DNA of 43,322 bases from Kosmotogales bacterium (lineage in GTDB: Bacteria; Thermotogota; Thermotogae; Petrotogales; Kosmotogaceae). The translations under genes and the position numbers were made by a program. Below, one piece after another: positions 1-43,322 of the stretch; the stretch's first letter is position 1; each line of letters begins with the position of its first letter. Below the pieces are notes generated by a model. It saw only the letters and a list, made by a program, of their open reading frames with translations, did not search any database and was not told where the DNA came from. The stretch is taken from assembly GCA_030156385.1 (NCBI GenBank), contig JASGMR010000008.1, forward strand, positions 1-43,322. Reading direction: 5' to 3'.

Positions 1-351
1 TCGATATATCCGGCCGATGAAGAACTTCAACTGGTGGGATATTCGACTTGTGGTGGCTGTCCAGGTGGAAACATTGAATATGTGCCCGAAGAGATGATAA
101 AAAATGGTGCGGAAGTAATTCATCTCGCAACTGGAATGGTGGTCGGTTATCCTCCGTGTCCAAGATTGTCCTATTTCAAGAAATTCATAGAAAGCTATTA
201 TGGTATTCCCGTGGTTGTGGGTACACATCCCATTCCAATGAAATATTACAAAGCGCATTCAAATTTGCCGTTCTGGAGCAGCGCAAATATGAAGCTTTTA
301 GCACACAATCTCATGGATGAAACCGAAGAAATAATGAATGCATATGATTGA
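1..351 (+). CDS. CGGC-domain protein, 5' end outside window
   Basis: The reading frame is open from base 1 and ends with TGA at 349-351, so the N-terminus lies outside the window. The visible 116 residues contain the motif T-C-G-G-C-P-G-G, which defines the CGGC domain, followed by a second cysteine in a P-P-C-P-R segment and a histidine near the C-terminal half (G-T-H-P-I-P). The conserved Cys/His residues of this family have been taken to suggest zinc binding; its biochemical role is unknown. A GTG codon at 34 could be misread as a start, but it sits in the middle of the domain just before the CGGC motif and has no ribosome binding site. The gene overlaps the following methyltransferase gene by 14 bases, so the two are probably translationally coupled. 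Confidence 0.8.
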   Translation, partial: SIYPADEELQLVGYSTCGGCPGGNIEYVPEEMIKNGAEVIHLATGMVVGYPPCPRLSYFKKFIESYYGIPVVVGTHPIPMKYYKAHSNLPFWSSANMKLLAHNLMDETEEIMNAYD

Positions 352-1060
352 GCCTGAACCCGGCTCATCGGATAAAAAGTGTTTGAAGGACGGTGTCGTC
401 CTGAAAGATGTCGGGGGAATCAATTATACGGTTAAAGACGGAAAGATAGTGAAATACAAGAAATGGCTCGGGGATCTTTTTTCTCCCATGTATGATAGTT
501 TGATGGAGAAAAATGTTTTTCCAAAGAAATTCGGTGCGGATTTGAATGAGCATGAGGATTTTTTAAAAAATCTGTATAAAGGCATTGAAAATGAAAACGT
601 ACTGGAGCTGGGAACCGGATCGGGCAATCTTGCAAATCTGATCTCGCGTACCAATCATTATACTGGGGTCGATATCAGCCCCGGACTTTTGAAGAGAGCC
701 GGAAAAAAGTTTTCGGAGAATAAATTTGAGAAATTCGGTCTTTATATATGCAACGTTTACGAATTACCTTTCATAAACGATTGTTTTGATGTCTGTGTGT
801 GCAATTTAACTTTAAACTTCTTCAGCGATCTGGAAAAGGTCGCGAAAGAGATTAAAAGAGTGTTGAAAAGTTCCGGAGTTTTTTATTCGTCTGTTCCCGT
901 GAAGGATAAAATAAGTAGTGATATCATCATTCACGGTTATGTAAAAAGCATAAAAGAGACAGAAAAAATATTTTCCGAAAACGATTTTTATTTTGAACCC
1001 CAGCAATTTGAGAACGGTGCAATTTTTTATTTTAAAGCGGTGAATAAAAAACAGACATAG
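338..1060 (+). CDS. Class I SAM-dependent methyltransferase
   Basis: A 240-residue protein with a Rossmann-type methyltransferase fold. Motif I (V-L-E-L-G-T-G-S-G) lies at about residues 88-96, the acidic residue that binds the SAM ribose follows in Y-T-G-V-D-I-S near 108-114, and the hydrophobic strands N-V-Y-E-L-P-F and C-N-L-T-L-N-F-F fit motifs II and III. The K-R-V-L-K-S-S-G segment is the usual post-III helix and turn. The first 80 residues are not typical and may form a substrate cap. The start is ATG 338, inside the preceding CGGC gene; ATG 344 is a close alternative and neither has a strong Shine-Dalgarno. The substrate cannot be read from the sequence. A six-base hairpin (349-354 with 362-367) begins at the stop codon of the upstream gene. 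Confidence 0.82.
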   Translation: MHMIEPEPGSSDKKCLKDGVVLKDVGGINYTVKDGKIVKYKKWLGDLFSPMYDSLMEKNVFPKKFGADLNEHEDFLKNLYKGIENENVLELGTGSGNLANLISRTNHYTGVDISPGLLKRAGKKFSENKFEKFGLYICNVYELPFINDCFDVCVCNLTLNFFSDLEKVAKEIKRVLKSSGVFYSSVPVKDKISSDIIIHGYVKSIKETEKIFSENDFYFEPQQFENGAIFYFKAVNKKQT

Positions 1061-1293
1061 AAACGGAAAGTGAGTATTAAATTAAAGTCGGATTTGTCAA
1101 CCACTTTAGCATTCTTTTTAACTTTGTAAAGATATTTTCATTTATTTATGTAACTTTTTACATTGTTTATCAAAAAGAGTTTTTAATCACATTTAAAGTA
1201 ATATTTATTTATGCTATTATATTCGGGTAATTGGCTTTGTTCAACTATTTTAGGAGTTTTTGTGATAAGTTCATTCTGTATTTTAATGACGTT

Positions 1294-1321
1294 AACCGAG
1301 TTCTACGGAACTCGGTTTTTT
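1294..1321 (+). terminator. Rho-independent terminator, + strand
   Basis: A perfect 10-base stem (1294-1303 with 1308-1317), a four-base TACG loop and a following run of T. It reads on the + strand and ends the transcript coming from the methyltransferase gene 234 bases upstream. It touches the stop codon of the convergent P-type ATPase gene; on the minus strand the hairpin is not followed by a U run. Confidence 0.85.
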
Positions 1322-3428
1322 ATTTCATTCTCAGTATTCTCATAGTGTTGAATATCGCTATGAGAGAAACTCCCACATCTGAAAAAACGGCCTCCCACAT
1401 CGTCGCTATTCCCGCAATTCCGAACGAGATAAAAATTCCTTTTATAACGAATGAAAGGACGATATTCTGTAGAACTATCTTCTTTGTCTTTCTAGAAATT
1501 CTTATCGCCTGTGGAATTTTTGATATTTTGTCATTCATTATAACGACATCCGCGTTGTTTATCGAAGCTTCGGATCCGATTCCGCCCATCGCTATTCCGA
1601 TGTCGGCCCTTGCGAGTACCGGCGAATCGTTCAGACCATCACCAACGAAAGCCGCAGTTCCTTTGTTTTTGTTGTGTTCAATAATTTTTTCAATTCTTTT
1701 TACTTTATCCTCGGGGAGTAAATTTGTATAAGCTTCCGTGATATTCAATTCCTTTTTCACGTAGTCGGTCGCTTTCACATTGTCGCCTGTCAGGATGGTT
1801 ATATCATTTATCCCGAGTTCCTTTAATTCTTCAATCGCCTCGACCGAATCGGATTTTATTTCGTCTGCAATGACTATATAACCGCAGTAAGTATTGTTTA
1901 GCACCACATTCACCACGGTTTCATTATTCAGACATTTATCGTGTTCAATACTGTATTTGTGAAGAATTCTATCGTTTCCAACGATTATTTCATTTTTTTT
2001 GTAAGTTGCCTTTATGCCGTGTCCGCTTATCTCCTGAATATTTATTTTGTCTATATCATCGATTTTCTTGCCGTATTTTTCCAGTATTGCCTTCGCGATC
2101 GGGTGATTGGAATGAGATTCCGCTATTGAAGCATATTCGAGGACTTCTTCTTTTCCACACGCACCGAACGATTTTATTTCCGTCACTCTGAAAATTCCCC
2201 TGGTCAAAGTACCGGTTTTGTCGAATGCGATTCTGTTTACCTTTGCCAGCGAATCTATAAAATTAGAGCCCTTAATCAGAATCCCATCCTTCGAGGCTCT
2301 GCCAATTCCACCAAAATATCCGAGGGGAATACTTATTATGAAAGCACAGGGACAGGATATCACGAGAAGAATCAGAGCTCTGTTTACCCATTCGGAGAGG
2401 GTTCCATAACCAAAGAGAGGTGATATCAGGGCTATGCCCAGGGCACCGAACACAACGGCTGGGGTGTAGTATTTTGCGAATCTCTTTATGAATTTTTCTG
2501 TCCTTGTTTTTTTGTTTGCGGAATCCTGTATGAGTTCTATTATTTTCCCGGCGGATGAATCTTCATATTTTTTCGTGACTCTGAGAATTATATTCGAGTA
2601 GAGGTTTATCGTTCCTGCATATATCGCATCACCTTCAGATACGTTCTTCGGAATCGATTCCCCGGTCAGGGATGCATTGTCAACCTGAGAGTTACCGTTG
2701 ATAATCTCCCCATCGGCGGGAATTCTTTCTCCAGGTTTTACGGAAATTCTGTCACCAACATTCAGTTCATCCGGAGATATTTCTGTGAGTTTCCCGTTTT
2801 CTATTTTGTAAGCCTTTTCGGGCTTTAATTTGATAAGATCGTTGATGGAGTTCCTCGAATTGTCGAGCGCCAGACCTTCAAAAAATTCCCCAATATTATA
2901 AAATATCATAACGGCGAGCGCCTCAGGATATTCTCCAATTATGAAAGCTCCTATGGTAGCCACACTCATTAAGAATTTTTCGTCAAATATTTTACCCCTT
3001 CTTATGTTCTTCAACGAGGATATGAGCACATCTTTTCCCGCGATAAAATACCCGATCACATAAAAGGTCAGCGATAGATATTTAAAAAGGGTGTTCGAAA
3101 AAAAGATTCCGGAAATTGAGAAAAATAACAGAATGGATATTGAAATTATGAGATGACGTTCTTTTTTCAGCTCTTTTATTATGTTTATTCTATCAGGAAT
3201 GGGTTCGGAGCCGGTTATTTCGTGAAGCTCCACGTCTGGTTCGATATTTTTGATACGTTTTATAGTTCTCTCGATGTCGTTCGATTCAATTTGAATTATC
3301 CCGCTTGCAAAATTTAAATTTACATTTTTTATCCAGTCTTCTTTATTCAGACTTTCCTGTAAATTTGCCGCACAGTTCGCGCAGTCCAGATTCTTTATTC
3401 TGTATGTTTTTTTATTGTTCTTCGACAT
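1320..3428 (-). CDS. Heavy-metal P1B-type ATPase, probably Zn2+/Cd2+ exporter
   Basis: A 702-residue efflux pump using ATP to export divalent metal across the cytoplasmic membrane. The order is a heavy-metal-associated domain with C-x2-C at residues 16-19, transmembrane helices, the actuator T-G-E-S (about 255-258), the membrane C-P-C (about 359-361), the phosphorylation motif D-K-T-G-T (about 403), the class-specific S-x-H-P (about 440-443), G-D-G-x-N-D (about 596) and a last helix carrying an Asp in S-D-V-G. C-P-C together with that Asp fits the Zn/Cd/Pb (P1B-2) class rather than copper pumps. Start ATG 3428 is chosen because the Cys motif then sits at the normal distance from the N-terminus; the upstream Met at 3470 would add 14 poorly conserved residues. 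It begins inside the 3' end of the arsR gene (17-base overlap), so repressor and pump are co-expressed. Confidence 0.93.
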   Translation of the reverse strand: MSKNNKKTYRIKNLDCANCAANLQESLNKEDWIKNVNLNFASGIIQIESNDIERTIKRIKNIEPDVELHEITGSEPIPDRINIIKELKKERHLIISISILLFFSISGIFFSNTLFKYLSLTFYVIGYFIAGKDVLISSLKNIRRGKIFDEKFLMSVATIGAFIIGEYPEALAVMIFYNIGEFFEGLALDNSRNSINDLIKLKPEKAYKIENGKLTEISPDELNVGDRISVKPGERIPADGEIINGNSQVDNASLTGESIPKNVSEGDAIYAGTINLYSNIILRVTKKYEDSSAGKIIELIQDSANKKTRTEKFIKRFAKYYTPAVVFGALGIALISPLFGYGTLSEWVNRALILLVISCPCAFIISIPLGYFGGIGRASKDGILIKGSNFIDSLAKVNRIAFDKTGTLTRGIFRVTEIKSFGACGKEEVLEYASIAESHSNHPIAKAILEKYGKKIDDIDKINIQEISGHGIKATYKKNEIIVGNDRILHKYSIEHDKCLNNETVVNVVLNNTYCGYIVIADEIKSDSVEAIEELKELGINDITILTGDNVKATDYVKKELNITEAYTNLLPEDKVKRIEKIIEHNKNKGTAAFVGDGLNDSPVLARADIGIAMGGIGSEASINNADVVIMNDKISKIPQAIRISRKTKKIVLQNIVLSFVIKGIFISFGIAGIATMWEAVFSDVGVSLIAIFNTMRILRMK

Positions 3429-3774
3429 GCTCCAATCCCTTCTCAAATAACTGTGATATATGATCGTCATCGAGTGAATAATAGACCATTTTCCCTTCCT
3501 TTCTGTATTTGACCAGTCTCATATCCTTTAAAATTCTCAACTGGTGAGATATCCCGGATTTTGAAATGTTCGTCAACTCTACCAATTCACACGTGCAGAG
3601 TTCTTTCAGGGATAATGCGAAAACTATTTTCAGCCTTGTCACATCTCCAAGCGCCTTGAACGTTTCAGCCAGTCTATTCAAAGTATCCCGTGACTTCATT
3701 TTTTTATCTATATATTTAATTTTTTCTTTATCTACACTTTCTACACTGCATACCGGAACATTTTTATTTTTCAT
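3412..3774 (-). CDS. ArsR/SmtB-family metal-sensing repressor (CadC/SmtB-like)
   Basis: A 120-residue winged-helix repressor that should leave its operator when Zn or Cd binds. Two metal sites can be read: a C-T-C pair at residues 60 and 62 with a further Cys at residue 9 (as in the CadC alpha3N site), and a complete alpha5 pattern D103-x-H105-x10-H116-x2-E119 as in SmtB/CzrA. The DNA-recognition helix is N-I-S-K-S-G-I-S-H-Q-L-R. Start ATG 3774 is fixed by AAAGGAG six bases upstream; the Met at 3807 would lie inside the operator. It is the first gene of a two-gene operon with the P-type ATPase, which starts inside its last codons. Confidence 0.93.
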   Translation of the reverse strand: MKNKNVPVCSVESVDKEKIKYIDKKMKSRDTLNRLAETFKALGDVTRLKIVFALSLKELCTCELVELTNISKSGISHQLRILKDMRLVKYRKEGKMVYYSLDDDHISQLFEKGLEHVEEQ

Positions 3775-3794
3775 ATATAACTCCTTTATATAAC

Positions 3795-3847
3795 AACGGT
3801 TGAACAACCGTTTGTCATATTATAAAACAAAAAAAGACAGAAATCAA
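3795..3847 (-). promoter_or_regulatory. arsR-ATPase promoter with palindromic operator
   Basis: On the minus strand a -35 box TTGATT (3842-3847) is followed after 17 bases by a perfect -10 box TATAAT (3819-3824). Just downstream, over the expected transcription start, lies an 18-base perfect palindrome with 8-base arms (AACGGTTG at 3795-3802 and its complement at 3805-3812). Its position fits a repressor operator for the adjacent ArsR protein. That it is the ArsR site is an inference. Confidence 0.85.
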
Positions 3848-3896
3848 CTGTTTTGATTCATTTTAAAATGATTTTTTTGATTTTTACAAGCGTATT

Positions 3897-4454
3897 CTAT
3901 TCTAAATTAGCGTGGTTCAGAAGCATCTGTCCGGAAGTTTTGTTCATTTTTTCCATTAAGCTCATTACCACTACGGCGCCTGTGAGGCCCAGGACCTGTT
4001 CGAACAAATTCGCCATAGGCTGTATGGATTTAGATGTAGAATTTTCAATTTTTGGTGAGTACGCTGGAATTCTCAAAACTAAATCGGCACATTTTGATAT
4101 TTCAGAGTACGGATTGATAGTGAGCAAAGCCACTTTCGCACCTAGAATTTTCGCCCTGTTTGCGTAGGATACGAGGGACTCTGTGTTTCCCGAACCCGAT
4201 CCTATTATCAGCAGATCGCCGTTTCTGATACCTGGAGTCGTTGTTTCACCAACGATATATGTTTCCAATCCGAGGTGCATCAACCTCATCCCAAAATTTT
4301 TCATAACATTACCAGATCTTCCCCTGCCCACCATAAAAACCCTTGAGGCATCCGAGATCGCTTTGACAAGTATTTCGATTTCTTCATCATTTACCTTTGA
4401 AAAAACCTCACTTATTTCATCCAGGATTTCGTTTTTTACTTTCTTTATTTCCAT
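3897..4454 (-). CDS. hxlB: 6-phospho-3-hexuloisomerase (PHI, SIS domain)
   Basis: A 185-residue SIS-domain protein that interconverts D-arabino-3-hexulose 6-phosphate and fructose 6-phosphate. Its length is typical of the PHI family. The sugar-phosphate loops G-R-G-R-S-G (about residues 43-48) and G-S-G-S-G-N-T-E are visible, as are the family features G-E-T-T-T-P near residue 70 and the C-terminal helix with L-N-H-A-N-L-E. It is the last gene of the long sugar operon; its start ATG lies 38 bases inside the hexulose-phosphate synthase gene, so the two enzymes are very likely made together. No convincing terminator follows; only 122 bases separate it from the arsR start. A general sugar-phosphate isomerase role is possible, but the pairing with HPS makes PHI the best call. 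Confidence 0.88.
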   Translation of the reverse strand: MEIKKVKNEILDEISEVFSKVNDEEIEILVKAISDASRVFMVGRGRSGNVMKNFGMRLMHLGLETYIVGETTTPGIRNGDLLIIGSGSGNTESLVSYANRAKILGAKVALLTINPYSEISKCADLVLRIPAYSPKIENSTSKSIQPMANLFEQVLGLTGAVVVMSLMEKMNKTSGQMLLNHANLE

Positions 4455-5073
4455 CTTCGATCAACCCTTTTATTTTATGAATTACATCAGCAGGATCATT
4501 TGAATTTGTAATTGTTCCACCAATGATGAGTAAATCTGGCACCAGTTCAATTATATTAGGAAGATTGACTAAATTCAAGCCTCCGGCGACAGCAATTTTA
4601 ACTAATGTATTTACTTTTTTTATCTTTTTTAAATCATTGTATGGATTTCTGATATTCCTCAGATCATTTGAAGAATGAACACAAAAATATTCGGGGTTTA
4701 ATTTTTCAAATTCTTTTATTTTTCCTTCTGTTATCTCATCCTGAATAAAATCTATCATGAAACCTTTATTTTTTTCTTCTGAAGCATTGGAAACACCCTC
4801 TAAAGTTTTATAAGAAGAATGGGAAAGGGCTGTCACTATATCTGCTCCATAATCGAACAATTTTAACGATTCTTTATATCCGCCGTCGATTATTTTGGAA
4901 TCGGCCAGAAAGATATTTTCATATTTATCCCTGAATAAACGCATAACCGGGGCACCATAATTGATTAAAAATGGTGTCCCGAATTCTATTATATCGATCA
5001 TGTGACTTATTCTGTCCGATAATAAGAAAGCATCTTCCAGTTCTATGAAATCGAGTGAAAGTTGAATCTTCAT
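4417..5073 (-). CDS. hxlA: 3-hexulose-6-phosphate synthase (HPS, OMPDC superfamily)
   Basis: A 218-residue TIM-barrel enzyme of the orotidine-phosphate decarboxylase superfamily. HPS condenses formaldehyde with ribulose 5-phosphate to 3-hexulose 6-phosphate and can run in reverse. The Mg-binding catalytic signature D-x-K-x-x-D is present at residues 58-63 (D-S-K-I-I-D), the N-terminal strand reads L-S-L-D-F, and the phosphate loops appear as V-A-G-G-L and I-G-G-T-I. Family members usually have D-L-K-I-M-D-A-G, so this copy is somewhat divergent. Its ATG overlaps the dehydrogenase stop (TAATG). 3-Keto-L-gulonate-6-phosphate decarboxylase belongs to the same superfamily and is the main alternative; the adjacent PHI argues for HPS. 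Confidence 0.82.
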   Translation of the reverse strand: MKIQLSLDFIELEDAFLLSDRISHMIDIIEFGTPFLINYGAPVMRLFRDKYENIFLADSKIIDGGYKESLKLFDYGADIVTALSHSSYKTLEGVSNASEEKNKGFMIDFIQDEITEGKIKEFEKLNPEYFCVHSSNDLRNIRNPYNDLKKIKKVNTLVKIAVAGGLNLVNLPNIIELVPDLLIIGGTITNSNDPADVIHKIKGLIEDGNKESKKRNPG

Positions 5074-6095
5074 TATTCGTTGATCATTATGGCTTTTATA
5101 GCTCTTTCTCTGTGTTCGTCGATGTATTTTATATATTCACCTATCTCTTCGATTCCGAACTCGTGAGTTATCAGCATTTTTGGATTGATCTTGCCAACCT
5201 GAGTCAATTCGAGGCATCTCGGGAAATATATTGCCGGAGCTGCGAAGGAAGCTCTGAGCTGCAATTTCTGAAAATGAAAATAATTCGCATCGAACTGAAT
5301 TTTTGCACCTTCACCGTATTTTATTCCTATATAACCTATGGTCGCTCCCAACGCTGCGATTTTTATCGCCGATTCGATCGTTTTTGGAGGAGCGGTTACC
5401 ATAATTTTATTCAGCGGACAATCAAATTCATAATCTTCAAGACTCGTTTTATCAACTTCTATTATTTCATCCGCACCGAATTCCTTCGCCATCTGTAATC
5501 TTATATTGGATGTGGAAAGATCTGCGGCAAATATCTTTCTCGCTCCCATTAATTTTGCAAATCTCAATGCCATCAGGCCTATAGGACCCAGCCCCACAAC
5601 GAGAACATTGTCGTTGAGTTCAATATCCGTCACATACGTCAGATCCAGGCCAACGCCCATTGGTTCAATCAGGGTCGCGGTTGCAAAGTCCAGACCATCG
5701 AAGGGAACGAGATTTCTCTTGCTCACGGTAACATATTCGGCAAATCCCATGTTGTAACCAAGTTCAACGTTTTTTATGACATTGGGGGCATCGTTGCAGA
5801 GATCGACTCTCGCATTTCTGCAGTTTGAACATTCCCCGCAGAAAGAACCGCTCTCCACTACTACTTTTTGTCCCACCTGAACATTGGTGGTGTTTTTGCC
5901 TACTTTTTCGACTATTCCGGATATCTCATGTCCGAAAGACTGCCATTCTCTCGCTTCCGTTCTTGCAGAATGGAGATCGGTACCACATACACCGCATGCT
6001 TTGACTTTTATCAACGCTTCATTATCATCCGGCTCTCTGATATCCCAATCTTCAACTTTGAATTTGAATGGCGCTTTTACGAGTGCGACTTTCAT
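5073..6095 (-). CDS. Zinc-dependent medium-chain alcohol/polyol dehydrogenase
   Basis: A 340-residue NAD(P)-linked dehydrogenase of the sorbitol/threonine dehydrogenase type. The catalytic zinc ligands are C37 in C-G-T-D, H56-E57 in G-H-E and a Glu in L-I-E-P. The structural zinc is bound by four cysteines at 86, 89, 92 and 100. The cofactor-binding turn V-G-L-G-P-I-G lies near residue 167. In this operon it most likely oxidises a sugar alcohol or sugar before phosphorylation; the substrate is not identifiable. It lies 2 bases downstream of the mutarotase gene and overlaps the HPS start. Confidence 0.88.
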   Translation of the reverse strand: MKVALVKAPFKFKVEDWDIREPDDNEALIKVKACGVCGTDLHSARTEAREWQSFGHEISGIVEKVGKNTTNVQVGQKVVVESGSFCGECSNCRNARVDLCNDAPNVIKNVELGYNMGFAEYVTVSKRNLVPFDGLDFATATLIEPMGVGLDLTYVTDIELNDNVLVVGLGPIGLMALRFAKLMGARKIFAADLSTSNIRLQMAKEFGADEIIEVDKTSLEDYEFDCPLNKIMVTAPPKTIESAIKIAALGATIGYIGIKYGEGAKIQFDANYFHFQKLQLRASFAAPAIYFPRCLELTQVGKINPKMLITHEFGIEEIGEYIKYIDEHRERAIKAIMINE

Positions 6096-6097
6096 AA

Positions 6098-6499
6098 TTA
6101 ATACGTTACCCCCGCAATCAGGATTATATTCGCATAGGATGTTCTCTCGCCGGATCTCACAACACCCTTTGTTTTTGTATTTGAGATTTCTTTGAATTTT
6201 ATGTGAGGTAAAAATTCCACTTCAACACTGTCGGGGAATCTTTTTAAAATATCTTCCAGCATCTTGGGACTGACTGTTTTTATCTCTTCCGCAAGTATTA
6301 TTTTTTCGACTTCCAGTTCTTCCAGGATCGGATCAAGAACTTCAAAAAATCTGGGTTTTCCACCCACTATGGTTAAATCGATTCTATTTCTGTCATCGGC
6401 TATCGGGAGACCTGAGTCGGTGACGGTAAGCATATCTGTGTGTCCCATATCCGCAATTAATCTTGATAATTCTTTGTTTAATATTCCATTTTTTTTCAT
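6098..6499 (-). CDS. RbsD/FucU-family sugar mutarotase
   Basis: A 133-residue protein of the D-ribose pyranase / L-fucose mutarotase family, which interconverts cyclic forms of an aldose so that kinases or isomerases can use it. The conserved catalytic histidine is visible in the N-terminal M-G-H-T-D segment (H20), with the family pattern V-T-D-S-G-L-P-I following. RbsD and FucU differ in sugar preference; the ribose-type ABC transporter and ribokinase-like gene in the same operon favour a ribose-like aldose. An AGGAGG site lies six bases before the ATG. Confidence 0.88.
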   Translation of the reverse strand: MKKNGILNKELSRLIADMGHTDMLTVTDSGLPIADDRNRIDLTIVGGKPRFFEVLDPILEELEVEKIILAEEIKTVSPKMLEDILKRFPDSVEVEFLPHIKFKEISNTKTKGVVRSGERTSYANIILIAGVTY

Positions 6500-6509
6500 A
6501 AAGGACCTC

Positions 6510-7253
6510 CTAACCCAATTTTATTATGTATTTGTAGTTTTTTGCATCATATCTTCCTACAACAAATTCAACTGGCTGGTTTTTTCTGTTGTAGCTGATT
6601 CTTTCAAAATATAAAACCGGATCCCCGATGGATATATTCAGTAATTTCGCATATTTTTTGTTCGCGAGCCTCGCTTCAATAACTGCATCACCGGAAACTA
6701 TCTTTGTATCATACTCCTCGAAAAGTTCATAGAGAGAGCCTGTGAAGTTATGCGGTATTTCGATGTTCAATCTTTCGGGAATATAGGATTCAAAAAATAC
6801 AATTGGAAATATTTCTTCGTGTCCGTAGAGTCGGGAATACTTGAGTATCATTTCATTTTTTTCCATTTTCAATTTTATCCGGAGCATTTCATCCGGGACG
6901 ATTTTTTCAAGACTCACAAATTTTCTGATGGGAGTGTGCCCGGAAGATTTCATCTGCTCGGTAAAACTTCTTGGATAGGTAAGGGGTTCCTCCATGGGAG
7001 TTCCCTGCCTTATCGCCGTTCCCTTTCCTCTGATTCTCGTAATATGACCGGATTGTTCCAGTAAATCCAGAGCTTTTCTAATCGTTGCCCTGCTCACACC
7101 AAAAATCTGCATCATCTGAGATTCGGTTGGGAGCATTTCACCATGGTTTTCACCGGAAATCTTCTTTTCTATTATCTTTTGTATCTGGTAATAAAGCGGG
7201 ATCGGACTGTTAGCTTCTAAATAAATTTTTTCATTCGGATCAATAATTTGCAT
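6510..7253 (-). CDS. GntR/HutC-family transcriptional regulator with UTRA domain
   Basis: A 247-residue regulator. The N-terminal winged helix (about residues 15-80) shows P-L-Y-Y-Q-I and L-P-T-E-S-Q-M, then the recognition segment F-G-V-S-R-A-T-I-R-K-A-L. A UTRA ligand-binding domain occupies about 95-240 and ends in the usual strand F-V-V-G-R-Y. UTRA domains commonly bind sugar phosphates. It sits in mid-operon between the FGGY kinase and RbsD genes, giving the operon a second regulator beside the LacI protein at its head. No operator for it was recognised. Start ATG 7253 has AAGG six bases upstream. Confidence 0.9.
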   Translation of the reverse strand: MQIIDPNEKIYLEANSPIPLYYQIQKIIEKKISGENHGEMLPTESQMMQIFGVSRATIRKALDLLEQSGHITRIRGKGTAIRQGTPMEEPLTYPRSFTEQMKSSGHTPIRKFVSLEKIVPDEMLRIKLKMEKNEMILKYSRLYGHEEIFPIVFFESYIPERLNIEIPHNFTGSLYELFEEYDTKIVSGDAVIEARLANKKYAKLLNISIGDPVLYFERISYNRKNQPVEFVVGRYDAKNYKYIIKLG

Positions 7254-7268
7254 AATTTACCTTCTCTT

Positions 7269-8783
7269 TTAATTAGATAATTCTTCAAAAACTCCTTCTA
7301 GTGCATTATAAGCATTATTAAATGTTTTGTAAAGCTCCATGTATTTTTTGTGATTCCAGGGATTTGGTTTTATAAATTTGACATCTTTTATGAACTTGCT
7401 TCCCTCTTCGTAGGTGATTATTCCCGCACCCACTCCGGCTATGATGGCAGCTCCCATAGAAGTGGCCTCGTCCAGGAACTGAGGAATCGTGATCTCTTTG
7501 TTGAAAATATCCGCGAGAATGTGTTGCCAGTTTCTTCCCTTGGCTCCACCACCGATGACCCTTATTCTTTGAAAATCGGAAATATTTTCCAGGATATCGA
7601 GGATTATTTTCAGATTGAATGTCACCCCTTCGAGCACCGCTCTCAACATGTGAGATTTGTTATGTGAAGCCTTCAATCCGATGAATGATCCCTTCGCATT
7701 CGGATTCCAGTGCGGGCTCCTTTCACCCATTATGTAGGGTAGAAAGAGGAGATTGTCGGAGCAGGGTTGTATTTTGTCTATCATATCATCCATTATCGAG
7801 AATACACTGATTCCCATATTTTTTGCGTTAACTTCTTCAAGACCACACAGTGTATTTTTTATCCAGTTGTATGAGGCACCGCCTGCCTGCATCGTTCCCG
7901 TGGGGCAGAATAACCCCTTGACCGTATGACAGAAATTGAACGTTCTCATTTTTTCGTCGAAGTAAGGTTTGTCCGAGGTGGTACTCAGCCACGAAGAAGA
8001 ACCGAGATATGCGTAGATCTCTCCCGCACTGTTTATTCCGGCACCGGTTGAGGCGCATGCTCCATCACCACCGCCCTGAAAGATCATCGTATTTTTCGAG
8101 AGTCCGAGTTTCTCTGCGATTTCGGGTATTATTTTACCCGTAAAGAAAGTGGACTCAACGATTTCGGGAAGTTTTTCAACATCTATATCCAGAACATCAC
8201 ATATTTCCTTCGACCAGCAAAGATCGTTCACATCAAAAATGTTGGTCATCGAAGCATCCGAATAATCCGTTCTGAATGTGCCGGTCAGTTTCATTACGAT
8301 GTAATCTTTTGCATTCAGGAACTTGTAGGTTTTATTGTAAATATCAGGTTCGTTTTCCTTCATCCAGGCTATTTTTTCTCCGGAGAAGGTTGGAGAAACC
8401 CGCGTTCCGGCAATTTTATACACTCTTTGCATGCCGTATTCTTCGAGTTTTTTTGTTTGCGGAATACTTCGCTGATCGGCCCATATAATGGATCTTCTCA
8501 GTAAATCACCGTTTTTATCCACCGCTACCGCACCCATCATCTGTCCGCTGAAACTCATTGAAACGAGATCATTCGGATTGATACCGGTTTTTTTCATCAG
8601 TAATTTAGTGGACTGCTCGACGGAATTCCACCATTGATTTCCATCCTGTTCCACCATGTTATAACCGGGATAATATGTTTTATATTCGGAGAATTCACTT
8701 CCGACGAGCGTGCCGTCTTTTCTATATAATGTGGCCTTATTCCCCGTGGTTCCGAGGTCGTGGGCCATTAAATATTCTATCAT
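7269..8783 (-). CDS. FGGY-family carbohydrate kinase (xylulokinase-like)
   Basis: A 504-residue sugar kinase with the usual FGGY length. Visible are the N-terminal phosphate loop D-L-G-T-T-G-N-K (residues 9-16), S-F-S-G-Q-M-M-G near 78-85, I-I-W-A-D-Q-R-S, the catalytic aspartate in Q-G-G-G-D-G-A, and the C-terminal ATP-site loop I-G-G-G-A-K-G. The layout is closest to XylB (D-xylulose kinase), but FGGY kinases vary widely in substrate (xylulose, erythrulose, ribulose, dihydroxyacetone). In this operon a ketose produced by the zinc dehydrogenase is a likely substrate. The ATG directly follows the stop of the PfkB kinase gene, with GGAG upstream. Confidence 0.9.
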   Translation of the reverse strand: MIEYLMAHDLGTTGNKATLYRKDGTLVGSEFSEYKTYYPGYNMVEQDGNQWWNSVEQSTKLLMKKTGINPNDLVSMSFSGQMMGAVAVDKNGDLLRRSIIWADQRSIPQTKKLEEYGMQRVYKIAGTRVSPTFSGEKIAWMKENEPDIYNKTYKFLNAKDYIVMKLTGTFRTDYSDASMTNIFDVNDLCWSKEICDVLDIDVEKLPEIVESTFFTGKIIPEIAEKLGLSKNTMIFQGGGDGACASTGAGINSAGEIYAYLGSSSWLSTTSDKPYFDEKMRTFNFCHTVKGLFCPTGTMQAGGASYNWIKNTLCGLEEVNAKNMGISVFSIMDDMIDKIQPCSDNLLFLPYIMGERSPHWNPNAKGSFIGLKASHNKSHMLRAVLEGVTFNLKIILDILENISDFQRIRVIGGGAKGRNWQHILADIFNKEITIPQFLDEATSMGAAIIAGVGAGIITYEEGSKFIKDVKFIKPNPWNHKKYMELYKTFNNAYNALEGVFEELSN

Positions 8784-9710
8784 TTATATCACTCCAAAAG
8801 ATTCTCTGTAAAATTTTTCGATTTCATTTTCTTCGGGCATGGAAGGTGAAGTACCGAATCTTGTAGTTGAAATTGCGGCTCCCACCATAGCATATTTTAT
8901 AGATGTTTCAAGATTCCTGCCCTTTGCCATGTATGCGGAGAATATTCCTGCAAAGGCGTCTCCCGCTCCCGTGGTATCAATCGTTTTGACACTGCAGACG
9001 GGCAGTATTTCCTCGTTGACTTTTTCACAATATACACCGTTGTCTCCGAGAGTTATTATCACCGTATCCACGTATTCTTTGAGTTTGTCCGAAGCTTTTT
9101 TTGCGCTTTCCCTGTCTTTTACCTGTATTCCCGTTATCTGAGAGGCCTCCACCTCATTTGGAATTATGATATTCACTTTTTGCAGCATTTTCATATCGAA
9201 TTCTTTCACGGGAGCCGGATTTAAAACTACGAGCAATCCCTTTTCGGAAGCTATGTTTATAGCCTCATTGGTGGCTTGCAGATTGCTTTCGAACTGTGTT
9301 AAAAACACTTTGCTGTCATTGAACATACCGGCATTATTTTTCACTTCATCAGGAGTCAGTTCATTACAGGCTTCCGGGGCAACTGCGATGGCGTTCGCAC
9401 CGTTATTTTCGTTCACCACTATCAATGCTACACCGGTTCCGGTTTTTTCTGATTCAAGAAGATATTTTTTCGAGATCTTAAATTTATCAAAAGCATCCTT
9501 CACATAAGAATTGAACAGGTCTTTTCCGATCTTCGTCATAAATTCAACATTCACTCCCGCCATTCTAGCGGCAACGGCCTGATTGAAACCTTTACCTCCG
9601 GGACCCATTTTAAACGGACCGGAAAAAACCGTTTCACCTACCACGGGAATGTGTGGGGCAAGACAGGTGAGATCCATAACATAACTTCCGAATACTACTA
9701 CTTTTGACAT
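8784..9710 (-). CDS. PfkB-family sugar kinase (ribokinase-like)
   Basis: A 308-residue kinase of the ribokinase branch. The first PfkB signature appears as G-P-G-G-K-G-x-N-Q-A near residues 36-45 and the second as D-T-T-G-A-G-D-A-F-A-G near residue 243, with the catalytic base in G-A-G-D. The N-terminal strand V-V-F-G-S-Y-V-M-D-L is typical. Ribokinase and deoxyribokinase cannot be told apart by eye; the DeoC-like aldolase in the operon makes deoxyribokinase activity worth considering. A GGGAGG site lies nine bases before the ATG. Confidence 0.9.
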   Translation of the reverse strand: MSKVVVFGSYVMDLTCLAPHIPVVGETVFSGPFKMGPGGKGFNQAVAARMAGVNVEFMTKIGKDLFNSYVKDAFDKFKISKKYLLESEKTGTGVALIVVNENNGANAIAVAPEACNELTPDEVKNNAGMFNDSKVFLTQFESNLQATNEAINIASEKGLLVVLNPAPVKEFDMKMLQKVNIIIPNEVEASQITGIQVKDRESAKKASDKLKEYVDTVIITLGDNGVYCEKVNEEILPVCSVKTIDTTGAGDAFAGIFSAYMAKGRNLETSIKYAMVGAAISTTRFGTSPSMPEENEIEKFYRESFGVI

Positions 9711-9726
9711 ATCTGTTTTCCTCCCG

Positions 9727-10386
9727 TTATATAACCCATTTCTTGTTTTTGATACTTTTCCAGTCTTTATCGAAGTTCAAGATAGCATTTTTTACCAGTT
9801 CATTCTCGAAAATTGATGAATAAAGATCGGCGGAGATGGTTATATTATCGACTCCATAATTAATAACGGTTCTTATCTGTTCCAGATTTTTAAAACTGGC
9901 GGCCACTATTTCACAATTTTTCTCATTGGCCCTGATGTATTCCTGCATCATTTTGACATGTTCGATCGGTATTCCCGCATTTTCCATTCTGTTCACATAT
10001 GGAGCGATGAATTCCGTACCCGATTCAATCGACAGAACCGCCTGTTCATAAGAATAAATTGCCGTGACGAGTGTTCTGCATGAATTCTTCTCGAGTTCCT
10101 TCGCCACAGCCAGCCCGTAACCTGAAAATGGTATTTTTATAATAATTCTTTCCGGATTGATTTTGTTGATTTCTTTTCCTTCTTTGATCAGATCATCGTA
10201 ATTATCTGAAGTGGCCTGAACGAATAAATCTCCATCGGTTATTTCCAATATTTCATTGATAACTTCAAGAGGTGGTCTTTCTGCTTTCCTGATAATAGAG
10301 GGATTTGTAGAGACTCCCGAAAATATTCCGATTTTGTACAGTTTTTTAATTTTTTCCGTATTGCCATCATCAATATAAAGATTCAT
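9727..10386 (-). CDS. Fructose-6-phosphate aldolase/TalC-type small transaldolase
   Basis: A 219-residue single-domain Schiff-base aldolase. The N-terminus L-Y-I-D-D-G, the motif V-S-T-N-P-S-I-I and the lysine in I-I-I-K-I-P (K84) mark the small transaldolase group. Residue 57 in L-F-V-Q-A is Gln; in E. coli FSA the matching Gln59 replaces the Glu of true transaldolases, so aldol cleavage of fructose 6-phosphate into dihydroxyacetone and glyceraldehyde 3-phosphate is more likely than transaldolase activity. A-P-Y-V-N-R and the C-terminal D-W-K also resemble FSA. Start ATG 10386 has GGAGG five bases upstream; an in-frame TTG at 10398 overlaps that site and is rejected. It lies behind an intra-operon hairpin. 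Confidence 0.87.
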   Translation of the reverse strand: MNLYIDDGNTEKIKKLYKIGIFSGVSTNPSIIRKAERPPLEVINEILEITDGDLFVQATSDNYDDLIKEGKEINKINPERIIIKIPFSGYGLAVAKELEKNSCRTLVTAIYSYEQAVLSIESGTEFIAPYVNRMENAGIPIEHVKMMQEYIRANEKNCEIVAASFKNLEQIRTVINYGVDNITISADLYSSIFENELVKNAILNFDKDWKSIKNKKWVI

Positions 10387-10410
10387 TTCTACCTCCAATT
10401 ATTCAAAATA

Positions 10411-10430
10411 AGCCGGGTTATCTCCCGGCT
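10411..10430 (-). terminator. Intra-operon hairpin, partial terminator
   Basis: A GC-rich seven-base stem (AGCCGGG at 10411-10417 with CCCGGCT at 10424-10430) with a six-base loop, followed on the minus strand by TATTTTG. It separates the transport half of the operon from the catabolic half. The U run is broken, so partial termination or mRNA 3'-end protection is more likely than full stop. Confidence 0.65.
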
Positions 10431-10440
10431 GTTTAAAAAT

Positions 10441-10839
10441 TTATCTTTTTATTTCTGCTATTTCCAATAATTCCCCGCCGGGGCCATTGAAAGTGTTATA
10501 TAATGTTTTCCCATTGAAAACGCTTATGGGTTCCTCCGATTCGAGTTCTACTCCTTTATCTTTCAGATAGTTCATGGCTTCATCTATATCGTCCACTAGA
10601 AAGGAGATGTGTTGAATGTGTGATTCTTCAGTGGCTGCAAAGTTTTTTTCGTTTGAATTATCGAAGCACATCAATTCTAATTCACATCCTTTTCCCTTTA
10701 AAAACGCGACGGTCAGATTTTTTTCGGGGAGCCTTTCTTCAAAATCGAGTTCGAGACCGATCAATTCCATATAAAATTTTTTCGCTTCCTCTAAGTTTGG
10801 AACCTCTATTCCGATATGATAAAAATTATTGAGCAGCAT
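10441..10839 (-). CDS. VOC (glyoxalase/dioxygenase superfamily) metalloprotein
   Basis: A 132-residue protein with two beta-alpha-beta-beta-beta modules. The four expected metal ligands are in place: H8 in Y-H-I-G-I-E-V, a Glu in E-L-E-L-M (E53 or E55), H77 in Q-H-I-S-F and E126 in G-E-L-L-E-I. The family includes glyoxalase I, epimerases and lyases. Triose-producing aldolases in the same operon can give rise to methylglyoxal, so detoxification is one possible role; an epimerase or isomerase acting on a pathway intermediate is another. Its ATG overlaps the end of the permease gene by 14 bases. Confidence 0.82.
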   Translation of the reverse strand: MLLNNFYHIGIEVPNLEEAKKFYMELIGLELDFEERLPEKNLTVAFLKGKGCELELMCFDNSNEKNFAATEESHIQHISFLVDDIDEAMNYLKDKGVELESEEPISVFNGKTLYNTFNGPGGELLEIAEIKR

Positions 10840-11827
10840 TTACTTTTTTCCCCTTTCCAAAAATTTTCGGTCTTCTTCCTCTGCTCTTGAAGAACGTATC
10901 GAAGAAAACGGCCAGAACGATGATCGCACCTATAACCATCTGCATTATGAAAGGATCGATTCCCATCAGATTTCCACCGTTTTTGATCGTCTGTATTATC
11001 AGAGCACCGAGAACTGTTCCGAGAGCGGTACCCACTCCACCGGTCATACTCGCTCCACCGATGACAACCGAAGCTATAGCATCGAGCTCATAACTCTGCC
11101 CCGCAGTCGGGACACCTGAAGCCAGTCTTGTTGAGAGCATCAAACCTGCTATACCACAGAGTACCGCACCCACTATATAGAAGAAGTACATGTTCAATCT
11201 GATATTTATACCGGACAATCTTGCCGCCTCCGGATTACTACCTATAGCGTAAAGGTTTCTTCCGAACTTGGTATATTTCATAACCAGTCCCGCTATAACG
11301 GCTATCACAATCCATGTCCACGCAAGAGCGGGAAGTCCCAGGAAATCCGCGGATGAGAAGGCTTTGAATTCTTTTGGCAAACCAGTTATCATACGTCCGT
11401 TCGAAATATACATGACAAGTCCCCTCACCGCCGTCATCATACCGAGAGTGGCTATGAAGGGGGGGACCTTCCCGTCATGAATCGCAATACCATTGACCAA
11501 ACCAACCGCAGCCGATGCCAGCAATGAAATAACGATCGCAAGGGGGATTGACATACCTATGCTTAAATTCGAGGAAGTCATGGTTGCGAAAACCATACCG
11601 GACAAACCGACAACCGAACCTACCGATAAATCGATACCACCCGTTATAATGATGAATGTCATGGCCACCGCAACAACACCGTTTATTGCCGCCTGTCTGA
11701 CGAGATTTGTTATATTAAGCGAGCTTGAAAATCTCCCACCCGTTACAATAGCCAGGAAAACCCACATTAAAATTATTATAATGATAAGATTTCTTTCCGC
11801 AAAGGTCTTTCTGTATTTTTTAGCCAT
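10826..11827 (-). CDS. Ribose-type sugar ABC transporter, permease
   Basis: A 333-residue integral membrane protein of the RbsC/XylH family with about nine hydrophobic segments. Characteristic stretches are I-I-T-G-G-I-D-L-S-V-G-S near residue 60, P-P-F-I-A-T-L-G-M near 123 and V-V-I-G-G-A-S-M-T-G-G-V-G near 255. It forms the membrane channel of an importer with the ATPase encoded just upstream and the lipoprotein-free binding protein at 14127-15086. Its ATG overlaps the ATPase stop (ATGGCTAA). Confidence 0.94.
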   Translation of the reverse strand: MAKKYRKTFAERNLIIIIILMWVFLAIVTGGRFSSSLNITNLVRQAAINGVVAVAMTFIIITGGIDLSVGSVVGLSGMVFATMTSSNLSIGMSIPLAIVISLLASAAVGLVNGIAIHDGKVPPFIATLGMMTAVRGLVMYISNGRMITGLPKEFKAFSSADFLGLPALAWTWIVIAVIAGLVMKYTKFGRNLYAIGSNPEAARLSGINIRLNMYFFYIVGAVLCGIAGLMLSTRLASGVPTAGQSYELDAIASVVIGGASMTGGVGTALGTVLGALIIQTIKNGGNLMGIDPFIMQMVIGAIIVLAVFFDTFFKSRGRRPKIFGKGKKVNAAQ

Positions 11828-13352
11828 TTAAAACTTCCTCCTTCAAATCAGCATTGCTATAATATTTCATTGCAAGTGTCAGCAACAATTCTTCGGAAAA
11901 ATCTTTTCTTTCCACTTCACCGGCGACTCTTCCGTTGGATATAACGATAACTCTGTCCGACATTCCCAGGAGTTCCGGAAAGTATGAGGATATTAATATT
12001 ATTCCCTTGTCCTGTTCGAGAATTTTTCCAAACAGTTTATATATCTCGGATTTTGTACCGACGTCTATTCCCACTGTAGGTTCGTCGAAAATGAGAACGT
12101 CCGGATTTTTTGCCAGCCATCTTCCTATTATTACTTTCTGCTGGTTTCCACCGCTGAGTTCCGAGACCTTTTGAAACGGTCCACCGACTTTTATCGAAAG
12201 TTTTTCTATATATTCGTCGGCCAATTTAGCCGTTTTTCTGTAATTTATAATTCCGGCATTTATCGATCTTTCATAATTTATAATATTGATATTGAAATCA
12301 ACATCCTGGGGAAGAAACAACCCTAAATCCTTTCTATCTTCGGGCAAATATCCCAGTCCGTTTTTTAACGAATCGTTCGGTTTTTTTATTTTTACTTCGT
12401 TACCATTTATATGAATGGTTCCTCTTTGAATTTTATCCACACCGTAAACTGCTCTTGCGATTTCTGTTCTACCTGCTCCAACCAGTCCAAAGAAACCAAG
12501 AATTTCTTTTCTTTTTACGCTGAAGGAAATATCTGTAAATTTTTCACCCGAGAGATTTTCAACTCTCAATATCTCTTTTCCAGGTTCAAATTCTTTTTTG
12601 GAATACATTTCGGAAATTTCTCTTCCAACCATCAACGGTATCAATGATTCCTCGTCAAGTGTATTGCTGGGAACGGTATCGACTACCATTCCATCCTTAA
12701 GAATCGTTATGGTATCACAAACCTGGAAAACTTCTTCTAAATTATGTGAAATATAAATTATCGCAATTCCTTTTTCTTTCAATTCCTTTATTATTCTGAA
12801 AAGAATTTTCGTTTCGCTTTTCGTGAGCATCGCAGTCGGTTCATCGAATATAACCACTTCAGGATTATGCCACAGAGCAGCAGCGATTGTTACCATTTCA
12901 CTTTCTGCAACACTCAACTCACTGAGGTTCTTTCTCACGGGTATATCCAGGCCGAGGTCTTTCATAAATTTTTCCGATTCAGCATACATTTTTTTCCAGT
13001 TTATAAAACCACCTTTTCCCGGTTGTGCACCGAGGAAAAAGTTTTCGGCAACCGTTAAATCCTTTGCAAGCATTACTGCCTGATAGACGGCGTAAACCCC
13101 CATGTTTTTAGATATGAGGGGTGAATTTCTTTTGATCTGTTTTCCGCATATATATAAATCGCCACGGTCTTTTGTGTAGGCTCCTGTGACTATTTTTATC
13201 AAAGTTGATTTTCCCGCGCCGTTTTCACCGACCAATGCCCTGACTTCACCTTTTCTCACTTCCAACGATACGTCGGTAAGAGCTTTAACGGCCGGAAACT
13301 CTTTATTAACTTTTTCAATCTTGAGAGCTACTTCTCCAAACTTTTCCGGCAT
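11820..13352 (-). CDS. Ribose-type sugar ABC transporter, ATP-binding protein
   Basis: A 510-residue protein with two fused nucleotide-binding domains, as in RbsA/MglA. The first has a canonical Walker A (G-E-N-G-A-G-K-S-T, near residue 43), an altered signature L-S-V-A-E and Walker B V-V-I-F-D-E-P. The second has the usual degenerate Walker A G-L-V-G-A-G-R-T-E, signature L-S-G-G-N-Q-Q-K and Walker B V-L-I-F-D-E-P. Start ATG 13352 is chosen because AAGGAG stands eight bases upstream; the GTG at 13361 overlaps that site. It lies directly after the DeoC-like gene. Confidence 0.94.
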   Translation of the reverse strand: MPEKFGEVALKIEKVNKEFPAVKALTDVSLEVRKGEVRALVGENGAGKSTLIKIVTGAYTKDRGDLYICGKQIKRNSPLISKNMGVYAVYQAVMLAKDLTVAENFFLGAQPGKGGFINWKKMYAESEKFMKDLGLDIPVRKNLSELSVAESEMVTIAAALWHNPEVVIFDEPTAMLTKSETKILFRIIKELKEKGIAIIYISHNLEEVFQVCDTITILKDGMVVDTVPSNTLDEESLIPLMVGREISEMYSKKEFEPGKEILRVENLSGEKFTDISFSVKRKEILGFFGLVGAGRTEIARAVYGVDKIQRGTIHINGNEVKIKKPNDSLKNGLGYLPEDRKDLGLFLPQDVDFNINIINYERSINAGIINYRKTAKLADEYIEKLSIKVGGPFQKVSELSGGNQQKVIIGRWLAKNPDVLIFDEPTVGIDVGTKSEIYKLFGKILEQDKGIILISSYFPELLGMSDRVIVISNGRVAGEVERKDFSEELLLTLAMKYYSNADLKEEVLNG

Positions 13353-13364
13353 ATACGCCACTCC

Positions 13365-14054
13365 TTAATCTTTATATTTTTCGTTGTATTCATTAAGTAT
13401 TGATAAACTGGCACTCGCACCAAAAATATTTGCACCTGCATCAAGATATTCTTCTACCTGGGGCAGAGTTTTTACTCCTCCGGATACTTTGATTTTTTTA
13501 TCGCCTTGCGTTACGGAATAAATTAGTTTCACGTCATTTACAGTCGTTTTTCTTGGTCCAAAACCCGTACCAGTCTTTATAAAATCTATGGTCGGTATTT
13601 CCATGATCACTTCTGAAATCTTAACTATCTCATCGTCCGTCAGCCTTGATGTCTCTATTATTATTTTTGCAATCCTGTCGAATTTTTTTACTCTTTCGGA
13701 AATCGTCTTCAATTCTTGTTTAACATCATCCCATTTTTCAGATTTCACAAGTGAAATGTTTGCGACCATATCAAAATCTGTAGTCTCTTTACCGAGATTT
13801 GCATAAAAATCTATTTCATTCAATTTCAGCTCTGTTGGAACATAACCAAACGGAAAGCCGACTCCTATATTCACACCGACATCGGTCCCTTTAACTTTTT
13901 TAACAGCATATGGAACCGCGTACCATGGAACAACAACGTTCCTGAAATTGTATTCCAATGATTCATCAATGATATCTTCTATCTGTTGCCAGGTAGCTTC
14001 CGGTTTAAGTAAAGTGTTATCAAATAATCTGTTGAAATTTTCTATTTTTTTCAA
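13365..14054 (-). CDS. Divergent DeoC-family (deoxyribose-phosphate) aldolase
   Basis: A 229-residue class I aldolase-fold protein. The Schiff-base lysine lies in F-I-K-T-G-T-G-F (K160; K-T-S-T-G-F in DeoC), the second catalytic lysine in I-K-V-S-G-G (K189) and the aspartate in D-F-D-M-V-A-N (D95). Departures from DeoC are N13 in N-T-L-L-K-P instead of His, loss of the usual Cys near residue 42 (V-V-V-P-W-Y) and K-T-G-T-G-F for K-T-S-T-G-F. Carbonyl chemistry is therefore intact while the substrate site has changed. It could cleave 2-deoxyribose 5-phosphate or a related sugar phosphate. TTG 14054 is the start, with GGAGG six bases before it. The gene sits between the binding-protein and ATPase genes. 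Confidence 0.82.
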   Translation of the reverse strand: MKKIENFNRLFDNTLLKPEATWQQIEDIIDESLEYNFRNVVVPWYAVPYAVKKVKGTDVGVNIGVGFPFGYVPTELKLNEIDFYANLGKETTDFDMVANISLVKSEKWDDVKQELKTISERVKKFDRIAKIIIETSRLTDDEIVKISEVIMEIPTIDFIKTGTGFGPRKTTVNDVKLIYSVTQGDKKIKVSGGVKTLPQVEEYLDAGANIFGASASLSILNEYNEKYKD

Positions 14055-14083
14055 AACAAGCCTCCAAAAATTATTAAAAATAT

Positions 14084-14110
14084 GCAGTCTGGTATTAAAA
14101 ACCAGACTGC
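14084..14110 (-). terminator. Hairpin after binding-protein gene, partial terminator
   Basis: A perfect nine-base stem (14084-14092 with 14102-14110) directly after the substrate-binding protein gene, followed on the minus strand by ATATTTTTAATAATTTTT. It probably ends or slows part of the transcripts, so that more binding protein than ATPase and permease is made. Confidence 0.75.
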
Positions 14111-14126
14111 TAAAAATTATTTATTA

Positions 14127-15086
14127 TTAATATCTCTGTCTTGTGAATGGATCAAGAATTCCTGTTGATTCATCAACAACATCAGGAGTTATAACGTAAA
14201 CACCCGTGTCGAAATATGAAGGGAATGCTTCTCCTTTGAGAGCCATGAATGCGAACATAACACCCTTGTAACCCATTCCGTGTGGATCCTGTACGATTAA
14301 ACCTTTCAATGCACCTGATTTGACTGCTTCAACTTCCAGAGGATCGGAGTCGTATGCAACTGCAATAACCTTTTCTCCTAAACCCTGTTCTTCAATGACC
14401 CTTGCAACACCGTCACCACTGTGGTTGTTGTCTGCGAAGAATCCTACAATATCATTGTTTGCAATGAGTAAGTCTTCTGTGGCATTTGCTCCTTTTGCGA
14501 TATCGTTGTCTATATATCTTGTAGGAAGAATTTCAAGATCGGGAGCAATTTCGGCCATTCTCGCTTTGAAACCATCGTCTCTGTCTACTAATACCTGTAC
14601 ACCTGCCATAGCACTGATGAGACCGATTTTACCCTCTAATGCAATGCCTCTGTCTTCCAGATTCTTTACCAACAAATCCGCTGCCAACGATCCACCTTTT
14701 GCATTATCCGTTGCCAGGAATGCCGTATAACCTGTGTCGTATACGAAGTTATCGATTAATACAATAGGAATTCCTGCTTCGTATGCATCGTTTAAAATTG
14801 CCGAAGGAGCGTCCGAACTCGTTGATGACATAACAATAGCATCCGGCATCGTGCTTACAACATTTTCCAGAATAGCAATTTGCTGATCGATATCGGATTC
14901 AGATGGGGGTCCGTATACTGTTACGTTTATTGCGCCATCCAGATCGTACTCTGCATTTTTTGCACCTACGATTGTGTACTGCCAGAAATCTGAATCAGTT
15001 GCTTTAACTATAAAGGCGATTTCATATGCAGCAAATGTACTAACGGCTACTAAAGCCAATACTAACAATACTAAAAACTTTTTCAT
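14127..15086 (-). CDS. Ribose-type sugar ABC transporter, substrate-binding protein
   Basis: A 319-residue periplasmic-binding protein of the RbsB type. A signal peptide occupies about residues 1-19 (K-K-F-L-V-L-L-V then a hydrophobic core ending in S-T-F-A); there is no lipobox cysteine, so it should be soluble or peripheral. The mature protein starts with E-I-A-F-I-V-K-A-T-D-S-D-F-W, the strand and aromatic clamp typical of the family. Hinge-region motifs include F-L-A-T-D-N and F-F-A-D-N-N. It follows the LacI gene by 27 bases with no separate promoter seen. The start has GGGAGG upstream. Confidence 0.92.
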   Translation of the reverse strand: MKKFLVLLVLALVAVSTFAAYEIAFIVKATDSDFWQYTIVGAKNAEYDLDGAINVTVYGPPSESDIDQQIAILENVVSTMPDAIVMSSTSSDAPSAILNDAYEAGIPIVLIDNFVYDTGYTAFLATDNAKGGSLAADLLVKNLEDRGIALEGKIGLISAMAGVQVLVDRDDGFKARMAEIAPDLEILPTRYIDNDIAKGANATEDLLIANNDIVGFFADNNHSGDGVARVIEEQGLGEKVIAVAYDSDPLEVEAVKSGALKGLIVQDPHGMGYKGVMFAFMALKGEAFPSYFDTGVYVITPDVVDESTGILDPFTRQRY

Positions 15087-15113
15087 GTTACTAACCTCCC
15101 TTTAAAAGATAGT

Positions 15114-16103
15114 TTAATTTATTTTTTTTATAGAATTATTAACCCTTAACTCCGGACTCAAAACGATATTCTGTATGACATCATTCTTTTTTTGAATCTC
15201 TCTGAGTAGCATTTGAGCGGCAAGTGACCCTATAGAGAATCTCGGCTGTGAAATAGTGGCGATATCCAGCAGTTCGGTCCAGGGCTCGGGATCAAAACCA
15301 ATAATTGATAAATCATCAGGTATTTTCAGTTTCATCTCTTTTATTGTTTCCAAAAGACCCAAAGTGGATTTGTTATTTGACGAAAAAATTGCCGTTGGTT
15401 TATTTTCACTTAAAAATTTTTTCACTTCATTTTTGGTATCATATTCGTTGAAATTGCCTGTGATGATCATGTCCGATTGGAGATTGAAAATTTTCATTAT
15501 CTGCTTGAATGCAATGAGTCTCTGATGACCGGTATATATTTCCGGTATACCACTGACACAGGCTATTCTTTTGTGACCGTTTTCAACCAGATTTCTGATT
15601 GCCATGAAAACCGCGTCATAATTGTTCAATGTCACGGAACTCACATTCAGGCCCTCGATCTTTCTATCAAAAAACAAAACCGGAATGCCTCTTTCGAGCA
15701 CCTGATAATACACTTTTTTGTTTACTCCGGCCGAGGGGGCGGAAATGATTCCGTCGACATTCATATCCATCAAATTTTTCAGGTATTTTTCTTCAGTCTC
15801 ATTGTTTTCGTCGGTGTTTGCAAAGAAAATTGAAAAATCTTCCTTTATCAAAACGCTTTGAACACCGTACAATATTTTTGAAAAGAATTGATTGGAGATA
15901 TCCGGAATAATAATCCCTATCCTCTTGTACAATTCTTTGTTGTTATTTTTTACAATGAAAGAATAATTCATTTCCTGTGCAACGTTTAAAATTTTTTCTC
16001 TCAACTCGTCACTGATTCCTTCTTTGTAATTAATTGCACGGGAAACAGTTGAAGGTGATACTTCCAAAATTCTGGCGATGTCACTGATTCTTGTTCTTTT
16101 CAT
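15114..16103 (-). CDS. LacI-family transcriptional regulator
   Basis: A 329-residue sugar-responsive regulator. The N-terminal helix-turn-helix is textbook: I-S-D-I-A-R-I-L-E-V-S-P-S-T-V-S-R-A-I-N at about residues 5-24, then the hinge helix. The rest is a periplasmic-binding-protein-like effector domain (I-G-I-I-I-P-D-I-S-N-Q-F-F onward). Start ATG 16103 is set by AAAAAGGAG four bases upstream; the Met at 16127 is upstream of that site. It is the first gene of the sugar operon and probably controls both its own promoter and the divergent aldo/keto reductase promoter. Confidence 0.93.
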   Translation of the reverse strand: MKRTRISDIARILEVSPSTVSRAINYKEGISDELREKILNVAQEMNYSFIVKNNNKELYKRIGIIIPDISNQFFSKILYGVQSVLIKEDFSIFFANTDENNETEEKYLKNLMDMNVDGIISAPSAGVNKKVYYQVLERGIPVLFFDRKIEGLNVSSVTLNNYDAVFMAIRNLVENGHKRIACVSGIPEIYTGHQRLIAFKQIMKIFNLQSDMIITGNFNEYDTKNEVKKFLSENKPTAIFSSNNKSTLGLLETIKEMKLKIPDDLSIIGFDPEPWTELLDIATISQPRFSIGSLAAQMLLREIQKKNDVIQNIVLSPELRVNNSIKKIN

Positions 16104-16155
16104 AAAACTCCTTTTTTGCGAAAACAAAACAATTTTTTTGCGCTAAATTATGTTT

Positions 16156-16184
16156 ATAATAACCGCAAACAAAAAAATAGTCAA
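16156..16184 (-). promoter_or_regulatory. Promoter of the LacI-led sugar operon
   Basis: On the minus strand, TTGACT (16179-16184) and TATTAT (16156-16161) are separated by exactly 17 bases. The start of transcription would be near 16150, about 47 bases before the LacI start codon. Confidence 0.8.
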
Positions 16185-16314
16185 ATTTAATATAAGGAGA
16201 TTATCGAAGATTTGAACTATTTATAGTTGATCTAAATCGATATTCTCTATTTTTCAAAGACTTTAATAATGCTGGGTGTTAATAAATAATTTGCGGAATC
16301 TTTTAATAATCTTG

Positions 16315-16343
16315 TTGAAAATAACCGCTTTATAGCTTATAAT
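16315..16343 (+). promoter_or_regulatory. Distal + strand promoter upstream of aldo/keto reductase
   Basis: TTGAAA (16315-16320), a 17-base spacer and a perfect TATAAT (16338-16343). If active it gives a leader of about 180 bases before the aldo/keto reductase start. A second, proximal candidate is the extended -10 element TGGTATAAT at 16491-16499, which gives a leader of about 25 bases. Confidence 0.65.
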
Positions 16344-16529
16344 CTTAACTATGTGATACTGATATCATTATGTACGTATAACCATACAATACAATACATA
16401 TTTAATATCAAAAAATGGAATTTGTCAAAGTAAAAACATACGGAAAAATCATAGTAAATCGAAGCAAAATTTAATTAACGGGCAATATTTTGGTATAATC
16501 ACATATAAAAAGGAAATGGGGTGAAAATT

Positions 16530-17501
16530 ATGTTTTACAAAAAGGTGGACAAAATTAAAGAACCATTATCGGCTATTGGGTACGGCTGTTGGGGAATTTC
16601 AGGTGGAGATTTCTGGAGTGGTACCACCGATGAAAGTTCAATAAAAACTATACAAACGGCTATCAAAAATGGAGTGAATTTTTTCGATGTTGCACCTGTA
16701 TACGGTTTTGGACACGCGGAAGAAATTCTTGGAAAATCAATAAAGGGGAACAGAAGCAAAATTTTCATCGCTTCGAAGTGTGGACTGGTATGGGATGACG
16801 ACAGAAATATTTCGAATAATTTAAGTCCCGATAGCCTTGAAAGGGAGATCAACGCTTCACTGAAAAGATTGGATGTTGATTACATAGATTTATATCAATG
16901 TCATTGGCCGGATCCTCAAACAGACATAAAAAATACTATGAAAAAACTGAACGAATTGAAGGATGAAGGTTTAATAAAGTATATAGGTCTGACGAATTTT
17001 TCGATTGAAGAGGCAAAGATGGCTATGTATTTCGGAGAAATTTCCAGTATGCAAGGTCTGTACAATATGCTGGAAAGGAATCCGGACAGCTATCACAATA
17101 TTCCTCTCGAGTATAAAACTGAAAAAGAAGTTTTCCCCTTCGTAAAGAAAAACGGCATTGCATTTTTCCCTTATAGTCCGCTTTTCCAGGGCCTGTTAAC
17201 AGATTCTTTCGGTGAATCACATAATTTCGATAAAAATGACGTCAGAAATGCGAACCCAAAATTGAATAGCCCTCTATTCGATAAATATTATGACAAGTCA
17301 CTTAAGATAAGGGAAATTGCAAAAGAATTAGGAAAACCGACGAGTCAGCTGGCTATAAACTGGCTCGTACAGAAGGATGAAATAACGTCCATAATAGCAG
17401 GCGCTCAGAATACGGAACAACTTTTACAGAATATAGAAGCATTGACCTGGAATATTCCTGAAGAGACAAATGAAAAACTTGAAAAAGTATTGGAGGAATA
17501 G
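16530..17501 (+). CDS. Aldo/keto reductase
   Basis: A 323-residue NADPH-linked TIM-barrel oxidoreductase. The catalytic tetrad is visible as Asp in F-F-D-V-A-P and Tyr in V-Y-G-F-G, Lys in I-A-S-K-C-G and His in Q-C-H-W-P-D. The C-terminal cofactor segment reads S-I-I-A-G-A-Q-N. Start ATG 16530 follows GGGGTG by six bases; GTG 16521 in the same frame is an alternative with AAGGAA upstream. It is the first gene of a two-gene unit with the KDPG-aldolase-like gene and is divergent from the LacI operon, so it probably handles an intermediate of the same or a linked sugar pathway. Confidence 0.9.
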   Translation: MFYKKVDKIKEPLSAIGYGCWGISGGDFWSGTTDESSIKTIQTAIKNGVNFFDVAPVYGFGHAEEILGKSIKGNRSKIFIASKCGLVWDDDRNISNNLSPDSLEREINASLKRLDVDYIDLYQCHWPDPQTDIKNTMKKLNELKDEGLIKYIGLTNFSIEEAKMAMYFGEISSMQGLYNMLERNPDSYHNIPLEYKTEKEVFPFVKKNGIAFFPYSPLFQGLLTDSFGESHNFDKNDVRNANPKLNSPLFDKYYDKSLKIREIAKELGKPTSQLAINWLVQKDEITSIIAGAQNTEQLLQNIEALTWNIPEETNEKLEKVLEE

Positions 17502-17507
17502 ATTGCA

Positions 17508-18107
17508 GTGCTCGATAGAATAAGTCAGAATAAAATAATTGCCGTGATAAGAGGAAACGATGCCGATGAAACATTCGATATGGTGGAAAAGATCATCAGT
17601 GGTGGAATAAAAACGATAGAGATAACTTTCACCGTACCGGATGCTGCAAAATTAATCGGTAAATTGAGAAAAAATTATCCCGATATTCTTCTCGGAGCGG
17701 GAACCGTTATAAATGAAGAACAATTCATTTTGGCAGCAGATGCCGGTGCACAGTTTGTGGTATCACCTCACACTGAAAATTCACTTTTTGATATAGCGAA
17801 AGAAAAAAATATCCTTTACATACCTGGAATTATGACGCCAACAGAATATATCAATGCAAGAAAAATGGGAGCGGAAGCGGTTAAAGCCTTCCCTGCCGCG
17901 ATTCTTTCGCCCGCATTTGTCAAGTCTTTACGCGGACCATTTCCTGATGCTAAAATAATACCAACGGGCGGAGTGAATTTAGAAAATATTTCAGATTGGT
18001 TCAGAGCAGGAGTCATTGCGGTTGGAGTCGGTTCCAATTTAACTAAAAACAAAGATAAGATAACAGAGACGACTCGTTTATACGCGAATAAAATTCATAC
18101 AGTTTAA
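17508..18107 (+). CDS. KDPG/KHG aldolase family protein (Eda-like)
   Basis: A 199-residue class I aldolase that cleaves 2-keto-3-deoxy-6-phosphogluconate or a related 2-keto-3-deoxy acid to pyruvate plus an aldehyde. Visible are R in A-V-I-R-G, the catalytic Glu in T-I-E-I-T, G-A-G-T-V, the Schiff-base lysine in A-V-K-A-F-P-A and the phosphate loop P-T-G-G-V-N. It follows the aldo/keto reductase by six bases. GTG 17508 lies 11 bases after a GGAGG site; ATT 17502, five bases after that site and in frame, is a possible but unproven alternative start. A strong terminator follows. Confidence 0.9.
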   Translation: MLDRISQNKIIAVIRGNDADETFDMVEKIISGGIKTIEITFTVPDAAKLIGKLRKNYPDILLGAGTVINEEQFILAADAGAQFVVSPHTENSLFDIAKEKNILYIPGIMTPTEYINARKMGAEAVKAFPAAILSPAFVKSLRGPFPDAKIIPTGGVNLENISDWFRAGVIAVGVGSNLTKNKDKITETTRLYANKIHTV

Positions 18108-18109
18108 CG

Positions 18110-18145
18110 CCTCCCCCCATTATTTTTCTGGGGGAGGACTTTTTA
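18110..18145 (+). terminator. Rho-independent terminator after the aldolase gene
   Basis: An eight-base GC stem (CCTCCCCC at 18110-18117 with its complement at 18130-18137), a 12-base loop and the tail ACTTTTT. It begins three bases after the aldolase stop codon and ends the aldo/keto reductase-aldolase transcript. Confidence 0.9.
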
Positions 18146-18252
18146 AGAAATCAAGGGTATTTTGATCGATATAAATTATATTTTCTCAGATTAACATATT
18201 TAATCTTTATATGAAAGACAATTCATAGAATAAAATATTTATTTCTAAGCTT

Positions 18253-18708
18253 TCAATCAGTTTTTTTCAATTTTATTCCCGCTATTTCGAATCCGTATTT
18301 TTTGTAAAAAGTCAACACTTCTTCATTTCCGGATGCCACCATTATATTTATATTTTCTATTTGTTTTGATGAAAACCAGGAAAGTGATTTTTCCATGAGT
18401 ATTTTACCGAGACCGGTTTTTCTGAATTTTTTCTTTATGAACAGAGTTTCAATTTCACCATCCCTTTTGTTATCGATCGAAGAGACACAATGTCCCACTC
18501 TTTCATCGTTGGAAAATGCTATGATTACGAATATTTCTCCGTTTTTTGCTTTGGAGGTCAGGAGTTCCCTTCTTTCAAAAAAAGTGAATTTTTTGAATCT
18601 TTCCTTGAAGTAAACCGATTTTTCCTGATGGTGAAGATTCAACGCTTCCCAGGTTTCCTGTATTTCATCGATTAGTTCGATTCCGCCTTCTTTAAAAATT
18701 ATGCTCAC
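18253..18708 (-). CDS. GNAT-family N-acetyltransferase
   Basis: A 151-residue acetyl-CoA-dependent acetyltransferase. The acetyl-CoA pyrophosphate loop is seen as R-K-T-G-L-G-K-I-L-M after the strand E-I-E-T-L-F-I, and the C-terminal Y-K-K-Y-G-F-E-I motif is typical. The acceptor is unknown. Start GTG 18708 follows AGGAGG by five bases. It is a stand-alone gene, convergent with the KDPG-aldolase unit. Confidence 0.87.
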   Translation of the reverse strand: MSIIFKEGGIELIDEIQETWEALNLHHQEKSVYFKERFKKFTFFERRELLTSKAKNGEIFVIIAFSNDERVGHCVSSIDNKRDGEIETLFIKKKFRKTGLGKILMEKSLSWFSSKQIENINIMVASGNEEVLTFYKKYGFEIAGIKLKKTD

Positions 18709-19077
18709 AGCTTCCTCCTCATATCGGTAGATATTTTTATTTTATCACCATATCGTACGATTTAAGATATTGAAATATATCTGGAAATGATGATCTTCGC
18801 GTAACGTTCATAGTTTTTATATATTTTATCCACTTTTTATATATTCGATTATTGAGAATAACTATGACTGTTCTTGGATTGTTATGGATTTTTCTCCGTA
18901 CAATTTGGTTTGTCTTTGAAACCCTCGGTGAAAACCGTATGAATTTAAATGTTATCAGATGTAACTTTTTTTCATCTTTTATCAGTTTCGTGATAGCTGT
19001 TATATAATTATTTTATATAAATGTATCTTCCGGCGAAACGGACTGTATGATTTTTTAATTCAGAGAGGTGTATTCTT
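18709..19077. other. Intergenic region upstream of GIDE-LemA gene
   Basis: No protein-coding signal was seen in these 369 bases. They carry a -10-like TATAAT at about 19001-19006 facing the LemA-domain gene, giving a leader of about 65 bases, and two small hairpins (CGGT-GAAA-ACCG at 18926-18937 and TCCG-GCGAAA-CGGA near 19030). I could not assign the hairpins to a known riboswitch class. Confidence 0.45.
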
Positions 19078-20397
19078 TTGGAAGAATTGACGATATTTTT
19101 CGGAACGAACTTTTTGTTGATAATCGGATTTGTTTTGGCATTCATATTTTTATTTCTTGGAATCGGTTCTTTAAAAAAGAAAAGGCTTATCGATGATGTA
19201 CCCACTTCGAAAATAAAAGGTGTTTTCATAGGGTTGGTCGAACTTTTCGTAAAAACCAAGCCGTGCAACCTGAAAAGAAGTTACGTCTCTGAAACGGAAT
19301 GTGTTTATTATGATTACACTATTTCCGAGCAGGTCAGGGAAAAGCGTACAGTAACATACAGAGATTCTAAAGGAAGGACAAGAACCAAGACGAAAACGGT
19401 TTATGTCTGGAAAAATGTCGATTCGGGAGGAAATGCCGATCCGTTCTTTGTATACGACGATACCGGCGAAATAAGAGTCGATCCCTATAAGGCGAAAGTT
19501 GAAGCGGTTCCGGTCTGCGATATAACGTGTGGAAGAAACGATCCTTTATACTTTTCAAAGGGACCGGAGACAGAATTTTTCAATTCAACTCACAGAAGAA
19601 GATTCGTTGAATATGCCATAAAACCTGAGGAAGAACTTTATATAATGGGTCAGGCGAGAGAAAGAATCGATGCTGTTGCGCCGGAAATCGCATACGATGA
19701 ATTCGCTTCGATGTTCTTAATTTCACATAAAAGCGAGGAAAGGATAACGAAAGGTTTAAAGTTGAAAAATATTGGATTTCTTATTGCGAGCATGGCCGCA
19801 ATAATAATTCTTTCCGTGGTTCATTCCGGATATGAACCCCTTGCTTACAGATATTATGGAACGGTTAATTTCTCCGCTCTTCTTTTACCAACTCTGATAG
19901 TTGCGACAGGATGGTTCATTCTCTGGTTCATAACCGTATACAACAGTCTCAGACGATTGAAGAATAGTGTTGTTCAGGCGGAGAAACAAATTGATATCCT
20001 TCTGAAAAGGAGATACGATCTCATTCCCAATCTGGTGAATACTGTGAGGGGAATGGCAAAATACGAAAAAGAAACTCTGGAACTGGCCACAAAATTGCGA
20101 TCGGAATTTAAGGCGAAGAATACCCAGGATACCCTCGGGATCATAATCGAAAGATACCCGGATTTGAAAAGCAATTCGTCATTCAAATCGTTGAACAAGG
20201 AACTCGTAGATACCGAAAACAGAATAGAACTGGCAAGAAATTATTACAACAATGTCTGCACGTTTTTCAACACGAGATTGACCACCTTTCCGGATATGGT
20301 AATAGCAAAGATGACAGGATTAAAATCATTTGAACTTTTTAAGTTTTCTCAAACTGAAGGGGCAAATGACACTGAAATTGACCTAGGCCAAAAATAA
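19078..20397 (+). CDS. GIDE-domain/LemA-domain membrane fusion protein
   Basis: A 439-residue protein with three membrane segments (about residues 9-29, 231-250 and 265-288). The part between the first and second resembles the GIDE domain of MUL1-type proteins (repeated W-K-x-V, F-x-V-x-D-D-T-G and P-V-C-D-I-T segments). From about residue 288 a LemA domain begins with the family hallmark Q-I-D-I-L-L-K-R-R-Y-D-L-I-P-N-L-V, followed by a helical bundle. Simple LemA proteins are about 185 residues, so this is a fusion of two membrane modules. Function is unknown. TTG 19078 follows AGAGGTG by eight bases. No obvious operon partner. Confidence 0.82.
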   Translation: MEELTIFFGTNFLLIIGFVLAFIFLFLGIGSLKKKRLIDDVPTSKIKGVFIGLVELFVKTKPCNLKRSYVSETECVYYDYTISEQVREKRTVTYRDSKGRTRTKTKTVYVWKNVDSGGNADPFFVYDDTGEIRVDPYKAKVEAVPVCDITCGRNDPLYFSKGPETEFFNSTHRRRFVEYAIKPEEELYIMGQARERIDAVAPEIAYDEFASMFLISHKSEERITKGLKLKNIGFLIASMAAIIILSVVHSGYEPLAYRYYGTVNFSALLLPTLIVATGWFILWFITVYNSLRRLKNSVVQAEKQIDILLKRRYDLIPNLVNTVRGMAKYEKETLELATKLRSEFKAKNTQDTLGIIIERYPDLKSNSSFKSLNKELVDTENRIELARNYYNNVCTFFNTRLTTFPDMVIAKMTGLKSFELFKFSQTEGANDTEIDLGQK

Positions 20398-20487
20398 ATG
20401 ATATATATTTTATAAATTCAAAAACACTGCGTCTGAATTTTTACCGGTAAATTTTTATCTATACTTTTTCGTTTTGAACTCATTGAT

Positions 20488-20517
20488 AAAAAAAGAGGGA
20501 ATTAATTTCCCTCTTTT
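20488..20517 (-). terminator. Terminator shared by convergent genes
   Basis: A seven-base GAGGGAA stem (20495-20501 with 20507-20513), extended by A-T pairs, with T runs on both strands. On the minus strand the 5' arm is formed by the last coding bases of the membrane-protein gene and its stop codon lies in the loop. It can also stop transcripts from the LemA gene. Confidence 0.8.
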
Positions 20518-21116
20518 TCTTTTATTTTCTTTATTTCTTCATTGATATCATACTGGATAACGGCTATTTTTTCTCTATCTTCCCTCGTCAGGTTTTCGGA
20601 TTTCAGAATTTTCAGATAAACCTTGTTGGCCTTCTTCAAAAATTGCAGATCTTTGTTGAAATAATTATCTCTTAAGATTCCTTTATCAACGATATGCCTT
20701 GCTTTCAGATCTCTGATAATATCATCTTTAAAAAGATGGAACCTTTTTTCCGGAACTTTGTCGATGTCATAAGGTTTTTCGGTGAAAGAAATATACAGAG
20801 TTATTCCTCCCGATAAGAACAAAAACACGCTGTAGATTATCGCATCGTTGAAAAAACTTATCAATCCCAGTATTAAAGCGGCCCCTCCTAAAATAAGAAG
20901 GACTATCCCTGAAATCCTTGCATTTATATAAATTAATATGGAAAATATAATACCTGCAATCCCTATGAGAATACCCGAGATCCAGACAAGTTCAGCCACA
21001 GGATTTTTGATTCTTATAGAAGAAAGATCCTGAAAAATTGTAGGGATCATTATAATCGATATTATCAACAAAATTAAGGAAACTGTGAAACCTGATACAA
21101 ACGCTAATTTTTTCAT
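20502..21116 (-). CDS. Four- or five-helix membrane protein with charged C-terminal tail
   Basis: I do not recognise a family. The 204-residue protein has about four or five hydrophobic segments in its first 120 residues, with a Gly-rich stretch L-I-L-G-G-A-A-L-I-L-G, then a soluble, Lys/Glu-rich tail of about 80 residues ending in K-I-K-E-K-E-G-N. The tail resembles the short SHOCT-like C-terminal domains often found on membrane proteins, which is only an impression. ATG 21116 is preceded by AAAAAGG; the upstream TTG at 21143 has no ribosome binding site. Monocistronic by position. Confidence 0.7.
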   Translation of the reverse strand: MKKLAFVSGFTVSLILLIISIIMIPTIFQDLSSIRIKNPVAELVWISGILIGIAGIIFSILIYINARISGIVLLILGGAALILGLISFFNDAIIYSVFLFLSGGITLYISFTEKPYDIDKVPEKRFHLFKDDIIRDLKARHIVDKGILRDNYFNKDLQFLKKANKVYLKILKSENLTREDREKIAVIQYDINEEIKKIKEKEGN

Positions 21117-21218
21117 TCTGACTGCCTTTTTAATAGAATTCAAGTGAATAATTATATTATAAATTTTATCAGAAATAAAGCATAAAATGAGCGGATAGTA
21201 AAGAATTCTGAATTAATT

Positions 21219-21713
21219 CTATTTTACAGGCTCGTAGATCTTCATGTATTCCACTCCATTTTCATGTATGATCTCTTCCAGACAGAACCTGTTGAGAGTA
21301 AATTTTGATCTGTATTCACCCGAATTCACCCAGTTTATCAAAGTTTTCCATCCTTTGCCTATTTTTTCAAAAGGATCTTTGAATGGTTCCTTAATAGTAA
21401 GTGTAGCATAAACGTCTTCCTGAATTTCCTTAATTACAATATATTCCGAAGGATTGACATCCTTTGGAACTTCTCTCCACGCTTCATAACCTCTGTATCC
21501 TTTTTCTGTTAAATATGAGTATATCGGAATATCAAAACCAAAGTTTCTCAAATTCTCTCCCTTTGCCAGCCCTTTTTCTACAACATTTTTTTCGATCCAG
21601 CGATTCAAATAATCTATGGCTTCGTCTTCAGGTTCTTTTCCCGCAACGCTGTAGGTTGCCACTCTCAATGCGGGCAGTTTTTCAATTTTTACTTCACTTA
21701 AATAATCCAACAT
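21219..21713 (-). CDS. GyrI-like small-molecule-binding domain protein
   Basis: A 164-residue protein made only of a GyrI-like (AraC effector-binding) domain: an opening strand K-I-E-K-L-P-A-L-R-V-A-T-Y, Y-R-G-Y-E-A-W in the middle and the closing strands F-C-L-E-E-I and Y-M-K-I-Y-E-P-V. Such domains bind hydrophobic drugs or other small molecules. ATG 21713 has AGGAGGTG six bases upstream; the GTG at 21722 is part of that site. It is divergent from an AraC regulator that carries a domain of the same fold, so the pair probably belongs to one response. Confidence 0.82.
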   Translation of the reverse strand: MLDYLSEVKIEKLPALRVATYSVAGKEPEDEAIDYLNRWIEKNVVEKGLAKGENLRNFGFDIPIYSYLTEKGYRGYEAWREVPKDVNPSEYIVIKEIQEDVYATLTIKEPFKDPFEKIGKGWKTLINWVNSGEYRSKFTLNRFCLEEIIHENGVEYMKIYEPVK

Positions 21714-21771
21714 AAAATTCACCTCCTGTGATTACTATAAATAGATTTCTGTTTTTTTACCTGTCGAAATT

Positions 21772-21780
21772 TGCTATTAT
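21772..21780 (+). promoter_or_regulatory. Extended -10 promoter giving a leaderless araC-type mRNA
   Basis: The extended -10 element TGCTATTAT ends five bases before ATG 21786. Transcription starting 6-7 bases after the -10 box would begin at or next to the start codon, and there is no usable Shine-Dalgarno, so a leaderless message is likely. Confidence 0.55.
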
Positions 21781-21785
21781 TGAGT

Positions 21786-22670
21786 ATGAAAAAATGGATA
21801 AAAGAAATTGAAGAATCGTTGTCATATATTTTGGAAAATCTGGATAAAAATGATATTCGTTTTGATGAAATAGCAAAATTGCGTAATTATTCGCCTTATC
21901 ATTTTCACAGAAGATTCAAGGAAATAACGGGAGAATCTGTAAAAAATTGCCTGAGGCGGCTGAGATTTGAGAGAGCAGTTGAATTTATAAGGAATTCGGA
22001 TAAATCTATAACTGAAATAGCTTTCGACAGCGGTTATGAAACTCTGGAATCATTTTCGAAAGCTTTTAAGAAATATCTTGGAATAACTCCGGGAGAGTTG
22101 AGAAAGAAAAAGACCTGGTATGGGAAAACTCTTTCTCATTCACACATTCACTATGTTGATGATAATATTTCCGAATGGATTGCACAGAGTGATATGGAGG
22201 ACAACATGTTGGTAAAAATCGCAAATATCCCACCGATACAACTGGTTTGTTTAAAAAATCTGGGTGATTACTGGAAATTACCTTCAACCTGGGATAAATT
22301 CAGGGAAAAAACAGACGGATACAGGCCAAAAACGACAAATACCTTTTCAATGACGATTTTTTTTGATCATCATAACGATGTACCGGTTGACAAAAAAGTT
22401 TCATACGTTTGTTCCGGAAGTGATTATAATGGCGATCTTCCTGAAGGTCTTTTTAAATATAAATTTCCCGGGGGAAAATATGCGATTCTCGCGCATATGG
22501 GTTCCTATGACGAAATCGGAATAGTCTGGGAAGATTTTGTGAAAAATTTTTTATCCCTAAAAGGATGGAAGATGAATCCCGATCTTCCGTCACTGGAATG
22601 GTATCAAAACAGCCCCAGTAATTTAAGTCCCGATTTATGGATGACATATTTATGTGAACCTGTTTTATAA
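21786..22670 (+). CDS. AraC-family regulator with C-terminal GyrI-like domain
   Basis: A 294-residue regulator. An N-terminal AraC DNA-binding domain (about residues 5-105) has two helix-turn-helix units, seen as F-D-E-I-A-K-L-R-N-Y-S-P-Y-H-F-H-R-R-F and I-T-E-I-A-F-D-S-G-Y-E-T-L-E-S-F-S-K-A-F. The rest is an effector domain of the GyrI/BmrR fold (about 145-294) with the conserved Y-D-E-I-G-I-V-W and a closing strand L-W-M-T-Y-L-C-E-P. Rob and related multidrug or stress regulators have this architecture. ATG 21786 is chosen for its position after an extended -10 box. It probably heads a unit with the zinc-ribbon and DUF1848 genes. Confidence 0.88.
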   Translation: MKKWIKEIEESLSYILENLDKNDIRFDEIAKLRNYSPYHFHRRFKEITGESVKNCLRRLRFERAVEFIRNSDKSITEIAFDSGYETLESFSKAFKKYLGITPGELRKKKTWYGKTLSHSHIHYVDDNISEWIAQSDMEDNMLVKIANIPPIQLVCLKNLGDYWKLPSTWDKFREKTDGYRPKTTNTFSMTIFFDHHNDVPVDKKVSYVCSGSDYNGDLPEGLFKYKFPGGKYAILAHMGSYDEIGIVWEDFVKNFLSLKGWKMNPDLPSLEWYQNSPSNLSPDLWMTYLCEPVL

Positions 22671-22692
22671 TATTGATAAAGGAAGTGATAGA

Positions 22693-23292
22693 ATGTTCTG
22701 TCCAAAATGTGGTGAAGAAATTTCTGAAAATGCAAATTTTTGTCCCAATTGCGGTAACGAAATCAAATCTCAAAACGCTCCGACGGATAGGCAATCCGAA
22801 AGTGGTTCTAATAAGCAAAGTGAATACTTCTGGTACATATTGACGACTTCAACGGGATTATTCAACGCGACTTCCTGTTGTATAGTTTTCAAGAAAGATC
22901 ACATGCTTTTTTTTCATGTTAGTTCAAAAAAGTACAAAGAGCTCCTTAAAGAAAAATATAAGCAGGACAAAGCCGAAGGAAAGGGAATGATGCAGAGATT
23001 CCTCTCGAATTTCAAAGTTCTCGATGAATATCTTCAGGTTCGATTGAAGGATTCTGAAAACTCTTTGATCTCCGAAGATCCAAAGAATGGAACGGTTCCC
23101 TATTCTGCGGTAAAAAAAATAGTATTCAAAAGGCCTTCGAGTGTTTCAAGTAATGATACCAGATCACCTGGGAAATTGGTGATCGTCACCATGAACGGCA
23201 AATACAGGTATTCTCATCAGATAAATGATCCGAAAAAACAGTATAAAGCAGCCCTCGAAAGTTTGTTCGGAAAAAGGCTCAAGTATTCCTGA
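22693..23292 (+). CDS. Zinc-ribbon protein with unassigned C-terminal domain
   Basis: A 199-residue protein. Residues 1-28 form a zinc ribbon (F-C-P-K-C-G at the start, F-C-P-N-C-G 18 residues on). After a polar linker comes a globular domain of about 150 residues with beta strands such as S-C-C-I-V-F-K-K-D-H, a basic helix K-K-Y-K-E-L-L-K-E-K-Y-K and a closing strand K-L-V-I-V-T-M-N-G-K-Y-R-Y; a PH-like fold is possible but not proven. ATG 22693 has AAAGGAAG upstream. The next gene starts one base after its stop. Confidence 0.75.
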   Translation: MFCPKCGEEISENANFCPNCGNEIKSQNAPTDRQSESGSNKQSEYFWYILTTSTGLFNATSCCIVFKKDHMLFFHVSSKKYKELLKEKYKQDKAEGKGMMQRFLSNFKVLDEYLQVRLKDSENSLISEDPKNGTVPYSAVKKIVFKRPSSVSSNDTRSPGKLVIVTMNGKYRYSHQINDPKKQYKAALESLFGKRLKYS

Positions 23293-23293
23293 T

Positions 23294-23659
23294 ATGTTTT
23301 TCTTTGTTTTCTTTGGGACGTACAATAAAAAAAGAATCATAAAACAGTTTGAAAATCTGTATTGCCCCAAATGCGGTGTTAAAAAGGAAGCACAATTGAT
23401 TTCTCTTGATACGGTTTTTCATATTTTTTTCATTCCCATTTTCAAAATAAGATCTCAATACTTTTTGGTTTTTAAAAATTGTAACCATGATTTTAAGATA
23501 GCGAAAGAAAAAACGGAGTCCATTTCCGAAGATTTCAATGAGGATAAATTCAACGCGAAAGAAGAATTAAAATTCGGGTATAAATACTGTAAAAAATGTG
23601 ACAGAACGTTCGACGAAAGTTATAATTATTGTCCATATTGCGGAGGAAAGTTGGAATAA
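23294..23659 (+). CDS. Two-zinc-ribbon small protein (zinc_ribbon_15-like)
   Basis: A 121-residue protein. The N-terminal half F-F-F-V-F-F-G-T-Y-N-K-K, then Y-C-P-K-C-G and F-F-I-P-I-F-K, matches the zinc_ribbon_15 layout. The second pair, normally V-C-P-N-C-G, reads V-F-K-N-C-N, so one zinc ligand is missing. A second, intact ribbon (Y-C-K-K-C-D then Y-C-P-Y-C-G-G) ends the protein. ATG 23294 lies one base after the stop of the previous gene, and the stop overlaps the next start (TAATG), so all three genes are translationally coupled. Confidence 0.75.
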   Translation: MFFFVFFGTYNKKRIIKQFENLYCPKCGVKKEAQLISLDTVFHIFFIPIFKIRSQYFLVFKNCNHDFKIAKEKTESISEDFNEDKFNAKEELKFGYKYCKKCDRTFDESYNYCPYCGGKLE

Positions 23660-24510
23660 TGATAATAAGTGCCAGCAGAAGGACCGATATACCGGCTTTT
23701 TACAGCAGATGGTTTATCAATAGACTTGAAAGGGGATATCTGAAGACCAGAAATCCCTTTAACTACAACATGGTGAGCACCGTTCCACTGAATAAAAACG
23801 AGGTGGATTGTATCGTTTTCTGGACGAAAAATCCCTCACCTATTATTCCATATTTGAGACAATTACACGATTATCCGTATTATTTTTTGTTCACCCTCAA
23901 CCCTTATGGCCAGGATATCGAAAAGAAGCTTCCTCCCAAGGATTTTTTAATTAAAGTATTCAAAAAACTATCCATAACAGCGGGAAAAGAAAGGGTTCTC
24001 TGGCGATACGATCCGGTTGTTTTTACCGGGAAATATTCATTTGAATTTCACATTGAAAATTTCAAAAAATACCTGAAAGAAATCGGGGATTATACGAGTA
24101 CATGCATAATCAGCTTTTTTGACAATTATAATAAATTAAAAAAGAGAACGCAGAGCTTCATATTTCCAGATCAGACTCTTAAGAGAAAGTTGATTGAAGA
24201 ATTTTCAAAAATGTCATCGAAATACGATCTTATACTCAAAACATGTTCCGAAACGGATGATTATTCAGAATACGGAGTCGGCAAATCCGCGTGCATCGAT
24301 AAAAATTTGATCGAAAAAATCTCGGGAAAGATGATTTCTGTGAAAAAGGATAAATTTCAGAGAAAAGAATGTCTGTGTTCATCGAGCACAGATATAGGTC
24401 AATATAATTCCTGTGGATACGAATGTTCATATTGCTATGCGATCAGGAGTTTCTCATTTTCTTTATCAAATTTAAAAAAACACGATCCAAATTCGGATTT
24501 TCTCATATAG
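23659..24510 (+). CDS. DUF1848 family protein
   Basis: A 283-residue protein with the family-defining N-terminus I-I-S-A-S-R-R-T-D-I-P-A-F-Y and the strand C-I-V-F-W-T-K-N-P. The C-terminus carries a cysteine cluster: C-L-C-S-S-S-T-D-I-G followed by N-S-C-G-Y-E-C-S-Y-C-Y-A, which looks like an iron-sulfur or zinc site. The family is uncharacterised as far as I know; a radical-SAM-like fold has been suspected because of C-x-x-C-Y-A and the TIM-barrel-like pattern. ATG 23659 overlaps the zinc-ribbon stop codon, with GGAGG 12 bases upstream. Confidence 0.85.
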   Translation: MIISASRRTDIPAFYSRWFINRLERGYLKTRNPFNYNMVSTVPLNKNEVDCIVFWTKNPSPIIPYLRQLHDYPYYFLFTLNPYGQDIEKKLPPKDFLIKVFKKLSITAGKERVLWRYDPVVFTGKYSFEFHIENFKKYLKEIGDYTSTCIISFFDNYNKLKKRTQSFIFPDQTLKRKLIEEFSKMSSKYDLILKTCSETDDYSEYGVGKSACIDKNLIEKISGKMISVKKDKFQRKECLCSSSTDIGQYNSCGYECSYCYAIRSFSFSLSNLKKHDPNSDFLI

Positions 24511-24511
24511 A

Positions 24512-24673
24512 TCATTCCGGATTGCTCATCAATGGTGGCATTGATTCTTCTATTCTCTGAAAAAGTGTGGAGAGATCTATCAATCCGGTGAAAATCAAAA
24601 TCATGAATACCGCGAATATTATTATTGTGATGATGAAAATCCATTTGAATGTTTCCGCCCTGTTTTTATCCAT
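24512..24673 (-). CDS. Small single-pass membrane protein, 53 residues
   Basis: A short gene starting one base after the stop of the DUF362 gene. The product has a basic N-terminus (M-D-K-N-R-A-E-T-F-K), one membrane helix at about residues 11-33 and a short acidic, Pro-rich tail. No Shine-Dalgarno is visible, so expression would depend on translational coupling to the gene before it. Longer in-frame starts overlap the DUF362 gene and are not hydrophobic. Function unknown. The stop lies one base from the stop of the convergent DUF1848 gene. Confidence 0.55.
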   Translation of the reverse strand: MDKNRAETFKWIFIITIIIFAVFMILIFTGLIDLSTLFQRIEESMPPLMSNPE

Positions 24674-24674
24674 T

Positions 24675-25742
24675 TTATTTGTACAGATATATTTTATGCA
24701 TTCTGTATTTTCTCGTTCCCAAACCGATTTTTTCCGCATGTTCAAGCTGGTATTCCCAGTTGGTGTTGGGGTGTATTTTCCTGAACGGATCGTAGCCTAT
24801 CTTTTCAATGAGCAAATCGATGCAGGCCTGATCCAGTGCCACGGGGTCGGTGCTTATTGCTATTCCCACATTCGGTGCTATTGGAGGTTCATTGTTTGGC
24901 CAGCAATCGCAATTTGGAGAAACGTTATTAATAAACGAGATGAAAAATCCTCTTTTGTTGACGAGTGTTGCCTTGGTGTATTCGGCCATCTTTTTAGACA
25001 GCCCCATTCCTGAAGAGTTAAAGTCGGGATAAATGGCCCCGTAGTTGCACATAGCTATACACTGTCCGCAGCCGACACATTTATCGTAATCTATTTCAAC
25101 GACCGGATCGACTCTGACAGCACCGTAGTTGCAGTTTCTTTCGCACATTCTGCAACTGACACATTTCTTCTGGCTGTATTGAGGTTTTGAATCCGAATGC
25201 TGTTCCATTTTTCCAGCTCTGGAAGCCGCTCCCATACCTAAATTTTTAATAACACCGCCAAATCCGGTCTGTTCATGTCCCTTGAAGTGAGTGACGGCTA
25301 TTATCACATCCGATAAGGCTATTGCAGATCCAATTTTGGCATCTTTGACATATTCCCCGTTTACGGGCACTTTCACTTCATCCGAACCTCTTAGCCCGTC
25401 CGCAATGATTATCGGTGCTCCGATGGTTTGATATGCGAAGCCATTCAATACGGCCGTGTTGAGGTGATTAACAGCATCCGATCTGTTGCCCCTGTAAAGA
25501 GTGTTTGAATCGGTAACGAAGGGTTTGCCGCCGAGTTCTTTTACTTTATCAACTATCACACGAACATAGTTCGGCCTAACATATGCAAGATTTCCGTATT
25601 CTCCAAAATGAATTTTTATAGCCGTTAAATTGTTGCTATCTATAACATCATCAAATTTTGCTTTATTCATAAGGTTGGATAGTTTTTTCAATAAACTCAT
25701 CGATGGTTTCGTTGAAAAATCTGTAAAATATACTTCAGACAT
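24675..25742 (-). CDS. DUF362 protein with two [4Fe-4S] ferredoxin motifs
   Basis: A 355-residue iron-sulfur protein. A DUF362 domain flanks a bacterial-type ferredoxin insert with two cluster motifs, C-V-S-C-R-M-C-E-R-N-C and C-V-G-C-G-Q-C-I-A-M-C, at about residues 190-240. DUF362 signatures H-F-G-E-Y-G-N and F-K-G-H-E-Q-T-G-F-G-G near residues 45 and 155 are clear. An electron-transfer or cofactor-related role is likely, but the partner is unknown. ATG 25742 has GAGGAGGGG upstream. The small membrane protein gene follows after one base. Confidence 0.88.
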   Translation of the reverse strand: MSEVYFTDFSTKPSMSLLKKLSNLMNKAKFDDVIDSNNLTAIKIHFGEYGNLAYVRPNYVRVIVDKVKELGGKPFVTDSNTLYRGNRSDAVNHLNTAVLNGFAYQTIGAPIIIADGLRGSDEVKVPVNGEYVKDAKIGSAIALSDVIIAVTHFKGHEQTGFGGVIKNLGMGAASRAGKMEQHSDSKPQYSQKKCVSCRMCERNCNYGAVRVDPVVEIDYDKCVGCGQCIAMCNYGAIYPDFNSSGMGLSKKMAEYTKATLVNKRGFFISFINNVSPNCDCWPNNEPPIAPNVGIAISTDPVALDQACIDLLIEKIGYDPFRKIHPNTNWEYQLEHAEKIGLGTRKYRMHKIYLYK

Positions 25743-25857
25743 AGTTTCCCCTCCTCAATGAAATTAAGAATAGCACGAAAAATAATTTTGAGGATTAATT
25801 TTTTTTGAAAATGTTAAAAATATTAATATTTTAAAATACTTTAACGAAATTCTTTTT

Positions 25858-25884
25858 TTGATTTTTTGAGTAATGAAGTATAAT
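25858..25884 (+). promoter_or_regulatory. Promoter of the PurH-like gene
   Basis: A perfect TATAAT (25879-25884) preceded at 15 bases by TTGATT (25858-25863). The leader is about 30 bases and contains AGGAGG seven bases before the TTG start codon. Confidence 0.65.
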
Positions 25885-25920
25885 AGTTCATAATATATTT
25901 GTTTTTTAGGAGGAATCTTT

Positions 25921-27276
25921 TTGAATATAAAAAGAGTTTTTATAAGTGTTTACGATAAAACCAATATTGAAATTTTATGCTCCTTTTTAATTTCTCAGGG
26001 AGTCGAGATAATTGCTACAGAAGGAACTGCAGATTATTTATCCGGTAAGGGACTCGAAGTCTTAAGAAGTGAAGAATATACCGAGTTTCCTTCGATCCTT
26101 GACGGAACGATAAGAACTCTTCATCCTAAAATAATCGGTGGTATTGTCGGAAGTATAGACAATCCAATTCATAAAAAAGAAATGTCGGAGCAAAGTATAT
26201 CCAATGTCGATATGGTTATCATAAATACAATACCTTTTGAAAAGATCGTTGAAAAGACCGTCGAAGAAGAGAACCTGTTATCAAAAATAGACGTATCGGA
26301 CGCCTCTCTCCTGCTGGCGGGTGTCAGAAACCTCAGAAATGTTGTGAATGTCTGTGATCCCAAAGATTACGATGAGATCATAAGAAGTATAAATTTTTGT
26401 GGTGATGTCCCCCTGCACGAAAGAAGAAAATTCGCTTTAAAGGCCCTTTATTATGTTATAAATTATATTTCATCGGTACATAAACATTTATCCGAAATCT
26501 TTGCCTCTGAGAAGTATGAATATCTTTTGCTGGAGAATATATCAGGAATATTCACGGATCTTTCCTTTTCCACGAGAGCGGATTTACTCAAAATTGAAAA
26601 TATTGAGGGATTGCTTGACAATGTGCAGAATGGAAATTTGATCATACCTCTCGTGAAGGCAAATATAGAAAATACTTATGTCTTTATGAAACTTTATTAT
26701 CTGCTGCCGGACCTGTGCTGCTATATTGAAAATGGGAAAATTATCGATGCTTCCATCAAAAAAAATTTCGATCTCGATTATGATTTCGGCGATACGATGT
26801 TCGCCTCCACTTTCACGATAACCGGCGAATTCATTCAAAAACTTTATGAAAGAGGTATAAAAAATTTTTGCGGCACCTTTGACCTCGATGCTGTGAAATT
26901 CGCAAAGGAAAAAGGGATAAGCTTCATTACGATTCCTGAAAGAGAAAATCTCAATATTTCAAAATGGCAGTACGATAATTTTGGAGATTACATAATAAGA
27001 CAGCCAGGTAAGGATTTCCACAATAAATATCAAAATTTGCTGGTTGATGAATTATTTGCTATTGCACTGGCAGAAATTTCAAAAAGTTACTCCATCGCCA
27101 CAGTGAGTGACGGGAGGCTCAAAAAAATTTATCACAATTTAACAAAGTCAGAGTTAAACGAAATTATTGACAATTTTGAATCGCTTGAAAGTTGTGTGAT
27201 AGCGGTTAAATGTGAAGATGGTCGTATAAAAGAAAAGATTGAATCTCTCAATCCGCTTTCCGTTTATTTGATTTAG
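25921..27276 (+). CDS. PurH-like protein lacking key catalytic motifs
   Basis: A 451-residue protein built like PurH (IMP cyclohydrolase plus AICAR transformylase, the last two steps of IMP synthesis). The N-terminal MGS-like domain is plain: I-S-V-Y-D-K-T, A-T-E-G-T-A-D-Y-L, R-T-L-H-P-K-I-I-G-G-I. However, of four cyclohydrolase residues known from human ATIC (Lys66, Tyr104, Asp125, Lys137), the matching positions read R65, I104, D124 and R136. The C-terminal half lacks both R-Y-G-E-N-P-H-Q and the transformylase K-H-x-N-P-C-G motif, while a degenerate copy of the family's late segment remains (A-S-T-F-T-I-T-G-E for S-D-A-F-F-P-F). No frameshift or early stop is present, so the gene is maintained. 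A regulatory or structural role, or an altered reaction, is possible. It stands alone next to the SRP RNA gene. Confidence 0.8.
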   Translation: MNIKRVFISVYDKTNIEILCSFLISQGVEIIATEGTADYLSGKGLEVLRSEEYTEFPSILDGTIRTLHPKIIGGIVGSIDNPIHKKEMSEQSISNVDMVIINTIPFEKIVEKTVEEENLLSKIDVSDASLLLAGVRNLRNVVNVCDPKDYDEIIRSINFCGDVPLHERRKFALKALYYVINYISSVHKHLSEIFASEKYEYLLLENISGIFTDLSFSTRADLLKIENIEGLLDNVQNGNLIIPLVKANIENTYVFMKLYYLLPDLCCYIENGKIIDASIKKNFDLDYDFGDTMFASTFTITGEFIQKLYERGIKNFCGTFDLDAVKFAKEKGISFITIPERENLNISKWQYDNFGDYIIRQPGKDFHNKYQNLLVDELFAIALAEISKSYSIATVSDGRLKKIYHNLTKSELNEIIDNFESLESCVIAVKCEDGRIKEKIESLNPLSVYLI

Positions 27277-27279
27277 AGG

Positions 27280-27308
27280 TTGCATATTAACATTTTCTAT
27301 TATATACT
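27280..27308 (+). promoter_or_regulatory. Promoter of the SRP RNA gene
   Basis: TTGCAT (27280-27285), a 17-base spacer and TATACT (27303-27308). The predicted start point falls at about 27314-27315, exactly at the 5' end of the RNA's terminal helix. Confidence 0.8.
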
Positions 27309-27313
27309 TTTTA

Positions 27314-27586
27314 AGCACCATGCTAGGTGGGGAGTTAGCGGTTCCCTGTACTCGAAACCCGCTTTATGCGAGACCGAAGGTTTTCTGAGGCCCGTGTAGG
27401 TAAAATACGGGTAACCGGAAGGCGTCGAGGGTTGGGTCTTACGCAACAAAAACTCATGAATCTGGTCAGATCCGGAAGGAAGCAGCCATAAGTGAAACTT
27501 TTTGTGTGCCGTAAGGGCGCTCTGCCTGAGTCGGAAGGTTATTCCGCTTTGTTTACACCTGTCGACGAAAAATGCGTGGTGCTTTT
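27314..27586 (+). ncRNA. ffs: Signal recognition particle RNA, large bacterial type
   Basis: About 270 bases with all parts of a large (Alu-containing) bacterial SRP RNA. The Alu domain near the 5' end holds GGGGAGTTAGCGGTTCCCTG, and the S-domain helix 8 holds GGTCAGATCCGGAAGGAAGC (27464-27483), the most conserved stretch with its GGAA tetraloop and Ffh-binding internal loop. The 5' end GCACCATGC pairs with the 3' end GCGTGGTGC to close the molecule, followed by TTTT. It works with Ffh protein in co-translational targeting of membrane and secreted proteins. Its 3' end abuts the stop codon of the convergent PAS-LuxR gene. Confidence 0.96.
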
Positions 27587-28493
27587 ATATATGTGTTATC
27601 AAAAAAGTTCTTAAATTTACCTTTTTGCTGTCCAGATTCAATTTTTTTCTTATATTTGCCCTGTGAAAATCCACTGTTTTTTTTGTGACACATAATACAG
27701 TTGCAATTTCTTTGCTGGTTTTTCCATCTTTAATAAATTTCGCAACTTGCATTTCTCTCGAAGTGAACTTATCATATATAGTCGCCCTTTTTTTCGTTAT
27801 AGGATAGACGATTTCATCTATCAAATCTTCAACCAGCTTGACATCTTTGTTGTTAGTGTATTTTTTGAGGAATTCCAGAGAGGGTTTGACATATTTTTCC
27901 ATGTTCACGGCTATGGTATTTTCAATTTCATTTTTTTCGTACTCCTTTTGTTTCAGGAGATTTTGAAGAAAATCATTTTTCTTCTCAATGTTATCGAATC
28001 TATCCATAAGGTCACTGAATTTGTGTTCTATGTATCTTTGAAAGGAAATATCCCTGATATATTCTAAAAATCCTATTATTTTTTTATCCTTATTATAAAT
28101 TGGAATGGAAAATAATTCCTGCCAGCCGATATCTTTGTTTTTCGTTTGATAAGGCACGACACCCATTTCAGGTTTGTTGGTTTCAATGGATGTATTAACA
28201 GGACAGAATTCGCATGGTATTTTTCTGTTGTGGTAAATTTCATAACATTTTTTCCCGTAAATTTTTTTTGTAGATTCATACCAATACTTCACTGTTCTGT
28301 TTATATAAATGATATTCATTCCGGTATCCAGAATGCTCACCCCATCCTGAATGCTGTCAAGAATGAAGACCAGAAATTCGCTGCTGTTCAATATATTGTT
28401 CTTATCAAGATAATCTTCGCTCAAGTATATACCAGCCATAGGATTTCTTTGGTTTTCATTTTTACTGGTATTTTTAATTAAGTATTCATTCAC
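27585..28493 (-). CDS. PAS-domain LuxR-type transcriptional regulator
   Basis: A 302-residue regulator. A PAS sensor domain (about residues 38-155) contains C83-x10-C94-x2-C97-P, which could hold a metal or iron-sulfur cluster or act as a redox switch. A coiled-coil-like helix (about 160-235, Glu/Lys-rich with repeated Leu/Ile) links it to a C-terminal LuxR/GerE helix-turn-helix (F-T-S-R-E-M-Q-V-A-K-F-I to I-R-K-K-L-N-L, about 247-292). There is no receiver or histidine kinase domain, so it should be a one-component sensor. GTG 28493 is chosen for AAAGGAG eight bases upstream. It is divergent from the Old Yellow Enzyme gene, its most likely target. Confidence 0.85.
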   Translation of the reverse strand: MNEYLIKNTSKNENQRNPMAGIYLSEDYLDKNNILNSSEFLVFILDSIQDGVSILDTGMNIIYINRTVKYWYESTKKIYGKKCYEIYHNRKIPCEFCPVNTSIETNKPEMGVVPYQTKNKDIGWQELFSIPIYNKDKKIIGFLEYIRDISFQRYIEHKFSDLMDRFDNIEKKNDFLQNLLKQKEYEKNEIENTIAVNMEKYVKPSLEFLKKYTNNKDVKLVEDLIDEIVYPITKKRATIYDKFTSREMQVAKFIKDGKTSKEIATVLCVTKKTVDFHRANIRKKLNLDSKKVNLRTFLITHI

Positions 28494-28827
28494 AAAATTC
28501 TCTCCTTTCAAGTGATCCTTTCAGGATTTCCATTTATAAAATTATTTCATGGATGGGATTGTTTGTCAACGAAAACTAATTCAAATGAGGTACATAAAAT
28601 ATATTATGTTTTATTTCATATTTTTTGAAAATAAAAGGATTATCTCTATAACCGATTTTAATTATAAATAATGGTATTTAATAGAAAATTATTTTTTTGT
28701 TTTTACCAGTTAATAACTAGTATTATTTGGTAATGCTTATAGTATTGTTCTGGTATTACATTAAGATATAAAATAATTATAGTGAGTGTTTACAACAATA
28801 AATATTTAAATAAGGAGGAATTATGAA
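28494..28827. promoter_or_regulatory. Regulatory region between PAS-LuxR and OYE genes
   Basis: These 334 AT-rich bases hold no gene. A rightward promoter TTGTTC (28745-28750), 16-base spacer, TATAAA (28767-28772) faces the OYE gene. A 17-base dyad at 28705-28721 (ACCAGTTA, central A, TAACTAGT; one mismatch) sits about 25 bases upstream of the -35 box, a place suited to an activator such as the LuxR-type protein. Similar TGGTATTAC and TGGTAATGC words follow downstream. Confidence 0.55.
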
Positions 28828-30069
28828 ATGTCGGAAAAAAATGTTTTGTTCACCCCCGTGAAAATTGGGAACAGGGTGGCACCAAACAGGTTGGCATGGA
28901 ATGCAATGGAATGCTGTGACTCCGATGAAGAAGGCAATCCATCGGGTCTGACTTATGAAAGATATAAAAAGTTATTCGAGGGACAGGCGGGAATAGTTGA
29001 TCTAGAGGCGATAACGGTCACTTATGACAGCAGAGGCAGAAAAAATCAATTGAGTATAATGCCTAGAAACAAAGAGGCTTTAACGAAGTTCGTCACTGAA
29101 ATGAAAAAAATAAATCCGGATACGATCTTTCTTTTTCAGTTGACCCATTCCGGTGAATTGAGTCATCCTGATTTTTCTGAAAGAGTCTGCGTAAAGCCAT
29201 TACCAGGATTCGGAGGGAGAGTTTTAGAAGAAGAGGATATAGAAAAAATTATGGATCAATTTGTACTTTCGGCAAAAATTGCTCATGATGTGGGGGCGGA
29301 TGGTATCGATCTCAAATTTTCGCATGGTTATCTGGGTTCACAGATTCTTAGACCTTATAATGATAGAAAGTGGAAATACGGTGGGTCGTGGGAAAACAGG
29401 AGTAGGTTCGCTTTCGAATTGATGGAAAGAATAAAAGAAGAAGTGAATGATCCTAATTTTATTCTTGGTTCTAAAGTATCGGTCTGGGAAGGATTTCCGG
29501 GTGGAACGGGTTCTGCCGGTCCGGATACTGCCGTTATGGATTTAACGGAGTCAATTGAACTCTGTAAAGGCTTGGAAGAGAGAGGCGCCTCATATATATT
29601 GCAATCCGCCGGCAGTCCATCGATAACTCTGGCTTTATCACAGCCGGACAAATCCATACCTGATTATGCATATCTACATCATTATTTTTCAAAAGTTCTC
29701 AAAGACAATTTGAAGCCCGAAACGGTGGTTATGGGTTCAGCATATTCGATCTTCAGAGATGGAAGAAATAATCTTCAGGCCGTTAAAAAGGAAGAAAATA
29801 CTCTTGAATACTGGGGCAACAAAAATATTAATGATGGTGTTGTTGATGTTGTTGTACTCGGCAGACAATCCTTTGCAGATCCTTATTTACCGAAGAAATT
29901 GATGGAAGGCAGGCAAGAGGAAGTAAAATGGTGTACAGCCTGCGATAGTTGCATAGAATTTCTCATAAGACAGATGCCCGTTGGTTGTGCAGTTTACAAC
30001 AAACCATACACCGAAGCCCTGGTTAAAGTGAGGAAGGAAGAAGGAAAATTAAGACAAAAGAGAACCTGA
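28828..30069 (+). CDS. Old Yellow Enzyme family flavin oxidoreductase with Fe-S motif
   Basis: A 413-residue FMN TIM-barrel protein of the 2,4-dienoyl-CoA reductase/OYE group but without the C-terminal FAD/NAD domains of FadH. Typical segments are the N-terminal R-V-A-P-N-R, Q-L-T-H-S-G, H-G-Y-L-G-S-Q-I-L-R-P, Y-G-G-S-W-E-N-R and L-G-R-Q-S-F-A-D-P. Cysteines 369, 372, 375 and 387 (C-x2-C-x2-C-x11-C) can bind the [4Fe-4S] cluster of this group. The substrate-carbonyl pair, H-x-x-H in many members, reads K163-x-x-H166. OYE enzymes reduce C=C bonds conjugated to carbonyls. ATG 28828 follows AGGAGG by nine bases. The gene has its own promoter and terminator upstream of a sugar cluster. Confidence 0.88.
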   Translation: MSEKNVLFTPVKIGNRVAPNRLAWNAMECCDSDEEGNPSGLTYERYKKLFEGQAGIVDLEAITVTYDSRGRKNQLSIMPRNKEALTKFVTEMKKINPDTIFLFQLTHSGELSHPDFSERVCVKPLPGFGGRVLEEEDIEKIMDQFVLSAKIAHDVGADGIDLKFSHGYLGSQILRPYNDRKWKYGGSWENRSRFAFELMERIKEEVNDPNFILGSKVSVWEGFPGGTGSAGPDTAVMDLTESIELCKGLEERGASYILQSAGSPSITLALSQPDKSIPDYAYLHHYFSKVLKDNLKPETVVMGSAYSIFRDGRNNLQAVKKEENTLEYWGNKNINDGVVDVVVLGRQSFADPYLPKKLMEGRQEEVKWCTACDSCIEFLIRQMPVGCAVYNKPYTEALVKVRKEEGKLRQKRT

Positions 30070-30104
30070 TTATATATTAATTATTTATTAATTATTTTCT
30101 TATG

Positions 30105-30153
30105 CCTCGTCATTATTATAATCTACGGTAAAAAATGATGAGGTTTTATTTTA
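30105..30153 (+). terminator. Terminator after the OYE gene
   Basis: A 10-base stem with one G-T pair (30105-30114 with 30134-30143), a 19-base loop and the tail TTTTATTTTA. It separates the OYE transcript from the dehydrogenase operon that follows. Confidence 0.75.
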
Positions 30154-30292
30154 TAGATAAATTTATTAACATCATATTAATTTACAAACATGATACAACT
30201 GAGAAAATCAATTTAAATCCTATTTAGGAAGTTTATGGATGAATATTATTGATTATATTACGTATGCTTCCATTTGTTGTTTTATTCAATAT

Positions 30293-30345
30293 TTAACAAA
30301 AGCCTTTCTTTTTTATATAATAATTTATATACGAGAACGTTTCAA
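30293..30345 (+). promoter_or_regulatory. Promoter of the Gfo/Idh-ABC operon with AACGTT element
   Basis: TTAACA (30293-30298), a 17-base spacer and a perfect TATAAT (30316-30321). An imperfect dyad centred on AACGTT (GAGAACGTTTCA, about 30333-30344) lies over the first transcribed bases and could be a repressor site; the ROK protein encoded at the end of the operon is the obvious candidate. Confidence 0.7.
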
Positions 30346-30359
30346 CCGGAGGTGAAATT

Positions 30360-31535
30360 ATGATTGAAGGAAGATCTTTGGATGGTACAAATAATAAGTT
30401 GACTTATGGAATGGTTGGAGGAGGTCCCGGTTCTTTTATCGGACCGGTTCATAGAGCGGCAATAGCTTTAAACGGCCAGGCGAGAATTGTTGCCGGAAGT
30501 TTTTCAAATATAGTGGAAGAAGTTTACCAGACTGCAAGAGAATTGGGAATTGATGAGGAAAGAACATACGAAACATATCAGGAAATGGCAGAAAAAGAAG
30601 CCGAGAGAGAAGACTGTATTGATTTTGTTTCAATAACCGTTCCGAATCATATACACTTTGATGTTGCAAAGGTTTTCCTGGAAAAGGGTATAAACGTTGT
30701 TTGTGATAAACCATTGTGTTTTACCGAAGAACAATCGAAGATTCTCATGAATCTGGCGAATAAAAATAATGTTGATTTTATGGTCACATATTCTTATACC
30801 GGTTACCCTATGGTCAGGGAAGCGAAAGAATTGGTTAAATCCGGAAAGCTTGGAAAAATAAGGGTTGTTGTTGCCGAGTACCCACAGGATTGGCTGGCGG
30901 ATAGGGCAGAAGATCAGGGGAACAGACAGGCAGAATGGAGGACAAATCCAAAATTTTCAGGTATTTCGAATTGTGTTGGAGATATTGGTACACATATTGA
31001 AAATCTTGTGCATTTTGTTACAGGCCTGGAAATAGATGAAATATCTGCAAAGTTGGAAAAGCATGTTCCCGGAAGAGTGCTCGATGATAACGCTTATATT
31101 TTGTTGAAGTTTAAAGGCGGTGCTACTGGAAACTACTGGGCATCCCAGATTGCAATCGGCAGAGAAAACGGTTTGAAAATAAGAGTCTATGGAACGGAAG
31201 GTTCCATCGAATGGGAACAGGAACATCCGAATTTTTTGAAGTACGTGGAGAAAGGCGGAACCGTTCAAATTATGTCCAGAGGTAGTGGTTATTTGAATCC
31301 TGCAACACAGAGTTTTATAAGATTGCCTGCAGGACACCCCGAAGGTTACCTTGAAGCATTTTCAAATCTGTACAAATTATATTGTGAAAAACTCATCGAA
31401 GGAAAAAGTGGTAAGAGCAGTGAAATTCAATTTCCAACGGTTGTCGATGGTGCAAGAGGTGTTAAGTTCGTTCACGATTGTGTGAAGAGCAATGAAGATA
31501 ACAATAAATGGGTTGACGGATCTTTTAATGATTGA
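30360..31535 (+). CDS. Gfo/Idh/MocA-family sugar dehydrogenase (LgdA/3-dehydrogenase-like)
   Basis: A 391-residue NAD(P)-dependent oxidoreductase. The nucleotide loop is M-V-G-G-G-P-G-S-F-I-G (residues 18-28), the cofactor lysine lies in C-D-K-P-L (K117), and the catalytic Asp and His are in G-D-I-G-T-H (D208, H212). The extended N-terminal motif G-G-G-P-G-x-F-I-G-x-V-H-R and the segment E-Y-P-Q-D-W-L recall levoglucosan dehydrogenase and related enzymes that oxidise C3 of glycosides; this comes from memory of the family and was not searched. A GGAGGTG site precedes ATG 30360. The TIM-barrel gene follows after 15 bases. Confidence 0.88.
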   Translation: MIEGRSLDGTNNKLTYGMVGGGPGSFIGPVHRAAIALNGQARIVAGSFSNIVEEVYQTARELGIDEERTYETYQEMAEKEAEREDCIDFVSITVPNHIHFDVAKVFLEKGINVVCDKPLCFTEEQSKILMNLANKNNVDFMVTYSYTGYPMVREAKELVKSGKLGKIRVVVAEYPQDWLADRAEDQGNRQAEWRTNPKFSGISNCVGDIGTHIENLVHFVTGLEIDEISAKLEKHVPGRVLDDNAYILLKFKGGATGNYWASQIAIGRENGLKIRVYGTEGSIEWEQEHPNFLKYVEKGGTVQIMSRGSGYLNPATQSFIRLPAGHPEGYLEAFSNLYKLYCEKLIEGKSGKSSEIQFPTVVDGARGVKFVHDCVKSNEDNNKWVDGSFND

Positions 31536-31550
31536 GGAGGTTGACATAAA

Positions 31551-32540
31551 ATGAGACCGGTAACTATTTTTACAGGGCAGTGGGCGGATTTGCCTTTTGA
31601 AGAAGTTTGCAGAATAATGAGTGAAATAGGTTATGAAGGGTTGGAAATAGCTTCTTGGGGCGATCATCTTGATCTGGAAAAAGCAGCAAAGGATTTGGAA
31701 TATGTAAATGAAAAGAAAAAAATACTGGAAAAATATAATCTGAAGTGTTGGGCCATCGGTACACACATAATAGGCCAGTGTGTCTGTGATGTCTGGGACA
31801 AAAGACTGGATGGTTTTGCACCCAACGAATATGCCGGAAAACCTGAAGAGATTAAAAAATGGGCCATAAGACAGATGAAATATGCTCCGGTTGCCGCAAA
31901 AAATCTGGGTGCGGAAGTTGTTACAGGATTCACAGGTTCTCCGATATGGAAATATTGGTATTCTTTTCCTCAGACATCGGAACAAATGATAGACGATGCG
32001 TTTAAACAGGTCGTGAAAGATTGGACACCTATTTTGGATGAATTTGATAAATATAATATAAAATTCGCTTTAGAAGTACATCCGACGGAGATAGCCTTCG
32101 ATTATTATACTACTAAAAGACTTCTGGAAGAATTCGATCACAGAGAAACTTTCGGTATTAATTTTGATCCGAGTCATCTGATATGGCAGGGTATCGAACC
32201 ACATTTATTTCTCAGGGATTTTGCAGACAGAATTTATCATGTTCACATGAAGGATGCTGCCGTAACACTCGATGGAAGAGCAGGAATATTGGGTTCACAT
32301 ATCACATTTGGTGATACTAGAAGAGGTTGGAATTTCAGATCTCTGGGGCATGGTGATGTCAATTTTGAAGATATTATAAGGGAGTTGAATAACTCGAATT
32401 ATGCTGGACCGCTTTCCGTGGAATGGGAAGACAGTGGAATGGATAGAATTCATGGGGCTAAGGAATCTTTGAATTTTGTGAAAAGTGTGGATTTTCCGCC
32501 TTCATCTGTTGTATTCGATGATGCTATGCAATCGGAATAA
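31551..32540 (+). CDS. Xylose-isomerase-like TIM-barrel protein (epimerase or beta-eliminase)
   Basis: A 329-residue protein of the AP-endonuclease-2/sugar-phosphate isomerase fold. Likely metal ligands are E175 in A-L-E-V-H-P-T-E, D206 in N-F-D-P-S-H, H232 in H-V-H-M-K-D and E291 in S-V-E-W-E-D. Homologues beside Gfo/Idh dehydrogenases include 3-keto-sugar epimerases and beta-eliminases, such as the levoglucosan enzyme LgdB1, that split 3-keto-glycosides. The same role is inferred here: removal of the aglycone or opening of an anhydro bridge after oxidation by the neighbouring dehydrogenase. A GGAGG site lies 10 bases before ATG 31551. Confidence 0.85.
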   Translation: MRPVTIFTGQWADLPFEEVCRIMSEIGYEGLEIASWGDHLDLEKAAKDLEYVNEKKKILEKYNLKCWAIGTHIIGQCVCDVWDKRLDGFAPNEYAGKPEEIKKWAIRQMKYAPVAAKNLGAEVVTGFTGSPIWKYWYSFPQTSEQMIDDAFKQVVKDWTPILDEFDKYNIKFALEVHPTEIAFDYYTTKRLLEEFDHRETFGINFDPSHLIWQGIEPHLFLRDFADRIYHVHMKDAAVTLDGRAGILGSHITFGDTRRGWNFRSLGHGDVNFEDIIRELNNSNYAGPLSVEWEDSGMDRIHGAKESLNFVKSVDFPPSSVVFDDAMQSE

Positions 32541-32574
32541 ATATTGAAGGGATCCCCAGTTAGGATGGATATGA

Positions 32575-34071
32575 ATGGAAGATTTTTTAATTAAAACAAA
32601 GGGAATTTCAAAGGAATTTTCTGGTGTAAGAGTTCTCAATAATATTGATTTTGAATTAAAAAAGGGTGAAATCCTGGGACTGATCGGTGAAAATGGTGCG
32701 GGTAAATCTACGCTTATGAAAATAATAAGTGGGTTATATTTTCCCACCGAAGGCGAGATTTTTTTCGAAGGGGAAAAAGTCGTGATCAATTCTCCCTTTG
32801 TTGCGAAAAAACTGGGCATAAGCATTATCCCTCAGGAGTTCAATCTCATAAATCATCTGAATGTTTATGAAAATATTTTCCTTGGAAATGAAAAAAGGAA
32901 AAACAAAATAGTCCTTGATAAAAAGGCTATGCGAAAAAAGACAAAGGAACTCATGAACAAACTTAAAACTGTGATCGATCCGGATACAGTGATAGAAGGT
33001 CTGAGTGTTGCACAGAAACAAATGGTTGAGATAGCGAAGGCGCTTTCCCGTGATTCGAAATTACTCATACTGGACGAACCAACTACTGTTTTGACGATCA
33101 ATGAAATAGAAATTCTTTTTGATTTAATGAGAAATTTGAAAGATCATGGCGTTTCCATGGTTTATATTTCACACAAACTCGGCGAAGTTAAAGAAATTTG
33201 TGACGAAGTGATGATATTGAGAGATGGTAATTTCGTTTCAAAAGCGAATACTTCCAAAATAAGTGAAAAAGAAATGGCTGAAAACATGGTGGGAAGGGTG
33301 CTCAGTGAAGTTTATCCTGAAAAAGTGAGCCCCGATTCCGATTTATGTTTGGAGGTGAAAGATTATTCTGTTGACAGAGTTCTCCACAACATTTCCTTTG
33401 ATTTAAAGAAGGGTGAAATTCTTGGCTTTGCGGGTTTAGTCGGCGCGGGAAGAACGGAGCTCGCCGAAACAATAATCGGAATAAGGAAAAAAAAGAGTGG
33501 AGAATTATTGATCAATGGTGAAAAGGTGGAAATAAAAAATCCATTGGATGCGGTGAATAACGGAATAGGATATTTACCTGAGGACAGGCAGGGCACAGGA
33601 ATTATCACTAATTTCGATTTAATAAAGAATACTACTTTAGTTTCATTGAGAAATTACGGTAAATTTATCATAAACAAGAAAAAAGAAAGAGAAAGAACCC
33701 GGGAATATGTAGATGAATTCAAAATACGTGCCGCTTCCCTGAAAACAAAACTGGAATTTTTCAGTGGTGGTAATCAGCAAAAAGTCTCCCTGGCAAAATG
33801 CCTGGATCCTCAACCAAAAATTATAATTTTTGATGAACCGACAAGAGGCATAGACGTTAATGCTAAAAGAGAAATATACTTTTTTATAAATGACTTAGTT
33901 AAAAAAGGGATATCTTGTATTTTTATTTCCTCCGAACTGGAGGAAATAATAGGAATGTGCAACAGAGTCGCTGTAATGAAAGAAGGAAGTCTTGCAGGTA
34001 TTCTTGAAGGAGAACATATAAATGAAAAAGAAATAATGTATTACGCTACTGGAGTAAAGGGGGCCGCATGA
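32575..34071 (+). CDS. Second ribose-type sugar ABC transporter, ATP-binding protein
   Basis: A 498-residue protein with two nucleotide-binding domains. The first has Walker A G-E-N-G-A-G-K-S-T near residue 39, an altered signature L-S-V-A-Q and Walker B L-L-I-L-D-E-P. The second has the degenerate G-L-V-G-A-G-R-T-E, then F-S-G-G-N-Q-Q-K and I-I-I-F-D-E-P. It energises the importer formed with the next two gene products. Its sequence differs clearly from the ATPase at 11820-13352, so the two systems are old paralogues, not a recent duplication. ATG 32575 has a modest AGGA upstream. Confidence 0.93.
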   Translation: MEDFLIKTKGISKEFSGVRVLNNIDFELKKGEILGLIGENGAGKSTLMKIISGLYFPTEGEIFFEGEKVVINSPFVAKKLGISIIPQEFNLINHLNVYENIFLGNEKRKNKIVLDKKAMRKKTKELMNKLKTVIDPDTVIEGLSVAQKQMVEIAKALSRDSKLLILDEPTTVLTINEIEILFDLMRNLKDHGVSMVYISHKLGEVKEICDEVMILRDGNFVSKANTSKISEKEMAENMVGRVLSEVYPEKVSPDSDLCLEVKDYSVDRVLHNISFDLKKGEILGFAGLVGAGRTELAETIIGIRKKKSGELLINGEKVEIKNPLDAVNNGIGYLPEDRQGTGIITNFDLIKNTTLVSLRNYGKFIINKKKERERTREYVDEFKIRAASLKTKLEFFSGGNQQKVSLAKCLDPQPKIIIFDEPTRGIDVNAKREIYFFINDLVKKGISCIFISSELEEIIGMCNRVAVMKEGSLAGILEGEHINEKEIMYYATGVKGAA

Positions 34072-35066
34072 TGCCGGAAGAAAAATCATTTTTTAAGAAA
34101 ATCGATATAACAAAATTGGGACCTTTGGTAGCATTGGCGATATTATTTGTAATTTCCGCTTTTGCCAGTCCCTATTTTTTACAGGTAAGAAATTTGCTGA
34201 ATATTTTAAGCCAGGTTTCTTTTACAGGAATGATAGCTCTGGGTATGACTTTTATAATCATATCGGGAGGTATCGACCTTTCCGTTGGAAGCGCCGTTGC
34301 ATTCAGCGGGGGGGTAATGATAATAGCCCTCAATGGTTTATTACAGGTCATGAGTGAACCTCTCGCTTTATTGGTTGGATTTTTAGTGGCATTGGGAGTG
34401 GGAATCGGTTGCGGTGCTCTCAATGGATTGATAGTGACTAAGGGAAGACTCGCACCATTTATAGCAACACTTGGTACTATGGCGATATTCAGATCTCTGA
34501 TATTATTTTTCGGTAATGCCGGTAACTTAACGGTCGACTTCAGATATACCATGTTAAAAGATATAGGCAGGGGAAGAACATTCGGTGTACAAAACACGAT
34601 TTGGGTCTTCCTGATATTGACAATTATACTTCAATTCGTCCTGAATAAGACGAGATATGGAAGATATGTCTGTGCCGTTGGTTCCAATGAAAAAGTCGCA
34701 AAATTCTCATCGATAAAAGTCGACAGAGTCAGATTCATGACCTACGTTATCACGGGCGCTACCGTGGCATTTGCGGCCTTTTTTGCGGCAGGAAGGATGA
34801 ATTCGATCAGCACGACACAGGTTGGAGACCAATACGAACTGGATGCCATAGCAGCGGTTGTTATAGGTGGTACACCTATGACAGGCGGTACTGGAATAAT
34901 ATGGGGAACGGTTGTCGGCGCTATAATTCTCGGAATGATCAGTAATATGCTGAATATGGTGGGGGTTTCACCATATCTCCACGGTACGGTCAAGGGCATA
35001 GTAATCATAGGAGCGGTTTTAGTTCAGGAAATTGGAAAAAGGAGTACTTCAAAATTATCAAATTAA
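34068..35066 (+). CDS. Second ribose-type sugar ABC transporter, permease
   Basis: A 332-residue multi-spanning membrane protein of the RbsC family. Family stretches I-I-S-G-G-I-D-L-S-V-G-S, A-P-F-I-A-T-L-G-T and V-V-I-G-G-T-P-M-T-G-G-T-G are present. The start overlaps the stop of the ATPase gene (ATGATG at 34068); the second ATG at 34071 is equally possible and changes the product by one residue. Confidence 0.93.
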   Translation: MMPEEKSFFKKIDITKLGPLVALAILFVISAFASPYFLQVRNLLNILSQVSFTGMIALGMTFIIISGGIDLSVGSAVAFSGGVMIIALNGLLQVMSEPLALLVGFLVALGVGIGCGALNGLIVTKGRLAPFIATLGTMAIFRSLILFFGNAGNLTVDFRYTMLKDIGRGRTFGVQNTIWVFLILTIILQFVLNKTRYGRYVCAVGSNEKVAKFSSIKVDRVRFMTYVITGATVAFAAFFAAGRMNSISTTQVGDQYELDAIAAVVIGGTPMTGGTGIIWGTVVGAIILGMISNMLNMVGVSPYLHGTVKGIVIIGAVLVQEIGKRSTSKLSN

Positions 35067-35106
35067 AAAATAGTAAGTTTCAAATTATATTTCAGGAGGT
35101 GTATTT

Positions 35107-36066
35107 ATGAAAAAAGCATTTTTACTAGTTTTAGTTGTATTATTCGTGTTCACTGCGGTTAGTCTGGCGGCAACATACAAAATTGGGGTTTCAATTCCAA
35201 CAGCTGATCACGGCTGGACCGGCGGAATCAATTATTGGGCAGCAAAAGCTATTGAAGATTGGGAAGCAAAAAGAGATGACATAGAATTTTTCCTGGTTGC
35301 TTCATCTGATCCTCAGAGACAGGTCAGTGATATTGAAGATCTCATGGTAAAAGGGATCGATGCTTTGGTTATTCTGGCACACGATTCGGCTCCTTTGACA
35401 CCGATAGTAGCGGAAGTCTACGAAGCCGGTATTTACGTTGTTTCGGTTGACAGAGGTTTGTTGTTACCCGTGCAGGATGTTTATATTGCCGGTGATAACC
35501 CTGGTTTAGGAAGAGTAGCGGGACAATGGATGGCCGAAGAGCTCGGTGGAAAAGGTAAGATAGTAGCATTAGAAGGTATCCCCTGTGTTATCAACACAGA
35601 AAGAGTAGAAGCATTTGAAGCGGAAATTGCAAAGTATCCCGGAATCGAACTTCTCGATTCACAACCAGCTTACTGGTCAGCAGACACAGGATACGAAGTA
35701 ATGTCGAATTATTTACAGAAATATCCCGAAATCGATGCCGTATTTGCACAGGATGACGATGTTTTAATAGGTGTTTTAGCCGCTTATGAAGAATCCGGAA
35801 GAGACGATATAAAAACATTCTTCGGTGGTGCGGGATCTAAAATAATGATCAAGAAGGTTATGGATGGAGATCCATTGGTAAAAGCCGATGTTACATACCC
35901 ACCTTCAATGATTGCAACAGGAATCAGTTTGGCTGTATTCGGAGTAACCGGAGAACCTTTAGTAGGATTTTACCAGCAGAAGGTTCCTTCAGAGGTTATT
36001 CTGGCTGCTGAATTGGTAACACCAGAAAATGCACATCTTTATTACGAACCTGATTCAGTATTTTAA
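35107..36066 (+). CDS. Second ribose-type ABC transporter, substrate-binding protein
   Basis: A 319-residue binding protein with a signal peptide of about 21 residues (K-K-A-F-L-L-V-L-V-V then S-L-A-A) and no lipobox cysteine. The mature N-terminus Y-K-I-G-V-S-I-P-T-A-D-H-G-W-T, with its His-Gly-Trp, differs from the ribose-type K-A-T-D-S-D-F-W of the first system and points to another ligand. Later family motifs include A-G-D-N-P-G and F-A-Q-D-D-D. AGGAGGTG lies five bases before the ATG. A strong hairpin follows the gene. Confidence 0.92.
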   Translation: MKKAFLLVLVVLFVFTAVSLAATYKIGVSIPTADHGWTGGINYWAAKAIEDWEAKRDDIEFFLVASSDPQRQVSDIEDLMVKGIDALVILAHDSAPLTPIVAEVYEAGIYVVSVDRGLLLPVQDVYIAGDNPGLGRVAGQWMAEELGGKGKIVALEGIPCVINTERVEAFEAEIAKYPGIELLDSQPAYWSADTGYEVMSNYLQKYPEIDAVFAQDDDVLIGVLAAYEESGRDDIKTFFGGAGSKIMIKKVMDGDPLVKADVTYPPSMIATGISLAVFGVTGEPLVGFYQQKVPSEVILAAELVTPENAHLYYEPDSVF

Positions 36067-36080
36067 TCATTTATAAATTC

Positions 36081-36104
36081 TGGAGGGAATAATAATTCCC
36101 TCCA
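36081..36104 (+). terminator. Hairpin after second binding-protein gene
   Basis: A perfect 10-base stem (TGGAGGGAAT at 36081-36090 with its complement at 36095-36104) and a four-base loop, but only ATTTCATT behind it. It can act as a weak terminator or protect the 3' end of the binding-protein mRNA; the ROK gene follows 27 bases later. Confidence 0.6.
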
Positions 36105-36131
36105 TTTCATTGAGAGATGAGGAGGACTTTC

Positions 36132-37328
36132 TTGAAGCATACAAGAATAAACGCGGCTACAATGGGCCAGATGAACAGGAACATGATCTTTAAGTTAATA
36201 CAGAAAACTCCGTCCATAACGAGAAGAGAGATTTCAAAACTGACAGGACTCGATCCGAGCACCGTTACGAGAATCACAACAAAATTGATGGATGAGGGTT
36301 TTGTTAAGGAAGAGGGAGAAAAGGTAACCAATCAACCCGGAAGAAAGGGCATTTCATTGTTTCCGATAAAAGACGCCGCTGTTTCTATAGTGATAAAAAT
36401 CGGAATAGAAAATACTATTTTTGGTTTAGGTTATCTTGATAAAACGCTTGAAATCATTGAAGAGATACCAACGATAAGGCAATCCGATATGTTTTTGACC
36501 GTTTGTGTGGAAAAACTGAATGATATTCTGAATAAATATTCCAAAGATAAAAATATAATAGGAATTTCATTTTCCATTCCTGGAATTGTTGAGCCCAACG
36601 AAGGAAAAATTATCACCGCTCCTCATTTAAACTGGAACGATGTTAAACTCAAAAGTACCATAGAAGAAAATATTGAAAGGAAAGATTTATTTATTATCAT
36701 GACAAATGAGGCGAGGTTATCTTTATTGTCCGAAATATTTTTTAATCGACTGGTTAAGAATCTACAGAGCATTGTTTATATATTCATTTCACAGGGCGTT
36801 GGAGGTGCACTGTATCTGAATGGAAAAATTTATGAAGGTGCTACAAATTCTTCAGGTGAAATAGGGCATATGACGATCAGCGAGACCGGGGCACTCTGTC
36901 ATTGCGGAAATAGGGGTTGCTGGGAGACCTTCGTTTCAATAGATTCTGTTGTTACTTCATACGAGCTTTCGAATAATTCTCTTTCCGGAAGCAATTACAA
37001 AGAAAAATATGCAAATTTACTCAAGAGAACCGAACAGAATGACATCAACGCAAAAAAAATATTGAATATCATGGTGCATAATCTGGCCATCGGTATATCC
37101 AATGTGGTAAATATCATAAATCCTCATGCAATCGTTATCGGAGGAATAGGAGAGAAAATTCCTGAAAATTATATCGATCAGCTTCAGGTTGAAGTTCAGC
37201 ATTCCAGTTTGGCATTTGCGGGAAAACAGATAAAGATAATGAAAGCAAAAATAGATATCGATAGGGCATGTCTTTATGGCTGTACGATAACCGCAATGGA
37301 AAAGTTTACGGATATAGTGACTATCTGA
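36132..37328 (+). CDS. ROK-family transcriptional repressor (XylR/NagC type)
   Basis: A 398-residue regulator. An N-terminal winged helix (about residues 10-75: I-T-R-R-E-I-S-K-L-T-G-L-D-P-S-T-V-T-R) is joined to a ROK sugar-kinase-like domain. The zinc-binding ROK signature is complete (G-H-M-T-I-S then L-C-H-C-G-N-R-G-C-W-E), and the phosphate-like loop G-I-S-F-S-I-P-G is present. TTG 36132 is preferred because AGGAGG stands six bases before it; ATG 36117 precedes and overlaps that site. It is probably the local repressor, released by the imported sugar or its product. Confidence 0.9.
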   Translation: MKHTRINAATMGQMNRNMIFKLIQKTPSITRREISKLTGLDPSTVTRITTKLMDEGFVKEEGEKVTNQPGRKGISLFPIKDAAVSIVIKIGIENTIFGLGYLDKTLEIIEEIPTIRQSDMFLTVCVEKLNDILNKYSKDKNIIGISFSIPGIVEPNEGKIITAPHLNWNDVKLKSTIEENIERKDLFIIMTNEARLSLLSEIFFNRLVKNLQSIVYIFISQGVGGALYLNGKIYEGATNSSGEIGHMTISETGALCHCGNRGCWETFVSIDSVVTSYELSNNSLSGSNYKEKYANLLKRTEQNDINAKKILNIMVHNLAIGISNVVNIINPHAIVIGGIGEKIPENYIDQLQVEVQHSSLAFAGKQIKIMKAKIDIDRACLYGCTITAMEKFTDIVTI

Positions 37329-37561
37329 TATTTCCTGTTTTCCGATGTTTGTTTAAATAGAGAGTATATTGAAAAAATAATTCATTCATTTTTTAATATG
37401 TGAGCCAAATTTAAAAATTCTGCTTTTAATATCTTAATTCAGTAAAAAAGTTGTTTCGCTGCAATCCAAACAGATATACTTAAAAAGGGTAATTCATATG
37501 ACCTGTTTTTACATTGGAATATTCAACTTAAAGAAGAAAAAACAAATTATATTAGATATTT

Positions 37562-39058
37562 TTATTCGTTTCTCTTTATAAAAAGAGAATAGATAAAAAT
37601 TATGACTGCCATTATTATAGATAAATAAACTATCCATTCGCCGTATCTGGTATAAAAGCTTTTCTCTTTTATCGGTATGTAAGAAAATGTTGAGAGAATA
37701 TGATTTGAAGAATTTTCATCTATGGTCGGAAGTTTTTTTAACATTCTTCCATATGGATCATATATCGCAGTTATTCCGGTATTCGCCACCTGAATCATAT
37801 ATTTCCCATTTTCAATGGCCCTGAACATGCTTTGATAACTGTGTTGCAGTCTACCTGTTTTGTTAAACCAACCGTCGTTTGTCAGAGTTAAAAGAACTTC
37901 CGCACCGTTGTTGACCAGACCTCTTGATACTTCACTGTAATAAGAATCATAACAAATTTGCGCTCCGATATTGTTGTCATCAATTTTAAAAACCGTGAAT
38001 TCTTTTCCCGGTTCATAAAAATCTAAAAATTTCAAAAATTCAAAAACACCTAAAATTTCGGGAAAGGGTAGGGTCTCAGCGAATGGGGTGAGTCTTATCT
38101 TCGCATAGAATTCTTTTTCGACGCCTTCCGAAGTATAAAGACCGATTTGATTGTAGCTTTCTTTCTCATATCTGGGAAATCCCACTAAAACCTTCAAATT
38201 TTTATCTTTAATCAAATTCAAAAAGTCTTTTTCGTACAAACTGTTCCTTATATCAAACATGAATGTTCCTTCGGGAAAGGCCACTATCGAACCGTTATTA
38301 ACCTCTTCTAAAGACTTTAAAATTATATTGTAGGATTCCTTTATATCCGTGTTGTATTTCAGGGATTGGGGGACGTTGGTCTGAATGCCGACGATTTCCT
38401 CCATGCTTTCTTTTTCATAATTTATAAAGGGGATGTTCTGCTGAATTATTCCATTTACAGAGAAAACAACTAAAATAACGACAGCGAGAATCATTATTTT
38501 TTTATTTTTATACTTGAGCCAGAGAGAATAAATCAAGGCATTCACAAACACTATCAGAAATACACCCAGCATGGATCCGCCAATTGATAATATCTGCAGG
38601 ATTCCGGTTTGACTTGCCAATGCATCGGAAAACCTTCCACCTGTAAATCCCAGAGGGCCAACAGATCTTAAAAATTCAAAAATCGTAAAAATTGAAGAGA
38701 CATAAAGAGAAAAAATTATCGGTCTGTCTTTCAATTTGTCTCTCAACAGAACATACGAAAAACCTATTCCAAGATACGGTAATGCCATTACCAGACCCAT
38801 GAGAAAATAGCATATTATTCCTATATAGCCGGGAAAAGACATCAGAACTTCAGGGACATTCACCGATAGCACCGGTAATAACCAGTAATGTGTTATCGAT
38901 AAAAAGAGAACCCCGAAAAAATATGTCGTGAAAGTTCCTTTAATCAAAGATTTTTTCTGGAGACTGATGAAGAGTGGTATTAACGATACCCATATGAACC
39001 CTCCCCATAAAAATCCAGGCATGGAAAAAACGGATAAAAGTACGGAAAGAAAGAACAA
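37562..39058 (-). CDS. lnt: Apolipoprotein N-acyltransferase
   Basis: A 498-residue membrane enzyme that adds the third acyl chain to the N-terminal cysteine of lipoproteins. About six hydrophobic segments fill residues 1-200 and one ends the protein; between them lies a nitrilase-fold domain whose triad is visible as E263 in F-P-E-G-T, K320 in Y-A-K-I-R and C369 in Q-I-C-Y-D. The conserved T-N-D-G-W-F follows. TTG 39058 lies one base after the HAD gene stop, with AGGAG upstream. Lnt is typical of bacteria with an outer membrane, consistent with the toga-bearing Thermotogota. Confidence 0.9.
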   Translation of the reverse strand: MFFLSVLLSVFSMPGFLWGGFIWVSLIPLFISLQKKSLIKGTFTTYFFGVLFLSITHYWLLPVLSVNVPEVLMSFPGYIGIICYFLMGLVMALPYLGIGFSYVLLRDKLKDRPIIFSLYVSSIFTIFEFLRSVGPLGFTGGRFSDALASQTGILQILSIGGSMLGVFLIVFVNALIYSLWLKYKNKKIMILAVVILVVFSVNGIIQQNIPFINYEKESMEEIVGIQTNVPQSLKYNTDIKESYNIILKSLEEVNNGSIVAFPEGTFMFDIRNSLYEKDFLNLIKDKNLKVLVGFPRYEKESYNQIGLYTSEGVEKEFYAKIRLTPFAETLPFPEILGVFEFLKFLDFYEPGKEFTVFKIDDNNIGAQICYDSYYSEVSRGLVNNGAEVLLTLTNDGWFNKTGRLQHSYQSMFRAIENGKYMIQVANTGITAIYDPYGRMLKKLPTIDENSSNHILSTFSYIPIKEKSFYTRYGEWIVYLSIIMAVIIFIYSLFIKRNE

Positions 39059-39059
39059 A

Positions 39060-39905
39060 TTAATAATCTCCTATAATTATATTTTCAATTATCTCTGCGA
39101 CTCCCGCTTCATCGTTTGTTTTTTTAGAGACATATCTGCAGATCTTTTTAACTTCTTCGGGAGCATTCGCCATCGAAAATGAATATTTTAAACTCTTTAA
39201 AACTTCCATATCATTGTAATTATCGCCTATGAATGCAACTTCGTCAATATTAAGATTGAAATATTTAAGAATATGATGAATCGCTATTTCTTTTGAAGCC
39301 TCCTGACTCACCAGTTCATAAAAAGCATGATCGTCAATATCGTCGTTTTTCACGACTTTTATATCTTTATTCGGGAGTCCCAGACATTTCAACAGTTCCC
39401 GAATATCACTTTCCAATCCTTCTAAAGCTATTTCAGGAATAATAGAATTTTTTATATAATCAGTTGGTTTATCGACATATTTAATTCTATAACTATTATT
39501 TTCAAAATATCTATAGTACGGTGTGTTATTCGCCTGGTTGATGAACATATCAGGTTGATCAAAATAATTATTGAAGACGATCAATTTCATGTCCACAAAT
39601 TTTTTATTTATGATTTCTTCAATTCTGAAAGCGTATATTGAAGGAATTCCAAATTTATGAATTATTTTTCTTGAATTGTTCACCTTTTTGAATATGAGTG
39701 ACCCATTTTGAAATGAAATCGGCACGTTATGCAAATTGAGCTCATCAATGAATTTGTGTCCTGAAACATAACTTCTTCCGGATGAAATGCTTATGAATAG
39801 ATTTTTTTCAATAGCTTTTTTTATCCAGACCTTATTTTCATTCGGTATATTCTTTTCTGAATTCAGTAGTGTACCATCAAGATCGATTACGATTAATTTA
39901 ATCAT
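39060..39905 (-). CDS. Cof-type HAD-superfamily phosphatase
   Basis: A 281-residue HAD hydrolase with a C2 cap, of the Cof/YidA group that dephosphorylates sugar phosphates and other small phosphoesters. Motif I is I-D-L-D-G-T-L-L (residues 7-14), motif II S-S-G-R near 41, the motif III lysine lies before the cap's end and motif IV is G-D-N-Y-N-D-M. Its ATG overlaps the end of the PP-loop gene by eight bases. Confidence 0.9.
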   Translation of the reverse strand: MIKLIVIDLDGTLLNSEKNIPNENKVWIKKAIEKNLFISISSGRSYVSGHKFIDELNLHNVPISFQNGSLIFKKVNNSRKIIHKFGIPSIYAFRIEEIINKKFVDMKLIVFNNYFDQPDMFINQANNTPYYRYFENNSYRIKYVDKPTDYIKNSIIPEIALEGLESDIRELLKCLGLPNKDIKVVKNDDIDDHAFYELVSQEASKEIAIHHILKYFNLNIDEVAFIGDNYNDMEVLKSLKYSFSMANAPEEVKKICRYVSKKTNDEAGVAEIIENIIIGDY

Positions 39906-40863
39906 TTAAATCCTCCATTTTGAAATCAACTATCTGGAAAGTATCGAGTCTGCGGTTCCTGGACATCTGCCATTTTATCTTTACGGGAAAAGCAAATTCA
40001 TTTTGAATTCTACCATTCAACACCCACTCTTTTGACTTATCATTTCCATACAGGCCAGGGTTTGCACTCACATTGAGAGTGATAGGTCCATCCACCCAAT
40101 AGACCTCATCGATAGATTTCACTTCTTTTATATCACCGATTATCTTCTTTCTCAATTCAAAATCAGGCAGGGGCCTCACGTTGATTAAAGCTATATTTTT
40201 AGATAAGGGACCTATTATTTTAACATTGGCTATTTCTTTTTTGTATGTTTTTAAATTGTTTAAAAGTATCTCATTGGAGATGGAGACAGCATCTCCGTGA
40301 TATTCTGAATTGGTCATTATCTTCATTAAATGTTTCAATTTACAACCTTCACGGACGGAATTTTCGCCTATTCTTTCAATTTTGATTCCGTAATATTCCA
40401 GTGCTTCACTTATTTGAGATTTTGTCCAGTATCTTATGGGTGAGTAAATTCCGTTGTTGATTGCTATTCCGGTTTTTCCCCATGAATCGGACAGATTTGC
40501 ACCTGATGCAATGAGAGTTCCGTTTGAATAATGCTTTACAGAATTCAATTTCACGATTTTTGTACATCTGTTACATGAAGGGCCGCTTTTCCAGATGTTT
40601 TCCGACGGCTCAACGGCAGGTTTTATCAACAATTCAAGGTTCAATTTTTTTGAAAAGTTTTTTATTATTACAAGTGACTTCTCATAGGTATATTTACCAT
40701 ATGTTATGTTCAAAAGCTTCACATTTTTGTTTCCCAGTGCTTCTTTAGCAATTAATGCGACTAATGTGCTGTCCTGACCACCTGAAAAAGCCACATATAA
40801 TTCAGAGCAGAGTTGTTTGATTTCTTTTCTTGTTTTATCTATTCTGGTTTTAATATCCAGCAA
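39898..40863 (-). CDS. PP-loop (N-type ATP pyrophosphatase) family protein
   Basis: A 321-residue protein with the ATP pyrophosphatase loop S-G-G-Q-D-S-T at residues 27-33 and a C-N-R-C pair at 97-100. It belongs broadly with LarE-, QueC- and TtcA-like enzymes, which activate a substrate by adenylation for sulfur or nitrogen transfer. The segment A-S-G-A-N-L-S-D-S-W and the later I-Y-S-P-I-R recall the LarE/ExsB group. The C-terminal 120 residues are unassigned. TTG 40863 follows GGAGGTGG. It leads a three-gene unit with the HAD phosphatase and lnt, joined by overlaps. Confidence 0.75.
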   Translation of the reverse strand: MLDIKTRIDKTRKEIKQLCSELYVAFSGGQDSTLVALIAKEALGNKNVKLLNITYGKYTYEKSLVIIKNFSKKLNLELLIKPAVEPSENIWKSGPSCNRCTKIVKLNSVKHYSNGTLIASGANLSDSWGKTGIAINNGIYSPIRYWTKSQISEALEYYGIKIERIGENSVREGCKLKHLMKIMTNSEYHGDAVSISNEILLNNLKTYKKEIANVKIIGPLSKNIALINVRPLPDFELRKKIIGDIKEVKSIDEVYWVDGPITLNVSANPGLYGNDKSKEWVLNGRIQNEFAFPVKIKWQMSRNRRLDTFQIVDFKMEDLND

Positions 40864-40948
40864 AATTCCACCTCCAGAATAAGTTTATACTTTATAATCG
40901 AACTTTTTCTTAATTTTTATTTAATCTGCAGCTATTTTTTGATTCAAT

Positions 40949-40974
40949 TAAAAAAAGTCGGCTATTAACCGACT
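40949..40974 (-). terminator. Terminator of the ftsZ-pilB transcript
   Basis: On the minus strand a six-base stem AGTCGG (40969-40974) pairs with CCGACT (40956-40961) across a seven-base loop and is followed by a run of T. It lies 26 bases after the pilB stop. Confidence 0.85.
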
Positions 40975-40999
40975 ATTCAGCGTATATATATGAAAAAAA

Positions 41000-42694
41000 T
41001 TATTGTCTTTCGTGTCCAACTACCCTTAAGACTTCATCAAGTGATGTTATTCCATCCACCACTTTCTGAATGGCATCTTCGAAAAGGGTTCTCATACCGC
41101 CTTTTCTGGCGGCTTCGTCGATCGCATATTCCGAACTTTTAGCTATTATCAAATCCCTGATTCTGTTGTCGTTTATCAGAACTTCATGTATCCCAGTTCT
41201 TCCTTTATATGAGTTTCCTCTACACTCAGAACAACCTTCACCCACATTGTATTCATAAAATTCATTTTTGTCGGGATAAATTTTTTCAGCATAGGGCAGA
41301 AGTTCATCTCTCAACGGTGATTCTAATCTACATTCGGGACACAATTTTCTCACAAGCCTTTGTCCAACTACACCTAGTAATGACGCATTCAGCAGAAACG
41401 GATCGACGCCCATATTTATCAATCTGCTGATTGCACCGGGAGCACTATTCGTATGAATTGTCGATAAAACGAGGTGCCCTGTTAAAGAAGCCTCTATCGC
41501 AAGAGCGGCTGTTTCCCTGTCTCTGATTTCTCCAACCATTATTATGTCCGGGTCCTGTCTCAAAAAGCTTCTCAGGTATCTGGCGAATGTCAGGTTTATT
41601 TCGGGATTAACCTGACATTGCGATACACCATAAATAGTATATTCTACTGGATCTTCAGCAGTAATTATATTCACTTTCTCAGAATTCAACTGATTTAAAA
41701 CGGCAACGAGTGTCGTGGATTTACCACTACCGGTAGGTCCGGAAATCAGAATTATTCCATGAGGATTATCTATTAATTGCGCAAATCTTTTGTAGTTGTA
41801 ATCACTCAATCCAAGATCTTTCAATTCACTTTTGGAACTTGAAACCTTCAGAAGTCTCATAACTACCTTTTCTCCATGTATCGTTGGCATCGTGGAAACT
41901 CTGAAATCATATTGTTCTCCGGCTTTTTTTATGTAAAATTTCCCGTCCTGGGGTAGCCTTTTCTCCGAGATGTCAAGCTGACACATAACTTTTATTTTTG
42001 AAACAACGGAATTATGAACTTTCCTTGGATAACTCAGACTGTGTCCCAGAACTCCATCAACTCTGATTCTTGATATGGCTATTTTTTCGTAAGGTTCGAG
42101 GTGAATATCACTCGCATCGTTTTTTATCGATATATCGATCAGCGAATTGATAAATCTTGCAACGGGAGTTTCGTCTTCTTCCTTCAGAAGTTCATTATCA
42201 TCGGCGTTATCCTCTGTCGTGGGTGAATCAAGATCGAAACTCTGCCTTATGGAAAGACTTTCCGTTCCGGCTTCATACCCGTAAGTCGCTTTATATAAGG
42301 TACTGAAATTAGCCGGAGTCATAAGCATTATTTCAATTTTATCATTGATGATGAATGATAATTCTCTTTTTATCTTTGGTACTTTCAGAACATTCGTTGT
42401 AACAACTTTTAATTGCTTACTATCGGGATTGTATTCCACAGGAATGACACCCAATCTTTCAGCGACGGTAGTCGGTACCATACTCAAAACCTGAGTAGAT
42501 ACATTCGCCGGAATTCTCTCCAGCAAAGGAACTTCATACTGATCTGCCAGAGCACGATAAATTTCGTCCCACGTCACAAGACCCATTCCAACGAGAACTT
42601 CACCTATTGGTTTTTTAACTTTTTTTTGCATTTCGAAGGCTTCATTCAAAGCTATTTTTGATATTAGGCCTTTTTCAAGTAATAATTCTCCCAA
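41000..42694 (-). CDS. pilB: Type IV pilus assembly / type II secretion ATPase PilB
   Basis: A 564-residue secretion-superfamily ATPase that powers pilus extension. The N-terminal MshEN/GSPII_E domain (about residues 1-150) begins G-E-L-L-L-E-K-G-L-I-S. Then come the Walker A box S-G-P-T-G-S-G-K-S-T, Asp box and Walker B I-M-V-G-E-I-R-D, and the His box H-L-V-L-S-T-I-H-T-N. A zinc tetracysteine is present as C-P-E-C and C-S-E-C about 45 residues apart. The TTG at 42694 is the first usual start but has no Shine-Dalgarno; an ATT at 42715 that adds seven residues is better placed (see separate entry). The gene follows ftsZ, an order known from Thermotoga. Confidence 0.92.
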   Translation of the reverse strand: MGELLLEKGLISKIALNEAFEMQKKVKKPIGEVLVGMGLVTWDEIYRALADQYEVPLLERIPANVSTQVLSMVPTTVAERLGVIPVEYNPDSKQLKVVTTNVLKVPKIKRELSFIINDKIEIMLMTPANFSTLYKATYGYEAGTESLSIRQSFDLDSPTTEDNADDNELLKEEDETPVARFINSLIDISIKNDASDIHLEPYEKIAISRIRVDGVLGHSLSYPRKVHNSVVSKIKVMCQLDISEKRLPQDGKFYIKKAGEQYDFRVSTMPTIHGEKVVMRLLKVSSSKSELKDLGLSDYNYKRFAQLIDNPHGIILISGPTGSGKSTTLVAVLNQLNSEKVNIITAEDPVEYTIYGVSQCQVNPEINLTFARYLRSFLRQDPDIIMVGEIRDRETAALAIEASLTGHLVLSTIHTNSAPGAISRLINMGVDPFLLNASLLGVVGQRLVRKLCPECRLESPLRDELLPYAEKIYPDKNEFYEYNVGEGCSECRGNSYKGRTGIHEVLINDNRIRDLIIAKSSEYAIDEAARKGGMRTLFEDAIQKVVDGITSLDEVLRVVGHERQ

Positions 42695-42712
42695 ACGCTT
42701 GTAAACTTTAAT

Positions 42713-42727
42713 AATTAATCATCCTCT
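42713..42727 (-). promoter_or_regulatory. Ribosome binding site pointing to an ATT start for pilB
   Basis: Reading on the minus strand, AGAGG (42727-42723) is followed by seven bases and ATT (42715-42713), in frame with pilB and overlapping the ftsZ stop by one base. The extension codes for I-I-K-V-Y-K-R before L-G-E-L-L, which resembles the usual basic N-terminus of PilB. The nearby ATG in another frame stops after four codons. Confidence 0.45.
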
Positions 42728-43322
42728 TGAGTATTCAATCCCAACCTGTAATAAGCTGGAATATCATCTTCATTTAAATTCATATCGTTCTCATCGATTT
42801 CTACGCCCGAGGCGATGAGAGTAATGTGCAATTCATCTTCCGGCATCGTTTCGTCAATTATAAGTCCAAGCTTTACATCTGCATCATCACTGCAACTGTT
42901 TCTGATATAGGAAGTTGCTTCATTTATTTCTTTCATAGTAACATTTTTCCCAGAAATATTCAAAATAATTCCGGTGGCATCATCCAGTGGTTTTTCGAGG
43001 ATTTTACTTTCGAGGGCATTCTTAGCCGCCATGAGCGCTCTATCCTCACTGAATCCTATTCCTATACCGAGCATAGCCGCACCGGCATCTTTTAAAACGG
43101 ATTCAACATCGGCAAAATCAAGGTTTATATATCCCTGTTTCGTTATCAATTCCGATATACCTTTTATTCCGTGATGCAAGGTTTTATCGGCTTCGGCAAA
43201 ACCTTCGATAATAGGGGTATCGGGCGGTAGTTCATTGAACAATTTGTTGTTCGATATTCTTATCAATGTATCCACAGAGGTTTTTAATTTCCTCAATCCC
43301 TCATTCGCAATTTTGAGCCTTT
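42715..43322 (-). CDS. ftsZ: Cell division GTPase FtsZ, C-terminal part
   Basis: The frame is open to the window edge, so the N-terminal GTP-binding half is missing. The visible 202 residues start in R-L-K-I-A-N-E-G-L-R-K-L and hold V-D-T-L-I-R-I-S-N-N-K-L, the catalytic T7 loop I-N-L-D-F-A-D-V, M-L-G-I-G, the C-terminal beta sheet (L-H-I-T-L-I-A-S-G) and a short tail with D-I-P-A-Y-Y-R, the conserved peptide that binds FtsA and other partners. The TTG at 43296 is an internal Leu codon, not the start. Confidence 0.96.
   Translation of the reverse strand, partial: RLKIANEGLRKLKTSVDTLIRISNNKLFNELPPDTPIIEGFAEADKTLHHGIKGISELITKQGYINLDFADVESVLKDAGAAMLGIGIGFSEDRALMAAKNALESKILEKPLDDATGIILNISGKNVTMKEINEATSYIRNSCSDDADVKLGLIIDETMPEDELHITLIASGVEIDENDMNLNEDDIPAYYRLGLNTQEDD

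Follow-up and report, generated by a model that had tools for sequence, protein, structure and literature searches.

What does a gene do that reads as purH in its N-terminal part, keeps its frame open and lacks the catalytic residues of PurH? This question is raised by an ORF at positions 25921-27276 (+) of the window, i.e. the whole 43,322-nucleotide stretch of Kosmotogales DNA analysed here. PurH is regarded as a conserved housekeeping enzyme that nearly always has both functions, and the initial annotation proposed that this relative had lost both active sites and was being selected for a non-PurH job. As described below, its product, designated PurHL, is a member of an ancient, Thermotogota-wide family of PurH paralogs, and the window copy is, with high probability, a pseudoenzyme, predicted to keep the enzyme fold after the loss of its catalytic residues.

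The PurHL gene of the window and the canonical PurH of its genome

The reading frame of PurHL, delineated from the ORF and its orthologs, is intact, as had been stated, and encodes 451 aa starting from a TTG codon, 7 nt 5' of which lies an AGGAGG ribosome-binding site (25908-25913, +). All features of the gene given below are on the same strand. The similarity to PurH is confined to residues 3-198 (phmmer against PDB, E=1.5e-29). Within this part, residues 20-125 (25978-26295) make up an MGS-like (IMP cyclohydrolase) domain, recognised by Pfam PF02142 (48.5 bits versus a cut-off of 24.1) and by a Foldseek match to ForH (6nko), while the Pfam model AICARFT_IMPCHas scores 26.0 bits versus a cut-off of 25 and spans 60 residues only. 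Both curated NCBIfam models of PurH remain below their cut-offs (160.6 versus 402 bits for NF002049 and 147.4 versus 528 bits for TIGR00355), and past approximately residue 200 PurH is recognised by no sequence search but by the predicted fold only. The PurH length with which the gene had been credited is kept only loosely: the protein is ~50 aa shorter than the 504-aa PurH of its own genome, and the C-terminal end is missing.

The four cyclohydrolase residues of PurH are K66, Y104, D125 and K137 in human numbering (PMC3261824). In the alignment of the window protein with canonical PurHs the catalytic K66, Y104 and K137 are replaced by R65 (26113-26115), I104 (26230-26232) and R136 (26326-26328), respectively, and D124 (26290-26292), equivalent to D125, is the only one retained. 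The degenerate transformylase half (residues 211-451, 26551-27273), defined by the alignment and the predicted fold, contains neither RYGENPHQ, the position of which reads FTDLSFST, nor KHxNPCG, the stretch of which falls into a gap. On both sites the alignment thus agrees with the initial annotation.

The AF2 model of the window protein, built from 13 sequences (pLDDT 81, pTM 0.49), adopts a PurH fold, in which both the MGS-like and the transformylase folds appear to be present in an uncertain domain arrangement. The top Foldseek matches of the model are PurH proteins, aligned over the whole chain (E 9e-25 for M. tuberculosis PurH, 3zzm), with an rmsd of 10-13 A, because of which the placement of the domains is unreliable. 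The closest stand-alone fold to the N-domain is that of ForH 6nko (TM 0.84-0.87 when normalised by ForH, 28% identity), the divergence being too great to infer a common function. The MGS-like regulatory domain of carbamoyl phosphate synthetase has the same domain fold and gave weak Foldseek matches only (E ~1e-3); PurHL lacks the CPSase domains.

In the window's genome (an assembly of 138 contigs, 2.3 Mb in total and 91% complete), PF01808 matched two loci, namely the window ORF (26.5 bits) and the second, canonical purH that the initial annotation had suggested looking for. The latter, located on contig 33 (378 bits), encodes the 504-aa PurH with every PurH motif held in the alignment, in the gene order purM, purN, purH, purD; the window gene itself lies outside any purine operon, as had been noted. 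What the window protein has in common with bifunctional PurH/ATIC is the overall fold and the N-terminal sequence, and what sets it apart is the loss of three of the four cyclohydrolase residues and of both transformylase motifs, scores under both NCBIfam cut-offs, a location away from the pur operon and a separate clade. The assertion that the gene has its own promoter found no support beyond chance, nine promoter-like sites having been seen in the region versus 7.5 expected.

Several other features of the window were recorded. A DUF362-like protein with 4Fe-4S ferredoxin motifs is encoded divergently from PurHL (24675-25742, -), and a bacterial large SRP RNA (27318-27579, +; 169 bits) starts 41 bases past the PurHL stop codon. 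In addition, 10826-15086 and 32575-36066 each hold a ribose-type sugar ABC transporter cluster, close to which sugar kinases or regulators are encoded.

The PurHL family: extent, graded loss and a conserved signature

Orthologs were found throughout the phylum. Relatives of the window protein are present in 38 of the 41 near genomes, and a profile search matched 97 of the 103 Thermotogota genomes; since canonical PurH also matches both the query and the profile, the copies were separated by motifs and by a tree. In the N-domain tree, which is quick, unrooted and has some long branches (L047 and L014), a single branch (SH-aLRT 99) divides 39 PurHL rows from 19 canonical rows, and the window protein falls on the PurHL side. 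Thermotoga-type proteins stand outside this tree and were placed by the profile (E ~1e-13 to 1e-20) and the signature described below only. The family labels used here (Kosmotogaceae, Petrotogaceae-type, Fervidobacterium/Thermosipho-type, Thermotoga-type) are partly inferred, one basis being near-identity to 1zcz. Neither Pfam nor NCBIfam holds a family for PurHL beyond sub-cut-off PurH models or partial PF01808/PF02142 matches, and for the Thermotoga-type PurHL no solved structure was found, the matches being weak ones to PurH only.

The short PurH of T. maritima (1zcz, 452 aa), the nearly equal length of which had hinted at orthology with the window PurHL, was rejected as its ortholog because it carries KTLHP, DLYP, DIGG, AAAKN, RYGENPH and VKHQSPCG and represents the canonical gene of Thermotoga-type genomes. 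In one further genome (G101, L171) a canonical-type PurH is encoded by two ORFs (568-1578 and 1632-2048), which may reflect a true split, a frameshift or an assembly error.

PurHL proteins range from ~190 aa (N-domain only) to ~520 aa. All aligned canonical PurHs carry KHxNPCG and not one of the aligned PurHL rows does, and the cyclohydrolase site has been lost by degrees. Some Petrotogaceae-type proteins (L016-L021) and the majority of the Fervidobacterium/Thermosipho-type ones (L070, L071, L148-L150, L152) still have its residues intact; in many members P, R, K or S takes the place of Y104. K66 and its loop are missing from the Kosmotoga-type, most Thermotoga-type and the Mesoaciditogaceae-type PurHL, and the KTLHP stretch is wholly missing from the Kosmotoga-type and most Thermotoga-type orthologs. 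The loss of the site in Kosmotogaceae, Thermotoga and Mesoaciditogaceae PurHL forms the end of this graded series. The nucleotide-binding role offered by the initial annotation is accordingly unproven, given that KTLHP is absent from these orthologs and that the motif conserved instead is GD..L..RR.

This motif belongs to the most conserved stretch across all families, a helical core of residues 116-198 (26266-26514 in the window) that contains the signature G161-D162-V-P-L165-H-E-R168-R169 (26401-26427). Among 37 PurHL representatives of all families G161, D162, R168 and R169 show no variation at all, K174 is conserved in 97%, and E116, L165 and F194 in 95%; the window copy carries all four invariant residues. 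R168, K174 and partly G161 are common to PurHL and canonical PurH, which has other or variable residues at R169, L165, F194 and E116. The GDxxLxxRR motif (G161-D162-x2-L-x2-R168-R169) is near-invariant even where both active sites have been lost, and the strongest constraint therefore falls on the helical segment that follows the MGS core rather than on either active site. This constraint is the main evidence, at the level of sequence, for a new function that PurHL would have acquired.

Purifying selection, which the initial annotation had advised testing for, is evident in relatives of the window copy. In three pairs of PurH-less Kosmotogaceae genomes, i.e. Mesotoga-type relatives, the window copy being without a near relative, dN/dS amounts to 0.116, 0.160 and 0.077 (95% CI within 0.05-0.24), and it is lower still in the N-part of the same proteins (0.04-0.06).

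PurHL with and without the purine pathway

Ten of the 15 PurHL-bearing Kosmotogaceae genomes (G002, G003, G004, G006, G007, G010, G011, G012, G014, G015) are without a canonical PurH, and neither PurM nor PurD scores above the cut-off in them. Two of them (G002, G003) are single-contig and 99% complete; in the case of G014 and G015 the absence carries less weight because these genomes are only ~80% complete. HisF over the cut-off was found in none of the seven PurH-less genomes tested. With PurH, PurM, PurD and HisF all missing, neither of the PurH substrates, AICAR and FAICAR, is expected to be formed there. The requirement of Kosmotoga pacifica for yeast extract (PMC5217533) fits such an auxotrophy without proving it. 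The idea that PurHL recycles or senses AICAR from histidine synthesis was considered and is disfavoured, as the Kosmotogaceae tested have no hisF over the cut-off. Taken together, selection and the survival of the gene in species without purine synthesis indicate that PurHL probably has another job, which is in line with the proposal made for the window gene at the outset.

The situation is different in Fervidobacterium/Thermosipho-type genomes, where the pur operon has the order purF-purN-purH-purD-purM (purF, purN and purD were named partly by reading the sequences). The PurH of this operon is a protein of ~297-318 aa that carries RYGEN and KHQTPCG or KHQNPCG and has no cyclohydrolase domain; such transformylase-only genes are located at L162 2156-3049, L163 3412-4305, L164 3253-4209, L165 3563-4489, L166 3177-4100 and L167 3641-4573. 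A search of these genomes for PurO as an alternative cyclohydrolase found none; for the last step, the intact-site PurHL was the one candidate identified. Judging by these sequences, it is very probably the working IMP cyclohydrolase of a split PurH. Some PurHL proteins (~200 aa, Thermosipho-type) share their architecture and intact site with the PurH2-type stand-alone IMP cyclohydrolase (Archaeoglobus AF1811; PMC6797443), whereas the window copy lacks K/Y/K and has the degenerate C-terminal half. A bacterial split PurH would be an exception, as stand-alone domains of PurH are, as a rule, found mainly in Archaea (PMC3261824, PMC6797443). Four genomes of genus g30 are without PurM and keep a 200-aa PurHL, the transformylase being missing as well where tested (G081). 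In one of the pur operons (L166) a transposase-like ORF (2118-3131, -) lies between purN and the short purH.

Gene order and the possible role of PurHL

The best functional lead, absent from the initial annotation, is the linkage of PurHL to glnA and asnA. A glnA gene (TIGR00653 over the cut-off) adjoins PurHL divergently in all 14 other PurHL loci of Kosmotogaceae; in three sister-family genera (L018/L097, L019/L095, L021/L096) the two genes are neighbours in the same orientation. At the majority of the other PurHL loci in the sister family, the gene directly upstream is asnA, coding for asparagine synthetase A (NF005054 over the cut-off). The order asnA-glnA-purHL is found in two genera. The window's genome has asnA and glnA as a pair on contig 73, with PurHL elsewhere, and this pair suggests an ancestral asnA-glnA-purHL cluster. 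That the linkage to glnA has persisted through a switch in orientation speaks for a functional link, and the two Kosmotogaceae genomes without PurHL are also without GlnA. The linkage is not universal: genus g6 has GlnA and no PurHL, and G018 has PurHL (with asnA) and no TIGR00653 GlnA.

In Thermotoga-type and f3 genomes the gene beside PurHL, often overlapping it, is comF-like. In L142 (5154-6794), L143 (5213-6897), L145 (5088-6736) and L154 (5136-6411) the product of this gene, which overlaps or nearly abuts PurHL, combines a zinc ribbon with a phosphoribosyltransferase domain. Elsewhere the neighbours include genes for homoserine dehydrogenase, an S-adenosylhomocysteinase-like protein and others; since they vary between families, gene order singles out no one target. 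In one genome (G051, L170) a glnA-like gene (7169-8002) was observed directly 3' of the purine cluster that holds purH. The literature searched yielded no report of a PurH paralog associated with glutamine synthetase in Thermotogales.

The explanation we prefer, to which we give nearly even odds, is that the Kosmotogaceae form of this paralog is a non-catalytic scaffold or regulator, with ammonia assimilation as its likeliest target. The ancient PurH paralog has lost the AICAR transformylase motif in every member examined, and in Kosmotogaceae and several other families the cyclohydrolase site has gone too. The remaining protein may act through its helical core 116-198 and GDxxLxxRR, and its likeliest partners, as gene order suggests, would be the type I glutamine synthetase GlnA and asparagine synthetase A, so that PurHL perhaps links glutamine supply to purine status. 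That GlnA/AsnA are the target in the window lineage is a tentative reading of gene order, to which we give somewhat less than even odds.

The alternative that PurHL is still an enzyme, either a slow or altered cyclohydrolase or one performing a new reaction on a different phosphorylated ligand bound in the MGS-like pocket, is improbable. The pocket of PurH2 touches the ring mainly via the backbone and mostly orients FAICAR (PMC6797443), the elements SVxDK, GT and R-T-L-H are partly retained in the window copy, and the orthologs with intact sites belong to the same family. Yet in the window copy three of the four catalytic residues are replaced, the gene has been kept where KTLHP is gone, and in the auxotroph genomes neither AICAR nor FAICAR is expected.

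Somewhat less probable is a translation- or ribosome-associated scaffold. In Methanosarcina acetivorans PurH and aEF2 join two 50S subunits, with the active sites of PurH empty and its N-terminal domain mediating the dimer (PDB 9ou7; PMC12605026), which proves in principle that PurH can have a non-catalytic scaffold role and sets a precedent for such a use of its fold. The methanogen factor is, however, a canonical archaeal enzyme; the Thermotogota data show no link of PurHL to the ribosome, and the adjoining SRP RNA, seen in the window only, proves nothing.

A reading of the window copy as a relic in decay, its function lost in this lineage, is unlikely. The missing catalytic residues and C-terminal end and the move away from glnA would agree with decay, but the frame of 451 codons is open, the ribosome-binding site is strong, and the protein is ~43% identical to Mesotoga-type orthologs over 428 compared residues, with all signature residues kept. 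Least likely is an inactive, prozyme-like partner subunit of canonical PurH, suggested by the initial annotation and made conceivable by the PurH present in the window's genome, by the dimeric nature of PurH and by dead paralogs known elsewhere to activate an active partner, for the ten Kosmotogaceae genomes with PurHL and without PurH exclude it as a general explanation.

In the case of the scaffold or regulator favoured here, the most far-reaching version, which we consider speculative, is that PurHL became the cyclohydrolase of a split PurH in one family and in others a dead protein coupling GlnA/AsnA to growth via its GD-RR module and outlasting the purine pathway. PurHL represents a second PurH-derived protein kept across a phylum, grading from an intact cyclohydrolase to what would be a dead scaffold, and outliving the pathway from which it came. 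Such a series offers a natural experiment on an enzyme turning into a non-enzyme. It also carries a warning that genomes annotated with "purH" may belong to purine auxotrophs, and it makes PurHL a candidate regulator of glutamine synthetase.
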